Positions 1-64,000 of a DNA stretch of 64,000 bases are shown one piece after another. The stretch spans positions 124,001 to 188,000 of the forward strand of contig WBVU01000008.1 in NCBI GenBank assembly GCA_009192285.1, given 5' to 3'. The stretch is from Morchella semilibera (lineage: Eukaryota > Ascomycota > Pezizomycetes > Pezizales > Morchellaceae). Each line of letters opens with the position of its first letter. Position 1 is the first letter of the stretch. The notes under the pieces were generated by a model, which was not told the DNA's origin, ran no database searches, and saw nothing but the letters and a program-made list of their open reading frames with translations. The translations under genes and the position numbers were made by a program.

Positions 1-541
1 ACCCACTATATGCATGTAGCGAGGAAAAAAGACGGCTCAATCCGGGAGTGGCAAACGCTCGGCTTAATGTACTGGGACAGACTACGATAGATGGTGTGTC
101 GGACTGTATATCTGTGTGTATGAAATCATGGAGCATCACTCGACGCCAAGAACTCTCCTTTCCGAGGTTATGCAGGTACGGGGCACGCACCGATGCCAAG
201 CCACCAAGCACCTAATCCCGCAATGACGAACGGGGCCGGGCTGAGCAGGGTGAATAGAGTCTTTTATCCACGGGCGTTCGAGCGTTGCAATGAGAAATCG
301 AGGTAGAAGAGCTAGGGCCCTGGCACATACATGCAGCTTGCATGAGAACTTGGTCTAAATAAGTAATATCTCAATATCAGGCGGGGTGAGTTGGGAAGTA
401 TAGGTTGGGGTTGAGAAGCGGAGGTAGAGAAAGATCAACACCACAATCATTTCAACCTCAACCCCATCCAACCTTAACCGTGCTCTCGCTATTGAGGATT
501 TCCGATCTAGAACTATACCTTTCTTCCTATAATCACATACA
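1..541. other. Non-coding stretch upstream of the transposase gene
   Basis: No coding region is supported here. Near 220-240 it carries a short sequence, GAACGGGGCCGGGCTG, that recurs at about 48750 inside a TIR element, so part of it is probably a decayed copy of that element. I could not find a terminal inverted repeat that would fix the left end of the neighbouring transposon. Confidence 0.4.
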
Positions 542-1606
542 ATGAGTAGAAATATTCTTGAAGAGGTTCCTGTCCAGCATCGGGAGATACTACAAAGGTC
601 CAGACCCGAGTTGATGTTCCTCTATCTGACAGAAACTCTTTTCTTCTGTCAAGCTCCTAGAAAGTGTCGCATCGATTTCTCTACTTTGACCGACCATGAA
701 TTTGTCCACTTTACCCGATTCAGCTCATACGACATTGTCTCAATATCTACTCTACTTCGGCTACCCAAAAAGTTCACTATTCCTGCTGGTTCCCCTTTTA
801 CCGGTCAAGAAGCCCTCTTCCTACTTTGCGCTCGTCTTGCTTGGCCAACCCGTTTGGAAACCATGCAATACATGTTTGGATATCATTATACCGCAATATC
901 TCAATGTGTAAACTGGATTTTACAGTTTATTTTACAACATTGGGACTTCCTTTTGACAAACTTCGATTCAGGCCATTTGTCACCCAACCGTCTACAACAC
1001 TTTGCACAAAAAATCAGAGAGAAGGGTGCTCCTCTAGATAAATGTTGGGGATTTATCGACTGTACTATACGGAAAATATGCCGACCATCTAAATGGCAGC
1101 GTGACTGTTATAATGGCTATAAACATATGCACGCTCTTAAATATTCAGCTGTCAAGTGTCCAGATGGTCTCATTTATCATTTATATGGTCCATTGGAGGG
1201 AAAAAGAAACGACAATTCGCTTTTATATGAGAGTGGGCTTCTGGATCGCTGCTATAAGCATGCAAATAGTTATTACATGTTTGGTGACCCCGCATACCCT
1301 CTCTCGACGGTCCTACTATCTCCTTTTAGTCATTTGGTACGTGATTCGACCGAAGATGAAAAATGGTTCAACAAAAGTATGAGTGCATGTAGAGAAGCGG
1401 TAGAATGGGGATTTGCAGATGTGTTAAGACTGTGGACATCATTAGACTTTTCTTCAACTCAACGTCTATTTAATTCTCCTGTTGCAACTCAGTATCGCGT
1501 TGCAGTACTGCTTACAAATATTCATATTTGTCTTTACGGCTCAGAAACTACTTTATATTTTGATTGCGCTCCACCGTTACTGAAGGACTATTTAAAATGT
1601 ACTTAA
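542..1606 (+). CDS. PIF/Harbinger-type DDE transposase (DDE_Tnp_4 family)
   Basis: This single-exon reading frame of 354 residues would catalyse cut-and-paste transposition in the nucleus. The DDE superfamily 4 pattern is complete. The first aspartate is in GFIDCT (D173) and is followed by YNGYKHMHALKYSAV and the GKRNDNSLL segment. The second is in MFGDPAYPL (D249). The glutamate is in REAVEWGF (E288). An N-terminal helical region (TGQEALFLLCARLAWP, residues about 85-105) is typical of the family. The start is the first ATG after an upstream stop, and nothing interrupts the frame, so it may be functional. A convergent gene starts 116 bp past the stop codon, as in two-gene Harbinger elements. 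I could not identify the element's terminal inverted repeats. Confidence 0.88.
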   Translation: MSRNILEEVPVQHREILQRSRPELMFLYLTETLFFCQAPRKCRIDFSTLTDHEFVHFTRFSSYDIVSISTLLRLPKKFTIPAGSPFTGQEALFLLCARLAWPTRLETMQYMFGYHYTAISQCVNWILQFILQHWDFLLTNFDSGHLSPNRLQHFAQKIREKGAPLDKCWGFIDCTIRKICRPSKWQRDCYNGYKHMHALKYSAVKCPDGLIYHLYGPLEGKRNDNSLLYESGLLDRCYKHANSYYMFGDPAYPLSTVLLSPFSHLVRDSTEDEKWFNKSMSACREAVEWGFADVLRLWTSLDFSSTQRLFNSPVATQYRVAVLLTNIHICLYGSETTLYFDCAPPLLKDYLKCT

Positions 1607-1721
1607 ATCATTATCCCCTTATATCCTTCAAGTTTAAAATTTCAAGTATATTCCTCAACAAGCCTCTGATCTCATCCCTATATTCCACCTCCCGTTCATG
1701 GTATGATTGTGTCAATTGTTC

Positions 1722-2338
1722 CTATAACGCTGGTAATGCAGTTGATGGAATGCTTCGTCCGTGTCTATTAGAAGTAGTTGAGCTCGTTGGAGGAGGAGAA
1801 ACCGCTGTTTCAATTGGTGCACTTAACTGTGAATTGCCGAATTTATTTTCTTCCATAAGTACTACCCGTCCATTATCCAATCTCCTGATTTTCCTCAGTA
1901 AACTTGAAGAATATGGACGGGATCTTCTTTTCCTTTGTGAGTTAACTGATTCAACCTCCACCTGTGAAGAAGAATTTAAACAAGCAATAGAAACCCGTCC
2001 TTCAAGGGCTGACTGCCGAATGATTGTAGCTCTGTCTCGTTCTTCATCCCTATTTTTTTCTTTTTCAAGTCGCTCCTGTTCTTTCCCCCCATTTACCCTC
2101 CGTATATCATGTTGAAGAAACTCCAAAGTAGAGGCAATACCGTTTGCTAACTACTGAATATATTAGTAGAGAGTTTTATAAAGATACCAGTAAAGGTTAT
2201 TACCATATCGTGTGAAAACAAAAAATCCCTGATTTTGTGGGCTCTTTTGGCAATCTTTCCGCATCTTTTAGGCTCCCCCAACAGCTCGTTCACCTCTTTA
2301 AAAGTCATGAACTCTTTAAAAGCTATCAATTCCTTCAT
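1722..2338 (-). CDS. Probable Harbinger companion protein (Myb/SANT-like partner), C-terminal part
   Basis: Harbinger elements need a second DNA-binding protein that helps the transposase bind and enter the nucleus, and this gene sits where that gene is expected, convergent with the transposase. I read two exons on the minus strand, 2338-2204 and 2150-1722, joined in phase by a 53-bp intron (GTAATA..TAG, with a CTACTAAT branch site). The product of about 187 residues is highly charged. Residues 60-85 are rich in Glu/Lys/Arg (EQERLEKEKNRDEERDRA) and likely form a coiled coil; a basic stretch QRKRRSR follows. Upstream, at about 2340-2480, another minus frame encodes a related-looking basic segment (KTKRANLIKSDLAASHIASL) that would join only with a one-base frameshift. 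The true N terminus is therefore either broken or in a missed exon. No family domain is identifiable with certainty. Confidence 0.5.
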
Positions 2339-3430
2339 CTCGTCCCCAAGAGGAGATCATCATTGACGGTGTGGGAGGCGACCAGCGAAGCTATATGCGA
2401 TGCGGCTAGATCCGATTTGATTAGATTAGCGCGCTTAGTCTTGCCATAAGTGTAGTTACGTCGCGTGGCGAGAAGAGCATAGGCTCAGCTTTCTTTTATT
2501 TATTTTTGCATCGTGAGTACGCTTGTTCATCTATCCAAAACTCCTCTACACATACACAAGCCTACAACGGAGCGAATTCACAAGTTACCACAAGGAGGTC
2601 TGGCGGTTTGCTGAAAGTAAATGCTTACCGCAATACCTGTAGCAAGGTCTAGCTAGACCACTCTTGTACTATGTACTGACTCCCCTCTTATATTAACGCA
2701 AGACATATCCGCTGCAATAGTCAACATCACCCTTGGTAAGTAAGTACACGACCGAGAATACCTTAGACAGTGTTTTAATTATCGGACTCGTGAATTTATA
2801 TTAGCCGTTATTTTATAGATACCTGTTTATCTATTATGATCTTTCTGTCCTTTCATTATTATACTTTTGTTTCTTAAAGGAATTAATTACATTACCCGTA
2901 GCCTATACAAGCCCCAACCATCCTGGTGAAGTATGAGGTCAATATGTTGCCGAGTTGAGGAAGGATGTGTGGAAGCGCGCCCTTCATGGAGGTGTGAGGA
3001 TGACTCTCGGCTGCTCTCGGAATAGGAGCGAAAACAGGGAACTATGGGGAATCTTACCACTGGTACAAATCACAGAATGGGTCCAACTCTATCACGGGTC
3101 ATAGAACAGGCCAAGATGTTTGTTTGGGGATTCCCCGACATCTAGATTGGGGTGTGGCCCAGTCACTTCGCCATTGGATGTTACAGAGGAAAAGGCTGCT
3201 TAGCCACTGCATATAACTCCTCTCTTGGGAAGTCGGGGAATCTGCATGTTTCAACCGCCCAAGACATAGCGCGGGGTATTCCTCGCGCCAAACCCCGTCG
3301 ATGGTTTCCTCCTGCACCCACAGTGTTCATCCAAGATCGCCCTCACTGTTGCAATTGGCGCTTCACGGCCCATCACTCGCTCTATCCCTCCATCGGGTTC
3401 TATCCCTCCATCGGGTAATACCCCTCCATA
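2339..3430. other. Non-coding stretch
   Basis: Apart from a possible upstream exon of the transposon companion gene (2340-2480, minus strand), I see no supported gene or RNA. Short frames near 3100-3420 overlap each other on both strands and show no recognisable protein. A 15-bp direct duplication (CTATCCCTCCATCGG) lies at about 3380-3412. Confidence 0.4.
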
Positions 3431-3553
3431 CTCGTACTTTCCTGGCGTTTGTAAAGGGGACCACGATTGCGTACAATACTAGATTTTGGGCTTGGCGCGT
3501 ATTTGTATGGCATGCAATAGCGGTCACTCTCACAAACGTCAGGAACATACGGG
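3431..3553. mobile_element. Small TIR element, TA-CTCG family (copy 1)
   Basis: This is a 123-bp element without coding capacity. Its ends are inverted repeats of about 22 bp (left CTCGTACTTTCCTGGCGTTT, right its near-complement) and it is flanked by TA on both sides (3429-3430 and 3554-3555). Copies of nearly the same length and the same CTCG ends lie at 12350, 53429 and 61555. The inner right arm contains GTATGGCATGCAATAGCGG, which is also in the 53.4-kb and 61.6-kb copies. The TA flanks suggest a Tc1/mariner-type MITE. Confidence 0.75.
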
Positions 3554-3628
3554 TAGTGTTCAAAGAGTCCACAGTGACCGCACAGGGCATTATTATTAAT
3601 GCGGTTCCCTGGTTGGAGCTGGTGGGGT

Positions 3629-3697
3629 AGAGGTATGGTGCGGGTCCTATTGGCTGGAGCAGCCACCTAAACCCTGTTTTTAGGCCCCTGTTTCTAC
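3629..3697. repeat. Solo end of the long-TIR element found at 21.4 kb
   Basis: About 70 bp match the terminal inverted repeat of the element at 21399-21638, including CCTATTGGCTGG, AGCCACCTAAACCCTG and TTTTTAGGCCCCTGTTTC. The second end is missing, so this is a truncated copy. Confidence 0.65.
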
Positions 3698-3719
3698 ATA
3701 TGTACTAGGGTGTCGCAAA

Positions 3720-3790
3720 AAGTGATCAGAATCTGATAAGGCAAACACACGCATTCACAACAACATTCACTTATCAGATTCTGATCACTT
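3720..3790. mobile_element. 71-bp hairpin element, GTGATCAG family (copy 1)
   Basis: Two perfect 21-bp arms, each containing GTGATCAGAATCTGATAAG, surround a spacer of about 29 bp. The left arm is itself partly palindromic (TGATCA, AGAATCTGAT). Related copies are at 14739-14784 and 26951-27020. It has no coding capacity and could fold into a near-perfect hairpin. Confidence 0.7.
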
Positions 3791-4172
3791 ACCCACCCGA
3801 GTACAATAATTTTGCCCACCGCTGGATAAGGTGCCGATCGGCACAGCTACCCAGATCGATAGCCGCCAGGTCCGATTGGAAAGTCAACTATTTCGTGTTA
3901 CCATCCATCCATATTGACTGCCTGAATTTATTGGGGTGTATGGTAAACCCCAGGCCGCAAGGAAACAAATAATTATCTAGCTACAATCAGAATCTAGCAA
4001 TATATGTGATTTCGTACGCTTGCTGGGTGGGATATATATACTCTTCTGGCCGTGCCGCCTGGAATTGCCCACCTACATAGCCCTGGACGGTGAGTGCATG
4101 GAATGTGCAGTGATCGAGTGTCCAATGTTTCAGAGGGTTGGAGTTGATATGGGGGGGGCGGGGGCGGAAGGT

Positions 4173-4185
4173 GGCTATATAATAG
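4173..4185 (+). promoter_or_regulatory. TATA-like box of the kinase gene
   Basis: The sequence CTATATAATAG lies about 90 bp before the ATG at 4269 and just after a G-rich tract (GGGGGGGCGGGGGCGG). Spacing and sequence fit a core promoter, but no transcription start is shown. Confidence 0.4.
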
Positions 4186-4268
4186 TACACCGTACAGGGA
4201 CTTAACTTTTATATATCGAGTCATCATACATCTCTGCTCCGATCAATATCTCTTTACCCCTACCCGCC

Positions 4269-6484
4269 ATGTACGTCTACACCGGCAATTTTACCTACTG
4301 TGAATACGCTCAGGAAGAGCTCTTCACACTGGTCCTCCCCCGCTCTTTCAACCTAGGTGACCCCGCCCTCGCCTACTGGCACTGGACCATCTCTGGCAGC
4401 GGGCAGCGCAACCAGCCCAGCTTCATGCGCGGCCTCATCGACTCCGTCACCCCCTCTGCCCACACCACAACATTAACGCTCTTTGACAACTCCTATTACC
4501 ACCTCACACTAATTCTTCCCCACCCCCAGCCTCCCAGCACCCTCCTCATGATTTTCACCAGCCGAAACGGCACCTTCAGCATCGGTACCCAGCTAACGCT
4601 ACGCCATGCTGACGACGGCCTCGACCTCTGCCGAGTCTACACCGGTGCGCTGACCTACTTCGAATATGCGCTTGCTGTGCCAATCGTGTTTGTGTTGCCA
4701 AGTGGCAAGTGGGGGGCGGGTGAGAGGATTGGGGCCTACTGGCAGTGGACGGTGGATGGGAAGGGCGTAAGGAAGGTGGTCGTGGACAATCAGGGCAGTG
4801 TGAGTAAGTTTGTGGAGGAGGGGGAGGAGAGGTGGGTAGAGTGTTTTGCGGAGTTGTATTATAGCTTTGTCGGTGTGGTGAGAGGAGAGGGTGAGGAAGA
4901 GGGGGGGGAGGAGGTGTGCTTGACAATGTGGAATCAGAGCAGGACGGATAGGAGTTTGGAGGTGGTGGGGAGGTTGCGGTACGTGGGGGTAGGGGGGAAG
5001 GTTTGTAGAACTCCCCTCCTATGCGTATACATATTTGAAGAGATACAGAGAGATGGGAGGCTGTCATGGTATATTTCCATTCAGGTTATATATCTCCAGT
5101 CACTCAACATACTCTTCATCATATTCATATTCTGTATTTTTATATACTCCTTTAATTCCCCACTAACCGCCCCATCCGGCCCCCCCTTTAGACCCCCGAT
5201 CCTCTCAGCCCACCCTCTGGCTCCAGCTCCAGCTCCAACTCCACCTCCATACACCCACTCTCCAAGATCAACCCCTCCACCTTCCACCTCACAACCACCT
5301 TCCACCCCCACTCCGTCACGCACCCACCGCCCACGCAGGCACCCTCCCCACATCACCCCTCCACCCCACAACAATCCCAAGCTGGCACCTGGACCGACAC
5401 TCGACTCATTGGCTCCGGCGGCTTCGGCAGTGTCAGTCTACAAACGTGTAGCGACCGCGAGGGCCAGCTCCGTGCTGTGAAAAAGCTCCCGCTGGGGATG
5501 CGCGGTATTGACTATCACCGCGAGCTGAGGGCATTGACGTTGTTATCTGATGTACGTATGAGCCTTTTTCTGTGGAGAACGAGACCGAGACTCACGCGGG
5601 CGGGGGAAGGGGGATAGAGAGCGGACCTATTCATAAAGTTCCTCGGCTGGTACGAGAATACGGATTTCGTTTACATAGCGATGGAATACCTACACCATGG
5701 CGACCTAGCACAGTACATCCAGACCAATCCCGCCGGAGCGTCCACCAATGCCCGCCCAGTAACCATACAGCTGCTTTACAGCCTCGAGATCTTGCACAAG
5801 CGCAAGATCTGCCATCGGGACCTCAAGCCACCCGTATCTTCCCCCCCCCCCCTCTCCAATCTTTCCCTCCCACCCGTATCTCCCCACCCCCTGCAATCTT
5901 TCCCTCCCACCCGTATCTCACACGTACTAACCCGCACCTCCACCCGTGTGTGGATCGCGATACGGCAGAATGTCCTCCTCGTGGCCCTAGATCCAATCCG
6001 CGTCAAAATCACCGATTTTGGCATCTCCAAACAAATGGCCGGCACCCAGCTCCGCACGCACTGCGGGACAACAGGCTATATCGCTCCAGAGATCATGGGG
6101 TTTCTGCCGCGCTCGGGCGGGGACTACACAAATGCGGTGGATATGTGGGCGCTTGGCACAATACTGCATGAGTTGCTTGTTGGCGTGATCCCTTTTGCTG
6201 AGGAGGAGGAGGAGCGGGATGAGGATGAGGAGGAAACCATGGCGACTGAGAGTGTGGTGTGGATGAGGCAGGTGAATAGCTATATGCTGCATAGGTATTG
6301 CAGTGGGTCGATGCCGTTCCCGGAGGAGATGTTGATACAGAGAGGAGTGGGAAGTGAGGCAAGAGAAGTGGTGAGGGGGTTGATGGTGCCGGAGCCGGGG
6401 AAGCGGTGGGGGGTGGAGACTGCGCTGGCGAGTACGTGGTTGGCGGGGGGGAGGGCGGGGGCGCCGGAGGGGGAGGGATTGTAA
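4269..6484 (+). CDS. Serine/threonine protein kinase with a duplicated N-terminal module
   Basis: I read four exons, 4269-5000, 5192-5551, 5618-5833 and 5969-6484, all joined in phase 0, giving about 607 residues. The kinase domain (about 312-600) is complete. It has a glycine loop GSGGFGSV (from G318), lysine K341 in AVKKL, E355, hinge MEYLHHGDL, catalytic CHRDLKP (D432), TDFG (D452), and GYIAPE before DMWALG. The ATG follows a TATA-like box. Residues 1-120 and 121-240 are tandem copies of one beta-rich module, each starting around YTG..TY.EYA (Y4 and Y124) and containing YWHWT or YWQWT. I do not recognise this module; it could play the part an FHA domain plays in Chk2-like kinases. A Ser/Pro-rich linker (about 245-310) joins the parts. 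The catalytic half resembles the second kinase at 23.3-24.6 kb. Exon borders are inferred; the first intron could instead begin a few bases upstream. Confidence 0.8.
5834..5968 (+). repeat. Kinase intron 3, with repeated splice-donor-like units
   Basis: This 135-bp intron separates the HRDLKP motif from the DFG motif. It has a good branch site (CGTACTAACC) and ends in GCAG. The 5' splice junction CCACCCGTATCT occurs three times, at its true place and twice more within the intron, each followed by C-rich sequence and CAATCTTTCC. The intron therefore contains a tandem duplication of its own donor region. Confidence 0.7.
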
Positions 6485-8224
6485 GCCGGGTAAGAAGGTC
6501 GGCCGATCAGGATAGGCACACGCGGCGCTTGGCCCGTGGATTTGCTCATGGATTGGATGGTGAAGGTGTAGGTAGTGCGTGCTGGTAAATGTCTGGCCTG
6601 GAACGGCTATCTCTGTATCTTCTGGGGCATGTACATACAGCTTATCCTACATATCTCAATCCAAATATATTATAGATGGCCCTACGAAAAGGCAAACAAC
6701 CCCGTCCCCGCCAGAAAAGTCCCGCACATAGCAACACACACACAAACAATATTACAATTAACGACGGGGAGGACGACGGGCTGATGGCTTAGGTTAGGGC
6801 TACAACTCTATCGAGAAATTTACCTTTTGCGGTCGTGTCGCTTGGGTTGATGTGTTTTCTTTCTTTCATTAAGACATAAAATAACAATCTGCTCGGTGGA
6901 AGAGCTGGCAGGTGGTGGGGGGGTGTTTAGGGGAGCCCTGCATACAGCGGTTGCCCACGGGACACAGCCGGTGACCTGCGATCCAGCGTTGAATGTAGCT
7001 GTTTTTTTTTCTTTGCTGCTAAACACGGTGAGGAGCGGGGTGGTATATTGTAATGAAACTAATCACCGCCATTTTTGTTTTCTAGTGCCATCTCGATACC
7101 CGGGACGGGGTGAGATACACTCTGCCTACCTAAGTACCTAGGTATGCGGGCTGTCAAAAATAATAGGGCGACAGGCCTAGGCTTCAGCGCAACAAACTCC
7201 CAAATATGACTAACCAGCAAGGCAAAACAAAGTAAATATTAATAAATACTAGAGGCTCTAAATACACCCGTATTCGGCGTTGGGTTCACTAGTTGTGTGG
7301 TGTGGGTGAGTGTCGCAGTGCTCGCTAAGCCCAGTCTCCCCGGAATCCGCAATATTAAGAGGCCAATTCCTAGCCAATTTCTTTACCCATCTTGACTAGA
7401 GCCAATAGATCAAAGCCAAGATACGACTTTACACCCTACAGTCTATCTTCTTTTACAGGGCTCACCTGGAGTTCTGAGCCAGAAAACCCGAGATAATCCC
7501 ATGTACACCGACCGCACCCTCTCTTAGCGTATATACCCGTAACGGGCTTTACAGAATGGTGGCGACCCCAGCGCCGGGTGTTGGTTGGAAGGCCATTTCA
7601 CAGCTGCCGGGAACCAATCGGCTTCTTGCGGAGTCTGTGCGGAGTTAGTAGTGTGTCCAGTCATTGGCTTCCCGCCCATTACCGTGCTTTCGGCTTCATG
7701 TATGCGGCGCGGACCCCCGTCGGGCTTTGAAGTGCGGTTGGTTGTTTAATGTTGGGAAACGGCGGAGAGAAGGCTTTGTGGCGGTATATGTATATATTAA
7801 ATACAGGTCTCAACGACATGCGGTGTTTTTATTTTCAGAAGAGATTGTTGGTTCTGTACGTCAGGGAATAGGTGCTTCCGCTGAAGTTCAGGCCCTGTTA
7901 GTGGGTGGAATGCAATGTCCCTACCAAATAAGAGGGAGTCTACTATGTACTAGATTACATCGGCTTTCGCACCTTCTCGGAACCTGATTGGTTGAGAGTG
8001 ACCGGGGGGTATTGACTAAGCACGACACATTAAAACCTGTGAATTGAATTGCATTACAGGGCAATAAACTGGCGGGAATTGGAGAAGAGGGGGCCGAAGA
8101 CTACCATATGAAACGCCTAGCTGGCGGGAACGGGAACTGGGAGGAGAGGCGGAGGGGGAGAAGGAGGGGCTGAAGGCCCTCACAACTACATGTACGTACG
8201 TACCGTGGAGAGAGGATTTAATTG
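6485..8224. other. Non-coding stretch
   Basis: The first part is presumably the 3' untranslated region of the kinase gene. The remainder has only short overlapping frames with no family resemblance. I see no RNA gene and no clear inverted-repeat element. Confidence 0.4.
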
Positions 8225-8291
8225 TACCGCTGTTCCCTAAAACTTACACAACTCGCGGTCGCGAGGTGGTAACCCCTAGTAGTTTTGTACG
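8225..8291. repeat. Dispersed repeat with CTCGCGGTCGCGAG core (copy 1)
   Basis: The segment has TACCGCTGTTCCCT followed by ACAACTCGCGGTCGCG and AACCCCTAGTAG. The same order of motifs occurs at 54.2-54.33 kb, and in reverse orientation at 12.03 and 12.7 kb. This copy has only one of the GCTGTTCC units that are tandemly amplified at 54.1 kb. Confidence 0.55.
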
Positions 8292-8574
8292 GTATCGGGG
8301 CTGGAGTGGTTCATTTTTTTATTTTCAAAAGGTGCGTGATAGGTTGGAGTTGAGGGGATTTGGGGGGGGGGGGTGGTATTGGGATCATGAGAGATCACTC
8401 GCATTGTGACCTCTATCTACCTATTTTTTTTTTTGTATTTATAGAGGCTGTAGCAAAGTTAACCTCACTATCGAGACAGCGCAGGCCCCCCCGGTCGGTC
8501 CAAACAAGGAACAAACAATACTAGAGCAAAAGAAGCAGACGATAAACAATACTAAGATTGAAAAGACCAACAGA

Positions 8575-9225
8575 ATGGACAACTACGTGACGGGAAAGGT
8601 ACCGCCGAGAAGAGAAGAACGGCCGCTGTCGCTAGAGAAAGTGCCGCTGTCGATAGAAGAACGACACCACCAGAAGAACGACCGCCAGCGGGGGAGGACC
8701 GCCGAGAGCAGAAGAAGAGGTACCACGAACAGAAGAAGGGCCACCTTCATAAGGAGAAGGACCGCGAGGGGAGGGGAAGTACCGCCATCACCAGAAGAAG
8801 GGCTGGCACCACCAGGGGAACGACCGCCGAGAGAGAAGAAGTACCGCCACGAGAAGAAGAAGTGCCGCCGCCACCAGAAAAAGAACCGCCGAGACTCCGG
8901 GGAGCTGGGAAGCACCGTCAACACCAGGAAGCGCGCCGTCACCGGAAGACGAACAGTCGAAGGGGGAAGAAACGCCACCGCTACCAGGAGACGGACCGCC
9001 GAGAGCAGAAGAAGTAGCGCCGTCACAAGGCGGACTGCCACCACCGGTAGAGCGACCTCCGCCAACAGAAGAAGGACCGCCGGCACCAGGAGAGGAGCCA
9101 CCGATACCCTGAGGGCGGCCTTCGATCCTGCGAGGTGTTGGAGGGACTGTCGTCACCGAGTTACCACCGAGACTTCGGGTGGGACCGTCGAGACGGCGAG
9201 GGGGACCATTTGGCCGTATGTATGA
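8575..9225 (+). repeat. Degenerate 21-bp minisatellite, open in several frames
   Basis: About 25-30 imperfect 21-bp units (type ACCGCC-GAGAGCAGAAGAAG) fill 8599-9130. Because 21 is a multiple of three, the plus strand is open for 216 codons from the ATG at 8575 and reads as seven-residue units such as VPPRREE, VPLSIEE, VPPSPEE, then Arg/Thr-rich heptads such as RTAESRR after a register change. The minus strand is also open for over 170 codons (8583-9101 and 8788-9309), reading as Gly/Ser/Pro heptads. Simultaneous opening in several frames is what a 3n-period repeat gives by chance, so I treat it as a minisatellite. The plus-strand frame could still be a low-complexity protein. Confidence 0.6.
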
Positions 9226-10179
9226 TGTATAAAAAAGTAAATAACGACCATTTGTGCGTTGAGAAGGACTGCCGACGCTCCGGGGCAGCTCTTCTGTAAT
9301 CCGATGCATCGCGGGGGCGCTAGGTACTGCTTATTCGTGGTGCAGGGGTCGATGGCCATTGGTTGCCAGGTTCGGTGCGGACTGTGATATAATTTTCGGG
9401 GGGGTGTGTGGTGGGAGCGTGGGGTGGCGGCGCAAGAATATACGGAACCCGCGTTGCGCGGAGTAGTCTGGCACCCATCGCCTAGGGGACAGCTTGCTGT
9501 TCTCCGGTGTGAGGAACTAGTTGGGTGCACGGGCTGTATGAGAGGTTGTAGAGTGGCCAAAGACTGGGTTGCATCTGTCGGGAATGAACCCGCAGCATGA
9601 CGGAGAGCATGCGCTATGCTGATATTAATAGGTGTAGAGACAATCTCCTATTCTTGTTAAAGTCAAGACATTATCTCGGGGCTGGGGGGTGGTACCTTAG
9701 AGCGCGAGATCTGGATCTGCTAGTGTCTGCCCGGGGTTGCTTGACGGAGGTGGTGTTGAGCGTCGAGAGGTCGCCTGTGGTGATGGAGGTAATTCTTGCG
9801 GTGTGCGGATCCGCAGCGGGGTATCTGAGGCGTAGTCGGAGAGGGCAGCGCTCGTTACTCTTCGACTTGTCAAGCATTTTGGAGGGGTGATTTTGAAACA
9901 AAAAAAAATGGTATTGGGACGGGGGGGGGGGGTATTTATTTCCAGGTCTGGAGAGGCGAGTACAAGTGATATAATCTCCCTTCCGGCACGACTAGTAGTA
10001 ACTGGGGATTTTCTACAGCCGAGAGCATCTCCGTTGAGGGTTAGGTTTACTGCCAAGGAGATGTGAATTTCAGTTCTGGTAGCGAGGCTGATCGATCTCG
10101 CTTATCGGTACCGCATCTGTGCATACTGAGGGAACGCTGTTGCGACGCGGGGTGGTGGCGGGATGGAAAAGGCAGCAGC
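9226..10179. other. Non-coding stretch
   Basis: Frames here overlap in opposite directions and encode nothing recognisable. A run of 14 G residues lies near 9920. Confidence 0.4.
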
Positions 10180-10385
10180 TATGGCGGATCTACTCATAGA
10201 GGGTGAGCGGGAGTACTCCACCCCCAAAAATGCTATTGGCTGATGGCCACTAAACCCAAGTGATGGCAACCGAGAAAGGACCCGTAGTTCCTTAGATAGG
10301 ATTAGTTTAACACTATTACAGGCCCCCAACCAATTTCAGGGTGGATATGTACTCCCGCTCACCCTCTATGAGTAGATCCGCCATA
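10180..10385. mobile_element. 206-bp TIR element with ~45-bp arms
   Basis: The left end TATGGCGGATCTACTCATAG continuing into AGGGTGAGCGGGAGTAC is repeated inverted at the right end with only a three-base difference near the inner edge of the arms. The interior of about 115 bp has no coding capacity. Sequence similarity extends to the outermost TATGG/CCATA, so the element may end in TA. No second copy was seen in this window. Confidence 0.7.
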
Positions 10386-12029
10386 CTCAGACTAAACTAA
10401 CGGGCGAGTAATGTGTATAGTGCACGGTATTTCCCCATTCCTATCACTGTACTAGGTAGTTAGTATATACCTTAGCGAGATGTGTGGGCAACCTTGGGTA
10501 GGAATGTGGTGGTGGTGATGCGGAGGAGTGTTGTGGAGGGTCGCGCCCCGGTTCATGCCCGGTTGGAGAAGTGCCTGCTACTTAAGTAGATGGGGGCGGA
10601 GGGTTGTCCTGCATCTGCTTGGTACGGAGCCGAGACCATGTCAGCATTGGGGAACTGGAGAGGTCGATCATTAATCCGTACTTCCAGGTTCCGGGGGTGG
10701 CTTACTACGAAAAATACCCAGCCTCGACATACTCTCTGCCGCGCCGAGCGCCGCAGTGCTCTACCGATGCTAAGGGGGATTTCTCATGATCGGTAGGGTA
10801 TTATGAGAATGATTAGTGGGAGAGGTCGCGGCTAGTTATGAGTAAGTTATTTGTTATTTTTTCTATTTATTCGTTTCTTGAGTGGAGGGGTGGGATGGAT
10901 TAGCTCGGTCCGGCGGGCTAAGGGGGTGGTGCGTGGTGGGGTCGGCGCATGGGTTGAATACTTTGCGGGTGGATCCACCAGGCGAGTGTGGATGTGGCCA
11001 GGTGCAACTGGCAGGGACGTGTCCTGGTTATGACACGGGCCACCTGCCTCCCCAGGAAACGTACCTGGTGAAAAGTACACTGAGATGGGGATTCTCGTGA
11101 AATCCAACGATCGATCAGCATGCTCTCGCGTCACCATATATCACTCGGCGAGTGGGTGCCCTTTGGTTGACTTGTCTCTCTACTTTTGAGGTCACAGAAG
11201 GAGAAGTTTCATCTATAAGTGAGCAGTTGATAAAGGAGAGCCTTGACCTGCCAGAACGTCATCACACGATATCACTCGTGATGCCAAGGCGTGGGTTAGG
11301 GTTTGTACAGCCGCTCTTTTTTTTTGTTGATTTTTTTAGTTCATAATACGGCCACTCTTGGAGTACATTAGCGTTGAATGCGCGGATGCGAGCTGTGAGG
11401 GCGGATGAGGCGCAGCGTCTAGACTCCGTCGTTCAATACCTACCCTGGTCAGCCATATGTTCCGGTATAGTTTTATCATAACCTTGAGCGGTGCTCCGAC
11501 CTGCTATCACCATTCCCACGGAGAACGCAGGAATCACGGTGGTCCCCGGAGGATATTCCGTGGCAGAGAAAATAGGGAAGATCGGTACATTTTCTCCAGA
11601 GGGACAGGTTCGGGTCCCTCCACATCAACCCCGAGGAGCATATTTAACTAACTAGAGCTATGTATCAGCTTCGACGTCCCTTGCGCTGAGAGCGCTGCTT
11701 TCGGGGCCTAGAAAGGAGGGCCCGAACTGGGCCTCTCTATGGGGTTAGGGGGTATATATTTTTGGCACGTGGGGACGAGGCCTCACCGGCGAAGCGATGT
11801 GTGGAGGTAATTCGTAGGAGTATAGGGGCCTGAGGTAGAATGGGATGCCGCACTTATTGGGCCCTACGGAGGGATGAGGCCAAGGGCGGTGTGGTGTATG
11901 TAAGTCAATCGTGTACTTGACTGCATGATGATTGAACCTCCTTGGCCTAACGCACACCCTGCATCACACGGCGCTCCATCACCGACCAATCATAGACGCC
12001 CGTGGTGTACTCAGATCGGTGCAACTATG
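10386..12029. other. Non-coding stretch
   Basis: No supported gene. Short frames such as 11152-11346 and 11457-11651 have no recognisable features. The ATATCACTCG motif occurs twice (about 11139 and 11269) without forming a clear element. Confidence 0.35.
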
Positions 12030-12290
12030 AACTAGTACTAGCAATGGCCAGCTCGCGATTGCAAGCTGAGCCAGTATAAGTAGGGAACAGCGACAGAGTC
12101 TAGGGAATAGCGCTATAGCTACAGTATCCCTTAAGCTGTCAATGCTGCCCCCCCATAATAGAGGGTGAGAGTTCGTATGGGAGATCAAATATTTGATAAG
12201 AGAGATAATAAGATCTATTACCAACCTTTGCATTTTTCTGCGGGGGCAGCATTTGCTGACATAGGGAACAGCAGTAAAGTATAGCGGGGA
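12030..12290. repeat. GGAACAGC repeat carrying a diverged TCCCTTAG element
   Basis: The left part (ACTAGTACTAGCAATGGCCAGCTCGCG, then several GGGAACAGCG or GGGAATAGCG units) matches the repeat at 12690-12822 and, reversed, the one at 54.1-54.3 kb. From about 12125 to 12275 it contains a diverged copy of the TCCCTTAG element (TATCCCTTAAGCTGTCAATG..GCTGCCCCCC; GGGGGCAGCATTTGCTGAC), whose better copies are at 45037 and 47182. Confidence 0.55.
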
Positions 12291-12294
12291 TTAA

Positions 12295-12670
12295 CCTGCC
12301 CAGATTTGGTGTGTCGTGCTTAGGAGGTGGCGCTAACCGCCTCTGTCTACTCGCCCGTCTTTGCCAAGGATTTTCACCTGACCACCCTCTCCATAGGTTC
12401 ACCACGATATTCTCCAATAAAACCTCAGAGTGCGAGTCACGTGAAAATCCTTGGCAAAGACGGGCGAGTAGATATTAAGCTCTTGGCATTAATTCCTGCC
12501 AGACCAATCAAATCACGTTGATTCTGTCTCACACATGTCTCACTATTATACTTTCTATCACTAGCGCGCCAATATAGGAAGTGGCACTAACCACCTCTGC
12601 GTCCAAATACTAAGCTCTTGGCGATGCTTAGTCAACTACCCTCTCCTTAATCCCGCCACATGTCGCACTT
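12295..12670. repeat. Dispersed GGTGGCGCTAACC repeat (copy 1), interrupted by a TIR element
   Basis: The sequence TGTGTCGTGCTTAG, AGGTGGCGCTAACCGCCTCTGT, GCTCTTGGCATTA, then CACACATGTCTCAC and GTGGCACTAACCACCTCTGCGTCC parallels 48.37-48.72 kb in order and orientation. A 119-bp element (12350-12468) interrupts it, and the 48.4-kb copy lacks that insertion. Confidence 0.65.
12350..12468. mobile_element. Small TIR element, TA-CTCG family (subfamily CTCGCCCG)
   Basis: Two perfect 28-bp arms (left starts CTCGCCCGTCTTTGCCAAGG) surround a 63-bp spacer, with TA on both sides (12348-12349 and 12469-12470). It interrupts a repeat whose uninterrupted relative at about 48412 reads straight through CTCTGTGTCTAAATG, which supports TA as the target duplication. 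The outermost CTCG and the length match the copies at 3431, 53429 and 61555, but the inner arm differs. Confidence 0.8.
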
Positions 12671-12689
12671 TCATATTTTCTGGGACAGG

Positions 12690-12822
12690 GTACTGTAGTA
12701 CTATATAGACTCTAGTACTAGCAGGGCCAGCTCGCGACCGCAGGTTGATCGATCTAATAGCAAAATGATACTCCCTTTTTCGGTTGGGGGAACAGCGATT
12801 CGAGGCTATAGGGAACATTGGC
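12690..12822. repeat. Dispersed repeat with GTACTAG / CTCGCGACCGC core (copy 3)
   Basis: It contains GACTCTAGTACTAGCAG, GGCCAGCTCGCGACCGCAG and two GGGAACA units, matching 12.03 kb, and 54.3 kb in reverse. It directly follows the GGTGGCGCTAACC repeat, and GGGTACTGTAGTAC at 12685 is the uninterrupted version of the site that carries a 174-bp insertion at 48.73 kb. Confidence 0.55.
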
Positions 12823-14078
12823 TCAGCACGTACTGCTTCCCCGATTCTCCATTTGACAGTGCCCCCACGGATCGCTGCCGGTGGCTGCTTGGGGTGACCC
12901 CCTCACGCAAGTACGATGAGCTGCCCATCCCCATAATACCCTACACTCCATCTCCTTAAACTTCACGTCGCCACCCCCACCCCAACTCATTTCTAGCTAG
13001 CTGCCCTCAACTCCCGCTACCGCCAGTTATAAATATCATACAATTCAGTTCGCCAAGTCCTGTTCCCCAGATATTGTGGTGGGGTGTACCGGTTGCCTTC
13101 CAGGGTTAGGGGTAGCGGCTCTCATTCAATCAACAGATTGACTCCTGTGACTGGGTCGGCTGCATAAAATCCTTGGCAACACTTCAAGTTGAGCCTCATT
13201 GTGAATCTACACTGCCCCTCATCACTCCGACCGCAAGCCGGGCATCACCATAATATATCGACGACTCCGCTTTCACGGTCGTCTCCTCTTCATACGACTC
13301 AAACACCAACAGGCCTTCTAGAACGCGAACGCTGCAGGCAGCCCAAGGAACATACACCCCCCATACCCAAAACAGACCTCGAGCTCATCCACTAGCGCGC
13401 ACCGGAGGACAAAGCTCCAATCTGCTCCCCATCTCCCTAGTTTTGAAACTGTTCACCCCAAACACGAAATTGTACGGCTAGGCTTTCAATGCACGCCGTC
13501 ACATGACACCTTCCTCACTACAAGCGCGCTGGATCGGCCATGGAGTCGTTTGCCCTCCGCCGTTTCGCGTCCGCAGGCAAGGGCCTCACCCCCCCCCCCT
13601 CTCTCCCCCTTGACTGCAAACACTTCAGAGTTATGGCGACTCTCTCCACCCTCACTCATGGCGCGTCGGTATCCCTACCGCTAAAGCCCTCAAGCGTATG
13701 GAAACTGCGCGGTGGCATTCCGTTCTTTGATGGGTTACTAGCCGTTTCCGATCCACTCCCCTGCTTATACTGCAAGCTGAAGCATCTTTTCCTCCCCTCT
13801 CGTTATATGTCCCATCTCTGCGCCCCGCTACGCGGCAGAGTCCAGCCAGAACTTTCCCTTCCTTACCTTCGATTTCGCCGTTCAGATACAATCATCGTAG
13901 CGACCTCCTAGAGGAAGGCCAAGCCCCCATCCCACAAAGGCGTCACAGGCTCCCCATTTCTTACCAGTTGTTCCGGTCTTTCCCGCGACCCAGAGGACAC
14001 CATGGGCAACGTCCCCCCTTCGGCGACGTATTCATTTCCTTTTCCTTAGACCCCTCGGTCATCTCGCCTTGGACTGAT
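12823..14078. other. C-rich stretch without a supported gene
   Basis: A 123-codon frame (13540-13911) and another at 13968 exist in C-rich sequence, but their proteins show no motifs, and a better-looking frame (14079 onward) overlaps the second. A C run lies at about 13590. Confidence 0.35.
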
Positions 14079-14521
14079 TCATCGAGACCCGCGCACATAA
14101 GACTGCTTACCCGCCCATCCCTCATGGATGTACCCCCTCCTCACTTCGGTCTGAGGAAGAAGACGAGGACTTCGGGTGTGCCACTCTGCGCTGTCCTGCC
14201 CACTCTAGCGTCTGGGAATCCCACATTCCAGACGTCTACACTCTCGACGCACTCTGGCTCTCATCTCTTTCCCTCACTGGCCGAGTCGCCTACATCAAGG
14301 ACCTGGTCCCCCGGATCGGGGCCAACCCCCTCTATACGATCTTTTCCCAAAGCCTTTTCCTTCCCCCATATAAACAGTTTCTCCCCTTCAAGATATCTCT
14401 CCACGTACTCCCGGATGGCCTTTCTTTTCGCTTTGAACGTTGCACGCTTGCCTCGCTGTCAGGGGCTGCCACAAAATTAGACCAGACAAGTATTTTGCCC
14501 CCGCTTTCTGTTTTCGGGTAG
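14079..14521 (+). CDS. Possible exon or gene remnant, unknown function
   Basis: This stop-to-stop frame of about 147 codons has no ATG at its start. Its product looks more protein-like than the overlapping ATG-initiated frame: an acidic patch SEEEDEDFG, then alternating hydrophobic segments (VYTLDALWLSSLSL, NPLYTIFSQSLFLPPYKQF, FKISLHVLPDGLSFRFERC). It could be a 3' exon of a decayed or unrecognised gene. I do not recognise a family. Confidence 0.25.
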
Positions 14522-14738
14522 AAACTCATATATGTTGGGGAAGATGCTTGGCTGGTGAGTGATGAGGCTCGAGGGATTGAGCGCGCCAGGTTGGCTAGTG
14601 GTGGGAGACAGTATTTTTTTTTTTTCGGTTTGCTTTATGGTGGTTGCGTAGGTACTCTGCCCTGGTGAGAGAGAAGGGGTATGATTGCGTCATGACCTTC
14701 CGGTTGCGTGCGTGGGATGAAGAAATGAATATGTATGT

Positions 14739-14784
14739 CTAGAATCTGATAAGCCAAATACACACTTACCAGACTTTGATCACC
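14739..14784. mobile_element. Remnant of the GTGATCAG hairpin element (copy 2)
   Basis: AGAATCTGATAAG on the left and CTTACCAGACTTTGATCAC on the right match the two arms of the 3.72-kb element, with point changes and loss of the outer left end. Confidence 0.6.
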
Positions 14785-15109
14785 TACAACAACACCCGTG
14801 TCCAAGCCCCCGGCCATAGCAACCAACCCAATCTTTGATTCTATTAACAACCCCAAACATATATTGGGGACACCTTAGAGATAGGTAGAATAGCTCTTCC
14901 CCATACATTAGTTACTCTGCTATTTCTATATGAATCCAGTGGACCGTTTGTCGACTAGAATTAATTTTATACAATCACCGAAATTGGGTAAGCATGCATC
15001 CAAAATAGAGGTTTTCTAAAATTTCTTTTATCTAGGTATTTGTAATCTTGAGTATTATTTTCACTTAGATACTTTGACCCTACAAAATCGCTTGCCCCTA
15101 ATTTGGTAT

Positions 15110-15380
15110 GTCGGAGACCTAAATGATGCCCGCCGGGGGCTAAAAAAACCTTATTTTTGTATGTAAACAGCCCTCCGACAGCCCTCCGACAGCCCTCCGA
15201 CAGCCCTCCGACAGTCGGAGAGCCCCCAATGCTCCCGCAAAAAGATCTCACCAAAGGTCGGAACGATAATGCTCCAGCCCCTCCGGTAGGAGGGGCTGGG
15301 TACGAGCCTAGTATACGCCCTATTGTGCCCCTTCCACGAAAGTTTTTCGGTAGGGACCTTACATAAACGCACAGCGCATG
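15110..15380. repeat. Dispersed repeat with an 11-bp tandem (copy 1)
   Basis: Four perfect copies of CAGCCCTCCGA lie at 15168-15211. The flanks (GCCCGCCGGGGGCTA; CGGAACGATAATGCTCCAGC; GAGGGGCTGGGTACGAGCCT) recur at 20.6-20.83 kb, where the tandem is reduced. Minus-strand frames of both copies encode a similar short stretch (GALSFRPL or GALSFQPL), which may be a relic of a repeat-borne protein or chance. Confidence 0.6.
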
Positions 15381-16395
15381 AACGTCATTATTAACACCGC
15401 TCCTTGTCAATTCTGGCCTACATCGCCAAGGCGCTTTGGTAAGCGGCTTGTTAAAAATAATTCCGCGGTGGAGCGCTGATCAGGCAGCCAACTTTTGTAA
15501 GGTGCGCGGTTATAAGTTAGCGCGCCTTGGTGCCTTGGGAATCACGTGGTGTTCTTGGCGGGGAGCATAGGCGGGCTCTGTTTCCTTTTGTTCTTATCAA
15601 TCACCATCTTTGGTTCTAGAGCACATTGAGGTCTAGGAGCTAGTGGAGAAACCACTATCCATCTATCCCAATACAAAACCTCCATTCACGCACATCAGTC
15701 TACAACCTTTGACCCCACATTTGACCCCCACTCCCTAACCTTTGTAAAATCACCAAACTAAGGTATTTTTCGAAACAGGTAGCTGCATAACAGGAGCCAG
15801 AAGCAAATGGGTCTCCCTCTGAAATGTCAAGGATTCAGCAACGAAGATGATGCTAGAACAAATTCTGATCCTTCGAGGCTAAATATTTCCTCCCTCACCT
15901 AACAGAGGGTACTCTAAACTAAGGAACGCTAATCACTAGCAAAGCATTTTTTTTTTTCATTCTTTTTCAATTTTTTGGTACCGGAAGATCTTGTTTTAAA
16001 TGGCCAAGAAGCGCCCCAAAGGGGCTACCTATTGATGGCTCAAACTCCCCGAAGTTGCAGGTATATGACAAGTATATATATAGTCTATCGACCATGTCGT
16101 AACCGGAAGTACTTCGGCTAATTACTTCATATGATGCTTTAGTGACCCGCCTGCGCTGCGAGGGTGCGAACCGAGAGTGCCAGGTAGCGCATCCAGCGCA
16201 TAGGACACATATTCTGGGCTATGAAACCCGTAACCCGGGGCCTGCGATTCGAGGAGAGTACATAAGGAGGGTGGATGCCAACGACGGAAACCCGTCTATC
16301 CCCCCCTCCTCTCCATCTCGACTTATATTTACCCGCTGTGCCAGCTTCACGACACGCTTCCAGGAGCCCCTCACTGCAATACGTTGAGGTGAGCT
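15381..16395. other. Non-coding stretch upstream of the proline-rich pseudogene
   Basis: No supported gene. A short frame at 16142-16387 precedes the pseudogene but shows no recognisable domain. Confidence 0.35.
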
Positions 16396-16925
16396 ATGTC
16401 CAACCCACCACCGCCAGAGTCGAACAGTCCCGGCTCTGAAACCCCGAATGTTGACTCTGAGACCCCGGTCGTTGCCACGGGAACCCCGGCCGTAGCCACC
16501 GAAACCCAGGACGCTGTATCGGAGGGGGCGGCCGGCGCTTACCCTCCTCTTCCAAAACCCCCATACGGGGGGAAACAGGTCACGCGGGTGTATGAACTGC
16601 TTGGGCTCAAAATAATAGCCCATAGGGCACCAATTTACGATCGTAAGTTCTCAATACCCTTCATCTCCCACATGGCAACCGTGCGGGGGCGTGATGACCG
16701 ATGTCGTGCTAACTCTAAACCTCGACAGGTATAAATGCGGTTTGGAAGAGAAGGCCTGAATAGGCCACTACGGAGCTCAGGTGGACTGAGATCCCGCCTG
16801 AAGACCGAACGAAAGCGGAGGAAGAACTACAGGAAGAACTCGAGAGGCAATATCCTCTCCCTGGCACAACTGCAGAGCGGATACGGCGATGCCGGGGAAT
16901 GGTTGGCTGGGAATCTTTTGAGTGA
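16396..16925 (+). pseudogene. Proline-rich protein gene, broken paralogue of the gene at 50.0-50.7 kb
   Basis: Exon 1 (16396-16642) encodes a Pro/Ser/Thr-rich N terminus (MSNPPPPESNSPGSETP) followed by YELLGLKIIAHRAPIYD. An 86-bp intron (GTAAGT..GACAG, branch GTGCTAACTC) follows in phase 1. Exon 2 reads INAVWKRRPE and then a TAG at 16761. Beyond the stop the same frame continues for 54 codons (LRWTEIPPEDRTKAEEEL, then ERQYPLPGTTAERIRRCRG) before TGA at 16923. Order, intron phase and residues match the intact gene at 50.0-50.7 kb (LLGIGRDKVDREPL; YKELPEEERGAAEQQLQ; LEKLYPATSSIAGQVRACRE), so TAG is a nonsense mutation, for example from CAG. Function is unknown; the C-terminal half is predicted helical. 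Confidence 0.65.
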
Positions 16926-17263
16926 GAAGCATAGGGCAAGGGGCAAAACGACGGGGGCCGCCCGCTCGAGAGGTGCACAAAACACTCACTGATATATCTT
17001 CGCTGGATTCCATTCTATAGCTATAGTCTAGTTTGTTGTCCGAGTACTCGTGGTGTTGGAACTGAAATGCCGCCACACAATGGCGATCTGGTATGATGTG
17101 GACTGTGTGGAAATATTAGTAAAATGTCAAGTGAGCGGTAATTTAATTTTGGGTAGAGAAATTCTGAGTAGTGATAATCAAAGGGCGAGGTGTGTCGTAC
17201 GTTAGTACTAGTGATTGTAAAGAGGTATAATGCGAGTCCGTGATTTATATGGGGTATATACGC

Positions 17264-17997
17264 TCAGAGAATCCCACCGTATAAGGATCTAAGAAAATAC
17301 AAGGTCTTGAAGACAAAATATCGCACAGGATCTTTGGGCGAACCTGTGTGAGTATCCCGGGGTGCAGTGGTTAATTCAACCACTGTCCGCCGATCCTTGG
17401 CAACCGTTCCCGGATAGCACCCCGCGGCTCCGGTTACTTGCCACAGCTCTGGAAACGCCAAGCTGTCTGTTCCGGCGTAATAGGCTTCATAGACCATCAC
17501 TCCATAATTTGGCATCGTTCCGAAGGGCTGGAATGGAAGAATTAAGCAACTCCGGAAAAAATCGATACCGGCTCCAGAGAGTCGGTTACTACTCTCCGTC
17601 CCTTCTGGACTGAGATTTCTAACTTTCCGGTGCCGGGACAAGCTAGCTTTCTACTCGTTTAACACCTTCTATACCAGGGTACATTGACTAACGGATAAAG
17701 AAACCAGGCCACCGGAAAATGGAGCTAGAATAGACCGATTCCCGCACAGAAATCTAGGCGTGCATGCAGGACTGGTAAGCAATTTACTAGATATTTGGCT
17801 CCAGCGAACCAACTATCACAGGATCCCGTATAACCTGACTTGTAATAATCCTGATATTCTGAAAGTTCGCGCTGGCGGGAATCGGTGGGTGAAAAAAGGT
17901 TGGAAGGATCAATAGGGGGGAATAAGCGCCTTTTGTCTTCCTCGTCTCTCAGCCGAGCACGCAAATGTCCTTGGGGAGTCATAGGCTTATTTTTCAA
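17264..17997 (-). CDS. Hypothetical protein-like frames, unknown
   Basis: Two minus-strand frames (17997-17725 and 17641-17264) look more like protein than their overlaps. The upstream one is hydrophilic (PQGHLRARLRDEEDKRRLF, then SRQRELSEYQDYYKSGY). The downstream one has a mixed composition (NYGVMVYEAYYAGTDSLAF). A possible donor, CTA|GTAAAT, near 17785 could join them, but I could not fix an acceptor. No family is recognised and expression is unproven. Confidence 0.25.
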
Positions 17998-20599
17998 TCC
18001 GTTTTTTTGGCCCCCTTGCTAGTCGTTGCAGGTTGAGAAGCACTAGAGCCGGCTTGAAGTGGCGACTAGAGGCATTTTCCACTTCCGTAAATGCGAAGGT
18101 AAGGAATCAAGAGATAGAGACCTTGCCGGGGGGAAGGTTTCGGGGAAGACCTTTTGGATCTGGCTTTTCTTTTGTAGAATGAGAACGTCGCAGCAATTAT
18201 TGACACTTTTTCAATATTGCTGTAATAGTGCTCGAACATGGGGAGTTGAAGTCGAAGGGGCAGGGAAGATGGATTGGGCATAAAGAAACAGTGGCGAGCC
18301 ATGCGCACGCATGAAGAAACCTGTGGCCCGCGCCCATTCCTGGTCCAGTAGAGGAAGATAATAGACTGAGTCCGATATATATATATGTAGTTAGAATCTT
18401 GGATAGCGGCGTACCTCTCTGTCTCTTAGCATTATTAATTCAATCATGCTTGCCCGTACCAAGGGAATTACCGGAGGTAAGTACATAGTCGGTTATAGTT
18501 TTTTTCCCGTGCAGGAGTCCGCACTGCAATAATAATAGCCCCTTGCCCGGGTTTCGGTAAATATTGTAGGGTTGCAAAGGTCCTCGTGATTTTGTACAAG
18601 GATGGATTAGGAAACTACTATAGGTTGACGGACACAAGAGATATACAGAAGAAATTATTATGGTTAGAGAGCTAAAGGTAATTATCAGTAGATTCAGCAA
18701 CAACCTAGCACGGACCACTAGGCCAAGAAGTATCTATTTTGGCACTCAATGTGCTTGCTTAGTGGGCAAATAACCACATAGAAGGTGTCGATTTTTGTAG
18801 AAACAACACAAAACTCAAACACACTGAATTTTTCAAACCAAGTCTAATGAGTAGACCAGATGCTAAATATCATACCTTGATATTTTGAAGGTACAACATA
18901 CACCATGGGTGTTGGCAAAAAAAGATTTACATGTTAGAGAGCCCCGTTTTTGAACCCCAAGTTTTATATGGGGGAAACTGATTGCCACTTGCACAAAAAA
19001 TAATATCCGCTGCTGAATCCGCCTATTGCTAGCCTTTCGGATTAGACTTTTGAGAACTTTTGTCATCCTACGATTAATAAAGATTGGGATATCTTACATA
19101 CCTCTAGTTAATTCTTTATTTCTCCGGTTGAGGAATAGCTTGTGTCCGTGTTGGGTTAATTTGGGCGCCGGATCGGGGGCGGGGCGGGTGGATCTTAGTT
19201 GTTTTAGATGTCTCTGATAGCCCGATAAATGTGTATTTTATGCCTTTTCCCATGCAATTGAGGTCGGTGAATGAACCAAATAGTGCATTTACATGCAACG
19301 TCTGATTTAACTATGTCAACAGATGATTTTACCTACACTTTTGCCAATGACTTGACCTGCAAAGGCGCCTGCAAAGTCGTAAAAAAGTGACATCTTTTCC
19401 AAGAAATATGTCTAGAGTTAATCAATTTGTATCAAAATAATTGATAGACAGTCTCTAAATGTCAAATATCACAGGTTCAGTTCCTCACGCAGCAGATTCT
19501 TAAAAATCTTTTTACTTTTCAGGGCTAGGGTTTCTTTATTGATGGGAAATGTGTATGTAAAGTCGTCCAATTTCCCCAATTACACATTTACTGATTCATT
19601 TGCACATACAAAATAAATTTCCTCACCCACCGGAAGTCTTACATATTTACATGATTCATTTAACGGGATATTAGAATGTCGTGGTGGGAGCAGACTTTGG
19701 AATTATACTTTATTCAAAGCTATTAGCGAAGCTATCGTTTCTTCTGCGTGCAAGGTAGCAAGAGTAGGTGTGATACCTTAAATACATATAGACAAGGAAA
19801 AGTAAGGTTATGAAAGTACAAAAGGAAAGAGGTTGGCGGGAGCCGTTACTGCCGCTCGCCGGGCTTCCTGTGGCATATGCTGTTTGCCCTATTCGGGGCT
19901 TTGCTATGCCATGCCTCAAGTGCTGGTCAACCCTTAACCCCTGCCTCTCGTATGTATAACTGAATCGAGTTTCAGGGTGATAATTATGATTGGTCCAAGT
20001 CCATTCCTCTCAGCTCTCATTTCCCGCTTCTCCACCCCCGAATGCTAACTCATGTCTCGTCTCAAGTGCTGGTACTCAATTCTCAATCCTCAGGTCTCGT
20101 TTCTCGCTTCTCAACCCTCACATACTAACACTCACCATGTGGCGCTTTTCTAATCCCGCTAATACTCAACCGCCATGTCTCGCTTCTCGCAGGCCCTCCA
20201 TGACCTTCACCGGGTGATAATTGATGATGCTATGCACTCATAAGGGTGTTTATTGGGCATTATTGCAATGGGTGATGGTTGACTGGTTGGGGAGCGAATA
20301 GTGGGACATATTCGTCCCACTGGGGCAGAGTACTCTACCGAGATCTATTTGAAGCAGGAACGATCCCAGATCGAAGTCGTAGAATACCCGCGACAGTGGA
20401 TGCCCACAATGATTTAATATTTCTGCCTTTTCCTGGTGTGTCGTGACTGGGCTGAAGCCGCTTCGCTACGTTGCGAGTCCTAGGCGAACGGCCGCAATAT
20501 GCGGCTCAGGGTTGCGAAATGTAGTGTGCTGGCCAGTGGTTCTATAGATAGTTAGTAAGTAGCACACTCCCTTAACCGTAAGCCCAGGGAGGCTAAAAG
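17998..20599. other. AT-richer non-coding stretch
   Basis: About 2.6 kb hold only short, overlapping frames. No RNA gene, no clear TIR element and no recognisable protein relic were seen. Confidence 0.4.
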
Positions 20600-20830
20600 A
20601 AAGAGAGGAAAGAAAAAAAAAAGCCAGGAGACCTCCGCCGGGAGCTAGAAAAGGGGAAACAAAATGTATCTTGTATTTAAACTCGGCGCTCTGAGAGCCT
20701 CCCGACAGTCCTCCGACCCCAACAGCAGCCGCGAAGGGATCGGGTCCCGCCAAGGGTTGGAACGATAATGCTCCAGCCCTCCGGGGGGAGGGGCTGGGTA
20801 CGAGCCTAGGGGGGAAGAGTATGGAAGAGA
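20600..20830. repeat. Dispersed repeat (copy 2 of the CAGCCCTCCGA family)
   Basis: It matches 15.11-15.38 kb through CCTCCGCCGGGAGCTA, CCCGACAGTCCTCCGAC, TGGAACGATAATGCTCCAGC and GAGGGGCTGGGTACGAGCCT. The 11-bp tandem seen in copy 1 is nearly absent here. A run of 17 G residues lies just downstream, at about 20874. Confidence 0.55.
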
Positions 20831-21041
20831 ATGTCAAGGTGGGCCCGGAGACGGAGGGAAGAGTGTAATATTGTGGGGGGGGGGGGGGGTTGTTGTTGTT
20901 GGTACAAGTGCCCGGGGGGCTATATGTAGTTAGTAGACTAGTGGCGGCGCTACTTACATGTATGCCACCCGCTACCTTCCATACTCGGTAGGACATGTGC
21001 CTTTTGTAATATATAAACTCCACTGCCAAATTTTGCCCATA

Positions 21042-21257
21042 TATGGTGCCGCGCTCCTAAAAGGTGACACAAATTGCATCGTGATACAATTTACCTATTT
21101 TTGTATATAAAAGGTGCCAAGTATACCCATTTATAATAACCCTACACGGCAAACATAAAGCCAAGATTTAGTTTTCGGACGTAAAGTGGCTGGGATCTAA
21201 GGCGTTTATTGGTCCAGCCGAGATACCGGCATGTCACTTTCAAGACGCGCCGCATCA
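21042..21257. mobile_element. GGTGCGGCGC TIR element, short copy
   Basis: The ends TATGGTGCCGCGCTCC..AAAGGTGACA and TGTCACTTTCAAGACGCGCCGCATCA are the inverted termini also seen at 45306-45694 and 49437-49794. The interior shares TACCTATTTTTGTATATA and AAGCCAAGATTTAGTTTTC with the 49.4-kb copy. It is 216 bp with an internal deletion relative to the 358-389 bp copies. No coding capacity. Confidence 0.7.
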
Positions 21258-21398
21258 CAGCAACCATTCCTGCAAGGTTGGCGCCCTGAGGAATCCCCGC
21301 CGAAAAAAAAGAAGATCGTAACCAATCAATTTAGACCCCTTAGCCGACCAGTGCTAGAGCGGGTGCCGCGTGAGGTACAGCCTATTATAGAATTATTT

Positions 21399-21638
21399 TA
21401 TAAATGTGGTAAGAGTCGATTCTATTGGCTGGGCCAGCCACCTAAACACTGTTTTTAGACCCCCTGTTTCTGCAATATTTCTGCCAGAGGCTGCACAGCC
21501 TCTGGTAGACAGCTGCAGGGGCGAGAGTGGTGACCGCTTAAATTCTACAGCGGGAGAAAAATTATTGTAGAAACAGGGGCCTGAAAACAGGGTTTAGGTA
21601 GCTGCCCCAGCCAATAGGACCCGTACCATACTTCTATA
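21399..21638. mobile_element. 240-bp element with ~75-bp TIRs
   Basis: The left arm (CTATTGGCTGGGCCAGCCAC, then TAAACACTGTTTTTAGACC) and right arm (its inverse with a handful of changes) are about 75 bp each. The short interior contains a second hairpin, GCCAGAGGCTGCACAGCCTCTGG, at 21482-21504. A single end of the same family lies at 3629-3697. No coding capacity. Confidence 0.72.
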
Positions 21639-22043
21639 ATAATTTTCCCCATCGCTGTAAGATGTGAGCACCTACGTACATGTAGAGTATCTCTGGGGTT
21701 CGGTTATTGGGGAGGGGGGGCCGTCAGGGAGCACCGACACACCCACCGGCAAACTTTACCGCGACGCCCTACATAGGCTGAGACCTGCGGCGCTCCAAGG
21801 ATGTGGGGGTGTTCAGGCGCGCATTGCTCTTGCGCCCATGCTCTAATAATGTGAATAGGGTTGCCTCTCGGCTGATTCTAGAGCAATATACGACGCGCTG
21901 GGATGATCGGCCCTTCCGACTAACCAATCCAGGCTGTACATGTACAAGTGTGCGAGGTATGAATAAAAGCCAGAAGGTATGTAGGTATTGCTGTAAAACC
22001 AAACTGATCGCCCATTCAACGGCGTACACCAACAACTATCAAC

Positions 22044-24610
22044 ATGGCTGAGGATATTCGTGCCATCATCGATCATTACGAACTCAGCACAAGTTTTCAC
22101 AACCCGCGCGCTGGTGATGTTATACACACCACCTACGAGAACGGAGTGGCTGTACAAGAGTGGTGGGCTAAAGAACGCTGTCTCTCTTCCGGGGGATCCG
22201 GGGATGTATTCCTCGAAAGGAGTTCGAGGGGGCAGTGTAGGGCCGTGAAGAGTTATCCAATTAGGGGAGATATAAACACCACGCGGTGCAATGCTATCGT
22301 CAGCTTGGCAAATCATCGAGATGTAAGTTTGTGTGTAAACAGAGGGGCTTATCCCTCAGCGGAGAAAAGATAGACTTGTTAATATTAAGGTGGTTTGACT
22401 TAGTACCAAGGGCACTTCGCTCATCTTTTGGGCTGGTTCTCGTCGGAATTCCATCTCAATGTTGCGATGGAGTTTACTGAGTTCGGTGATCTGAGCCGCT
22501 ATATACAACACCAGGAAATTAGAGACAACACGAGGGATATTACGCGGCAGCTTCTCAAAGGTCTTGCTGCACTGCATGAGCTATCCATAGTTCATCGAAA
22601 TATCAAGCCTGGGGTAATCCCCAACTCAGACTTGTTCTCAGGTGCCATTAGATGTTAACTGACCACGCAGCATATACTCGTGGCCTCCTTAAAGCCAGTC
22701 AGGGTGAAAATTGGCGGCTTTGGGCTTCTTCAGCTTCTCGACCCAACCGAGCGGCGTACAACGGTCGGAACATCGATGTACATGGCGCCGGAGTTGCTCG
22801 GCATTCTCCCCATGGGGTTTAGGCGCATCTCTCCCGCTGCTGATATGTGGTCAATGGCTGCTTGGTCCATGAGTTGTTAACATCGATGACGCCTTTCCTG
22901 GAACACCCAGACGTATCCAATGACACCAAATCAAGTATATTTGACATATCAACTCCGTCCAGCTTCCAGTTGGATTTTGCCCAGATGTTGAGGTTTTGCA
23001 GGGGGGATATTTCATTTCCCACTGATATACTCCATTCAGCGCAAGCTGACACGCAAGCGATCGAATTTCTCAAATCTCTTCTCAGACCTACGCCAGATCA
23101 TCGCCTTACGGCGGCAAAAGCGCTGGAAAACCCTTGGCTTATAGAGGCAGGTGAACAAGGGATGGAGGTTCCCGACCTCTCTATGGGGATAGAAGTGGAT
23201 GTTGCTGTTCCACCTGTAGCGCCGGTAGTTCTAGGATCGGACTTGCCTAGGGCGGGGCCGCGCAGCTGGAGTGACTATAGGATGAAAACTATGGTGTCGG
23301 AAACTGTCGATAATTACGTCTCGTATGATCGCGGCGGCCTTGAAGAGATCTGGCGTACTGTAGACTTGTTAGGGGTTGGTGGACAAGGAAGGGTTTACCT
23401 TCAGGGGTGCGCAACTACTGGCAGTATCCGGGCGGTCAAGGTGATTGCACGTAAAGACCAGGGCTCTGTCGCACTTCCTACTGGCGATCGTCCACAGGTA
23501 GGCGATGAGCATGAGAGTCGGAGGAACCTAATTTACCTCAATCGTGAACTACGCGTGATGGTTACTGTTCGTGAGGTATGTCACTCTCTGACATAACGAT
23601 TCAAGCATTATCTCACGGTTTGGGTTAGCACAACGACCTATTCGTCCAGCTACTTGGCTGGTATTTAGGTGAAGAGGATCTCTTTCTGGCTATGGAGTTT
23701 GCCTGTTGTGGGGATCTCGGGGGGTATATGCAACAGAATGAACATGATGCCCGAGCCCAGTGTACGCCGATTACAGCGCAGCTTTTGTTGGGACTCACCA
23801 TCCTACATTCCAATGGGATCTGCCATGGGGACATCAAGCCAGAGGTAGTAGCATCCAAAGCAAGCTTTAAGGGGATAGCATCGGCTAACGGTGGGTCTCC
23901 TAGAATGTCTTACTTACTTCCCTTCGCCCAGTCCGGCTCAAGCTCGCCGACTTTGGGATTGCAACCTTTACGAGTGAAGGTGAAACACGCAGGGCCATGG
24001 GAACATGGCCTACGCGGCTCCAGAATTACTTAATCTCCTTCCATCATCACAGGAGACTAGATGCAATGTAAACAAGGCTGCCGGAGCTAGTGACATGTGG
24101 GCGTTGGGCTGTATCGTGTTTGAAATTGTCACAGGTCAGATACCGTTCGCACAACGTCCTCAAGGCCTACACACCGCCGCATTTCGATGTCGTCCGGTCT
24201 CGACATTAATGACTGGGATATTACATGACGGTCAACCCGAACCTGACCTCCCGCAACACTGGCGCCGATCACTCAATCTAATGTCCTTGCAAGATTTTTG
24301 CAAAGGCCAAAATGGCCTCCCGATGCACGTATTACGGTCTTCCGGGTGCTCATCTATCGCTACCCTCCAGGCCTTCATTGAATGTTTACTGAAGGCCGAA
24401 CCTAGAGACAGATTGACAGCGGCTGAGGCCCTGAATCACGACTGGATAACGGGTGGCGCGCAATGTCCGGAACGAATGCACCCTTCTTTGGGTTCCGGTA
24501 TTAAACAAGAGCAGGACAATTTACACACTGTAGATCATCAGCAAATGCCCCGGCCTACAGGGGCGTCCGTCATGGACAATGAGGCCAGTCCTCAGCCCAT
24601 CCATTTCTGA
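22044..24610 (+). pseudogene. Tandem two-kinase gene: pseudokinase followed by kinase, two frameshifts
   Basis: Exons read 22044-22322, 22404-22613, 22671-23575, 23629-23844 and 23904-24610, joined in phase 0, for about 773 residues. Kinase 1 has a degenerate glycine loop (GGSGDVF), lysine in RAVKSY, HRN in place of HRD (VHRNIKPG), and GGFG in place of DFG. It ends with MYMAPELL, DMWSM and a C-lobe, so both catalytic aspartates are lost. Kinase 2 has GVGGQGRV, RAVKVI, HGD with its aspartate kept (CHGDIKPE), ADFG and YAAPELL. A linker joins them in one uninterrupted frame (22847-23575), so they are one gene. One base is missing near 22855 (kinase 1 C-lobe) and one near 24004 (just before MAYAAPE). 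Unless these are sequencing errors, the gene is broken. Kinase 2 resembles the kinase at 4.3-6.5 kb. Confidence 0.72.
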
Positions 24611-26609
24611 TGTGGACAGTATGGATGCATCTGTGCGGACCGTGGATTCCGGCATGGAGTTATTAAATCCACGAGCTCTTGATCAAGGGGCGGCATATTG
24701 GGGGCGATAAGGCGTAAACTGTCGGCGTGGACTGAATGCATGTTGCGGCGGGATATGAATGGCGGTGAAATTCTAGAATTACATAACCTATAAACTCGGA
24801 GGTGAGGGGGTCGGGAGATGTGTAATTCTTCATGATTAATGAGAGGTTGTTTCTGGTTTGATGAGGTCATTTTTTTCGATGAAATAGACAAGAAGTGTCA
24901 CACAGATAGGCTTCCATATGGCCTAAGATTATTGTGGGGTAGATGTAACCACCCTTTTTCTTTTGTTTTTTTTGCCCACGTCCTCGCGTCTTTCCAGGTC
25001 CAAATATAAAACACATCGGAACTAAATTAACCAACCAACCAACCCTAACCCTAACTGGCGTCCGTCGATATTCAGCATGACACCACCGTGGAACGATCAC
25101 GAGTAGGAGCCTAATTTACCATCCTTCCGCTATACCGCTGCCCTTCCAGAAATCGAGCAGAACTCCGTTATCGATCTCTGCCCTACGAGGAACTGTCGCT
25201 ATGCCGGGACTGTTGGAAACACTGCTCGGAGTCGGAGTCTGTAATTCTTTCCCCGATAGAGAAACGAACAATTCCGGTAGCGGAGTACTGTCTAAGTGGC
25301 AGGGTCTTGCACTACAGCCGATACCTGGTCTACTGCAGAAGAGGACAGGATTCCGAGTGAGTGTTCATGACTGGGCGCGAGTGATCACTTATGACCCATA
25401 AGACTTTTTATTTTTTTTATTTTAATTTATAATGAATTAATGAATCATGGACTGGGTGCTCTTTTTTTTTCATTTCTTTGTAATCATAACATGCTGCGGG
25501 ATAAGTGTGAGTGTCTTGTGATGAGTGAAGTTGCTCCACTATCTATGCTCATTTACCACCTACTTAACCTCCCCCCGTCGGGCATGTACAGCGGCTAAGC
25601 GCCCTTACGTCGGTAAACTGGCCGCCAACCCGTCTCTAAAGCCGGCCGAGTAGGTGACTACTACTCAGAAGGTAGCTATAGATAAACATGGACAATTACT
25701 GAATTCTCGGCGATGACTGAGTTGCCCTCCCCGAACTGTATGGTAGAATTATAGTATCTGGAACTTGTGGTGGTGGCATGGAGCATTTTGACTGATTACG
25801 TCCTCAGGCTCTGCACTCCGGTACCCCGGGTCGACCTATGGGTGGGCTCATACATATATCCTCGGGAGTGAAAGAACTATGAAATCGATTATTCCTGCAG
25901 GCGATAGACCTCTACTGCCTCTGGCAGGAAACTAGTGCTATATAATCGCTAGGCACAGGACATCCCAATGGTCGTGACATCGAGGGTCATGAAACATGAC
26001 TCGACCCGTGGTGGGTAGCCCAGGTATAAGGAGATATCCAGTGTTTGCAGTAGTACAAGTCGGTACGAGAGGCAGATCAGGTGTGCATCAAGATGTGAGC
26101 CTCCCCAGGGCCAGGTGCGCGCAATCGACACAGCATCATCCCCACCCTTTTTTATCTGTTCCGCTTCCTTTGTATATGTACATACGGTGACTTTTTACCT
26201 ACCCCTGTACCCTAACCGTCCCCATTACCTTCAGTGTCAAGCCTTTTTCTTTTCGCGCAACTATCCTCTCCTATATATGTTATATTCATTTTCGGGTGGG
26301 GGTGCTCTCCCGGGGCGGTCAGCGGATGGTGGCGGCTCAGGATTTCATGATGGTTTTTCATGAGCTGGTCGATCTCATTGCAGATGGGCGTAATTGCGGG
26401 CCGGGCATATATATGATATTGCAAGGCGGGGGACTTCTCCTTCACCCCCGGAATATGTGTACCCAGGGTATTGGAAAGTGATGCACATTTTGACTACGAC
26501 CAATTTTCCTCCTCCGCAAAGCCCCGTCTCGTGCGCATCGTAATTTGTGGCCGATCCCTTACCCCACCTCTTTTACCCCTGCTTTCGCCTGCCACAGGAT
26601 GTTTGGCCA
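24611..26609. other. Non-coding stretch with a telomere-like motif
   Basis: No supported gene. At about 25035-25055 there is CCAACCAACCAACCCTAACCCTAAC, a short interstitial telomere-like run. Confidence 0.4.
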
Positions 26610-26899
26610 GGGTCCCATGAGATACTGGAGACCGTGTTTAAAACAGGGCAAAATACTCAAGCTGTTGGAAACTGGCGTTCATACAAGTAGCTGCATGATA
26701 CCCCGGATGACATCAGACAAAAACGTGGGTGTGTCTTTTGTCTGCAAGTGCGCCAGGCGGGGGAACGGACTTGTTTCATGTTATTGCTTAATAACCCTAA
26801 CCCTGCCACAGTATCTTCTCAACTGGACCTGAGTTTATAACCGGATTATAACCGTGTTTCCATGAGTATTCTTACCCTTGTATATATTTGACGGGACTC
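26610..26899. mobile_element. 290-bp GGGTCCC element with internal CCCTAACCCTG (copy 1)
   Basis: It starts GGGTCCCATGAGATACTGG and ends with TTTGACGGGACTC, short inverted termini. The interior (CAGGGCAAAATACTCAAGC, GCTGTTGGAAACTGG, GTGTGTCTTTTGTCTGCAAG, AATAACCCTAACCCTGCC, TTTATAACCGG) is shared almost base for base with 39689-39972 and, inverted, with 48979-49195. No coding capacity. Confidence 0.75.
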
Positions 26900-26950
26900 T
26901 AGTTGTCGCTGAGCGGTAGGTGAGATCTCCAAAGCCGGGTGTTGAGATGA

Positions 26951-27020
26951 GTGATCAGAATCTGATATAAAAATATCTTATCAGATTCTGATATAAAATC
27001 TCTTATCAGATTCTGACCAC
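26951..27020. mobile_element. GTGATCAG hairpin element (copy 3)
   Basis: It starts GTGATCAGAATCTGATA and ends CTTATCAGATTCTGACCAC. The inner part has an extra TCTTATCAGATTCTGATAT unit, so one arm is duplicated relative to the 3.72-kb copy. It lies about 70 bp before the F-box start codon. Confidence 0.7.
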
Positions 27021-27091
27021 CCCCTCCCCCGGGGCAACCTCAACAACATATACACATAGACACAATAATACAGGCACTCACACCCCACACC

Positions 27092-27722
27092 ATGTCAATC
27101 TCCACCCCCGCTCTCGCCCCACTAGATCATCTCGTGACACTCCCCACCGAGCTCATCCTTTTGATCGCCAAATGCCTCCCGGATGCAGACCTTGCTGTCC
27201 TCAGCCGTACCTGCCACCTCCTCCATACCCTGCTCGCTCACGCCCTTGACCTAGCTCCGCTTCGCCGCCTCCGCCCCTGATATTCTACTGTGGGCGGCCC
27301 GAAGGAACAGCCCCGCCCCCCTCCAGCGCGCCTTGTCTCTCGGGACCCCCGTTCCGCAGAGCCTAGGGGTATAGCTATAGGGTTACCCCCTACTCTACGA
27401 GTCCACCTGGGATGGCCTTACGGACACCGTACGCGTGCTGCTGGCCCATGGGGCTGACCCCGACATCAGGAGCTTCGACTCGACGCCCCTGTTGGTCGCG
27501 GTGTATCGCGGGCATGTGGGCGTTGCAAGGATGCTCCTGGAGGCGGGTGCAGATGAGGATCGAAGCTTTGGGTATCATCCAGGGATGGTACCAGTCATGT
27601 TGGCGAGATATGGCCGCGTCATTAATAGTGAAATGGTGAACCAGCTCCTGCAGTCTGGCGCTGGGGATGAAGATATCCATGGGGGGCCGGAAGACGTAGG
27701 GACTCCGCCCGATAAGAAGTGA
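27092..27722 (+). pseudogene. F-box/ankyrin protein gene, frameshifted
   Basis: The first frame (27092-27280) encodes an F-box-like helix set (LVTLPTELILLIAKCLPDAD, LAVLSRTCHLLHTLLAH). The next frame (27283-27368) continues as DILLWAARRNSPAPLQRAL, then SLGTPVPQ, one base out of register. After a GTATAG..ATAG gap a third frame (27393-27722) gives two ankyrin repeats (LTDTVRVLLAHGADPDIRS, STPLLVAVYRGHVGVARML, LEAGADEDRS). The order F-box, leucine-rich link, ankyrin repeats matches fungal F-box/ankyrin proteins, which bring substrates to SCF ubiquitin ligases. At least one frameshift near 27281 breaks it. The ankyrin part ends normally at a stop. Confidence 0.6.
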
Positions 27723-30700
27723 CGCCTCTGGTATTCTTGCCCCACCGCGTCCTGCCCTACGTAGCGTGACTACAGAGGGTCCTTCTGGTGTCCGCGTCCC
27801 ATTGCGTCACCTCGCTGGTTTGTCTGCACCGCGCTAGACCGGTGGTATCTCTCGCGCGGCGGGGATTTGTTGCGCCGGGTTAGGCCAACTCCTGGAAAAT
27901 AGGCTACAAGTATGATGAGACTCAATATACATTTAACTGCAGCTTCCTGATGTACCCGGTAGCTCAGGCCGAATCAGGGTCAGGGTTACATTTGGGTGAT
28001 TACTGTAACGAGGGCAATTTCGGAGAGGATTAGTCTTGTACTTCTTTGTAATCACGGCAGTTAGGGTTACCTAGCTTGGCGGAGGTTTTAGCAAGCCGCC
28101 GCCCCTGAACGTTCTTGCTCTGGCCTGTGGGTCCTGGCGAAACCAAGTCCCCTACCAACCTATACTCACGGAAAATCTTTTGGACTTGGAATGAACCGAA
28201 AATGTGTTTATTATATGGGTGGTATCTGAAATTCGAATCTCTAGATATTTCTTCTAGTAAATACATTATCATTCACCCGAGACCTATATTCAAATGTATC
28301 CCTAAGAAAGGGATGAACACAATTGTTTCCGGCTTGAACCTGAGAGAGTGCGACTGGACCTCTCACATCTTTTCACTTATGCTCCCGATTGGGATGCTAA
28401 GCCCAGCACTTTTGAGTCATCCTCGGGTTAAAAACCTGATGCTAGAAATTTACCTCAAAGGGAAAGCCGCAAGACAGGTTCTGTACCCGGAGGCCGAGAG
28501 AGGACATTAGAAGGGGTGTTATGATAAAAGGTACAGTCTTAGATTACGACGCATACCCGCACCAACCAGGCTGTATATAGGCGGTGAAACTCTGGAAATG
28601 AATCAAGGAGACGGTGTCTTGGAGCGTTAGGGGTTCCAAGGACAGCTGAGAACGGGAGACCCTTGTATAGTGTCCCTTCGGCTGCCCGCCCTGCAATGGA
28701 GATATTATTTGATAAGAGGGATACAGTCAACTCTTGCGATAAGGGTACGGGGTTTTTTTTGGGAGCCTGGTCGCGGGTTACCCTTATAGAGAAGGTACCC
28801 TTATAGGAAACCAGGGTTAGGGTTAGTTGCGAGTCCGGTCCGATAAAATCTTTTTTCATTTATTTATTTAATTTTACTTCATACTACATGCAAGATAATG
28901 ATTATTAATCCCACTCAACCACAATATGATGGAATGAAGTAATTGTGACTTGAAGATACTAGAGTAAGAGGACAGGATCACTTCATATATAGCATTATAT
29001 CAGGTGGTAAAGCGAATTTGATGTGGTGTTATAATAGTTGAGTACGATAATTTAGCTATCAAAGCGTTCGATAATTATAAAGGTACCAGTGAAGCGAAAT
29101 TAATTTATGACATCGCGCATTATTTTCTATACCTTTTGTCAATAGTAAGGAATCTTGCTCTGACCCATCCACGTACTCACTCATAGAGCCTAAACAAATA
29201 CAATTTGTTCAGAAAAAGGATCGATCTGCATGGGGGTGCTGATCCTTGAGTACCAGTAGGCCGAATTCTCCTTCTCGTAGCTCGGAAGACCACAAGGCTA
29301 CAGTGGCACAGCTTCTGAGATGTTGCGCATGGCGCATACTCAAGGACTGCAACCTGAAATCAAAATTGAAGAACAGTCCCACTTTCGGAATCCACCCTAA
29401 TTAACCACTTTGTCCAAAGGGTTATATGCCCCATTCTCTCACAACCAATTCATTTCTAGTAGAGGCTGTTGAAGTGTGCTGGCAACACATCTTAACCCCT
29501 ACCGTTAAATGACGATGTTTTGTATATTTATATGTTCTATCTTAGCTAACTTTGTGTCTAGGCTTGCTATAGCTAGTTGGGTTGGAGTGCGGTTCCTTGG
29601 TCCCTGCAGCGTTACACGGAATGTGGGGGTTTAGCGCTGTGTAACGCAACCCGCCGTTGTGGATCTGCGGGGGCGGCCCGCCCAATATGCAAGATTCCCA
29701 CAGCCCAGATGACGTACAGGGAGCCCCCACTTAACAGGGACCAGTCGCCACCCGACATAAGTGCATGTACTAGCGCTTAGCTAAGCGGCGGAATTATCGT
29801 AGCACACCATTAAAAGAGAAGAAATACCAAGAAAAAAATATCAAGAAAGTGTGTAGGTTAACAAAGCTAAAGTCGAGGTTATGAACAGACATAGGATCAA
29901 CAGGATCTGGCTTCAACATTTCCTAGCCACCTTAACCTCCAGCTCCATCTCCATCTCGAGTATCCGTCAATGTGATGTAAATTTACCCGCGCAGAGAGGC
30001 CTGATCTAGGTTCTGCCAAAGGTATACAACTTAAGCTTGTTTATTTCTTGATACAAAAATAGCAGTTTTTATAGTGCATAGGACTGTGGGTGCGTGCGTT
30101 GGGGACTTGTTTCCATTAGGGCCCAATCCCAGATAAGATTAGATTTGATAAGACGAGATTAGATTAGATGGACTAGTGGATGAATGGTTCTCAGAACTTG
30201 ATCTTGTGAGCTTAGGAGATGTAGGTAAAGAGGTTGAAATGCCTTTACAGCCCAATTTGATTAAAAGAGCCTAACAATTGAGATACCATCGGTGAGGGTG
30301 TGGACCACTAAATGTTCCGTGGGGTGGAACCCTAACCCTGCCACTCAACGCCTGGTTAGGCTCTCTTGTGCCATGAATGCCCCCCACCCTCTATGATGTG
30401 GGTCGTTTTCCTGACACGTTTATGTTGAGATTAATGTGTAATTTTGGACAAAAAGGATTGAACAGCTCAGCTGTAAGTGAGAACCGTATCATGCCTCATG
30501 TTACCTAGCCGTAGATCGGGAACAAGATGGGATGAACGAGTGTGGTGAACGTCGGATTTTTAAATACTCGTGAGGAGTAGGTGCCTATTCATAACCCCTA
30601 TTGGCCGTCGGCTCATTGGCTGCAAGATCCATCGACAAAAACGCATTTCATCGGCAGTCCACCCTGGCAATCTTTCCATCTAATGATCACGGCGCTGGTG

Positions 30701-32128
30701 GTTGCTTTCCGATGCGTGTTGTTGCGGTTTCCTTCCCGGAATCACCGTATCCCGAACGTGTGTCGTTGTTGGCGGGGGCGGGAGAAAGAAGAGAAGGAGG
30801 TTCATGCACATATAGGGACGGTCGTTCATATGGGTGATTCTAGGGCGCCTAGCTGTTACCGAGTTCAGGAGAGGTCAATTATACTTCGAAGTTGACTGTA
30901 GATAGAAAAACAATAGAGGGGTATTGGAAATCAGTGCCAAACCCTAACCCTGCGCAGTCAAGAGTTTTTTTTTGTTGGGTTTATGAATGGAGCGGTTGCG
31001 AATTCGAAAGGACAAATTTGGTGCTGGAGTAATGTAAGTGATGCATCGAGGCAGATGTCGGGACCTCTGTGACTGGTCTTATTTATTCGTGCGATTGGTT
31101 TATTCGAAGGCGTGCTCTGCCCCAGGACATGCAGTGGGGTGAGATCTTGTCATAACCTACGTGTTGCACACATGTATGAAGAAGTGATAAATAATAAATA
31201 ACGGTCTTATTCATTTTATTCCGGTCCTTTTGCCCTCTAGGTCCCGTTCTGTATTGATTATATAAGCCGAGTGATATTTGATGTCCTTCTGCCGAAGATC
31301 GAGACGACAGAACGTGTAATTTTATGCTACCTGTGGCCTATGGAAGCAACGGGTGCTCGGGGGTGCTCTCCTCGGCGCCGCTGAATATACTTTTCAAGCT
31401 AAGTGTTAGCCTATCTCTTATATCATTAAGGAATGTTGAGCTCGTAATTTCTCAATCAGCACAAAGAAGGTGTGATAAATTCTCCCCGGTGATGTTCCTC
31501 TTCGCATCCGTATTGAGGGTCTACTGCACCCCAGCAGATTTAGTCAGCCAAGATATTACCTTATCTCAGCCACACAACGATGCGCGTTACGCACTTCGCC
31601 ACCACGCTTCACACTAAAAATAGAAACCCATAATGTTCAACCAGTTACACGGTGGCCAAGACTTCCGGGTCTCGAACGAGCTGTCCTCTTTTGGTGCTGA
31701 TAGAGACGCAATAAGAGATCGATTGCGATTATGCCACCCTTTTACTAGTCACCCTCCTAATGTGCACGAAAAACGATAGTGGCCATATAGATACTTTGCT
31801 AAATGCTCTTCAATCGGGATCCGGCAATGTGTAATCAATATCACAGTGTTTAAACTTCTCAGGTATAAGGCTAGAGGAAGACATGAATCACAGGTTAGAA
31901 CATCAATGTTTTCTCGCCAAATTTTTCAATTGCTAAGCAAAACATAAATCCCCTATCTCTTGAAAACTTGAAATCTCCATCGGGCAGAAAGAAGAGATGA
32001 TTCCTCCACATCAAAGCAAAGACAACTATAACTCATAGCCAATCGCAGCCACTTGAACAGAGACTCACATCCCAGGCGTGGTGTAGGCAGAGTTCTCGTG
32101 AACTACCCACTCCATGCACTTAGTACGC
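27723..32128. other. Long stretch without a supported gene
   Basis: About 4.4 kb. A 131-codon frame at 28115-28510 is overlapped by an opposing frame and shows no motif. CCCTAACCCTG-type motifs occur near 28812 (inverted), 30329 and 30940. At 30131-30168 there is an AGATTAGATT-like simple repeat. No RNA gene was seen. Confidence 0.4.
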
Positions 32129-32692
32129 CTACATCTCAAGCTGTACGAAGATCCAGCGGCTGGGGTCTCCAGGTAAGGCTGAGACGCCGAACGCCGGCAT
32201 AGGGTGGGGTTGTGGGCCCGGGGTCACAAACGCATGGTCATCCATCAAACTACTAACTGTGTATCTGAATAGAAAAGGTATGTTAGTAAGTGGGCTGGTG
32301 TGATATTTGGTAACGCAACTTACGTCCCGGGCGCCAAGTGATCAAGCGTCCACACCTGGCGAGGGATCTCGTTTGGTTCGAGAGTAACTGGTTCAATGAC
32401 GCAGACCGTGAAGTTGTGGGCACTCCTTGCCAAACAAAGCCCGCTCCTCTGGTGTATGATTCTGACACTGACAGGGTCCACCAGTGGGGCAACTACCCAC
32501 ACATCTGCAGGTTGAGCGACCGCCCTAAGGTCCACGATAGGAGGATCCAGACCCGCATTCGCCCCCAACCAGCGGTTCGCAAGACCCGGGTCTCCCGATT
32601 GAATGACGCATGGGCCGGCCTAGGAAAACCGTCAGTAAATGCGTTTTAGCGGTCTTACAGGAGCGGAGGAGGGAATTTCGTACAGGTGCCAT
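32129..32692 (-). CDS. Small beta-trefoil protein (lectin- or protease-inhibitor-like)
   Basis: Three minus-strand exons, 32692-32684, 32619-32324 and 32264-32129, are joined by introns of 64 bp (GTACGA..CCTAG, branch TTTACTGAC) and 59 bp (GTAAGT..TTCAG) to give 146 residues. The first exon is only nine bases (M-A-P). The protein divides into three units of about 47 residues, each ending in a hydrophobic-Trp-hydrophobic step: DVWVV, RQVWTLD and SRWIFV. The first unit starts GPCVIQSG and contains RWLGAN; the third starts GTYTVSS. This is the beta-trefoil pattern, seen in ricin-B-type lectins and in fungal trefoil protease inhibitors. There is no signal peptide, as is usual for the fungal cytosolic members. 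Which ligand or protease it binds cannot be told. The alternative start through a GTAAGA donor gives the wrong frame. Confidence 0.68.
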
Positions 32693-33044
32693 TTGATTTG
32701 ATGAAGGGTGAAGCTGACTGTGGATTGTATGTGATAAGAGGTAAGTAAGTGAGAATGGATGGTGATGTTGGTGGTTGAGTAGTGAAGAGAGGAAGGAGGG
32801 CACGACGATGGTCTTCCTTAAATACTATTTTGCCCTGGATTAAAATTGAGAATGTGTGTAGGCCCCGGTACACTCCAACCCAAGGTTTGCCGACGCGCGA
32901 ACACGAGTCGCTGGTTGGGTCTATGATTGTCGACAGCCTCGCCGATAGGTGCTCGACCTTTGGTGGTGTCCTCGACCCCCCCCCCACTCCTCCCGACCTC
33001 CTTATCAGCCTATTCGGACATTGCGAAAATCCATGGTTCAGCAC

Positions 33045-33535
33045 ATGAGAGCTAGTTTTGCCTTTTTTTCTCTTGGGCAAGAGCGCTACTCTCAGCTGAG
33101 GAGGAACTTGGCATATGCTTTTTACACCCGCTCTGCATTTGATGATTCGTCTACACTCTACTGGTCCGTGCAGGTAATATACCATCACATTTGATTGTAA
33201 TAAACCACAACTCGTGTCGTAGTTTCCTTGATTTCTTTCACTTCGCTCGATACCTTTACGTAGTCGGGGACAGTATGAGTACTCTCCAGCTACGGGTTTG
33301 CCAATATGCGACTGCGAGTTGCTACATAAATCCATACTATGATAACAGCTTCTCAAATATTCGACTCCAGGTGATAGGGCCTTCAGCCCGAAACCACTCG
33401 AATATGTGCACTTCATAGCTGGTTTTGCTTTCTTCTTCTGCAAGAATGCTACGCCCAGCTAAGGAGAGGCACTGCCATAGACTATTTTGCACTTGCTCCC
33501 CGTTTGATAATTCATCTGCATTCTGCTGATGCGTA
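33045..33535. repeat. Direct duplication, two ~135-bp copies 350 bp apart
   Basis: Segments 33045-33180 and 33400-33535 align at roughly two-thirds identity, for example TAGTTTTGCCTTTTTTTCT against TGGTTTTGCTTTCTTCTTC, and GCATTTGATGATTCGTCTAC against CGTTTGATAATTCATCTGC. The frames over them carry no recognisable protein, so I annotate only the repeat. Confidence 0.45.
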
Positions 33536-35061
33536 CAAACGTCATTCCCCGCATACGGCGGTAAGAATCCTGAATTATTGTACCTGCCCCCCCCCCCCCT
33601 TTTCCTCTTCTTCCTTTCTTCAACGTAGTTGGGTGCTTCTGCGTAGTCGAGGTCAGCCTCCCGATATAACAATCGGCCATTGCCCTATCAATATCTAAAC
33701 CTATGGTTGAAGGGCTCCAGCTGCATGAATCTATCATAGAGCTACCTGATAACTCAGTAGAGGGCCGATATGAAGATCACACAGCTGCAAAAAGGCAGAA
33801 ACATCTCTCCAGAGAAAGAAAATGTTTGGCGGGGCTCTAGAGAGCTCTACCAATCTACAGGCCCGTCCAATCTGAACCACAGCAACTAACCTGCTCAGCG
33901 GCCAGCACCACAAGGGCCGGTCTTGCTCAAAACGCCTCGATCGATAGAGCCCTTATTTTCTGACTATACTATCTTGACCAACCAACTGTCTCTCTTCAGT
34001 GCAAGTGCTAACCCTCTGACATATCCTGTACTTGATGTAATCCCGTCTTTTTTCAAATATTCCACTATATTCGCTCCATGATTGTTAATTCACGGAGAGA
34101 AGAACTATATTTGAGCGAACACGCGAAATTTGATGCTACCCGCTCGCCCTTACTCAGACCTATCATTTCCCAGTAAGAATATAGTGCATGAGTCGGGATA
34201 GGGCGGAGCTACTCGTAAAACGCGAGCTCTAGTAATTCTCTACGCCAAGATATCTCATCGGCTGGAGAGTTTTGGAATATAGAATTATACTATTTGAGGT
34301 CCTACGGGTACCTTCTTGATCGTCATTCTGTGTCCTCAGCCCGATCTTTTCTGTGGTGGGGCGGCACTCCCGCCCACCTTTTATGCATAGTTCGGCCGTA
34401 ACGGTACAGCGATGGGAGGCAGGGCGAGACAGAGACAGGGCTTCTGCGCTATCCTTCTGTCTCTCCATATTTCTCATACGGAGACAGTTCTAGAGTACCG
34501 TATTATCCGAGAAGATTCGTAGACGGCAATATCTGAAGGTGGCCTCTGGTTGGTCTATACCCCTGCTGTCTCGCAACCAATTTTTTCAGATAATACGATA
34601 TCTTATTTTAGCGAGAACGATCATTCACGTTTCTGGATTTACCTGCAGGCTGGCACTATCGCATTACCCGCACCTTGCATATCAACCGCACGATCGTCAT
34701 CCACCACTCCCGCAGATGACGTTTCTCAGGAAACCCGCTACTGCACGCTATCGTGGGTGACCTGACAGTCGGTGTTGGGGCGTTCCGGGTGTGGCATATC
34801 GGATGTCTCCCATTGGGGTGCCGCTTTGCGATCTCTTCCCGCTAGCGCAGCGATCTGCGCCTTGCATATCAAAAATGAACAACTTTAGCTGAACTTCGCC
34901 CTCGATCCTCACTCACCTCGGTGACGCTAAACAATAGAGAAAAATGCACTTGGGAGCTTTTGTAAAAATAATAAAGTCTACACTTCTCAAAAACCTTCCC
35001 GCGGTGCATGAATTAGGGTGCCGCCGATCAGCACAATCAATTATGATTTGTGGTAAAATAT
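33536..35061. other. Non-coding stretch
   Basis: It starts with a C run (about 33586-33599). No supported gene or element was seen. Short overlapping frames only. Confidence 0.4.
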
Positions 35062-35348
35062 TAAGGGCCTTTTCGGACAACCCAATAATCTATATAATTG
35101 GCGGATTATCGACTTTCGGATTCCCATAATAGCCTATGCTGTTTGTGCAATTGAATAATCCAAAGACTCCAAGAAAACAAAATCACCTTTGGGAGTGATT
35201 ATTAACACACAACACAAATATCCTGGTTATCTGGACATTTAGATTATCTACTGGTTATGAGTATTATGATTATCATTTTCGATACCTGATAATGCAGTCT
35301 CTCCAATAATCCGAAGAAAAAATCTGAAGGTGTCCGAACGGGCCCTAA
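35062..35348. mobile_element. 287-bp TIR element (TTAGGGCC..TTCGGACA ends)
   Basis: The left end TTAAGGGCCTTTTCGGACA and right end TGTCCGAACGGGCCCTAA are inverted with two changes, and ATAATC / GGATTAT recurs just inside each end. The AT-rich interior has many AATAATC or GATTATT words and no coding capacity. The ends resemble non-autonomous hAT- or Harbinger-like elements more than the TA-flanked families here. No second copy was seen. Confidence 0.65.
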
Positions 35349-35402
35349 GCGGCAATCTAACTTCGGCAAAGTGCATATACCAGTCTCAAAAAACGGCGTG
35401 GG

Positions 35403-35589
35403 CTATCCTTTGGACGGATGAAAGTCACAACTGCGCGATATGGACCGCGCACGCACCGAGCAAGGTAACTGTTTTTGATTTTACGTATGATAGTAATAGA
35501 GCCAATGAAAAAAATGCATCAGTTACCACAGATGACACGAAATATCTGGGATGTCGCGAGTTTGAGGACTTCATCCGTCCAAGGGATAG
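35403..35589. mobile_element. GGACGGATGAA TIR element (copy 1)
   Basis: The left end CTATCCTTTGGACGGATGAA and right end TTCATCCGTCCAAGGGATAG are near-perfect inverted repeats. A second copy is at 36618-36810. A short frame (35330-35614) crosses it but is not supported as a gene. Confidence 0.72.
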
Positions 35590-36617
35590 CAGTATGGCCC
35601 GACCTAGGGTGTAGAGTGTGACCTATGAGGATGTAGATTTCATTTCTGATCAGGAACTGAAAGAGTAGATCTATTATCAGCTGTTGTCTGGGTCTTCACC
35701 ACCCCTCTCGACCGAACCTCCCCACGATGCAATTATTTTTTACCCAAACGCCCCTAATAACAAACTAGGTAGTAGTAGCGACAATATGCACTTGAAACCC
35801 GCATCTAGTAACTACATACCTGGGCGACATATCAGGGTGTATTTAGGTGCTGTCAAATACCGCCAACTCTATCATCTCGTGCTGACTTTTCTTGACTAGG
35901 TTAGTTTCGGAAGCCCGTGTGCCTTCACAATACCCGTAATATTTCTGTGTTGAAGTTATATATCCTTGCTGCGAGTAGTATAGGCGCTACATCAGTCCCC
36001 GCTCGCCTTAGACCTGTTTCCCCTCCAAATAACACTCACCAGATCGGGTTTGCCCCACTGGAGATGGGAGCTGTCTGCGCAGGCCCGATTTTACTAGTAT
36101 GCCCGAGCTATGCGCTTCGGGGTCTTCACCAAAGCCGTTGGCCGGTGCTGATACCTACAAGTGTAATTCTGACCATGAATGAGTATTTTACTCAATGACC
36201 TCACCATGACACCTCGACCCATTGCCAACGATCAAAATTTACTTTTAGATCGGAGTCGTTTAGGCATCTGTCAGCTAGGCATCTAGACAGCCGCGGGTTA
36301 GCACACAAACGCACTCATACATCACAAGAACGTTTAACATATCATGTATGGGATAGCTAATTGCATTAGCAGGATGAAACACAGATCACCTAAAGAACTT
36401 CGTACGGGGCAGGAAGGGATCATGCAAACTAATTTCTACTCTAGCAAGGTGGTGTTGTACTGCTAAACCCAAGGGCCAGAGAAAGAAAGTTCGAGCGATT
36501 TACCTCAGGTCTCACCGAAACTAGCTACCGTCGTATCTCGTAGACTCTTTGTATAATAGTAGGCCTATAGTAACCAACCAGGAGCACCCTTTTCACTCCA
36601 ATATCAAGGTTTTTTAG

Positions 36618-36810
36618 TATCCATTAGACGGATGAAACTCCCGAATTCGCAGCGTGCGTTTTTGAGATAATACTAGCTTAAGCAGGCAGCTAACATCTAT
36701 TTTGATTAGCTGTATAGTTATCATCAATCATTAAGAGAAACGAATGTACCGAACCCAGTGCGTGCACGGTCAAGGCTCCGAATTTGACGATTTTATCCAT
36801 CTAAGGGATA
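36618..36810. mobile_element. GGACGGATGAA TIR element (copy 2)
   Basis: TATCCATTAGACGGATGAAA on the left and TTTATCCATCTAAGGGATA on the right match copy 1 at 35.4 kb. The interior shares GAATTTGACGATTTTATCC-like sequence with GAGTTTGAGGACTTCATCC of copy 1. No coding capacity. Confidence 0.68.
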
Positions 36811-36935
36811 AAAATCCCTATCATCTGGCGGTAAAATGATTTTGGGGTAAGCCATAATGATATTGTTCAAGTCCTACCCTAGGTACCCTTCACCCTCCTC
36901 CCAACGTACACTAAATTATCCTAACAAAGAAACTA

Positions 36936-37241
36936 TTGTGTATGGGATATATCTATCAAATGACCAGGTCCGACCTGCCCGGATACATACTAAACCTCTA
37001 TCAATCTCCCCAACTATCGATACCCCAGGAGATACTTGGTCTTGATAACTCTCTCAACAGCTCTACTGCCCTCGTACAGGCGGCCGCGAATCTTAATACG
37101 ACTGCTTATAACGCTCCGCGTGTCGTCAATGCTCCCGTTCTCCTTTCGGTCCCGGGGTCAGAAAATGAACTGAAATTGTGGTACGTTTCCAAAGTGTTTC
37201 CGCTCGGTTCTGGGGGTGATAAACCAATGTGTGAGGTATGA
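36936..37241 (+). CDS. Possible exon, unknown protein
   Basis: A 101-codon frame in AT-rich surroundings has a believable composition (LPGYILNLYQSPQLSIPQEI, then LVQAAANLN, VNAPVLLSVPGSENELKLW). It ends at a potential donor, GAG|GTATGA, followed by T-rich sequence. I recognise no family and cannot trace other exons, so this is only a candidate. Confidence 0.25.
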   Translation: MCMGYIYQMTRSDLPGYILNLYQSPQLSIPQEILGLDNSLNSSTALVQAAANLNTTAYNAPRVVNAPVLLSVPGSENELKLWYVSKVFPLGSGGDKPMCEV

Positions 37242-39688
37242 TTTAATATATAACCCAGATGGCGGGGGCGGAGACGTGTGAGGGGCTAAAGGCTGGCTTT
37301 GTAACATAATCTATTCAAAGAGATAAAAATATATGTATTTAAATTTACTTTCGACATCCATACACTCCTTGTTAGGTACAATTCTTCCTGATGGTCAATA
37401 GTGCGGATATCGGTAGAAATGCACTAGTCATGCTGAAAGATTCAATTCTTCACGTTATGTTTTTTTTGAGCCTAGCAAAAGAAGAATTGTTGACCATCAT
37501 CTGATGTTTGATGACATTTTTATAATTTTATCCCCCATGGTCTTGTTCTGCTGTTATGGGTGGGGATTTCAAGTCTCCAAATTGACATTTTAGACCTCCA
37601 GCAGGTGAGCTCTCTGCATACACATCCAGGAAGGCATTGCCTCTGCATGACCGTGATTAAGTGTGACAGTGCAGCAACCTAGGTCTGCGTCGCAAACTCT
37701 CTATTGTGATGATGCTAAAGGAATGTGTGGAATGAATGAGGAAATAGCAGCCCAGATTTCATATCCGGGCAGACATGCGGATTATCGTGGGGGAACTAGA
37801 AGTAGGACGGCGTAAAAAGTATTGGCTGATATAGAAGAATATTCCCTGTTTGATTCCCCTCAAAATGGAAGAGGTCGGGTGAGTAGATTGGCTCATACAG
37901 GCATAACCCTGATTCCATAAGCCTTTTTGGAGCTACAGTAACGCGGTCACGCTCGTATGTCACCGTTGGGTGGTTTGTTAATTATGACATCAGATATATG
38001 CAGCCTTCACCACCTCTTCTCTTGATTTTTCGGGCCGATCGTTGCACGTGCTCCTTGGCCGGTCTTACAGCCCCAACACAAGTTATCCTCTGTAGGGAGT
38101 GTACGTGTAGCCCGTGACTTCGTATATGGGAATCCTCTTGGAGCCAGTCAGTACTACTACTAGCCGAATGCAAAACACCCTCGCTATGCATATATGGCCT
38201 GGAAGTATATCTATAGAGTAAAATTTCAGATTGCCGAATTCAACTGGCCTAACGTTAGAAAGCGACAGAACTATACTAAGGTGCGAATCTCCCGCAAACT
38301 GCCACACTGAATTATAGGACTTGTAACTATCCCGCCAGGAGAATACTATATGATCCCCCCCTCGGCCATAACGACTATTGCCTTAACCAAACGACAATCT
38401 CAACTAATCAACCTGTTCCATCCATATGCGGCGGAGTGAGTCCTTTTTACAATCACTCACTGAATTCACCTATAGCTACATTGGTTGTACACGATCAGAG
38501 CATTGAATTTGTGACTACAATCTGCACGATCAGTACTTTGACCACCTTGCAGCAACCCAACGGTGGATCCTTTCTAGGCACGTTACATTCATGATTTCAA
38601 ACACCTTCAAGTTGTTCTCTTCATTTCCCGAGACTTAAACAGGTCTCCCCTCAACTTGTATTTTCCACCCTTGCCTGAAAGGTCTCGACATCCTAGAAGG
38701 AACGGTAATGTACAACCCTAACCCTGGTCTATGAGCACGCAATGTCAAATATTAGGTGGTGGAAAAGAGTCAAAAAAGACTCAGGACTCAATTGAAACCG
38801 CTGTGAATCGTCCAGTCCCATCTCACCTTGTTGCCTCATGTTTTTAAAGCGTTGTCTCGAGCAGTTTATCTCATGTCCGTGACGAAGTACGAAGATTTTT
38901 TCTATACTCAACGACCTAAGCACCACGATAACTACAATCCAAAAGCGGTCCAAGATCTCACCCCATCTCTGGGCAATAATGACATTCACTGCCCCTTTTC
39001 ATTGCCCTAGAGGCTCATAGAATGAAACGGGTATGAAGCGAGTGATATGATATGACGCACCCCCGGTCGACGCTGCGAGAGAGTTATTTTCTTGTTTTGT
39101 TTGATTCATTAGTTGTATACCATGCTAGAGAATCGCGGCCAAGGACTCTATGATATGATATCCGGGGACAGGCCTACTTCGGGGCTTATTAGGGAGATAA
39201 TTTGTTGACCTTTTACCACGAACTTATCAATCGGTGCAGTTAGTCAACCTGTAGGAATCAGCTCATGCTGTATAGTTACACGTGTACCCTATGTCACGGA
39301 GGGGCCACCAAGGAAGTCTTTCCGCCTCCTGGAGCTGAACAAATACACTACTCTCTATTCTCTCTTCAGCCATCATTGAAACTATTCATTATCTAATTCA
39401 TTGCTCTGCCGAGGAGTTAAAGGTTATAATACTACTAAACTTCCAAACACAACAGTTCTTGAACTCTTGTCTCCAACCAAACCCTCTGGGGGTGAATAAA
39501 GAAATCTGCAACAAAGCCGGTATGGACGGGCCGACCGAGCTCTTCGGTCCGTCCATGCCAATCCGCGCCGATCGGAACCGCCCGCAACCACGCCGATCCC
39601 CCGATCGTGCATGCAGATCCCGATCGCAACCAACCACTGCAGGTCAGATCTAATCTAGCCGAGCCGCCACAAATTTGCAACCACATCA
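37242..39688. other. Non-coding stretch
   Basis: No supported gene. A TTCTTC..GATGGTCAA sequence at 37381-37400 recurs inverted at 37485-37502 but does not form clear element ends. CCCTAACCCTGG lies near 38717. A hairpin, ATGGACGG..CCGTCCAT, lies at about 39522-39557. Confidence 0.4.
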
Positions 39689-39972
39689 GGGTCCCGTGAG
39701 GTGCTGGAGAACGTTTAAAACAGGGCAAAATACTCAAGCTGTTGGAAACTGGTGTTTATAACTGCATGATATTCCGGATGACATAAGCCAAAAATGCGGA
39801 TGTGTCTTTTGTCTGCAAGTGTGCCAGGGGTCTTGTTTCTCGCTACTGGTACCCTCTTCCTTAATAACCCTAACCCTACCACAGTATCTTACTCCCTCTC
39901 AATTGGACCTGGGTTTATAACCGGTTTATAACCGTGTTTCTTACTCCCAGTATCTTACCTTTGTATATCTTA
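39689..39972. mobile_element. GGGTCCC element (copy 2), right end decayed
   Basis: It begins GGGTCCCGTGAGGTGCTGG and follows the 26.61-kb copy through CAGGGCAAAATACTCAAGC, GTGTGTCTTTTGTCTGCAAG, AATAACCCTAACCCTACC and TTTATAACCGG to TTGTATATCTTAAACC. The terminal TGACGGGAC is lost. Confidence 0.72.
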
Positions 39973-40212
39973 AACCACATACACTTTCACTCACCATAAC
40001 TCGAAGGCCACCCCACCAGAAACTGGTATAATGATCACCTTTATAATTTTAGGTAATAGTAAGGATGATATGGCATCCTATCTGCATTAATAATATCATG
40101 ATGGGGTCTTTTACTCTACCAGCGCAAAAAATGAATCACTTGATACATTTCCCATACTAGAATGGCGCACAAATGCATCGGCTGATGCATAAACGTGTTG
40201 AGGCCTCTGTAA

Positions 40213-40500
40213 TGTTGTCTATTGATGACTTTATTGACGACTTTATTGATTACTTTATTGATTACTTTACTAGAACTTTGGTTTATTGGTATAGTTCATA
40301 AGTTCTAGTATATCAACTAGTAGCTTAGCAGTGGGTGTGGCTTGAAAACATAATAAGCACAGGTTCAAACCCGGACTTTTTTATTTTTTTTATTGATATA
40401 TTACATTAAACTCTTGGCGAAATGAGACTGTGATGCATTATGGATGCATTATGGATGCAATAGCCACCCGTTTACTGATACATTATCGATACATTATGCG
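40213..40500. repeat. Two short tandem tracts
   Basis: At 40217-40270 an approximate 16-bp unit (ATTGATTACTTT) is repeated four times. At 40433-40455 and on to 40500, ATGCATTATGG and GATACATTATCG units repeat. Between them an AGAACTTT..AAGTTCT inverted pair occurs. No gene is supported. Confidence 0.45.
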
Positions 40501-40528
40501 ATGCATTTCTTGGGATGGTAGAGTTATA

Positions 40529-40764
40529 CGGATGTAGGGGTAAGTCTGTTAACACTAGCCGTGGTTGCAATACTGCATTAATTCGTCTCAGCGGACACTC
40601 ATATTGATGTTGAAATTGCTTGTTCTGGTCGTTTGTCTTACGAACGCCCCCCAATATCCCCTCATATACGCGCTGTAAAAGGCAACTTCGACGACTGTGT
40701 AACCGTCCGCCGAGACGAATTACTGCGGTAGTTCTCACTGTTAACAGACTTACTCCTACACCCG
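40529..40764. mobile_element. 236-bp TA-flanked TIR element with ~60-bp arms
   Basis: The left arm CGGATGTAGGGGTAAGTCTG, continuing through TTAACA and later TTAATTCGTCTCAGCGGAC, is mirrored at the right end (GTCCGCCGAGACGAATTA .. TTACTCCTACACCCG). TA flanks both ends (40527-40528, 40765-40766). There is no coding capacity, and this is the only copy in the window. Confidence 0.75.
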
Positions 40765-41653
40765 TAGTACATATTTATCCTTTTTCTAATAGTGATGGGC
40801 ATAAGACAAAATGTGTCAAGACTTTGTCCCGAGATACGAGACAAAGGAAAACATTACAAAAATGTAAGAACACAAAACAAGACCAAAAACAAAACTGTCT
40901 AGTCTGGAGACCTTTCAAAATATGCGAGTGATCGTCTGTGACCTTGATATCAAGGTTAGGCTATCCAATTTTTGCTGGTTTCCGACCGAAGAAAATACCA
41001 TTATGTAAAAAAGCACTCCGGGGAAAATTCGGTGTATGAACCTGATTATCCCAACCCTAACCCTAGGTCTCGAGATGTTGCACAGTATATACATAGTTAG
41101 AGTATTGTCAAGACCTAACTACCCCCGCAGCTCACCGCGAAGCATCATTTTGTATTGTGTCCATCACTATTTTCTAAGCTGGACATATCCTTCCGATATA
41201 CTTGAGAAAATACCACCGATGCACTGGGTCGGAACAACGGGACCTGATACATTGGGCTCTTCCTCCCCCTTTCTTGGCACTCCCTAATCCGCCAATTGTG
41301 TTAAAACTATGCGGCGACATTAGTAGCAAGCATTTTTTTAAGCCGTTTACCATAGGAGGTGTATCCCTTAAGTCGTCACGACTGATTCTAATTTTATACT
41401 TGAACCCAATATGAGAGTCGTGATGGAAACGTGTCCATGATGAGGTGACCTGTCACGGCCTTGGCGATAAGAACCAGTACTGTTGTGCACTCCCGAGTAT
41501 GGCAGGTTTGCAGTGCCGTGCAACACAGGTTTACCAATTACGGGGTCTCCCGAACAAAGCGAATATCATAGATCTCCCCCAGGTTCAATTCATGCGCGTC
41601 TGAGTAACATACAGAAACTAGCTATGTGTAGTGATACAAAACAAAGCAGCACA

Positions 41654-44323
41654 CTAGTCAAAGTACAGGTAATCTAAAAGGTGGTTTGAGAATGTCTTGC
41701 GGAGATCGTCAAGTCCCCATCCTTGCGCAGTTCCAATCGTCGTCAGGACCTCCTTGAACTGCGGGATTTGAGTGTCATAAGCTACCTGCTTCAGGTACTG
41801 CTTCATTTTCATACCACCGACCGTAGTGTGCTCCCTGCGATGGGATTCCGTATCAGTAACGGTGTTGATACTCCTCCGGCCACATATACATGATGGGGGA
41901 AGGGAGGGAGGAAGGAAGTGAAGCTACTTACCATTCTTTGGCCCAATGTGGTCTGACATTAAGTGGTTTACCATCTGGTGTTTTGTACGCAGTCCAAGCA
42001 TCAGCGAGCTTTTGGATAAACGGCAGCCAACTGCCGTCGTTCCCCGATGCAAAATTGCTGATAACCTCGATGCATGCCGTCCACTTATTCCCACCCTGCG
42101 GGGCCATCATAACCTCGCTGGAGCGCATAATACGCAGCTCCAGGACGATACGTAGTGCGCCACTTTGTAGCTTGTCCTGCTGTGTATTGGTCAACGCATC
42201 CCACCAGGCGCGCTGGACAATGCTCCAGTCAGGCTCCTCAGGATCAGTCGAGGAGGCGGGAATCGGGATGCTCAGTTCGAAACATCGGACGTGGAAGTTT
42301 TGGATCTAAGAAGGAAATCTTAGTACGTATAATGTGTGAGAATACCCATTGATAAGATACTATACCCCGCGTCTGAAGTGGAGACCATTAATGAGAGCCG
42401 TTTTAAGTGTCTTACTAAAGAGACCGAAGGGTGGTGGCATGAGGGCCATGGCGCTTCCACCTATTCAAGGAAGGTCAGTACCTATTTTTATAATTGATCT
42501 CGATCGTAATCACTCCTATAACTATGTGAGCCATGACACAACTGACCACCGAATACTCCTTGCTTCCATCCAGGCTGGCTCGTGAACCACTTCATCTTGT
42601 TAACACAATCCGCAACCGAGCTCTCCCCCCACTGAAGGAAGGTAGCAGCTGAACTCGGGTATTCCACCGAACCCTTCTCATCGGGGGTATTGTTCCTTCA
42701 AAGCAGGTTATTTCAGCTCAGAACGGGGTTCAATTACAAGGAGGTGGATCTAATTAACCGGCGATGACATACCAGCAATTAACCCAGACACGGGGGTTGT
42801 ACGGATACCAAAACCACTCGGAATAGAAGGACTTGGCCTTCTCGATAAAAGTAGACTCGGCGGTCTGTCTTTGGTCCTCCGAGAGATTGTAGCTGATGCC
42901 ATCCGGAATCTTGTAACCCGCCGGAGGAGGGATTGCAGATCCAACCGCTGTCTTTTCGGGAGCAAGTTGTGCGTAAGTCATTTTGTCAAGCTCGAGGGTG
43001 ATGTGAGTAATAATTCCTTGTTCTTAATGTCAGCTCAAGTGTGAAGAAAAGTGTGAAGAAAAGAAAGAATTCGGGGTTGTTGTTTTGAAAGGGGGGGGGG
43101 GGCGCATACCTAGAAGACCAAACGCACCAGCTGCAGCCTTAAGCTCCTCTGGTCTAGAAATAGCTCGACACTCTCCATTGGCGTCCACGTATTCAATCGA
43201 TCGAACAAGGTCGCTGAGTGTATCGTGTGTAATTCCAGCACCGTGGCAGATAGGGGCATTGGCGCCACCGGCTGTAATTGTGTTCGATCCAGGATTAGCC
43301 AACTATATATACTCTTTCGACCTGCGTAATTGTGCTTGGTATCATATACGTACTCCACCATGATGACATTAATAGGCAGTGACTATCCATTTTTCAATGA
43401 CCACCTCCGGAACGCTTCATTACTGACAGCGGCGCCAACTCGCACCAGCATCTTATCCCCATCTGTTGCTGCTCTAAATGTCTCGGGTATTTCAATCTGG
43501 TTGAAGTAGGTCGGCTTTCCATCGATCGCGTCCGCAGTGATCTCAGCAGATGAACCGGTCGCAATTTCAAGGCTAAGCAAGGAAACGAGTATGTCGCCAT
43601 TGTCAGAGTACATGTCCGACCAGGTGTGTCGGAACCCAGCAGCTCGGACACGCTTGCCCTTCTGTTTGGCCAGCTTGACGATTTGCTGCACTTCGCTGAC
43701 TTTGGTGGGGATGCAGGTGATGCTTGGAATGTTACTGACTGTACCGCCCCAGTTGGAGAAGTCCACATCGGTGAGGATCTGAATGTTGATTTAGAAATTG
43801 TCTACGTATTATGTGGGTCCATCGGAAGTTAAGCCTACCGTCATCTTCTCCCCTCCATCCTCAACTCCTATCACCGTCATGGATCCCGATTCCTGGGTGC
43901 TTCTATATCAGCAACGCTCGTGATCACAGGTCATAGAAGGGCACTAGCCTGGGCTTCCCTCAGCACCTCCGGAGAGAATAATGGGCGTGTAGCCCCCAAA
44001 GGCGGGATAAAGTCACCCCCCGCTACCTCCTCGGCGGTTTTCCCGGCCATGAAGTCTTTCACCTTCTTGCGCAGTACTGGGTCCAGATGTCCAAGGAAGT
44101 CAAGAAACTCGGGAGTATCTTTGATCGAGAGCAGCATGTTGCGGACATGTTCTTCACCCTCGATCTCCGACCGCTCGAGGCGCTCTAGCGAGTCGAGAAG
44201 ACCAGGGAAGTGAAGGTCCCAGGGATCCTCACCGACAAAGTTCTTTCCGTCGCGAAGGAGCTCTCCTGTGGTAGGAAACTCCTCATCCTGGTTATGTCCA
44301 CCGGTGATGTTGGAAGAAGACAT
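41654..44323 (-). pseudogene. FAD-linked oxidase (PCMH-type FAD domain + ALO-like C terminus), one in-frame TAG
   Basis: I trace nine minus-strand exons: 44323-43967, 43892-43839, 43778-43350, 43302-43110, 43016-42773, 42695-42547, 42460-42366, 42305-41932 and 41834-41654, phase-consistent, about 690 codons. Members of this superfamily oxidise sugar lactones or similar alcohols with bound FAD. Exon 3 carries the FAD-domain signature (ITCIPTKVSEVQQIVKLAK, then VRAAGFRHTWSDMY), exon 4 GGANAPICHGAGITH, exon 5 the ALO-like WYPYNPRVWVNCW, and exon 8 ELRIMRSSEVMMAP and VRPHWAKEW. The only defect seen is TAG at 43385-43383, after WSLKNG and before LPINVIMVE, where a Trp codon would fit. A TGG-to-TAG change on this strand is a C-to-T at CpA on the plus strand, as RIP makes. 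The first exon (acidic, EDPWDLHFPGLLDSLERLE) is less certain and could be a separate gene, with the oxidase starting at 43880. Confidence 0.72.
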
Positions 44324-44899
44324 GATATGATATGTTCAATCTGTTATTGTTATTGAAGAGAATAGGTTTGTGGGAGCACCTTTGACGCGGGCTATCAGTT
44401 CGTTTTAACTGCATCTTAGCAGCAACACTCTCGCTGTGGTGCTTCCCGCTGCGGGGAACCCACCTCGTCCATATGATTGATTTCAGCTCTTGAATCATAC
44501 TTCAGCTCTTCGAGATGGAGGTGGCCAGCCGATAAGCCTTGCCGCACTACGATTATGTTTATTATGCATATACATATAACCCTTCTTCCGAGGCCATGGC
44601 AATGGGGTACCCTAGGCGCTTGCATATTGCGGGGGTAGTGTGCATTAGGGCGTTTAAGCTCGCCCGCCCTCCTCCGCTAGGAGATATGCAGCCAAGGGAG
44701 CGGATGTGGCCATGCTAGAATGAAAAAGGAAAATTTGAACCTCTGGTGGATGGTAATACCTGGATAACTCGACGTTCTTGGTCGTTGCACACACCCATAC
44801 TCAGTTCTTTTTGGCCACCCAATGACTTGCCCCGCTTTTGTAGGTCGAGTGCCGGCGGCTTTATTGCCATTGGGCCATTAACATGAAGGTCTTTTTATT
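44324..44899. other. Upstream region of the FAD oxidase gene, no separate gene seen
   Basis: Presumably this contains the promoter of the minus-strand oxidase. Short frames have no recognisable features. Confidence 0.35.
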
Positions 44900-45036
44900 T
44901 TCGCTTTTGTGTATGTCGGTATTTCAGCTGGAACAATCTTGGCTTCTCCGAATGCTTTTGAACCAATTAGAGCATTGTAATCCAACCACCTTATGGCTGG
45001 AAACAACATCTCAGCCGCAACTGTGTAATGAAGGGG

Positions 45037-45186
45037 TATCCCTTAGTCTGTTAATGCTGACCCCCCTATAATAGAGGAATTAAATTCGTATGGAAGATCT
45101 ATTATTTGATAAGGGATCTGTTAGTAAAGCCACACAAAACTTTCTTCTTCTTGGGGGTCAGCATTTTACTGAAAGACTAAGGGATA
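45037..45186. mobile_element. TCCCTTAG TIR element (copy 1), nested
   Basis: The ends TATCCCTTAGTCTGTTAATG and TACTGAAAGACTAAGGGATA are inverted. The interior has ATAATAGAG, GGAAGATCTATTATTTG and AAAGCCACACAAAACTTTC, which also occur inverted in 47182-47323. It sits inside the GGTGCGGCGC element where other copies read AGGGGTATAAATG..TATAATGCTG, so it is younger than its host. Confidence 0.78.
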
Positions 45187-45305
45187 ATGCTGTCCCCTTC
45201 ACCAGGTCTTGTGGCTTTTTACATGAAAAAACATGTAAATGGCATCGCTAATAACTTTTCAACAATAGAAGATATCAAAAATCTATGAAGCCAAGATCTT
45301 TATCA

Positions 45306-45694
45306 TATGGTGCGGCGCGTCTTAAAGGTGACATGCCGGCATTTCAGCTGGAACAATCTTGGCCACTCCAATTGGCTCTTGAGCCAATTGGAGCCTTATA
45401 TTCCAGCCATATTATGGTTGAAAACTAAATCTTGGCTGCAGGTCTGTGATGTAGGGGTATAAATGGGTATAATACTGTTCCACTCACCCGGTCTTGGCGC
45501 TTTCTACATACAAAAACAGGCAAATCCAACCCCTAATAACTTTTTAACAAGGGAAAATATCAAAAATCTGTCTGATGGAAGTATTCATCATCACTAGACC
45601 TACACTTCTATTAGACAGATTTTGAATATCATGTCTTGATAAAAAGTTATTAGCGACGGAATTTGCTGTCACCTTTAGGATGCGCCGCACCATA
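45306..45694. mobile_element. GGTGCGGCGC TIR element, inner full-length copy
   Basis: This 389-bp element starts TATGGTGCGGCGCGTCTTAA and ends with the inverse, CTTTAGGATGCGCCGCACCATA. An internal inverted pair also exists (AAAAATCTGTCTGATGG / CTATTAGACAGATTTTGA). No coding capacity. Relatives: 21042-21257, the outer copy, and 49437-49794. Confidence 0.78.
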
Positions 45695-45795
45695 CCTATA
45701 CCTACAATTTGGCTTCATGGATTTTTGATATCCTGCCTGGTCGAAAAGCTATTCGTAGTTTAATTTATGTCACCTTTAAGGCGCGCCGCACCATA

Positions 45796-47181
45796 TTTCT
45801 CTCTTGGCGGTTCTGAAATTTTGTTTTTTTCTGTTGGGGGTTTTTTTCTTAGCAAGAGGGGTGCGGTTGGTGACGGACCATGAGTGTATGGCGAGGCTTG
45901 GCTCCAAAAGATCTGCACCAATCCACTAGCAAAAACTACCAAGCCTCGCCTCCCTCTCGCCCTACCCTCCACCATCGCCTTCATGGATGGTTGCAGCCCT
46001 GCCAAAATCGGCAACTTTCCCATAAAACAAATATGTGGTAATGGCTTGCAGCCAATCATAGGTCACAGATTATCACCCCAAATGGCTATTAGACAGCGGT
46101 TTGCAGGGTATAACATGTTTCACCGGGAAAGCAATCAACCATGACAACAGGACTCTAAAAATTTGAGATTTTGAGACTGGAGCGAATCAAGTGTCCTGAA
46201 CCACTCTCTAGGTGTCTTTTGAGTATTTTAGAGGGCGTTTGCTAATGTTGAGTGGTGAAGGGTAGCTGTCATGATACACTTGTAATTTCTTCTCCTTTTG
46301 GGTCTTTTGAAAGTACCCCCCACCACGTACTCTAAGTAAATATCACCCAAAAACAAAAAGCACTTCCAGCATACCTGGCTTCGTATTAGATTGAACTTTA
46401 GTCCTACCATCTTTCATCAACTGGACACGGTTGCTTTCTGGTGACGATCGCTTCCCCGGTGAAACACGTTATGCACGTATGTAGCGAATTTGACAGTCAT
46501 CCGTGAGATCGATAAGAGAGCGTATGGACTAAGCGCCGTAGATACATTTACAGTTATTATCTAGATTATTGCGGTGTTAGGGTTTGGCGGCCGCTATGGG
46601 GCCCCTCCGCCGGCGAGTGCTCTCGTTGGCAGGCTAAGGACCTGAAGTTGCTGTTCACGGATTTTGGGGGGAATTGTTCGAGTTCATCGGATCTTGGGGC
46701 TCGCCAGGCGTCCTTGCCTACTCCTGTGGCGGCCGTGATTTAGTCGACAACTGTATCCTCTTCCGCCTTCTTATGAAGGCGTTTTGAAATCTAGGTAGAA
46801 TATTGCGCATATTTGATGAAAATATTTGTCGTGGATGGGTTTGACCTGTATCAAACTTAGAGATCCTTTGTGTAGATGAGCCACATCCTGCGCCCTGTGT
46901 CCTGGGCGTATATATGAGACAATTTACGAAATCTCTCTCATGCATGGAGGTCATGTTATCCCCGATTTTGCTGGAAGATATGTCCGGGTAGGCTGTTTGC
47001 TGCATTACTAGTCGCGAAATCACTTGTGAAATGCCACAATGCGTGACAGAGATATAGTGAATTGTCGTATACGCCCAGGAGGTGTAGGGGCAGGAAGGAA
47101 GGACGTGTCAGGCGATTTTAGCTAACCTAGCTAACCCCAACCAACCCTAGCCCTGACTACCCAACTAACTGCGGTCGAATC
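45796..47181. other. Non-coding stretch between element nests
   Basis: No supported gene. A frame at 45884-46144 is short and without motifs. Confidence 0.35.
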
Positions 47182-47323
47182 TATCCCTTAGTCTGCCAGA
47201 AGGTGCTTGACCAAGAAGAAGCAAGTTTTGTGTGGCTTTACTAACAAATCCCAAATAATAGATCTTCCATACAAACTTCATTCCTCTATTATAGGGGGGT
47301 TAGCATTGGCAGGCTAAGGGATA
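47182..47323. mobile_element. TCCCTTAG TIR element (copy 2)
   Basis: TATCCCTTAGTCTGCC on the left and GGCAGGCTAAGGGATA on the right bracket 142 bp whose interior (GAAGCAAGTTTTGTGTGGC, AATAATAGATCTTCCATAC) is the inverse of copy 1 at 45037. A diverged relative is at 12125-12275, and a core fragment (AATAATAGATCTCACAAAAG) is at about 60173-60192. Confidence 0.78.
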
Positions 47324-48198
47324 CACCCAATTTCACGAATCGAAGGTGGGATTAATGCCCCTATCTTACTTTAGAAGGCGTTGCTATTGCCCCCTCTCTT
47401 AGAAAATGCTGCTAACCCCACTTGATTTGCGTCCTTTTTCTATTTCTGTTCCTCTTACGCAAGTTGTACTCGTCGTCCACATGTACCCCGGAAGTCCTTA
47501 AAAGTGATGCAGCGGGCCCAATATTCTGGTGCCGCAACCATCGATAAAGTTAGACCAGTCAATTTCTTCCATTTGTATTTCCATTTACTATCATTATACA
47601 GCTCCGCCTGATGCAATCCGACATATATAAATTATTTCCCAACCTTTGGGTATGGTAGCCAGTAGCTGCGAAGTTAGTGGTTTTTGTCGCCGTTCATGCA
47701 TCTCTTTGAGAACCTCCGGGGTACATACAAGCCCACTCTCTTTTTTCTTTCTTTGTCAAGAGATAAATGAGAGATATTGAATGAAAAAAAAAAGAAAAAA
47801 AATAATTATTTTGAAGTCGGGGCCTTCCCTCCCTCCCTTTCCTGATGCTTCCAACTTGTCTGCCGGAGGAAGATCATTCTTCTCCTCTCTATCAAAGGTA
47901 ACAATTTGTCCGCTGGCGTCTCCCTACCTTATTCCATGACGAGATCTTTTCACTGTGCCATTAGTAGATTTGATGGAGGCCGAGAACCTGTCACGTTGAG
48001 TTTATGTAGCTGTACACCATCTATCCTTAGCTGTCAACGCCCCGCAATTCTTGAGGGAAAAAGATGGGAAAGATTACACCTGGATAGCCTAATGGAAGCA
48101 CGCTATAGTTTTCTCCCAGGCAAGGAATATGAGGCCAAGAAGTGATAATACTGTTTCTGGGGAGGTATCGTCGCTAGCTTATAGAAAGACAAACACTA
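47324..48198. other. Non-coding stretch
   Basis: A 79-codon frame at 47906-48145 has no recognisable features. A poly-A tract lies at about 47784-47800. Confidence 0.35.
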
Positions 48199-48369
48199 CA
48201 GTATGAAAAAATGGGGTGAAATCACTACCATAGGACTACGGAATTTAGTGACAAATACCGAATTAAATCGGCATTAGAGGAAGAGTACTGTACGGATACC
48301 GTATTTTTACCGCATTGCTAGCGTATCAACGAGAATACCGTAGTGATCCCACCCCTCTTTTTGGTACTG
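48199..48369. mobile_element. 171-bp TA-flanked TIR element (CAGTA..GGGGTG ends)
   Basis: The left end CAGTATGAAAAAATGGGGTG and right end CACCCCTCTTTTTGGTACTG are inverted over about 33 bp (into ATCACTAC) and flanked by TA (48197-48198, 48370-48371). It abuts the GGTGGCGCTAACC repeat. No coding capacity; the only copy in the window. Confidence 0.72.
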
Positions 48370-48728
48370 TAGGTTTGATGTGTCGTGCTTAGTCTAGGAA
48401 GTGGCGCTAACCGCCTCTGTGTCTAAATGTTTAGCTCTTGGCATTACCTCATCAGCCGACTAATCAAATCACGTAGATTCTGTCTCACACATGTCTCACC
48501 ATTATACTTTCTGCCATTAGCGCGCCTAGGAGGTGGCGCTAACCACCTCTGTGTCCAAATAATAAGCTCTTGGCGGTGGCGCTAACCACCCCCGTGTCCA
48601 GATGCTTAGCTCTTGGCGGTGGGTTCTTGGTGCGTGTCGTGCTTAGTCAACTACCTCTCATTAATCCCTGCCACTTCACCAAGCCGACCATCGAGATGTC
48701 GGACTTTTATATTTTCTGAGACACAGGG
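48370..48728. repeat. GGTGGCGCTAACC repeat (copy 2) with tandem units
   Basis: Units of about 43 bp (AGGTGGCGCTAACCACCTCTG, GTGTCCAAATAATAAGCTC, TTGGC) repeat two to three times at 48530-48625, preceded by a related unit at 48398-48440. Flanking TGTGTCGTGCTTAG and CACACATGTCTCAC match the 12.3-12.67 kb copy, which carries the 119-bp insertion that is missing here. Confidence 0.65.
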
Positions 48729-48730
48729 TA

Positions 48731-48904
48731 CCCCAAAAACTGGACAATAACGAACGGGGCCGGGCTGGAACCCTATGCTCTCACTAGCTAGAATCATGCA
48801 AACTTACTCTTTTGGCGGTTGTGGTTGAGGCTCGATTGCATATCGACAAATAAGAAGGCAGTATTCACCCTGCGGTCCCGTTCGCCATTGTCCGGTTTTT
48901 GCGG
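48731..48904. mobile_element. 174-bp TA-flanked TIR element with a matching empty site
   Basis: The left end CCCCAAAAACTGGACAATAA (then CGAACGGGGCC) and right end GGTCCCGTTCGCCATTGTCC (then GGTTTTTGCGG) are inverted over about 30 bp, flanked by TA (48729-48730, 48905-48906). The paralogous repeat at 12680-12692 reads GACAGGGTACTG without insertion, giving the pre-insertion site. A fragment of the same family is at about 220-240. No coding capacity. Confidence 0.8.
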
Positions 48905-48978
48905 TACTGTACTCGTCTACCAGCATATTATCCTTGCCCTGAGTAATTGCATTTTCTGGTTGTTATGCGGGTAGATTA

Positions 48979-49195
48979 GGGTCCCGTCAAATATACAAGG
49001 GTAAGATACTGGGAGTAAGAAATATAAACCGGTTATAAACCCAGGTCCAGTTGGGGGGGGTATGATACTATGGCAGGGTTAGGGTTATTAAGTAATAACA
49101 TAGGCAGAAACAAGTCTGTTCCCGCCCCAAAGGCATATATACAAAGGACACACCTGCAATTTTGCTTATGTCATCCGGAGTATCATGCAGTTATC
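48979..49195. mobile_element. GGGTCCC element (copy 3), inverted and truncated
   Basis: It begins GGGTCCCGTCAAATATACAAG (the inverse of the 26.9-kb right end), then TAAACCGGTTATAAACCCAG, CAGGGTTAGGGTTATTAAG and GACACACCTGCAATTTTGC, and fades after ATCATGCAGTTAT. About 75 bp of the other end are missing. Confidence 0.72.
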
Positions 49196-49436
49196 CCTTG
49201 CACGCATGAAAGTTGTCGACTTCGCAACCTGGACCGTGCACCACTTAGTGAAGGAATTATATTGTTTGTTACGGTAAATAGCAACAATAGAACTAAACAG
49301 GACTTTCGAATTGTTTACCACACTAGGTTAATATTTGCTGAAAGAGGGAGGTCGTGTAAGGGATGTTCATGAACTACAACGCCCCAGTTCAAAAGTTCGA
49401 CTCTGTTCAGCTGATCAGGACATGTGTGGTGCCACG

Positions 49437-49794
49437 CTCCTTAAAGGTGACAGAGGTTGCATGGCGAATAACCTTTTAGCCAGACAAGATATCAAAAGTC
49501 TATGTAATTAGATTGTAAATATAGGTATGATAAAGATTTTCCTTCACATAGACCTTTAATATCCTGTATGGTTGGAAAGTTATTAGCGCTGCCATTTACC
49601 TATTTTTGTACATATGTGGAAGGCGCCAAGACTAGATGAAGTGGAACAGCATTATACACATTTATACCTCTACATGGCAAAAATAAAGCCAAGGTTTAGT
49701 TTTCAGCCATAAAGTGGCTGGACTCTAGCTCTTATTGAGCAAGAGTGACTAAGATTGTCCCGGCTGAGATACCTTTAAAACGCACCGCACCATA
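49437..49794. mobile_element. GGTGCGGCGC TIR element (copy 4)
   Basis: The left end TGGTGCCACGCTCCTTAAAG and right end ACCTTTAAAACGCACCGCACC are inverted. The interior carries AAGATATCAAAAGTCTATG / CATAGACCTTTAATATCC (an inner palindrome) and AGCCAAGGTTTAGTTTTC as in the 21.0-kb copy. 358 bp, no coding capacity. Confidence 0.75.
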
Positions 49795-50029
49795 GCATTT
49801 TTTGGGACTGTTACCATGTCGAGTGTGCCAAGACATAAAACTACAGTTTTAGCAGTTAAACCGGTTCCAAGATAAACAGTTAGTAGAGTTGGTACGCGTT
49901 GAGCCCTTTTATGTAGCAGTTTGTTTTATATCGCGACGGGTTTCCACCGTTGAAAACCTTGTCTCATAACCTACAAAACACTAACGCTCTAACACTCCAA
50001 TTGATGAGAGAACTAAATAACAGGAGTGA

Positions 50030-50738
50030 CTAGGCAGCCTCTTTTCGCCGCGCCCACGTATTCCTTCGATCCCTGTGCCTTCTAGCTAGCAGAACCCCGG
50101 GCAACCACTCACGACATGCTCGCACCTGGCCCGCTATAGATGAGGTGGCCGGGTACAGTTTCTCCAATTTGCTTTGCAGTTGTTGCTCCGCTGCACCCCT
50201 TTCTTCCTCGGGAAGCTCTTTGTAGGTCTTTGTGCTGGTACGCCATGTGGCCTGTCCCCTATATACCTCCGTCACGCCTGTGATGGTTCGTTAGCTACAC
50301 TCTTTGAAATGCGCTCATGAGTTTTTGATTACATGTCCGGAGCGGTTCCCTATCGACCTTGTCTCTGCCTATCCCGAGTAGATCGAAGGGGAACCCCGCT
50401 TGCCGTTCCTCTTTATACGTGGGGCGCGGGATTGTTGCTGGCTGGCCTGAATTGGCAATCCCCGGGGTGGACGGTGGGACGGGCCCCTCCGGCGACGCCG
50501 CAGCCGCTGCTGAGTCAGCTCCATCAGTCTCAGTCTCAGGTGCGGATGGTGGCACCGATGTCACCGGGGCCTTTACTGGGTCGGCACCTTCTGCGGGGAA
50601 TCTCGGAACAGGGCTCCCGGGCGGGGGAGAAGTCGGTAGTGGATCCCTACCGTGAGGCCCAACTAACGGCGGGATCGGAGAGGAGATGGCGCTCTCGGCT
50701 GTCGGTGGCGGTGGCGACGACGGTGGTGGGCTGGGCAT
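50030..50738 (-). CDS. Proline-rich protein, unknown family (intact paralogue of the 16.4-kb pseudogene)
   Basis: Two minus-strand exons, 50738-50333 and 50277-50030, are joined in phase 1 by a 55-bp intron (GTAATC..CACAG, branch GTAGCTAACG), giving 217 residues. Residues 1-100 are Pro/Ser/Ala-rich (MPSPPPSSPPPPTAES) and likely disordered. Then comes FPFDLLGIGRDKVDREPL at the intron, and a charged helical C terminus (YKELPEEERGAAEQQLQSKL, EKLYPATSSIAGQVRACRE, ARRHRDRRNTWARRKEAA). The broken copy at 16.4-16.9 kb keeps the same intron position and phase and the same motif order, which shows this is a real gene family. There is no signal peptide or membrane segment. The basic C terminus could bind nucleic acid, or it could be a gag-like or transposon-borne protein; neither is shown. 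Confidence 0.65.
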
Positions 50739-51681
50739 TTATATGGATTTTGTTACGAAGGGATAGAGGCGGTGTTGGGGGGGGGGTTTAGGCCGATGTA
50801 GATGAGAATCGCTAACGGGTACAAGGGTTCAGGTTACGCGTTTGTAGCGTTGCAACAGGCACGAGCCTTGGCGACGGGACAAATGGCTCATTGAGCCATC
50901 CACCAAGTGTCAAATCCGATAATTGACTGTCCCCCTCAGTCGCCAAATTTACCACACATAGAAGGTATGATAGATGAAATGCCGTAGGTAAACAGTACTT
51001 CAGGATATGGACTGCAGGCAGCATCTCCGGGCGTATCATACATCCTACTTCAGAAATTGGTTAAGGTTGACGGTTTCGGCAACCACCCTTTAATGTGGCG
51101 AAGTTTAAATAGTCGGTTTTGACACTTGGTAAATACTCTCTAATAGAAGTTCCGTTAGGTATTGATGCCTGAAGTTGCAAGTTAGTGATCAGCATTGCGC
51201 CAAGACTATTGCCAGAAGGCGAATTTCAATTTCCCCAACCTTCTAATTCTATGTGATAAGTAATCTCAGTATTAATTTTATTTATTTAGATTTTTTTCAG
51301 GTAAATTTGCAGAATCCCTCTAATGGTGCATCATGCAATCCAATCCACCACAACTATCATCAACTTAACCTAGCTAGTGATAGAGAGGTTTGACACGTCT
51401 AGCTATCGACGGGAAGTAATCACTATCTAAGTAGTCAACTTAAGAACTAAGGATATCAATAGTTCTTCTACTCCGTCACTAATTCAACCAAACTCCTCGC
51501 TGGCCTTGTCGGAGCAGATCAAGGTCGACGACATCCGACAATCGGCCATCGACACCGCCGATAAAACAATTTTGTGGTTTATTTAAACAACTTTATGGTT
51601 TAAGTTAAATAGACATCGTAGATAACATCATACAGCGCCGTCAGTTTCTCCACATTGATAGGCAGCTTCGAGCACTCGCCT
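50739..51681. other. Non-coding stretch
   Basis: No supported gene. The region just above 50738 presumably holds the promoter of the minus-strand gene. Confidence 0.35.
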
Positions 51682-52560
51682 TCAACAAGATAGAATACGT
51701 TCCTGCTGACACGACATCGTCAGGAGGCGCATTCCCCGGCCTTTAATCTCGTCAGTCTCCGAACGCTGACAAGACCGGGAGGGCCACCATGCGCCGTCCT
51801 GCAGTACCCCCACAACCACAGGCTCCGGAGGTGCCTTCTCTTCGTGCTCAACCAGCTCCATTAGCGCGCATAGCATCGCCTGCACCACGCGACCAGCTTC
51901 TCGCGGGAGATATCGGGGACTGCGCACTCAATGCACCGTTTACCGCGATGTTTAGTGCTGGCAGCGGGCGGCAAAGGCCAGTGGGGAGCCTGAAGAGAGG
52001 AGCGGGGAGGAGGGGGGGTGTACCGCTGGAGAACGATGGTGGAAGTGCTGGCAAGGTACTTTCCCCACAGAGCGGGGTAGGTGAGCGAGTTCCAGGCGCC
52101 TTCGTTCAGGAAGTCGTAGGAGGGGATGTCGCAGGAATTCGTAGTCAATCCGACGCCGTCCCCGACAAATAGTTAGCCACAACACCCGCCGTGCAGACAG
52201 GTGGGAACAAACATATGTCGAAAGACGTCGTCAACCCAGTGTACATCCGCATCATCTGGACTACTCCGCGCGATTTCGTGACACTATGCAGTTGTCATTA
52301 TGCCGAGGTACTGTTTCATTTAAGTGCACAGGTCCTCCGGGAACTCTGGTTATTCTGGGAGGTAGCACGCGACACCCTCATCCCGCGGTTCCTCCAGAAC
52401 CTTCCAGAACTGTATCGTTGACGATGAAGTAGTGCACGGGGCAGCTCGCCCAGCTGGAGAGCATGCATCTAGAGGATCTCTTCGAGGAAGTAGCCGTCGG
52501 AGAGGATAAACTTGTCGGCCATGTTGTGGTAGCAGTGGTCAAGACTACGTAGTGTTTTCC
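51682..52560 (-). pseudogene. Possible decayed gene, unknown
   Basis: Several minus-strand frame pieces look protein-like but do not join: ADKFILSDGYFLEEI (about 52522-52475), FWKVLEEPRDEGVACYLPE (about 52407-52350), SCDIPSYDFLNEGAWNSL (about 52133-52080) and EAGRVVQAMLCALMELVEHE (about 51896-51840). Stops and register changes separate them. This may be a degraded fungal gene or chance frames in GC-rich DNA; I do not recognise a family. Confidence 0.2.
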
Positions 52561-53084
52561 GGGGGTGTGCGCCTCCGCGGTGTTCTCCCGAGTCGCTCGC
52601 CCGGGGAGGGTGCTGCTGCGCCTTCTTCCTCCTCTTCTTGTTCCTCCGGACATGCCAGTCCTACGTCCCGAGATCAGACAAACAATGAGAGGGGGGGGCG
52701 GGGAAGAAGGGGGGGGGGGGCGGGGGGGATAAGACACACCATCGCTCCAACGAGAAGTGCGTGCGGGGTTGTCGGTGCGGTGGGTGATGGCTAGGTATGT
52801 AGTAGCTAGCTCTAGGTGGGGTACTAGGACGAAGAGGTGTACAAACAGCTGGCAGGGTGAGGTGGTGATGGTGCTTAAGCCACCCTATGTTCCAACAAAA
52901 AGATCAAGAGAAAAAGACCGGCACCGCGATATGATCAGGGGGGCGCTGTGTACTGCCATATGCCATCGCGGGCACTCAGGACACTGTACCAAGAGTCCCT
53001 GTACGCGGCGTTGAATATATCATACCAGCTTCTAGTAGGTAGGTACATCCGGCTAGTAGGTACATGCTTGTACCGATCTCTAAA

Positions 53085-53155
53085 GTTCCATACACAGAAG
53101 AACACGCCAAGGCCGCCTTTTGTATGGCATGCAATATTGGTCGTGTTCGGAAACA
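53085..53155. repeat. Fragment of the TA-CTCG element family
   Basis: CGCCAAGGCCGCCTTTTGTATGGCATGCAATATTGGTCGTGTTC matches the right half of the complete element at 53429-53550. The left half is missing or too diverged. Confidence 0.5.
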
Positions 53156-53428
53156 TCAATTAGACGAGCTCACGGGCACGGGGTGTGGGGATTTTCTACC
53201 AAAATTGATTTTCAAATAGATATAATGAAACGAAATTAGGGTCTTTCAGTAGAGTTTTTTTAGCCAACGACCATAGAAGAGTCCGAGACATTTTGGGCCC
53301 CCAAAGGGTTGCACTGTCAAGGTATTCCTAATTCCATGTAGTTCTAATGCATGCCTGCCCACGTCATTGATTTACACCCAGGAGCTGAGATCTGAGAGTA
53401 GCGAGTCAAAGTTAGCCCCGAGTAATTA

Positions 53429-53550
53429 CTCGCAATTTCATAGCGTTTTTGAACACGACTAATATTGCATACACCCAAAAAACCGCCAAGACTACATTTT
53501 TGTATGGCATGTAATAGCGGTTGTGTTCAGAAACGCTATGAAGTTGCGAG
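53429..53550. mobile_element. Small TIR element, TA-CTCG family (copy 3, nearly palindromic)
   Basis: The left arm CTCGCAATTTCATAGCGTTT, then TTGAACACGACTAATATTGC, and the right arm are inverted over roughly 48 bp of this 122-bp element, leaving a loop of only about 25 bp. TA flanks it (53427-53428, 53551-53552). Same size and end bases as the copies at 3431, 12350 and 61555. Confidence 0.78.
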
Positions 53551-54084
53551 TAGATTCGCTGAAGTCCTCTAGCCATCAACGAATAAAAAATACTTGTTTG
53601 TTCCAAGACTGCCAAGATATGCAAGTTAGATGCAGGTAGATTGTGATATAACATTTTCGGCGGCAAGACTGAAAGATACGCATGGTGATATATTCAATCC
53701 TTATGTCTACGGCTTCCCTCCAAGAGTACTTGTGGGCCCCTATGTCGGCTATGAGGCAAGCACATGTAAGCGCTGGATCAGAGGGGGAACCACTGGATCT
53801 AAGTACTCGCTATCCTCCATAAGAACCTGAGAATGCAAGCGACAAAGACAGGGATAATTTGTAAGGAGAGTCGTCTTGGCCATACGTATACAAACATTGA
53901 GACCTGCATTTTCAGGTTCATATGGTGGATAGCGAGTACCCCGCTTCCCTGCTCAGCGAGATTCCTGCTCAGTGGGTTCACATACAAATATTCCTTTGGC
54001 TCTAGATTTCATGTGGTGGAGGGCTATAATTCGTGGTCAATAGGGAAACGGAGTAATTGGTAGGGGATCCGGGGGAGTGAAGAA

Positions 54085-54335
54085 TCCACCATTCCCTAAA
54101 ATCACTGTTATTCCCTTAGGTTTACTGCTATTCCCTGGAGTTCACCGCTGTTCCATATAGTAGACTGCTGTTCCATACAGTAAACCGCCATTCCATACAG
54201 TAAACCGCTGTTCCATACACTAAACCGCTGTTCCCTGTTGTTCCTAGAACATATCAGTTCGGGGTCGAGGGTCAATTCTACAACTCGCGGTCGCGGGTTG
54301 GCTCACCCCTAGTAGAAGTAGTACTAGACTCTACA
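54085..54335. repeat. 20-bp tandem repeat plus CTCGCGGTCGCG core
   Basis: Eight units of 20 bp (consensus TAAACCGCTGTTCCATACAG) run from about 54085 to 54240, more diverged toward the left. They lead into ACAACTCGCGGTCGCGGG and CACCCCTAGTAG..GTACTAGACTC. Single-unit relatives are at 8225, 12030 and 12700. Confidence 0.75.
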
Positions 54336-54938
54336 TACATTATTGGAGCGATCCGTAAAAGCGCTGCCCCCACCAATCCCTACATGAGAAACAGAACCTA
54401 TCGGACGGGGTGACCAAGGTTGGCCATGTTGCAAATCGTCCTGACTGGAGGAACTGGCGAGCAGGGGATGTGGGTGGAGGACAGTGAGCAAAAACGCCCC
54501 TATATAGCCTCTCTCCCCACTCAGCACGATCGACTTCAAACAGTTCTCAGCCTTGAACACCAACAACCACCATCGCCGATTGCGCAGCCTACGGTGGCGG
54601 ACACGCGGAATCTTCAGACCTTGACGAGCACTTACCCAAAGACCACAGACTCCACAACGAGCGACGACCTACACCGCACTCCAGCACTTCACCTATACAA
54701 GAATCGAACCCGTCAAGTGTAGACCTCCTACTGGTGGGGACCTTTCCACTGCCGCCTGTCGCCAGCCTCAACTTGAGATAAAATTCCACATCGCCCCCAA
54801 ATCACCCCGAAGCAAGTCCTGGGATACGAACTATTGTGTCTGATCTGCACCTGAAAACCTAAAGAGGAATTTGGGAACGGAAAGGGGCCTCCTAGGAACA
54901 AGGAATCTCTCCGCGGCCACCCGGGTGTTTCTACCGCG
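54336..54938. other. Upstream region of the ankyrin/CorA gene
   Basis: It presumably holds the promoter and 5' untranslated region. A 100-codon frame at 54420-54722 lies here with no recognisable motif, overlapped by a minus-strand frame. Confidence 0.35.
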
Positions 54939-57900
54939 ATGCCTTGTGAAAGGATATGGGAGTGCGAGACCCTCCGGTCGAGCGAGGAAGGGTATTTCGA
55001 TCATGAGCTGGTGTTGGCGGCGGCGAGGGGGGAATATAATGAGATGAAGAGGCTTATGGAAGTCTCAACGGAGCCTCAAAGAGACACGGAGACAGTCCCC
55101 GACGCTCGCAGCAGGGCCTCATTGATCACAGGGACAGTGATGTGGATGACAGAAAATCGTGTGTGGCGGAATTGTAGTACAGGAAGCATGGGATTGTATG
55201 CGGCGGCCCTGTGCGGACAGGAGATAATTGTGCAGCTGCTGCTGGATGACTATAAGGTGAGTCCCAGCGCAGCTGTCGAAATAGGCGGCATCAGCAGGAC
55301 GGCTTTAGTGGCGGCAGTGAAGGGCCGCCACGGGAAGGTGGTGCAGCTACTGTTGAGTCGAGGAGCGGATGTCAATGCACCTGCTGCGGAATATGCTGGT
55401 AGAACAGCTTTACAGGCGGCGGCGGAGGGTGGGCACGAGAAGGTGGTGCAGCTACTATTGGGTCGGGGAGCGGATGTCAATGCACCTGCTGTGGATGATA
55501 CTGGCAGAACAGCCCTACAGGCGGCAGCTGAGGGCGGACACGAGAACGTGGTGAAGCTACTGCTAGGTCACAAAGCGGATGCTAATGCCGCCGCTGGTGC
55601 TAAGTCTGGTAGAACAGCCTTAGGGGCGGCGGCAGAGGGCGGACACGAGAAGGTGGTGAAGCTACTCTTGGCTCGAGGAGCGGATGTCAATGCACCTGCC
55701 GCGGAATATGCTGGTAGAACAGCTTTACAGGCGGCGGCTGAGGGCGGACACGAGAAGGTGGTGCAGCTACTGTTGGATCGAGGAGCGGATGTCAATGCGC
55801 CTGCTGTGTATGAGAATGGCAGAACAGCCCTACAGGCGGCAGCTGAGGGCGGACACGAGGAGGTGGTTCAGCTACTGTTGGATCGCAAAGCGGATGTCAA
55901 TGCAGCCGCTGGGGTCAAGTCTGGCAGAATTGCCCTACAGGCGGCAGCAGAGGGCGGGCACGAGGAGGTGGTGTGGTTACTGTTGGATCACGAAGCGAAT
56001 GTCAATGCACCTGCTGGGCAAGGTGCCGGTAAAACAGCCCTACTGGCTGCGGCGGAGGGCGGGCACAAGGAGGTGGTGCAGCTACTGTTGGGTCGCGGAG
56101 CGGATGTCAATGCACCTGGTGAGGAATATACTGGCAGAACGAGCTTACAGGCAGCGGCGGAGGGCGGACACGAGATGGTAGTGAAGCTACTGTTGGACCA
56201 CAAAGCGGATGTCAATGCACCTGCGGCGGACTATACTGGCAGAACAGCCTTACAGGCAGCGGCTGGAGGCGGATACGAGAAGGTGGTGCAGCTACTGTTG
56301 GATCACAAAGCCGATGTCGATGCACCTGCTGCGGAAGATGCTGGTAGAACAGCCTTACAGGCGGCGGCGGAAGGCGGACACGAGAAGGTGGTGCAGTTAC
56401 TGCTGGATCACAAACCGGATGTCAATGCACCTGCTACGGATGATACTGGCAGAACAGCCCTACAGGCGGCGGCGGGGGGCGGGCATGGTAAAGTGGTGAA
56501 GCTACTGTTGGGTCACGGAGCGGATGTCAATTCGCCCGCTGGGGTCAACTGTGGCAGAACAGCCCTACAGGCTGCGGCGGGGGGCGGGCTGCGGAAGGTG
56601 GTTAAGCTACTGTTAGATTGTGGAGCAGATGTGAACATACGCGCGGGATGGAAGGAAGGTAGAACAGCCCTACAGGCGGCAGCGGAGGGTGGACATGAGG
56701 ACGTGGTGCAGCTACTGTTAGATCACAAAGCGGATGTCAATGCACCTGCTGCGGATGATACTGGAAGAACAGCTCTACAGGCGGCGGCGGGGGGCGGACA
56801 CGAGAAGGTGGTACAGCTACTATTAAATCGTGGAGCGGATGTCAATTCGGCCGCTGGGGACAAGTCTGGCAGAACAGCCTTACAGGCGGCGGCGGAGGGC
56901 GGACACGAGAAGGTGGTGCAGCTACTCCTGGATCACAAAGCGAATGTCAATGCACCTGCTGCGGAAGAGGCTGGCAGAACAGCCTTACAGGCGGCGGCGG
57001 CGGGCGGGCAACAGAGGGTGGTTAAGCTACTATTAGATCGTGGGGTCGATGTGAACATACCCGCCACATGGTGGGAAGGTAGAACAGCCCTACAGGCGGC
57101 GGCGGAGGGCGGCTACGAGAAGGTGGTGCAGCTACTCCTGGATCACAAAGCGGATGTCAATGCAACTGCTGCGCAAGGTGCTGGTAAAACAGCCTTACAG
57201 GCTGCGGCGGAGGGCGGACACGAGAAGGTAGTGCAGCTACTATTAGATTGCGGAGCGGATGTCAATGAACCTTATCATGAAGTTGATGGTAGAACAGCTT
57301 TAGAGGCGGCGGCTGAGGGCGGACACGAGAAGGTGGTGCAGCTACTGTTGGGCCGCGGAGCGAACGTTGATGCGGGCGCCGGGTTGGAACGTGGGACAGC
57401 CCTACGCGTGGCGACTGAGGGCAGATACTCGCGTGTGCAGGCCTGGCTACTTCTTGCTGGAGCTGATTTCGGTTGGTCGGCCGGTAGCGAAGGGCAGAGC
57501 TTCCTCCATTATGTATGCACTCCCGGCAGGGCCCATATGCTGCCTGAGCTTCTAAAGAACAGCAGTCCTCAGGTCGTCAATGCCAGAGACCATTCTGGAT
57601 TAACACCTCTACACCTAGCTGTTAGGAATGACCTTTTGGAATGCGTGCAGCAACTACTCACCAAGGGTGCAAACAAGGAAATCCAAGATGCAACTGGGAA
57701 TACGCCACTGGCGATGGCTCTTGACATTCCCAACAGTAGCATTTTCAAGCTTCTTCTCGAGAAAGGTGCCAGCACAGACACGATTCCTACAAGCAAGTAT
57801 CTCAAATGGCTAGATGACCAAGGAATCAGGAATGATCACGATTGCATGCTCATATCCGATCACCCAACAGAGGGCCGGGACATCACAGAGACGAGATGGT

Positions 57901-59816
57901 CTCAGCAGAAAGTCTCATCGTTTAGGAATCTCCTAAACAGAAGATCCATTCTTTTCCAGAGGTTAGTATTCTGTTCCTTAAATCTATTTTTCATCTGCGG
58001 AGAATGACCGTCCTATAAGGTCCAACCGACGCGAGACCCCCGAACCCCCTGCATATCAGGGTACATGTGTTGGTCTTCCAGGCTACCCAGATTCGGAACC
58101 AGATTTACCGGGTTCGGTGGTCCGGTGCATGTGGGCAACGGCTGAGAAGCCGAGGCACTATGGTGTGTTAAATTTCGTGCCCGGTATTCCCAGTAACCAG
58201 GAGATTCTGTCTCTTAGCCCCGCCTCAGGTAAATAATTCCCCAAAGGTCTGTTCCATATAGTTTACACAGCTAACAAAAAAGTAATTCTCATTGGTCATG
58301 CGTGTTTTATCTGGCCACCTCCACACCCGCCGCAATCGACCGCCACGAGCCCTTCAAAGGAGGTCATTCCATCGTTCCAAGCCGGGACCCAGGCGGTTGA
58401 AATATCCTGGGTAATGTCAAACAAAAATCAAACCATGGCGGAGGGATCAAATCAACCTATGAGGTTCATCCACTACCGATGTACATTTTCGCTGAAGCTG
58501 CTTGCTATCCCCTGCCACGGGGTCGAGTTTGTTGCCTGGTTTCTTCGCGAGATAAACCGCCGATGGGTGGAGCTGATTGCCGGCGCCAAGTCCCATCTAG
58601 CGCAACGGGTGAGTATCTCGTCTCTAATATATTTACTATCTATACTGAGAAACGTCTAATGGCCTGGTCCGTGACCAACAGCGATCCTCTCAGTTGCTGG
58701 CAGCAGGCAAGAATCCCACGATAATCAGCTCCTTGTTGCAGGACAGCCAGGAGTGGTACCGACTCCGACAAATCTGGCGGGAACACTACGAGAAATCGTG
58801 CGACCTTCTCCAGCAATTTGAGGAACATGACGTTTTCAGGAGCATCTCGACAGACCACGATTTCACAAGAACCCATGATGCGACGGCCCAAGGCGCTCAC
58901 ACCAACACAGCTAATGGATTAAACAGAAGAAAGAAAAAAAGAGGCACTCAAAACAGGCCGCCTCTAATCGAATCCCTCCGGGATCAAGTCAAGTACCTTA
59001 GAGAGGATTGCGGACAAGCATTATCGGAACTGGACAAGGAAACAAAGGAGCTTATCGAGTTGGTGAGATGTTCAATCATGGGAATTTAGACGAGAAAGTG
59101 CTAATCGTTCTATACCGCCTTCAGGAGTTCAACCTTGTTTCGATTTTTGAAGCCCGCAGCTCCCTTGACATGGCCAAATTGTCCTGTGAAATGGCCAAAA
59201 GATCCATTGAAATGGCCGAGGTGTCCAATGAGATGGCGAGGAGTATGAAGAGATTAAGCTGGATTACCGTAAGCTGAATCCGCCCATTGGTGAACCAATA
59301 CCGTGACTGATGTTCTCCATAGTTTATTTTTCTACCATTAATGTTTATCTCGGTGTGTATCTCCCGGGTGGAGTTTTCTAAGGTTTTTCTGACAGGTAAC
59401 AGGGTCTGTTTGGCATGAATGTGAATCTCCTGAGCGATAACCCAGCATGGCAATGGTATTTTATTGTCGCGGGCCCTTTTTCAGCCTGTGTTATTATTAT
59501 TTCTCTTTTGTGTAAATACCTTCCGGTATGGAATCCCCAGGGACGATTAACTAGATGCTTCGGCTAAGCAGCTGACACCGTACAGATTACGGACCTCATG
59601 AAAGGAATCGACGAACGCCTACAATTGGCATTTTCCAGCGATATCTCAAGCTCAACAACAGACAGAACGAGTGACCATCAACAGGTTCCTACCGGAAAGG
59701 AATCTTTGAACAACCAAGGATTGTTCCTCAGGATGTCGGGCCTGCGGAGAAGGCCGATGCCTGACTTGGAGAGCCCACGGCCTGTTGAATCCAGGACACC
59801 TAGCCTCCAGCAGTAA
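54939..59816 (+). CDS. Ankyrin-repeat protein with C-terminal CorA-like membrane domain
   Basis: Eight exons are phase-consistent: 54939-57961, 58020-58228, 58271-58608, 58682-59062, 59125-59268, 59323-59352, 59403-59525 and 59586-59816; about 1492 residues. Residues about 86-960 hold some 25 ankyrin repeats, 20 of them almost identical 35-residue units (type GRTALQAAAEGGHEKVVQLL). The C terminus carries YRCTFSLKLLAIP and WFLREINRRWVEL, a charged helical region, EFNLVSIFEA with SMKRLSWIT, membrane helix 1 (FIFLPLMFIS), the CorA signature LFGMNV (G1379-M-N), and membrane helix 2 (WYFIVAGPFSACVIIISLL). CorA proteins are pentameric Mg2+ (or Zn2+) channels whose GMN loop selects the ion; fungi have ankyrin-linked relatives of uncertain transport function. 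Membrane helix 1 is encoded by a 30-bp exon. I see no stop or frameshift. Exon 2 uses acceptor CCTATAAG at 58019, the only one keeping the frame. Confidence 0.82.
55297..57396 (+). repeat. 105-bp coding tandem repeat (20 ankyrin units)
   Basis: Twenty consecutive 105-bp units without length variation lie inside exon 1. Variation clusters at the surface-facing positions around GADVNAPAAEYAG (for example APAVDDTG, AAAGVKSG, IRAGWKEG, IPATWWEG, EPYHEVDG), while the helix core (TALQAAAEGGHEKVVQLLL) is nearly constant. The minus strand is open in places only because of the repeat. Confidence 0.85.
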
Positions 59817-61554
59817 GGATTTGATTTTACTGCTCTGCAATGTATAGAATATTACAATGGGCAGGGGAGGGGTGGGGGACGGGCAAGGGAGGGATACATA
59901 TGTCCTCTTTGCAGGTGCGGAGCTCTGGATATGGAACTTGGGAGCGGATGGCTCTGTCTCGGGGAAACTCTTTATCTACATTTCATTAGCCACAGTGTTA
60001 TTATTAAGTATGATGTAAATGAATGGCATTCGTTACCTACTTGTGACATCTGGTCCTTCAAGGGGGGTGAGGGGGGCTTTTAGTAGTGTTATCGAGCTCC
60101 TCCATCATAATGACAGGTCGGGAACCTCTGGGGGGGCCGGAAATTAGCATATTTTTTTTATCTCTCTTAGTAAATAATAGATCTCACAAAAGATTCCATT
60201 CCCCTATCATGGGAGGTGACGGACCATAGGATAATTTTATGGCCTTTTTTTTGGTGCGAGGTTCGGTTTAGGGCGAGCGCCGACTCTGCCGGCCGCGGGG
60301 GTGTCGTACAACAGTGATTATGAGACTGTCTGTCCTAGAGGGATGATCGAGCCATTCAGCTCCCGATGCATTTGGTTCTAGAGTCGCCAAGCATAGGTTG
60401 TGAGCCCTAATAGCCCACAATGCCTATGATTACTAAAGCTACTCACCGTTTTTAACGGTCTTCCTCTGATCACCTTTGGATCCTCCCAACCCACACAGAC
60501 CGTCACCATACGATGTCTCAGGCCCCCCACCCTGGGGCCCTCCGTCCGCGAGATATGCTAGGTCAACAAAAGAGAGGGGAGGTGACATAGGAAAAAGGAG
60601 AAATAAGACAGGCGAAGTAGTGTCCCCTCCGTGATCCCCGCGGATTCTCCCCTCCCTTCCTCCCCATACCCCTTCACTACAAAAGATCCATCTTTTGTCA
60701 CAACCCATCACTACCCATTATTGCATATTTCCTCGCCACCCAAAGACCCACGCCCTATCACAACCCACGCCCTATCACAACCCACGAACTCTACCATCTC
60801 TCTACCTAAATTCTCTCCCTACCCGGCCCCCTTATTTTCCCTTCCCTCCTCAGGATGGTGCTTCACTTTGCCAACCGAATACAGCTCTTGACACTTATCA
60901 AATTAGCTGCGGATCGGATGCTGATGCAGCGACATCTCTGTCATCCGTCGCCACCCCCGGTATTCCCGGCATAGCCTTGCGCCCCGCGTTGCACTTCACT
61001 CACAAAATCAAAACCACACATGTCACACATGTTCCACTGTGAGTGAGCAATCCAGGGGGCGCAGTTCGCTGGGGCATTATGTTAGAATACGCCACCACGC
61101 GAGAGGAAGAGATATATTTGGGGTCGAACCCTCAAGTGATAATCCCTCTCTTCTCCTTTACATTCCGGGCCAGGAAACGCGGGCCAGGAAACGCACCCCG
61201 TCCATACACGTCCTAATATTACCCCCAAGCCGCCCCCGTGGAGGGGCGAACGGAGGTTTGACGCGACGCTGCAGTACTCCGCGATATTGGTACGTGTATT
61301 CACTGTGTCCCCAATAGTAAGGCCTCCCTATTCAAATAATGCAAGAAGCAGCATTCCTAGGAGAGGAAATTTGAACCTCGGGAACATCAGTTTGCTTTGG
61401 ACAATATTCTTGCACTCATGGTTGAAAACAACAAAGCCGTCCATGGGCAGGTGGCGTGGCAGCAAGGGTCCTGCCGGCGCAGTACAACCAACATCCAATT
61501 AGAACCTCGCAGGGCCTTAGGTATGTAGACATAGGGGTACCTTGGTATTTACTA
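59817..61554. other. Non-coding stretch
   Basis: It contains a fragment of the TCCCTTAG element (about 60173-60220) and three near-perfect 18-bp units (CACGCCCTATCACAACC type) at about 60746-60790 within C-rich DNA. Frames here have no recognisable protein. Confidence 0.4.
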
Positions 61555-61672
61555 CTCGTATCGTCCTGACGTTTGTAAATGGGACCACTATTGCATACTA
61601 AAACTTGGGCTTGGCGTGTATATGTATGGCATGCAATAACAGTCATTTTTCCAAACGTCAGGAAAATACGAG
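61555..61672. mobile_element. Small TIR element, TA-CTCG family (copy 4)
   Basis: The left arm CTCGTATCGTCCTGACGTTTG and right arm CAAACGTCAGGAAAATACGAG are inverted with two changes, flanked by TA (61553-61554, 61673-61674). The interior GGGCTTGGCGTGTATATGTATGGCATGCAATA is shared with the 3431 copy. Confidence 0.8.
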
Positions 61673-61674
61673 TA

Positions 61675-62740
61675 GAGTGTATTTACCAAGTGTCAAAACC
61701 CACAATTTACTTTACCACATTAAAATGTAGGTTGCCGAAACTGACTCGGGCTGCAGGTGGGGATGTAGGATACGCCTAGATACTTATGTGTACTATTCTG
61801 TGTGTAAGTTATATCCACCAAGCGTATTCACAGCAATGGTGAAGAGTTATTTATCTACGCTCTCCTATCATCCTTCCTGACGTGGCTAATTAGTTTACTG
61901 AGGGTAAATGTCAATATCCCCCCCCACAGCCGTCATTCACCTTTCTGGCTTCATTTCTTAGTTATTATAGGATCTGCAGTCTCCCCGGTAGTCAAAAGTG
62001 GAGCCAGAAAGTGGTTGCCACCGATCGGCGTTACCCTCAATTTTGAGAGAGACAGATTCAGCCACCAAGAACAATAATCTATTCTGGTATCACCTTCTAG
62101 CAAAATTTAGAGACTTGAGAGGCAGGAGCAATCGCTTCTGAATTCTCATATGGGGAACCTTTATTAAAAAATATCCCCATTCGATGATTTTATAAGCTTA
62201 GAAGGAGTGGGGGTCGAATGACCCGCTAGATCACCCCCTAGTCAAACTTGTGGCTGGAGGCTTCAGCGCTTGGCTTCTTAATGCCAGGTTTGTCAAAAAA
62301 AGACTCCTGATCCATCAGCGCAAAGGACCTATTTTTGACCAGATCTGACACCTGGTACATACGCTCTACTATGCGGGTGTGGTTATAACTGTTACCCACC
62401 TACATAGCTACAGTCCTACTACTGGCCGCCTCCCTACCGGTTTTGGCTGCCTCTTGCGGGTTCTATTTCTGTATCTAGGTACAGTCGCAACTCGAGATGC
62501 CGGATCTCAATACGCTTGACCCCTTTTGCCCCGTACGAAACTCTGGCGGGGGGCGGATTTAGTTCTCTTGCTGTAGAATTAATTTGCTATCCCGAATCTC
62601 CTAGGAATATTTAATATCTTGTACGAAATTGTTAGAATCTTGGCAATCCGGCATATCGAGTTACGACTGTAGTATGAACCAAGCAGATTGTACAAACATT
62701 ACAAGAGAAAGGCTGCCAGTGGGCCCGAGATGTACTACGT
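61675..62740. other. Non-coding stretch
   Basis: No supported gene or element. Frames are short and lack features. Confidence 0.4.
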
Positions 62741-62811
62741 TGTCAAGGGTAGGTGAGTAGAACACGGACATCCAGTTCATGTTGCTACGTTCTACCCACC
62801 TACCCTTGACA
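62741..62811. mobile_element. 71-bp hairpin element (TGTCAAGGGTAGGTG arms)
   Basis: The arms TGTCAAGGGTAGGTGAGTAG and CTACCCACCTACCCTTGACA are inverted with one change around a spacer of about 25 bp. The size matches the GTGATCAG hairpins, but the sequence is unrelated. Only one copy was seen. Confidence 0.6.
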
Positions 62812-64000
62812 CTGGAGGGAGTATCTCGGAGCTCACGCCGGTGGTGCGCATCTGCCTCTTCGGGTAACTAGGTATAGAGAAGATGCGTATATACACGTCG
62901 ATAGCACGGTACCAAATGGCATGCATCGGCTAGTCTGGCCAGAAAAATGATTCCAGGGACGACCATAGATATCACCTACAGCCCGGACCTGCCCCCGCAA
63001 GTCCTGCACCTTTAGTGGGAGTATGATATGCATACTAGTCTAAATCGGATGTCAATGCTAGTAGAATATTAGTTTTGATGTCGGAAGCCAGAACATACTG
63101 TCTTATCTTGTATGTTAATCGAGCGGTTGGGAGCTCCCAGTATTGCAATGCCTCCACTCGACAGCAACCCCCCCCCCCCCCTAGGGTACTAAAACCGATA
63201 CCGCTTAGGCTGGCAGTAAATGCTGACCTCCCAGAAAGAGCTAAAGCTTGGTGGCGTTTGCTCACAGATACTTTTATCCCTACTGTGAAATAATTGATCC
63301 CTCATATACACCCCGGGTCTCCATTGTAGGAGGAGTCGGGGGTGCCGATCGCTATCCGAAAGGGTCCAGCAAATCCACCACACGGGGAAAAAAAGTGGGC
63401 GGGAGAAAAATAAGAATGGCGGGAGAAGACAAAACTGCGCGGGAGAAAATAAAGTATGCGGGATGGTGTGTGTGCGTGTGGTGGGGGGGGGGGGGGCAGA
63501 AGACTTGGGGTGGGTCTACTCTCCTATGAAAATCTCAACCAGAAAAGGTTGTGGACAGGGTTCTCAATGGTACCAATTGGTATGATCTTCATGCCACATT
63601 CCACTCACTACTGGGTCTCCAGGTGATCATCAAACCGTATGATATTCCACACACTGCTTATTTTACTGACTATAATAGGGAGTTTAAGCCAAATCGACAA
63701 CAAAAGGTCAACAAAAAAAGGATTAGCGTGTACTAGCCCGGTGTAGTAGGTATGATATCCTCGGAGGTGCGCACAGAGACCTTTGGTATAGTCTCCTGAA
63801 TATACCAGTGATAGCATGGCTATATACAGCGTTTTCCTGATCACACCAGCCTCATTTTCACTTGCCGATCTTTTTTTTTGCGGCGAGGGGCTGGCTTAAA
63901 CCCTCTGACAAAAGTATCATACTGTAAATGAGTCTTGTCTTAGTTTTCGAAAAGCTATCCGAAAGAAAAAAGATTTTTGGGGGCACCAATTGCAACCTTA
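62812..64000. other. Non-coding stretch to the window end
   Basis: Short frames (for example 63075-63293 with LPERAKAWWRLLTDTFIP, and 63551-63736) look slightly protein-like but cannot be joined or assigned. A C run lies at about 63169-63181 and a G run at about 63482-63496. Confidence 0.35.

Follow-up and report, generated by a model that had tools for sequence, protein, structure and literature searches.

AN6960 of Aspergillus nidulans and an accessory-chromosome gene of Fusarium oxysporum are each annotated as coding for a protein that combines ankyrin repeats with a CorA-like Mg2+ transporter part, according to the accessible portions of the two reports (PMC5371717, PMC12345182). Fungal Mg transporters of the ALR/MNR kind carry two C-terminal transmembrane (TM) helices with an F/W-GMN motif, FGMN being described as the ALR-clade form in the available part of the source (PMC4945025). 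CorA expansions have also been reported, in the excerpts at hand, for a lichen fungus and for Scedosporium. With respect to ankyrin arrays, the consulted sections of Dyrka et al. 2014 describe repeat turnover and variability of hairpin and inner-helix positions in fungal NLRs (PMC4986451). A literature search, whose coverage left out most subscription papers, returned no characterised ankyrin-CorA protein.

Here we analyzed an ankyrin-CorA gene found in a 64,000-nucleotide stretch of the Morchella semilibera genome, called the window below. A preliminary description of this gene remarked that CorA-like tails accompany ankyrin repeats in some fungi, in agreement with the Aspergillus and Fusarium annotations.

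Gene model

The gene occupies positions 54939-59816 of the forward strand, and its model comprises eight exons coding for 1488 residues, with a single terminal stop codon and none internal (Table 1). This agrees with the initial proposal in its coordinates and start codon, in the count of eight exons and seven introns, and in the presence of 20 ankyrin repeats and the GMN signature. The introns measure 58, 54, 73, 62, 54, 50, and 60 nt and have GT/AG ends. All splicing was deduced from the sequence alone: introns 4 to 6 are supported by a scripted comparison of 11 loci, intron 7 by a GT common to the tails after TM2, and introns 1 to 3 only by reading paralogue translations by eye. For the start of exon 3, the scripted pattern was too loose, yielded chance matches, and carries no weight alone.

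In the scripted check, the tail junctions downstream of exon 1 were found again in 9 to 10 of the 11 loci. A GT within a Val codon, usable as the donor of intron 7, directly follows the end of TM2 in 9/9 intact ankyrin-first tails (eight identified by pattern search, plus L048). Because this GT is kept, an eighth exon was preferred, and a gene end at the first stop codon past TM2 (59565-59567) was rejected. The GIPxxQ-type motif of exon 2 is also present in some paralogues (L035, L039, and L034), and the soluble region of exon 3 is kept across the paralogues of alignment A2. The Pfam scan gave no match for the exon 3 region, nor, in the C-terminal part, for exon 8.

Table 1. Features of the ankyrin-CorA gene, with positions in the window.
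Feature	Position	Strand	Content	Basis
Exon 1	54939..57961	+	N-terminal region, the 20-repeat array, and additional degenerate ankyrin units	Open frame, Pfam, gene model
Ankyrin array	55293..57389	+	Twenty tandem 35-residue repeats, in register (last, 34 residues)	Period, register, identity, codon analysis
Exon 2	58020..58228	+	Linker region	Gene model, reading of paralogue translations
Exon 3	58283..58608	+	Soluble region (VILIGHACFIW ... EISWVM ... IPCHGVEF)	Alignment A2, Pfam scan
Exon 4	58682..59062	+	Helical-looking, runs up to the CorA stalk	Alignment A2
Exon 5	59125..59268	+	Stalk helix preceding TM1, 48 aa	Recurring donor and acceptor, lengths
Stalk heptads	59158..59241	+	Four tandem 7-residue (21-nt) units	TRF period 21, units listed, paralogue lengths
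Exon 6	59323..59352	+	Micro-exon, TM1 core (FIFLPLMFIS)	Recurring junctions
Exon 7	59403..59525	+	LFGMN loop and TM2	PF01544 match, alignment A1, hydropathy
GMN signature	59412..59420	+	Residues 1375-1377	Sequence
Exon 8	59586..59816	+	C-terminal tail and stop	Putative GT donor after TM2 in intact ankyrin-first tails

A gene family in the genome

Ten ankyrin-CorA loci, one of them frame-broken, were found in the genome, as well as two loci at which the fusion is in reversed order and lies in a single frame. Judged by sequence, the ankyrin-CorA fusion is an established gene family in this genome. Not all members have the same introns: intron 5 is missing from L034, and L038 has neither intron 5 nor intron 6, so that TM1 is read straight through. 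Alignment A2 comprises eight tails; L037, L038, and L046 were excluded from it, and L047 and L048 lie outside it.

The recurrence of the fusion makes it highly improbable that the gene model is an artefact, i.e., a pseudogene, or an ankyrin gene that adjoins a CorA gene unrelated to it. Introns 1 to 3 placed by eye, a model built from sequence alone, and a broken-looking paralogue (L037) would be in keeping with such an artefact, but the order of the modules is the same at ten loci, with the reverse order in one frame at the other two. Moreover, when the same number of substitutions per repeat was placed at random in 19 repeats, 9.7 stops were expected on average and no fewer than 2 arose in any of 2000 simulations, whereas the array contains none. 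This excludes chance, and, with the recurring tail junctions also considered, a pseudogene was rejected.

Other CorA-type genes with a GMN are present in the genome, and thus the window gene need not be the route of bulk Mg2+ uptake. Further CorA-type matches outside the tails that were read lie at C20:1.089M, C19:2.014M, and C21:1.168M. The window gene itself was absent from the matches of the PF01544 profile search of the genome, probably because of its short exons. Several family loci are close to contig ends. The idea of a subtelomeric family was dropped, as an exact telomere-type 24-mer occurs at only three places (C4, C9, and C10), none on contigs of the family. By coordinates, similar ankyrin repeats are found near NACHT matches at C3, C4, C21/C22, and C22.

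CorA-type tail

The tail is organized as stalk helix, TM1, FGMN, and TM2, with hydropathy stretches at residues 1356-1382 and 1386-1418 corresponding to two C-terminal hydrophobic helices. A PF01544 search of the C-terminal part, suggested beforehand in the preliminary description, located CorA in the C-terminal third (2e-12; 47.5 bits versus a curated cut-off of 27), with a match to profile positions 223-286 of 292 only. A family profile searched against the PDB matched Thermotoga CorA structures at E 1.4e-11; the match begins at profile position 185, and the alignment runs from the stalk end to GMN without gaps and has small ones in TM2. The proposed CorA-type two-helix GMN domain is therefore upheld by Pfam and PDB homology, but the match is limited to the TM part and the stalk end. 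No Pfam family was found between array and stalk in the scan of the 542-aa C-terminal part, and the classical CorA N-terminal alpha/beta/alpha domain was unrecognisable by sequence in the Pfam scan and the PDB profile search. The score against the TIGR00383 corA equivalog is below the cut-off (38.9 versus 200.75 bits). By this score, the window gene counts as a relative rather than as a corA equivalog.

PF01544 was matched in 8/8 tails of alignment A2. That the tail is a mere membrane anchor of an ankyrin adaptor, with a dead pore, is doubtful. Such a role would suit a protein in which only the stalk end and the TM part are recognisable as CorA and whose soluble region is without a family match, but an anchor needs no GMN, and GMN is retained in 13/13 tails read (that of L048, missed by the pattern search, was counted by direct reading). 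Furthermore, all 11 tails of alignment A1 have the Pro of TM1 and FGMN, and 10 of them keep the Met preceding TM1. The Met and Leu at the gate position of TmCorA are kept in the tail, and the position of TmCorA Asp277 is occupied by Ser in the window gene. CorA proteins have an N-in/C-in topology, and the array is thus predicted to be cytosolic.

Of 12 loci, 10 have a stalk exon coding for 27 residues; it codes for 34 at another locus and for 48 in the window gene, the stalk of L047 having escaped the pattern search and been counted by direct reading. The stalk of the window gene is thus three heptads longer than at the 10 loci, and both extensions are of whole heptads.

Ankyrin array

Exon 1 matched Ank_2 (2.8e-170) and Ank (1.4e-168) in Pfam, the Ank profile scoring 537.2 bits against a cut-off of 21.1, with 22 stretches matched at an E of 1 or below. 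A single-sequence fold of exon 1 had a mean pLDDT of 60.2 and a pTM of 0.42, with paired helices recurring in the array. Compared with the PDB, this fold had TM-scores by query of at most 0.28 among the matches listed, some of which are ankyrin proteins and many not, and these matches are given no weight.

The 35-residue repeats had been called nearly identical. All 20 are indeed in register, but their mean pairwise identity is only 70% in amino acids (51-91) and 76.5% in nucleotides (61-91); for 19 repeats compared over their 28-residue core, it is 80%. The repeat pattern search missed one of the 20 repeats of the window array and recovered the other arrays only in part. Differences at four-fold sites amount to 0.35 inside the window gene versus 0.55-0.78 to nine other loci, and the best match of the window repeats lies in the same gene in 19/19 cases. 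The window array is homogenised within the gene. Fast repeat turnover is no family-wide rule, since 6/10 arrays (L033, L034, L035, L039, L043, and L046) are without homogenisation, with four-fold differences of 0.62-0.78. A simple recent block duplication was rejected, as similarity is steady with distance (0.759-0.781 at lags 1-11). Allelic variation in repeat number was uninformative, C21 and C22 being 100% identical over 8001 bases here.

Hairpin loops are the usual partner-binding surface of ankyrin repeats. In the window array (19 repeats), dN/dS is about 1.1-1.2 for the hairpin loops (1.19 for positions 30-35, with a bootstrap interval of 0.76-2.12 that spans 1, and hence no significant excess above 1) and 0.20 (0.16-0.26) for the scaffold. 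The scaffold is under constraint while the hairpin-loop residues evolve fast. Point values for both were similar in L037 and L044 (12 and 4 repeats), and hairpin bootstrap values were mostly below 1 in L043 (0.26-1.09; 5 repeats) and L034 (0.15-0.46; 7 repeats).

Conceivably, the protein is an ALR/MNR-like channel or transporter serving Mg2+ homeostasis, with the array being only a platform for its trafficking, anchoring, or turnover and the loop variability reflecting relaxed constraint; we regard this as possible, if somewhat unlikely. It would account for the PF01544 homology and the GMN, and a hairpin dN/dS interval that includes 1 is compatible with it, as is the ALR-clade form FGMN in the available text of PMC4945025. 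It sits less well with a homogenised array, and with the presence, alongside other CorA-type genes, of twelve loci whose linked ankyrin repeats differ widely in number.

Discussion

The proposal we favor, at about even confidence, is that the window gene codes for a subunit of a CorA-superfamily cation channel whose pore may be controlled by a long, cytosolic, partner-binding ankyrin array. Five subunits would assemble as in CorA, and the five arrays would project into the cytosol, where their hairpin loops could bind a protein partner. Binding or release of the partner would be relayed along the stalk to the pore and change the flow of divalent cations, or else the array would fix the location of the channel. 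Changes in repeat number and loop residues might re-tune the choice of partner, a role already suggested for the repeat domains of fungal NLRs. All of this, from the partner and the ion to gating and any part in recognition, is inference. Several observations count against the proposal: the hairpin dN/dS does not significantly exceed 1, and in L034 and L043 is mostly below it; the N-terminal CorA domain is unrecognisable by sequence; Ser replaces Asp277 of TmCorA; the repeats are less alike than highly conserved NLR repeats; and six of the ten arrays lack homogenisation. The sensor or gated channel suggested in the preliminary description, likewise inferential, fits the data better than a passive tether because fast hairpin residues, a constrained, homogenised scaffold, and an invariant GMN occur together.

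A bolder proposal, which we hold to be improbable, is that of a non-NLR fungal recognition receptor, in which diversifying ankyrin arrays would read an intracellular cue, either self/non-self or effector, and open a pentameric CorA-type pore via a heptad-evolving stalk. The cation channels formed by plant resistosomes would be the counterpart of such receptors. Should the array control the pore, fungi would possess a ligand-controlled divalent-cation channel assembled from two widespread modules, as well as a repeat domain of the recognition type able to work without an NLR core. The natural series of stalk lengths (27, 34, and 48 residues) is a ready test of how a cytosolic domain is coupled to the gate via the CorA stalk.

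With Thermotoga maritima CorA (PDB 4eeb, 2iub, 2bbj, and 3jcf), the family profile shares a gap-free stalk end, TM1, and GMN. That protein has no ankyrin array, its N-terminal alpha/beta domain is unrecognisable in the window gene, and the stalk of the window gene is longer by 21 residues, which were omitted from the profile as mostly gaps. Like the ALR/MNR transporters, the window gene has two C-terminal TM helices and a GMN, whereas the accessible part of their description makes no mention of an ankyrin array (PMC4945025). It resembles fungal NACHT-ANK NLRs by its homogenised array with variable hairpin positions, although its mean repeat identity of 70% is below the >85% of the highly conserved (HiC) NLR repeats in the consulted sections of Dyrka 2014 (PMC4986451). 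Unlike them, it has a CorA tail in place of NACHT/NB-ARC, for which the Pfam scan gave no match in exon 1 or the 542-aa C-terminal part. In AN6960 and the Fusarium gene, compared by description alone, ankyrin repeats and a CorA-like part are also joined in one protein; WD repeats are additionally annotated in AN6960, and the available portions of these descriptions mention neither homogenised repeats nor a longer stalk, nor fusions in both orders (PMC5371717, PMC12345182). To this known fusion, the window gene adds a dozen-strong family and a lengthened stalk helix.

Gene model and splice sites

The window (G000:C22:124001-188000, from an assembly of 56.8 Mb in 23 contigs whose gene content and short introns suggest a fungus) holds a predicted spliced gene whose ATG lies at 54939 and whose stop codon ends at 59816, encoding 1488 residues with no internal stop. 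In this model, GT-AG introns of 50 to 73 nt separate eight exons (table). Substitutions placed at random, equal in number to those in 19 of the repeats, would be expected to create 9.7 stops, versus none observed. For the splice model, comparison among loci stands in for RNA: donors and acceptors were found in the same place for exons 4/5 and 5/6 in 9 of the 11 loci scanned (the window included), and for exons 6/7 in 10. The misses of L034, which lacks intron 5, and L038, which lacks introns 5 and 6, are informative, since both read TM1 uninterrupted in the genome exactly as the spliced window gene does. At the exon 4/5 junction L046 gave no match to the anchor patterns used. The GT taken as the intron 7 donor, within a Val codon immediately past TM2, is present in all nine intact ankyrin-first tails compared. 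Introns 1 to 3 were assessed by comparing paralogue translations by eye; the script meant to locate the beginning of exon 3 used too permissive a pattern and carries no weight. The open model and the recurring splice sites, read from genomic DNA, support the intact eight-exon gene of the preliminary description.

Features of the window gene, its surroundings and related loci
Feature	Location	Remarks
Exon 1	window, repeats from 55293	20 in-register 35-residue ankyrin repeats (last, 34 residues), then more degenerate units
Exons 2-4		soluble region
Exon 5		stalk preceding TM1
Exon 6		TM1 core, ten residues
Exon 7		LFGMN and TM2
Exon 8		C-terminal tail
Palindromic MITE-like elements, similar ends	window 53427-53552; 61552-61675	~1.4 kb upstream; ~1.7 kb downstream of gene
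20-bp tandem repeat	window 54144-54234	4.6 copies; start codon ~0.7 kb downstream
DDE_Tnp_4 transposase frame	window 533-1606	presumably Harbinger-type
Protein-kinase gene pieces	window 5618-6484; 22844-23596	
Ankyrin-first loci	window; C15:36k; C15:65k; C21:1.18M; C12:1.484M; C12:110k; C19:5.11M; C21:1.06M	
Ankyrin-first locus	C1:5.51M	array known from match coordinates only
Ankyrin-first locus	C23:108k	frame broken
Reversed loci	C21:2.416M; C21:2.424M	L046:5036-6250 and L047
NACHT matches	C3:605k; C4:1.503M; C21/C22:1.146M; C22:2.021M	~2.5 kb or less from window-like ankyrin repeats

CorA-type tail and stalk

The repeats match Pfam ankyrin models (best, 553.9 bits). The CorA-type GMN domain proposed earlier was borne out: PF01544 scored 47.5 bits, above its cut-off of 27, covering profile positions 223-286 of 292, and the profile of A2, an alignment of eight CorA-type tails, matched Thermotoga CorA structures at 1.4e-11, ungapped from the stalk end through GMN. 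Each of the eight members matched PF01544, and the seven others are 31-46% identical to the window tail. At what we take to be the Thermotoga maritima Met291 and Leu294 positions the residues are conserved; the Asp277 position is Ser. These comparisons establish homology to CorA and the anatomy of the predicted fusion.

Of the 12 ankyrin-linked loci, ten have an exon 5 that encodes 27 residues; in L035 it encodes 34 and in the window gene 48, the additions being whole heptads (7 and 21 residues). The window addition consists of tandem 21-nt units with 12-16 of 21 bases alike, unit to unit; 21 more helix residues would lengthen the stalk by about 30 Angstrom.

A family with two fusion orders

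Genome searches with tail and array, combined with reading of the sequence and counting identical contig pairs as one locus, identified ten loci in which an array precedes a CorA-type tail. Two others have the reversed order, with ankyrin repeats past GMN and TM2 in a single open frame. Because both termini of known CorA family proteins are cytosolic, the repeats would be cytosolic in either order. A similar tail at C12:1.449M had no ankyrin match within the 9.5 kb examined. Contig pairs C21/C22 and C12/C13 were 100% identical in each of four 8-9 kb stretches compared, reflecting redundant assembly or near-identical nuclei.

GMN was present in all 13 tails read (three further tail-search matches lie outside this count), and this invariance disfavors a tail that merely anchors the array through a dead pore. 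We propose that a CorA-type pore bears a cytosolic partner-binding array, and that partner binding may change channel opening or placement; that the product assembles, passes an ion, binds a partner and is gated is inference. The main rival is a plain Mg2+ transporter with the array as scaffold.

Homogenization and hairpin variation

Twenty repeats stand in register, as first described, but they are not nearly identical, their mean pairwise identity being 70% (amino acids) and 76.5% (nucleotides). They are nonetheless homogenized within the gene, where the difference at four-fold degenerate sites is 0.35, versus 0.55-0.78 to nine other loci, and all 19 repeats compared find their best DNA match in their own gene (72 of 101 over ten loci pooled). 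Similarity did not drop with distance along the window array. Within-gene difference is likewise low in L037 (0.14), L040 (0.37, 4 repeats) and L044 (0.38); arrays of L033, L034, L035, L039, L043 and L046 are not homogenized (0.62-0.78). The long L037 array (C23:103-108k), the family's most homogenized, has frame breaks inside it and again past GMN, from pseudogenization or assembly indel errors.

The most variable window repeat positions are 32-35, presumably the hairpin loop in ankyrin numbering. For the hairpin (positions 30-35), dN/dS was 1.19 (bootstrap 0.76-2.12, 19 repeats; 1.10 with 20), versus 0.20 (0.16-0.26) for the scaffold. The corresponding values were 1.11 and 0.28 in L037 and 1.21 and 0.29 in L044 (4 repeats only); contrary to this trend, L043 and L034 yielded no hairpin point estimate, and their hairpin bootstrap ranges were 0.26-1.09 and 0.15-0.46, respectively. 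The pattern points to relaxed constraint or to diversification; the data do not establish positive selection (dN/dS above 1).

Comparison with known systems

The literature searched yielded no functional study of an ankyrin-CorA protein, and no description of a local ankyrin-CorA family with two fusion orders, a homogenized ankyrin array on a channel tail, or a heptad-quantized stalk in such proteins. Fusions of this type are already annotated in A. nidulans and F. oxysporum, according to PMC5371717 and PMC12345182, respectively. In Dyrka et al. (PMC4986451), highly conserved repeats of fungal NLRs are defined by an 85% identity threshold; the window array, at 70% amino acid identity, falls below it. 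Its hairpin/scaffold pattern resembles that described there for the NLR ankyrin repeats.
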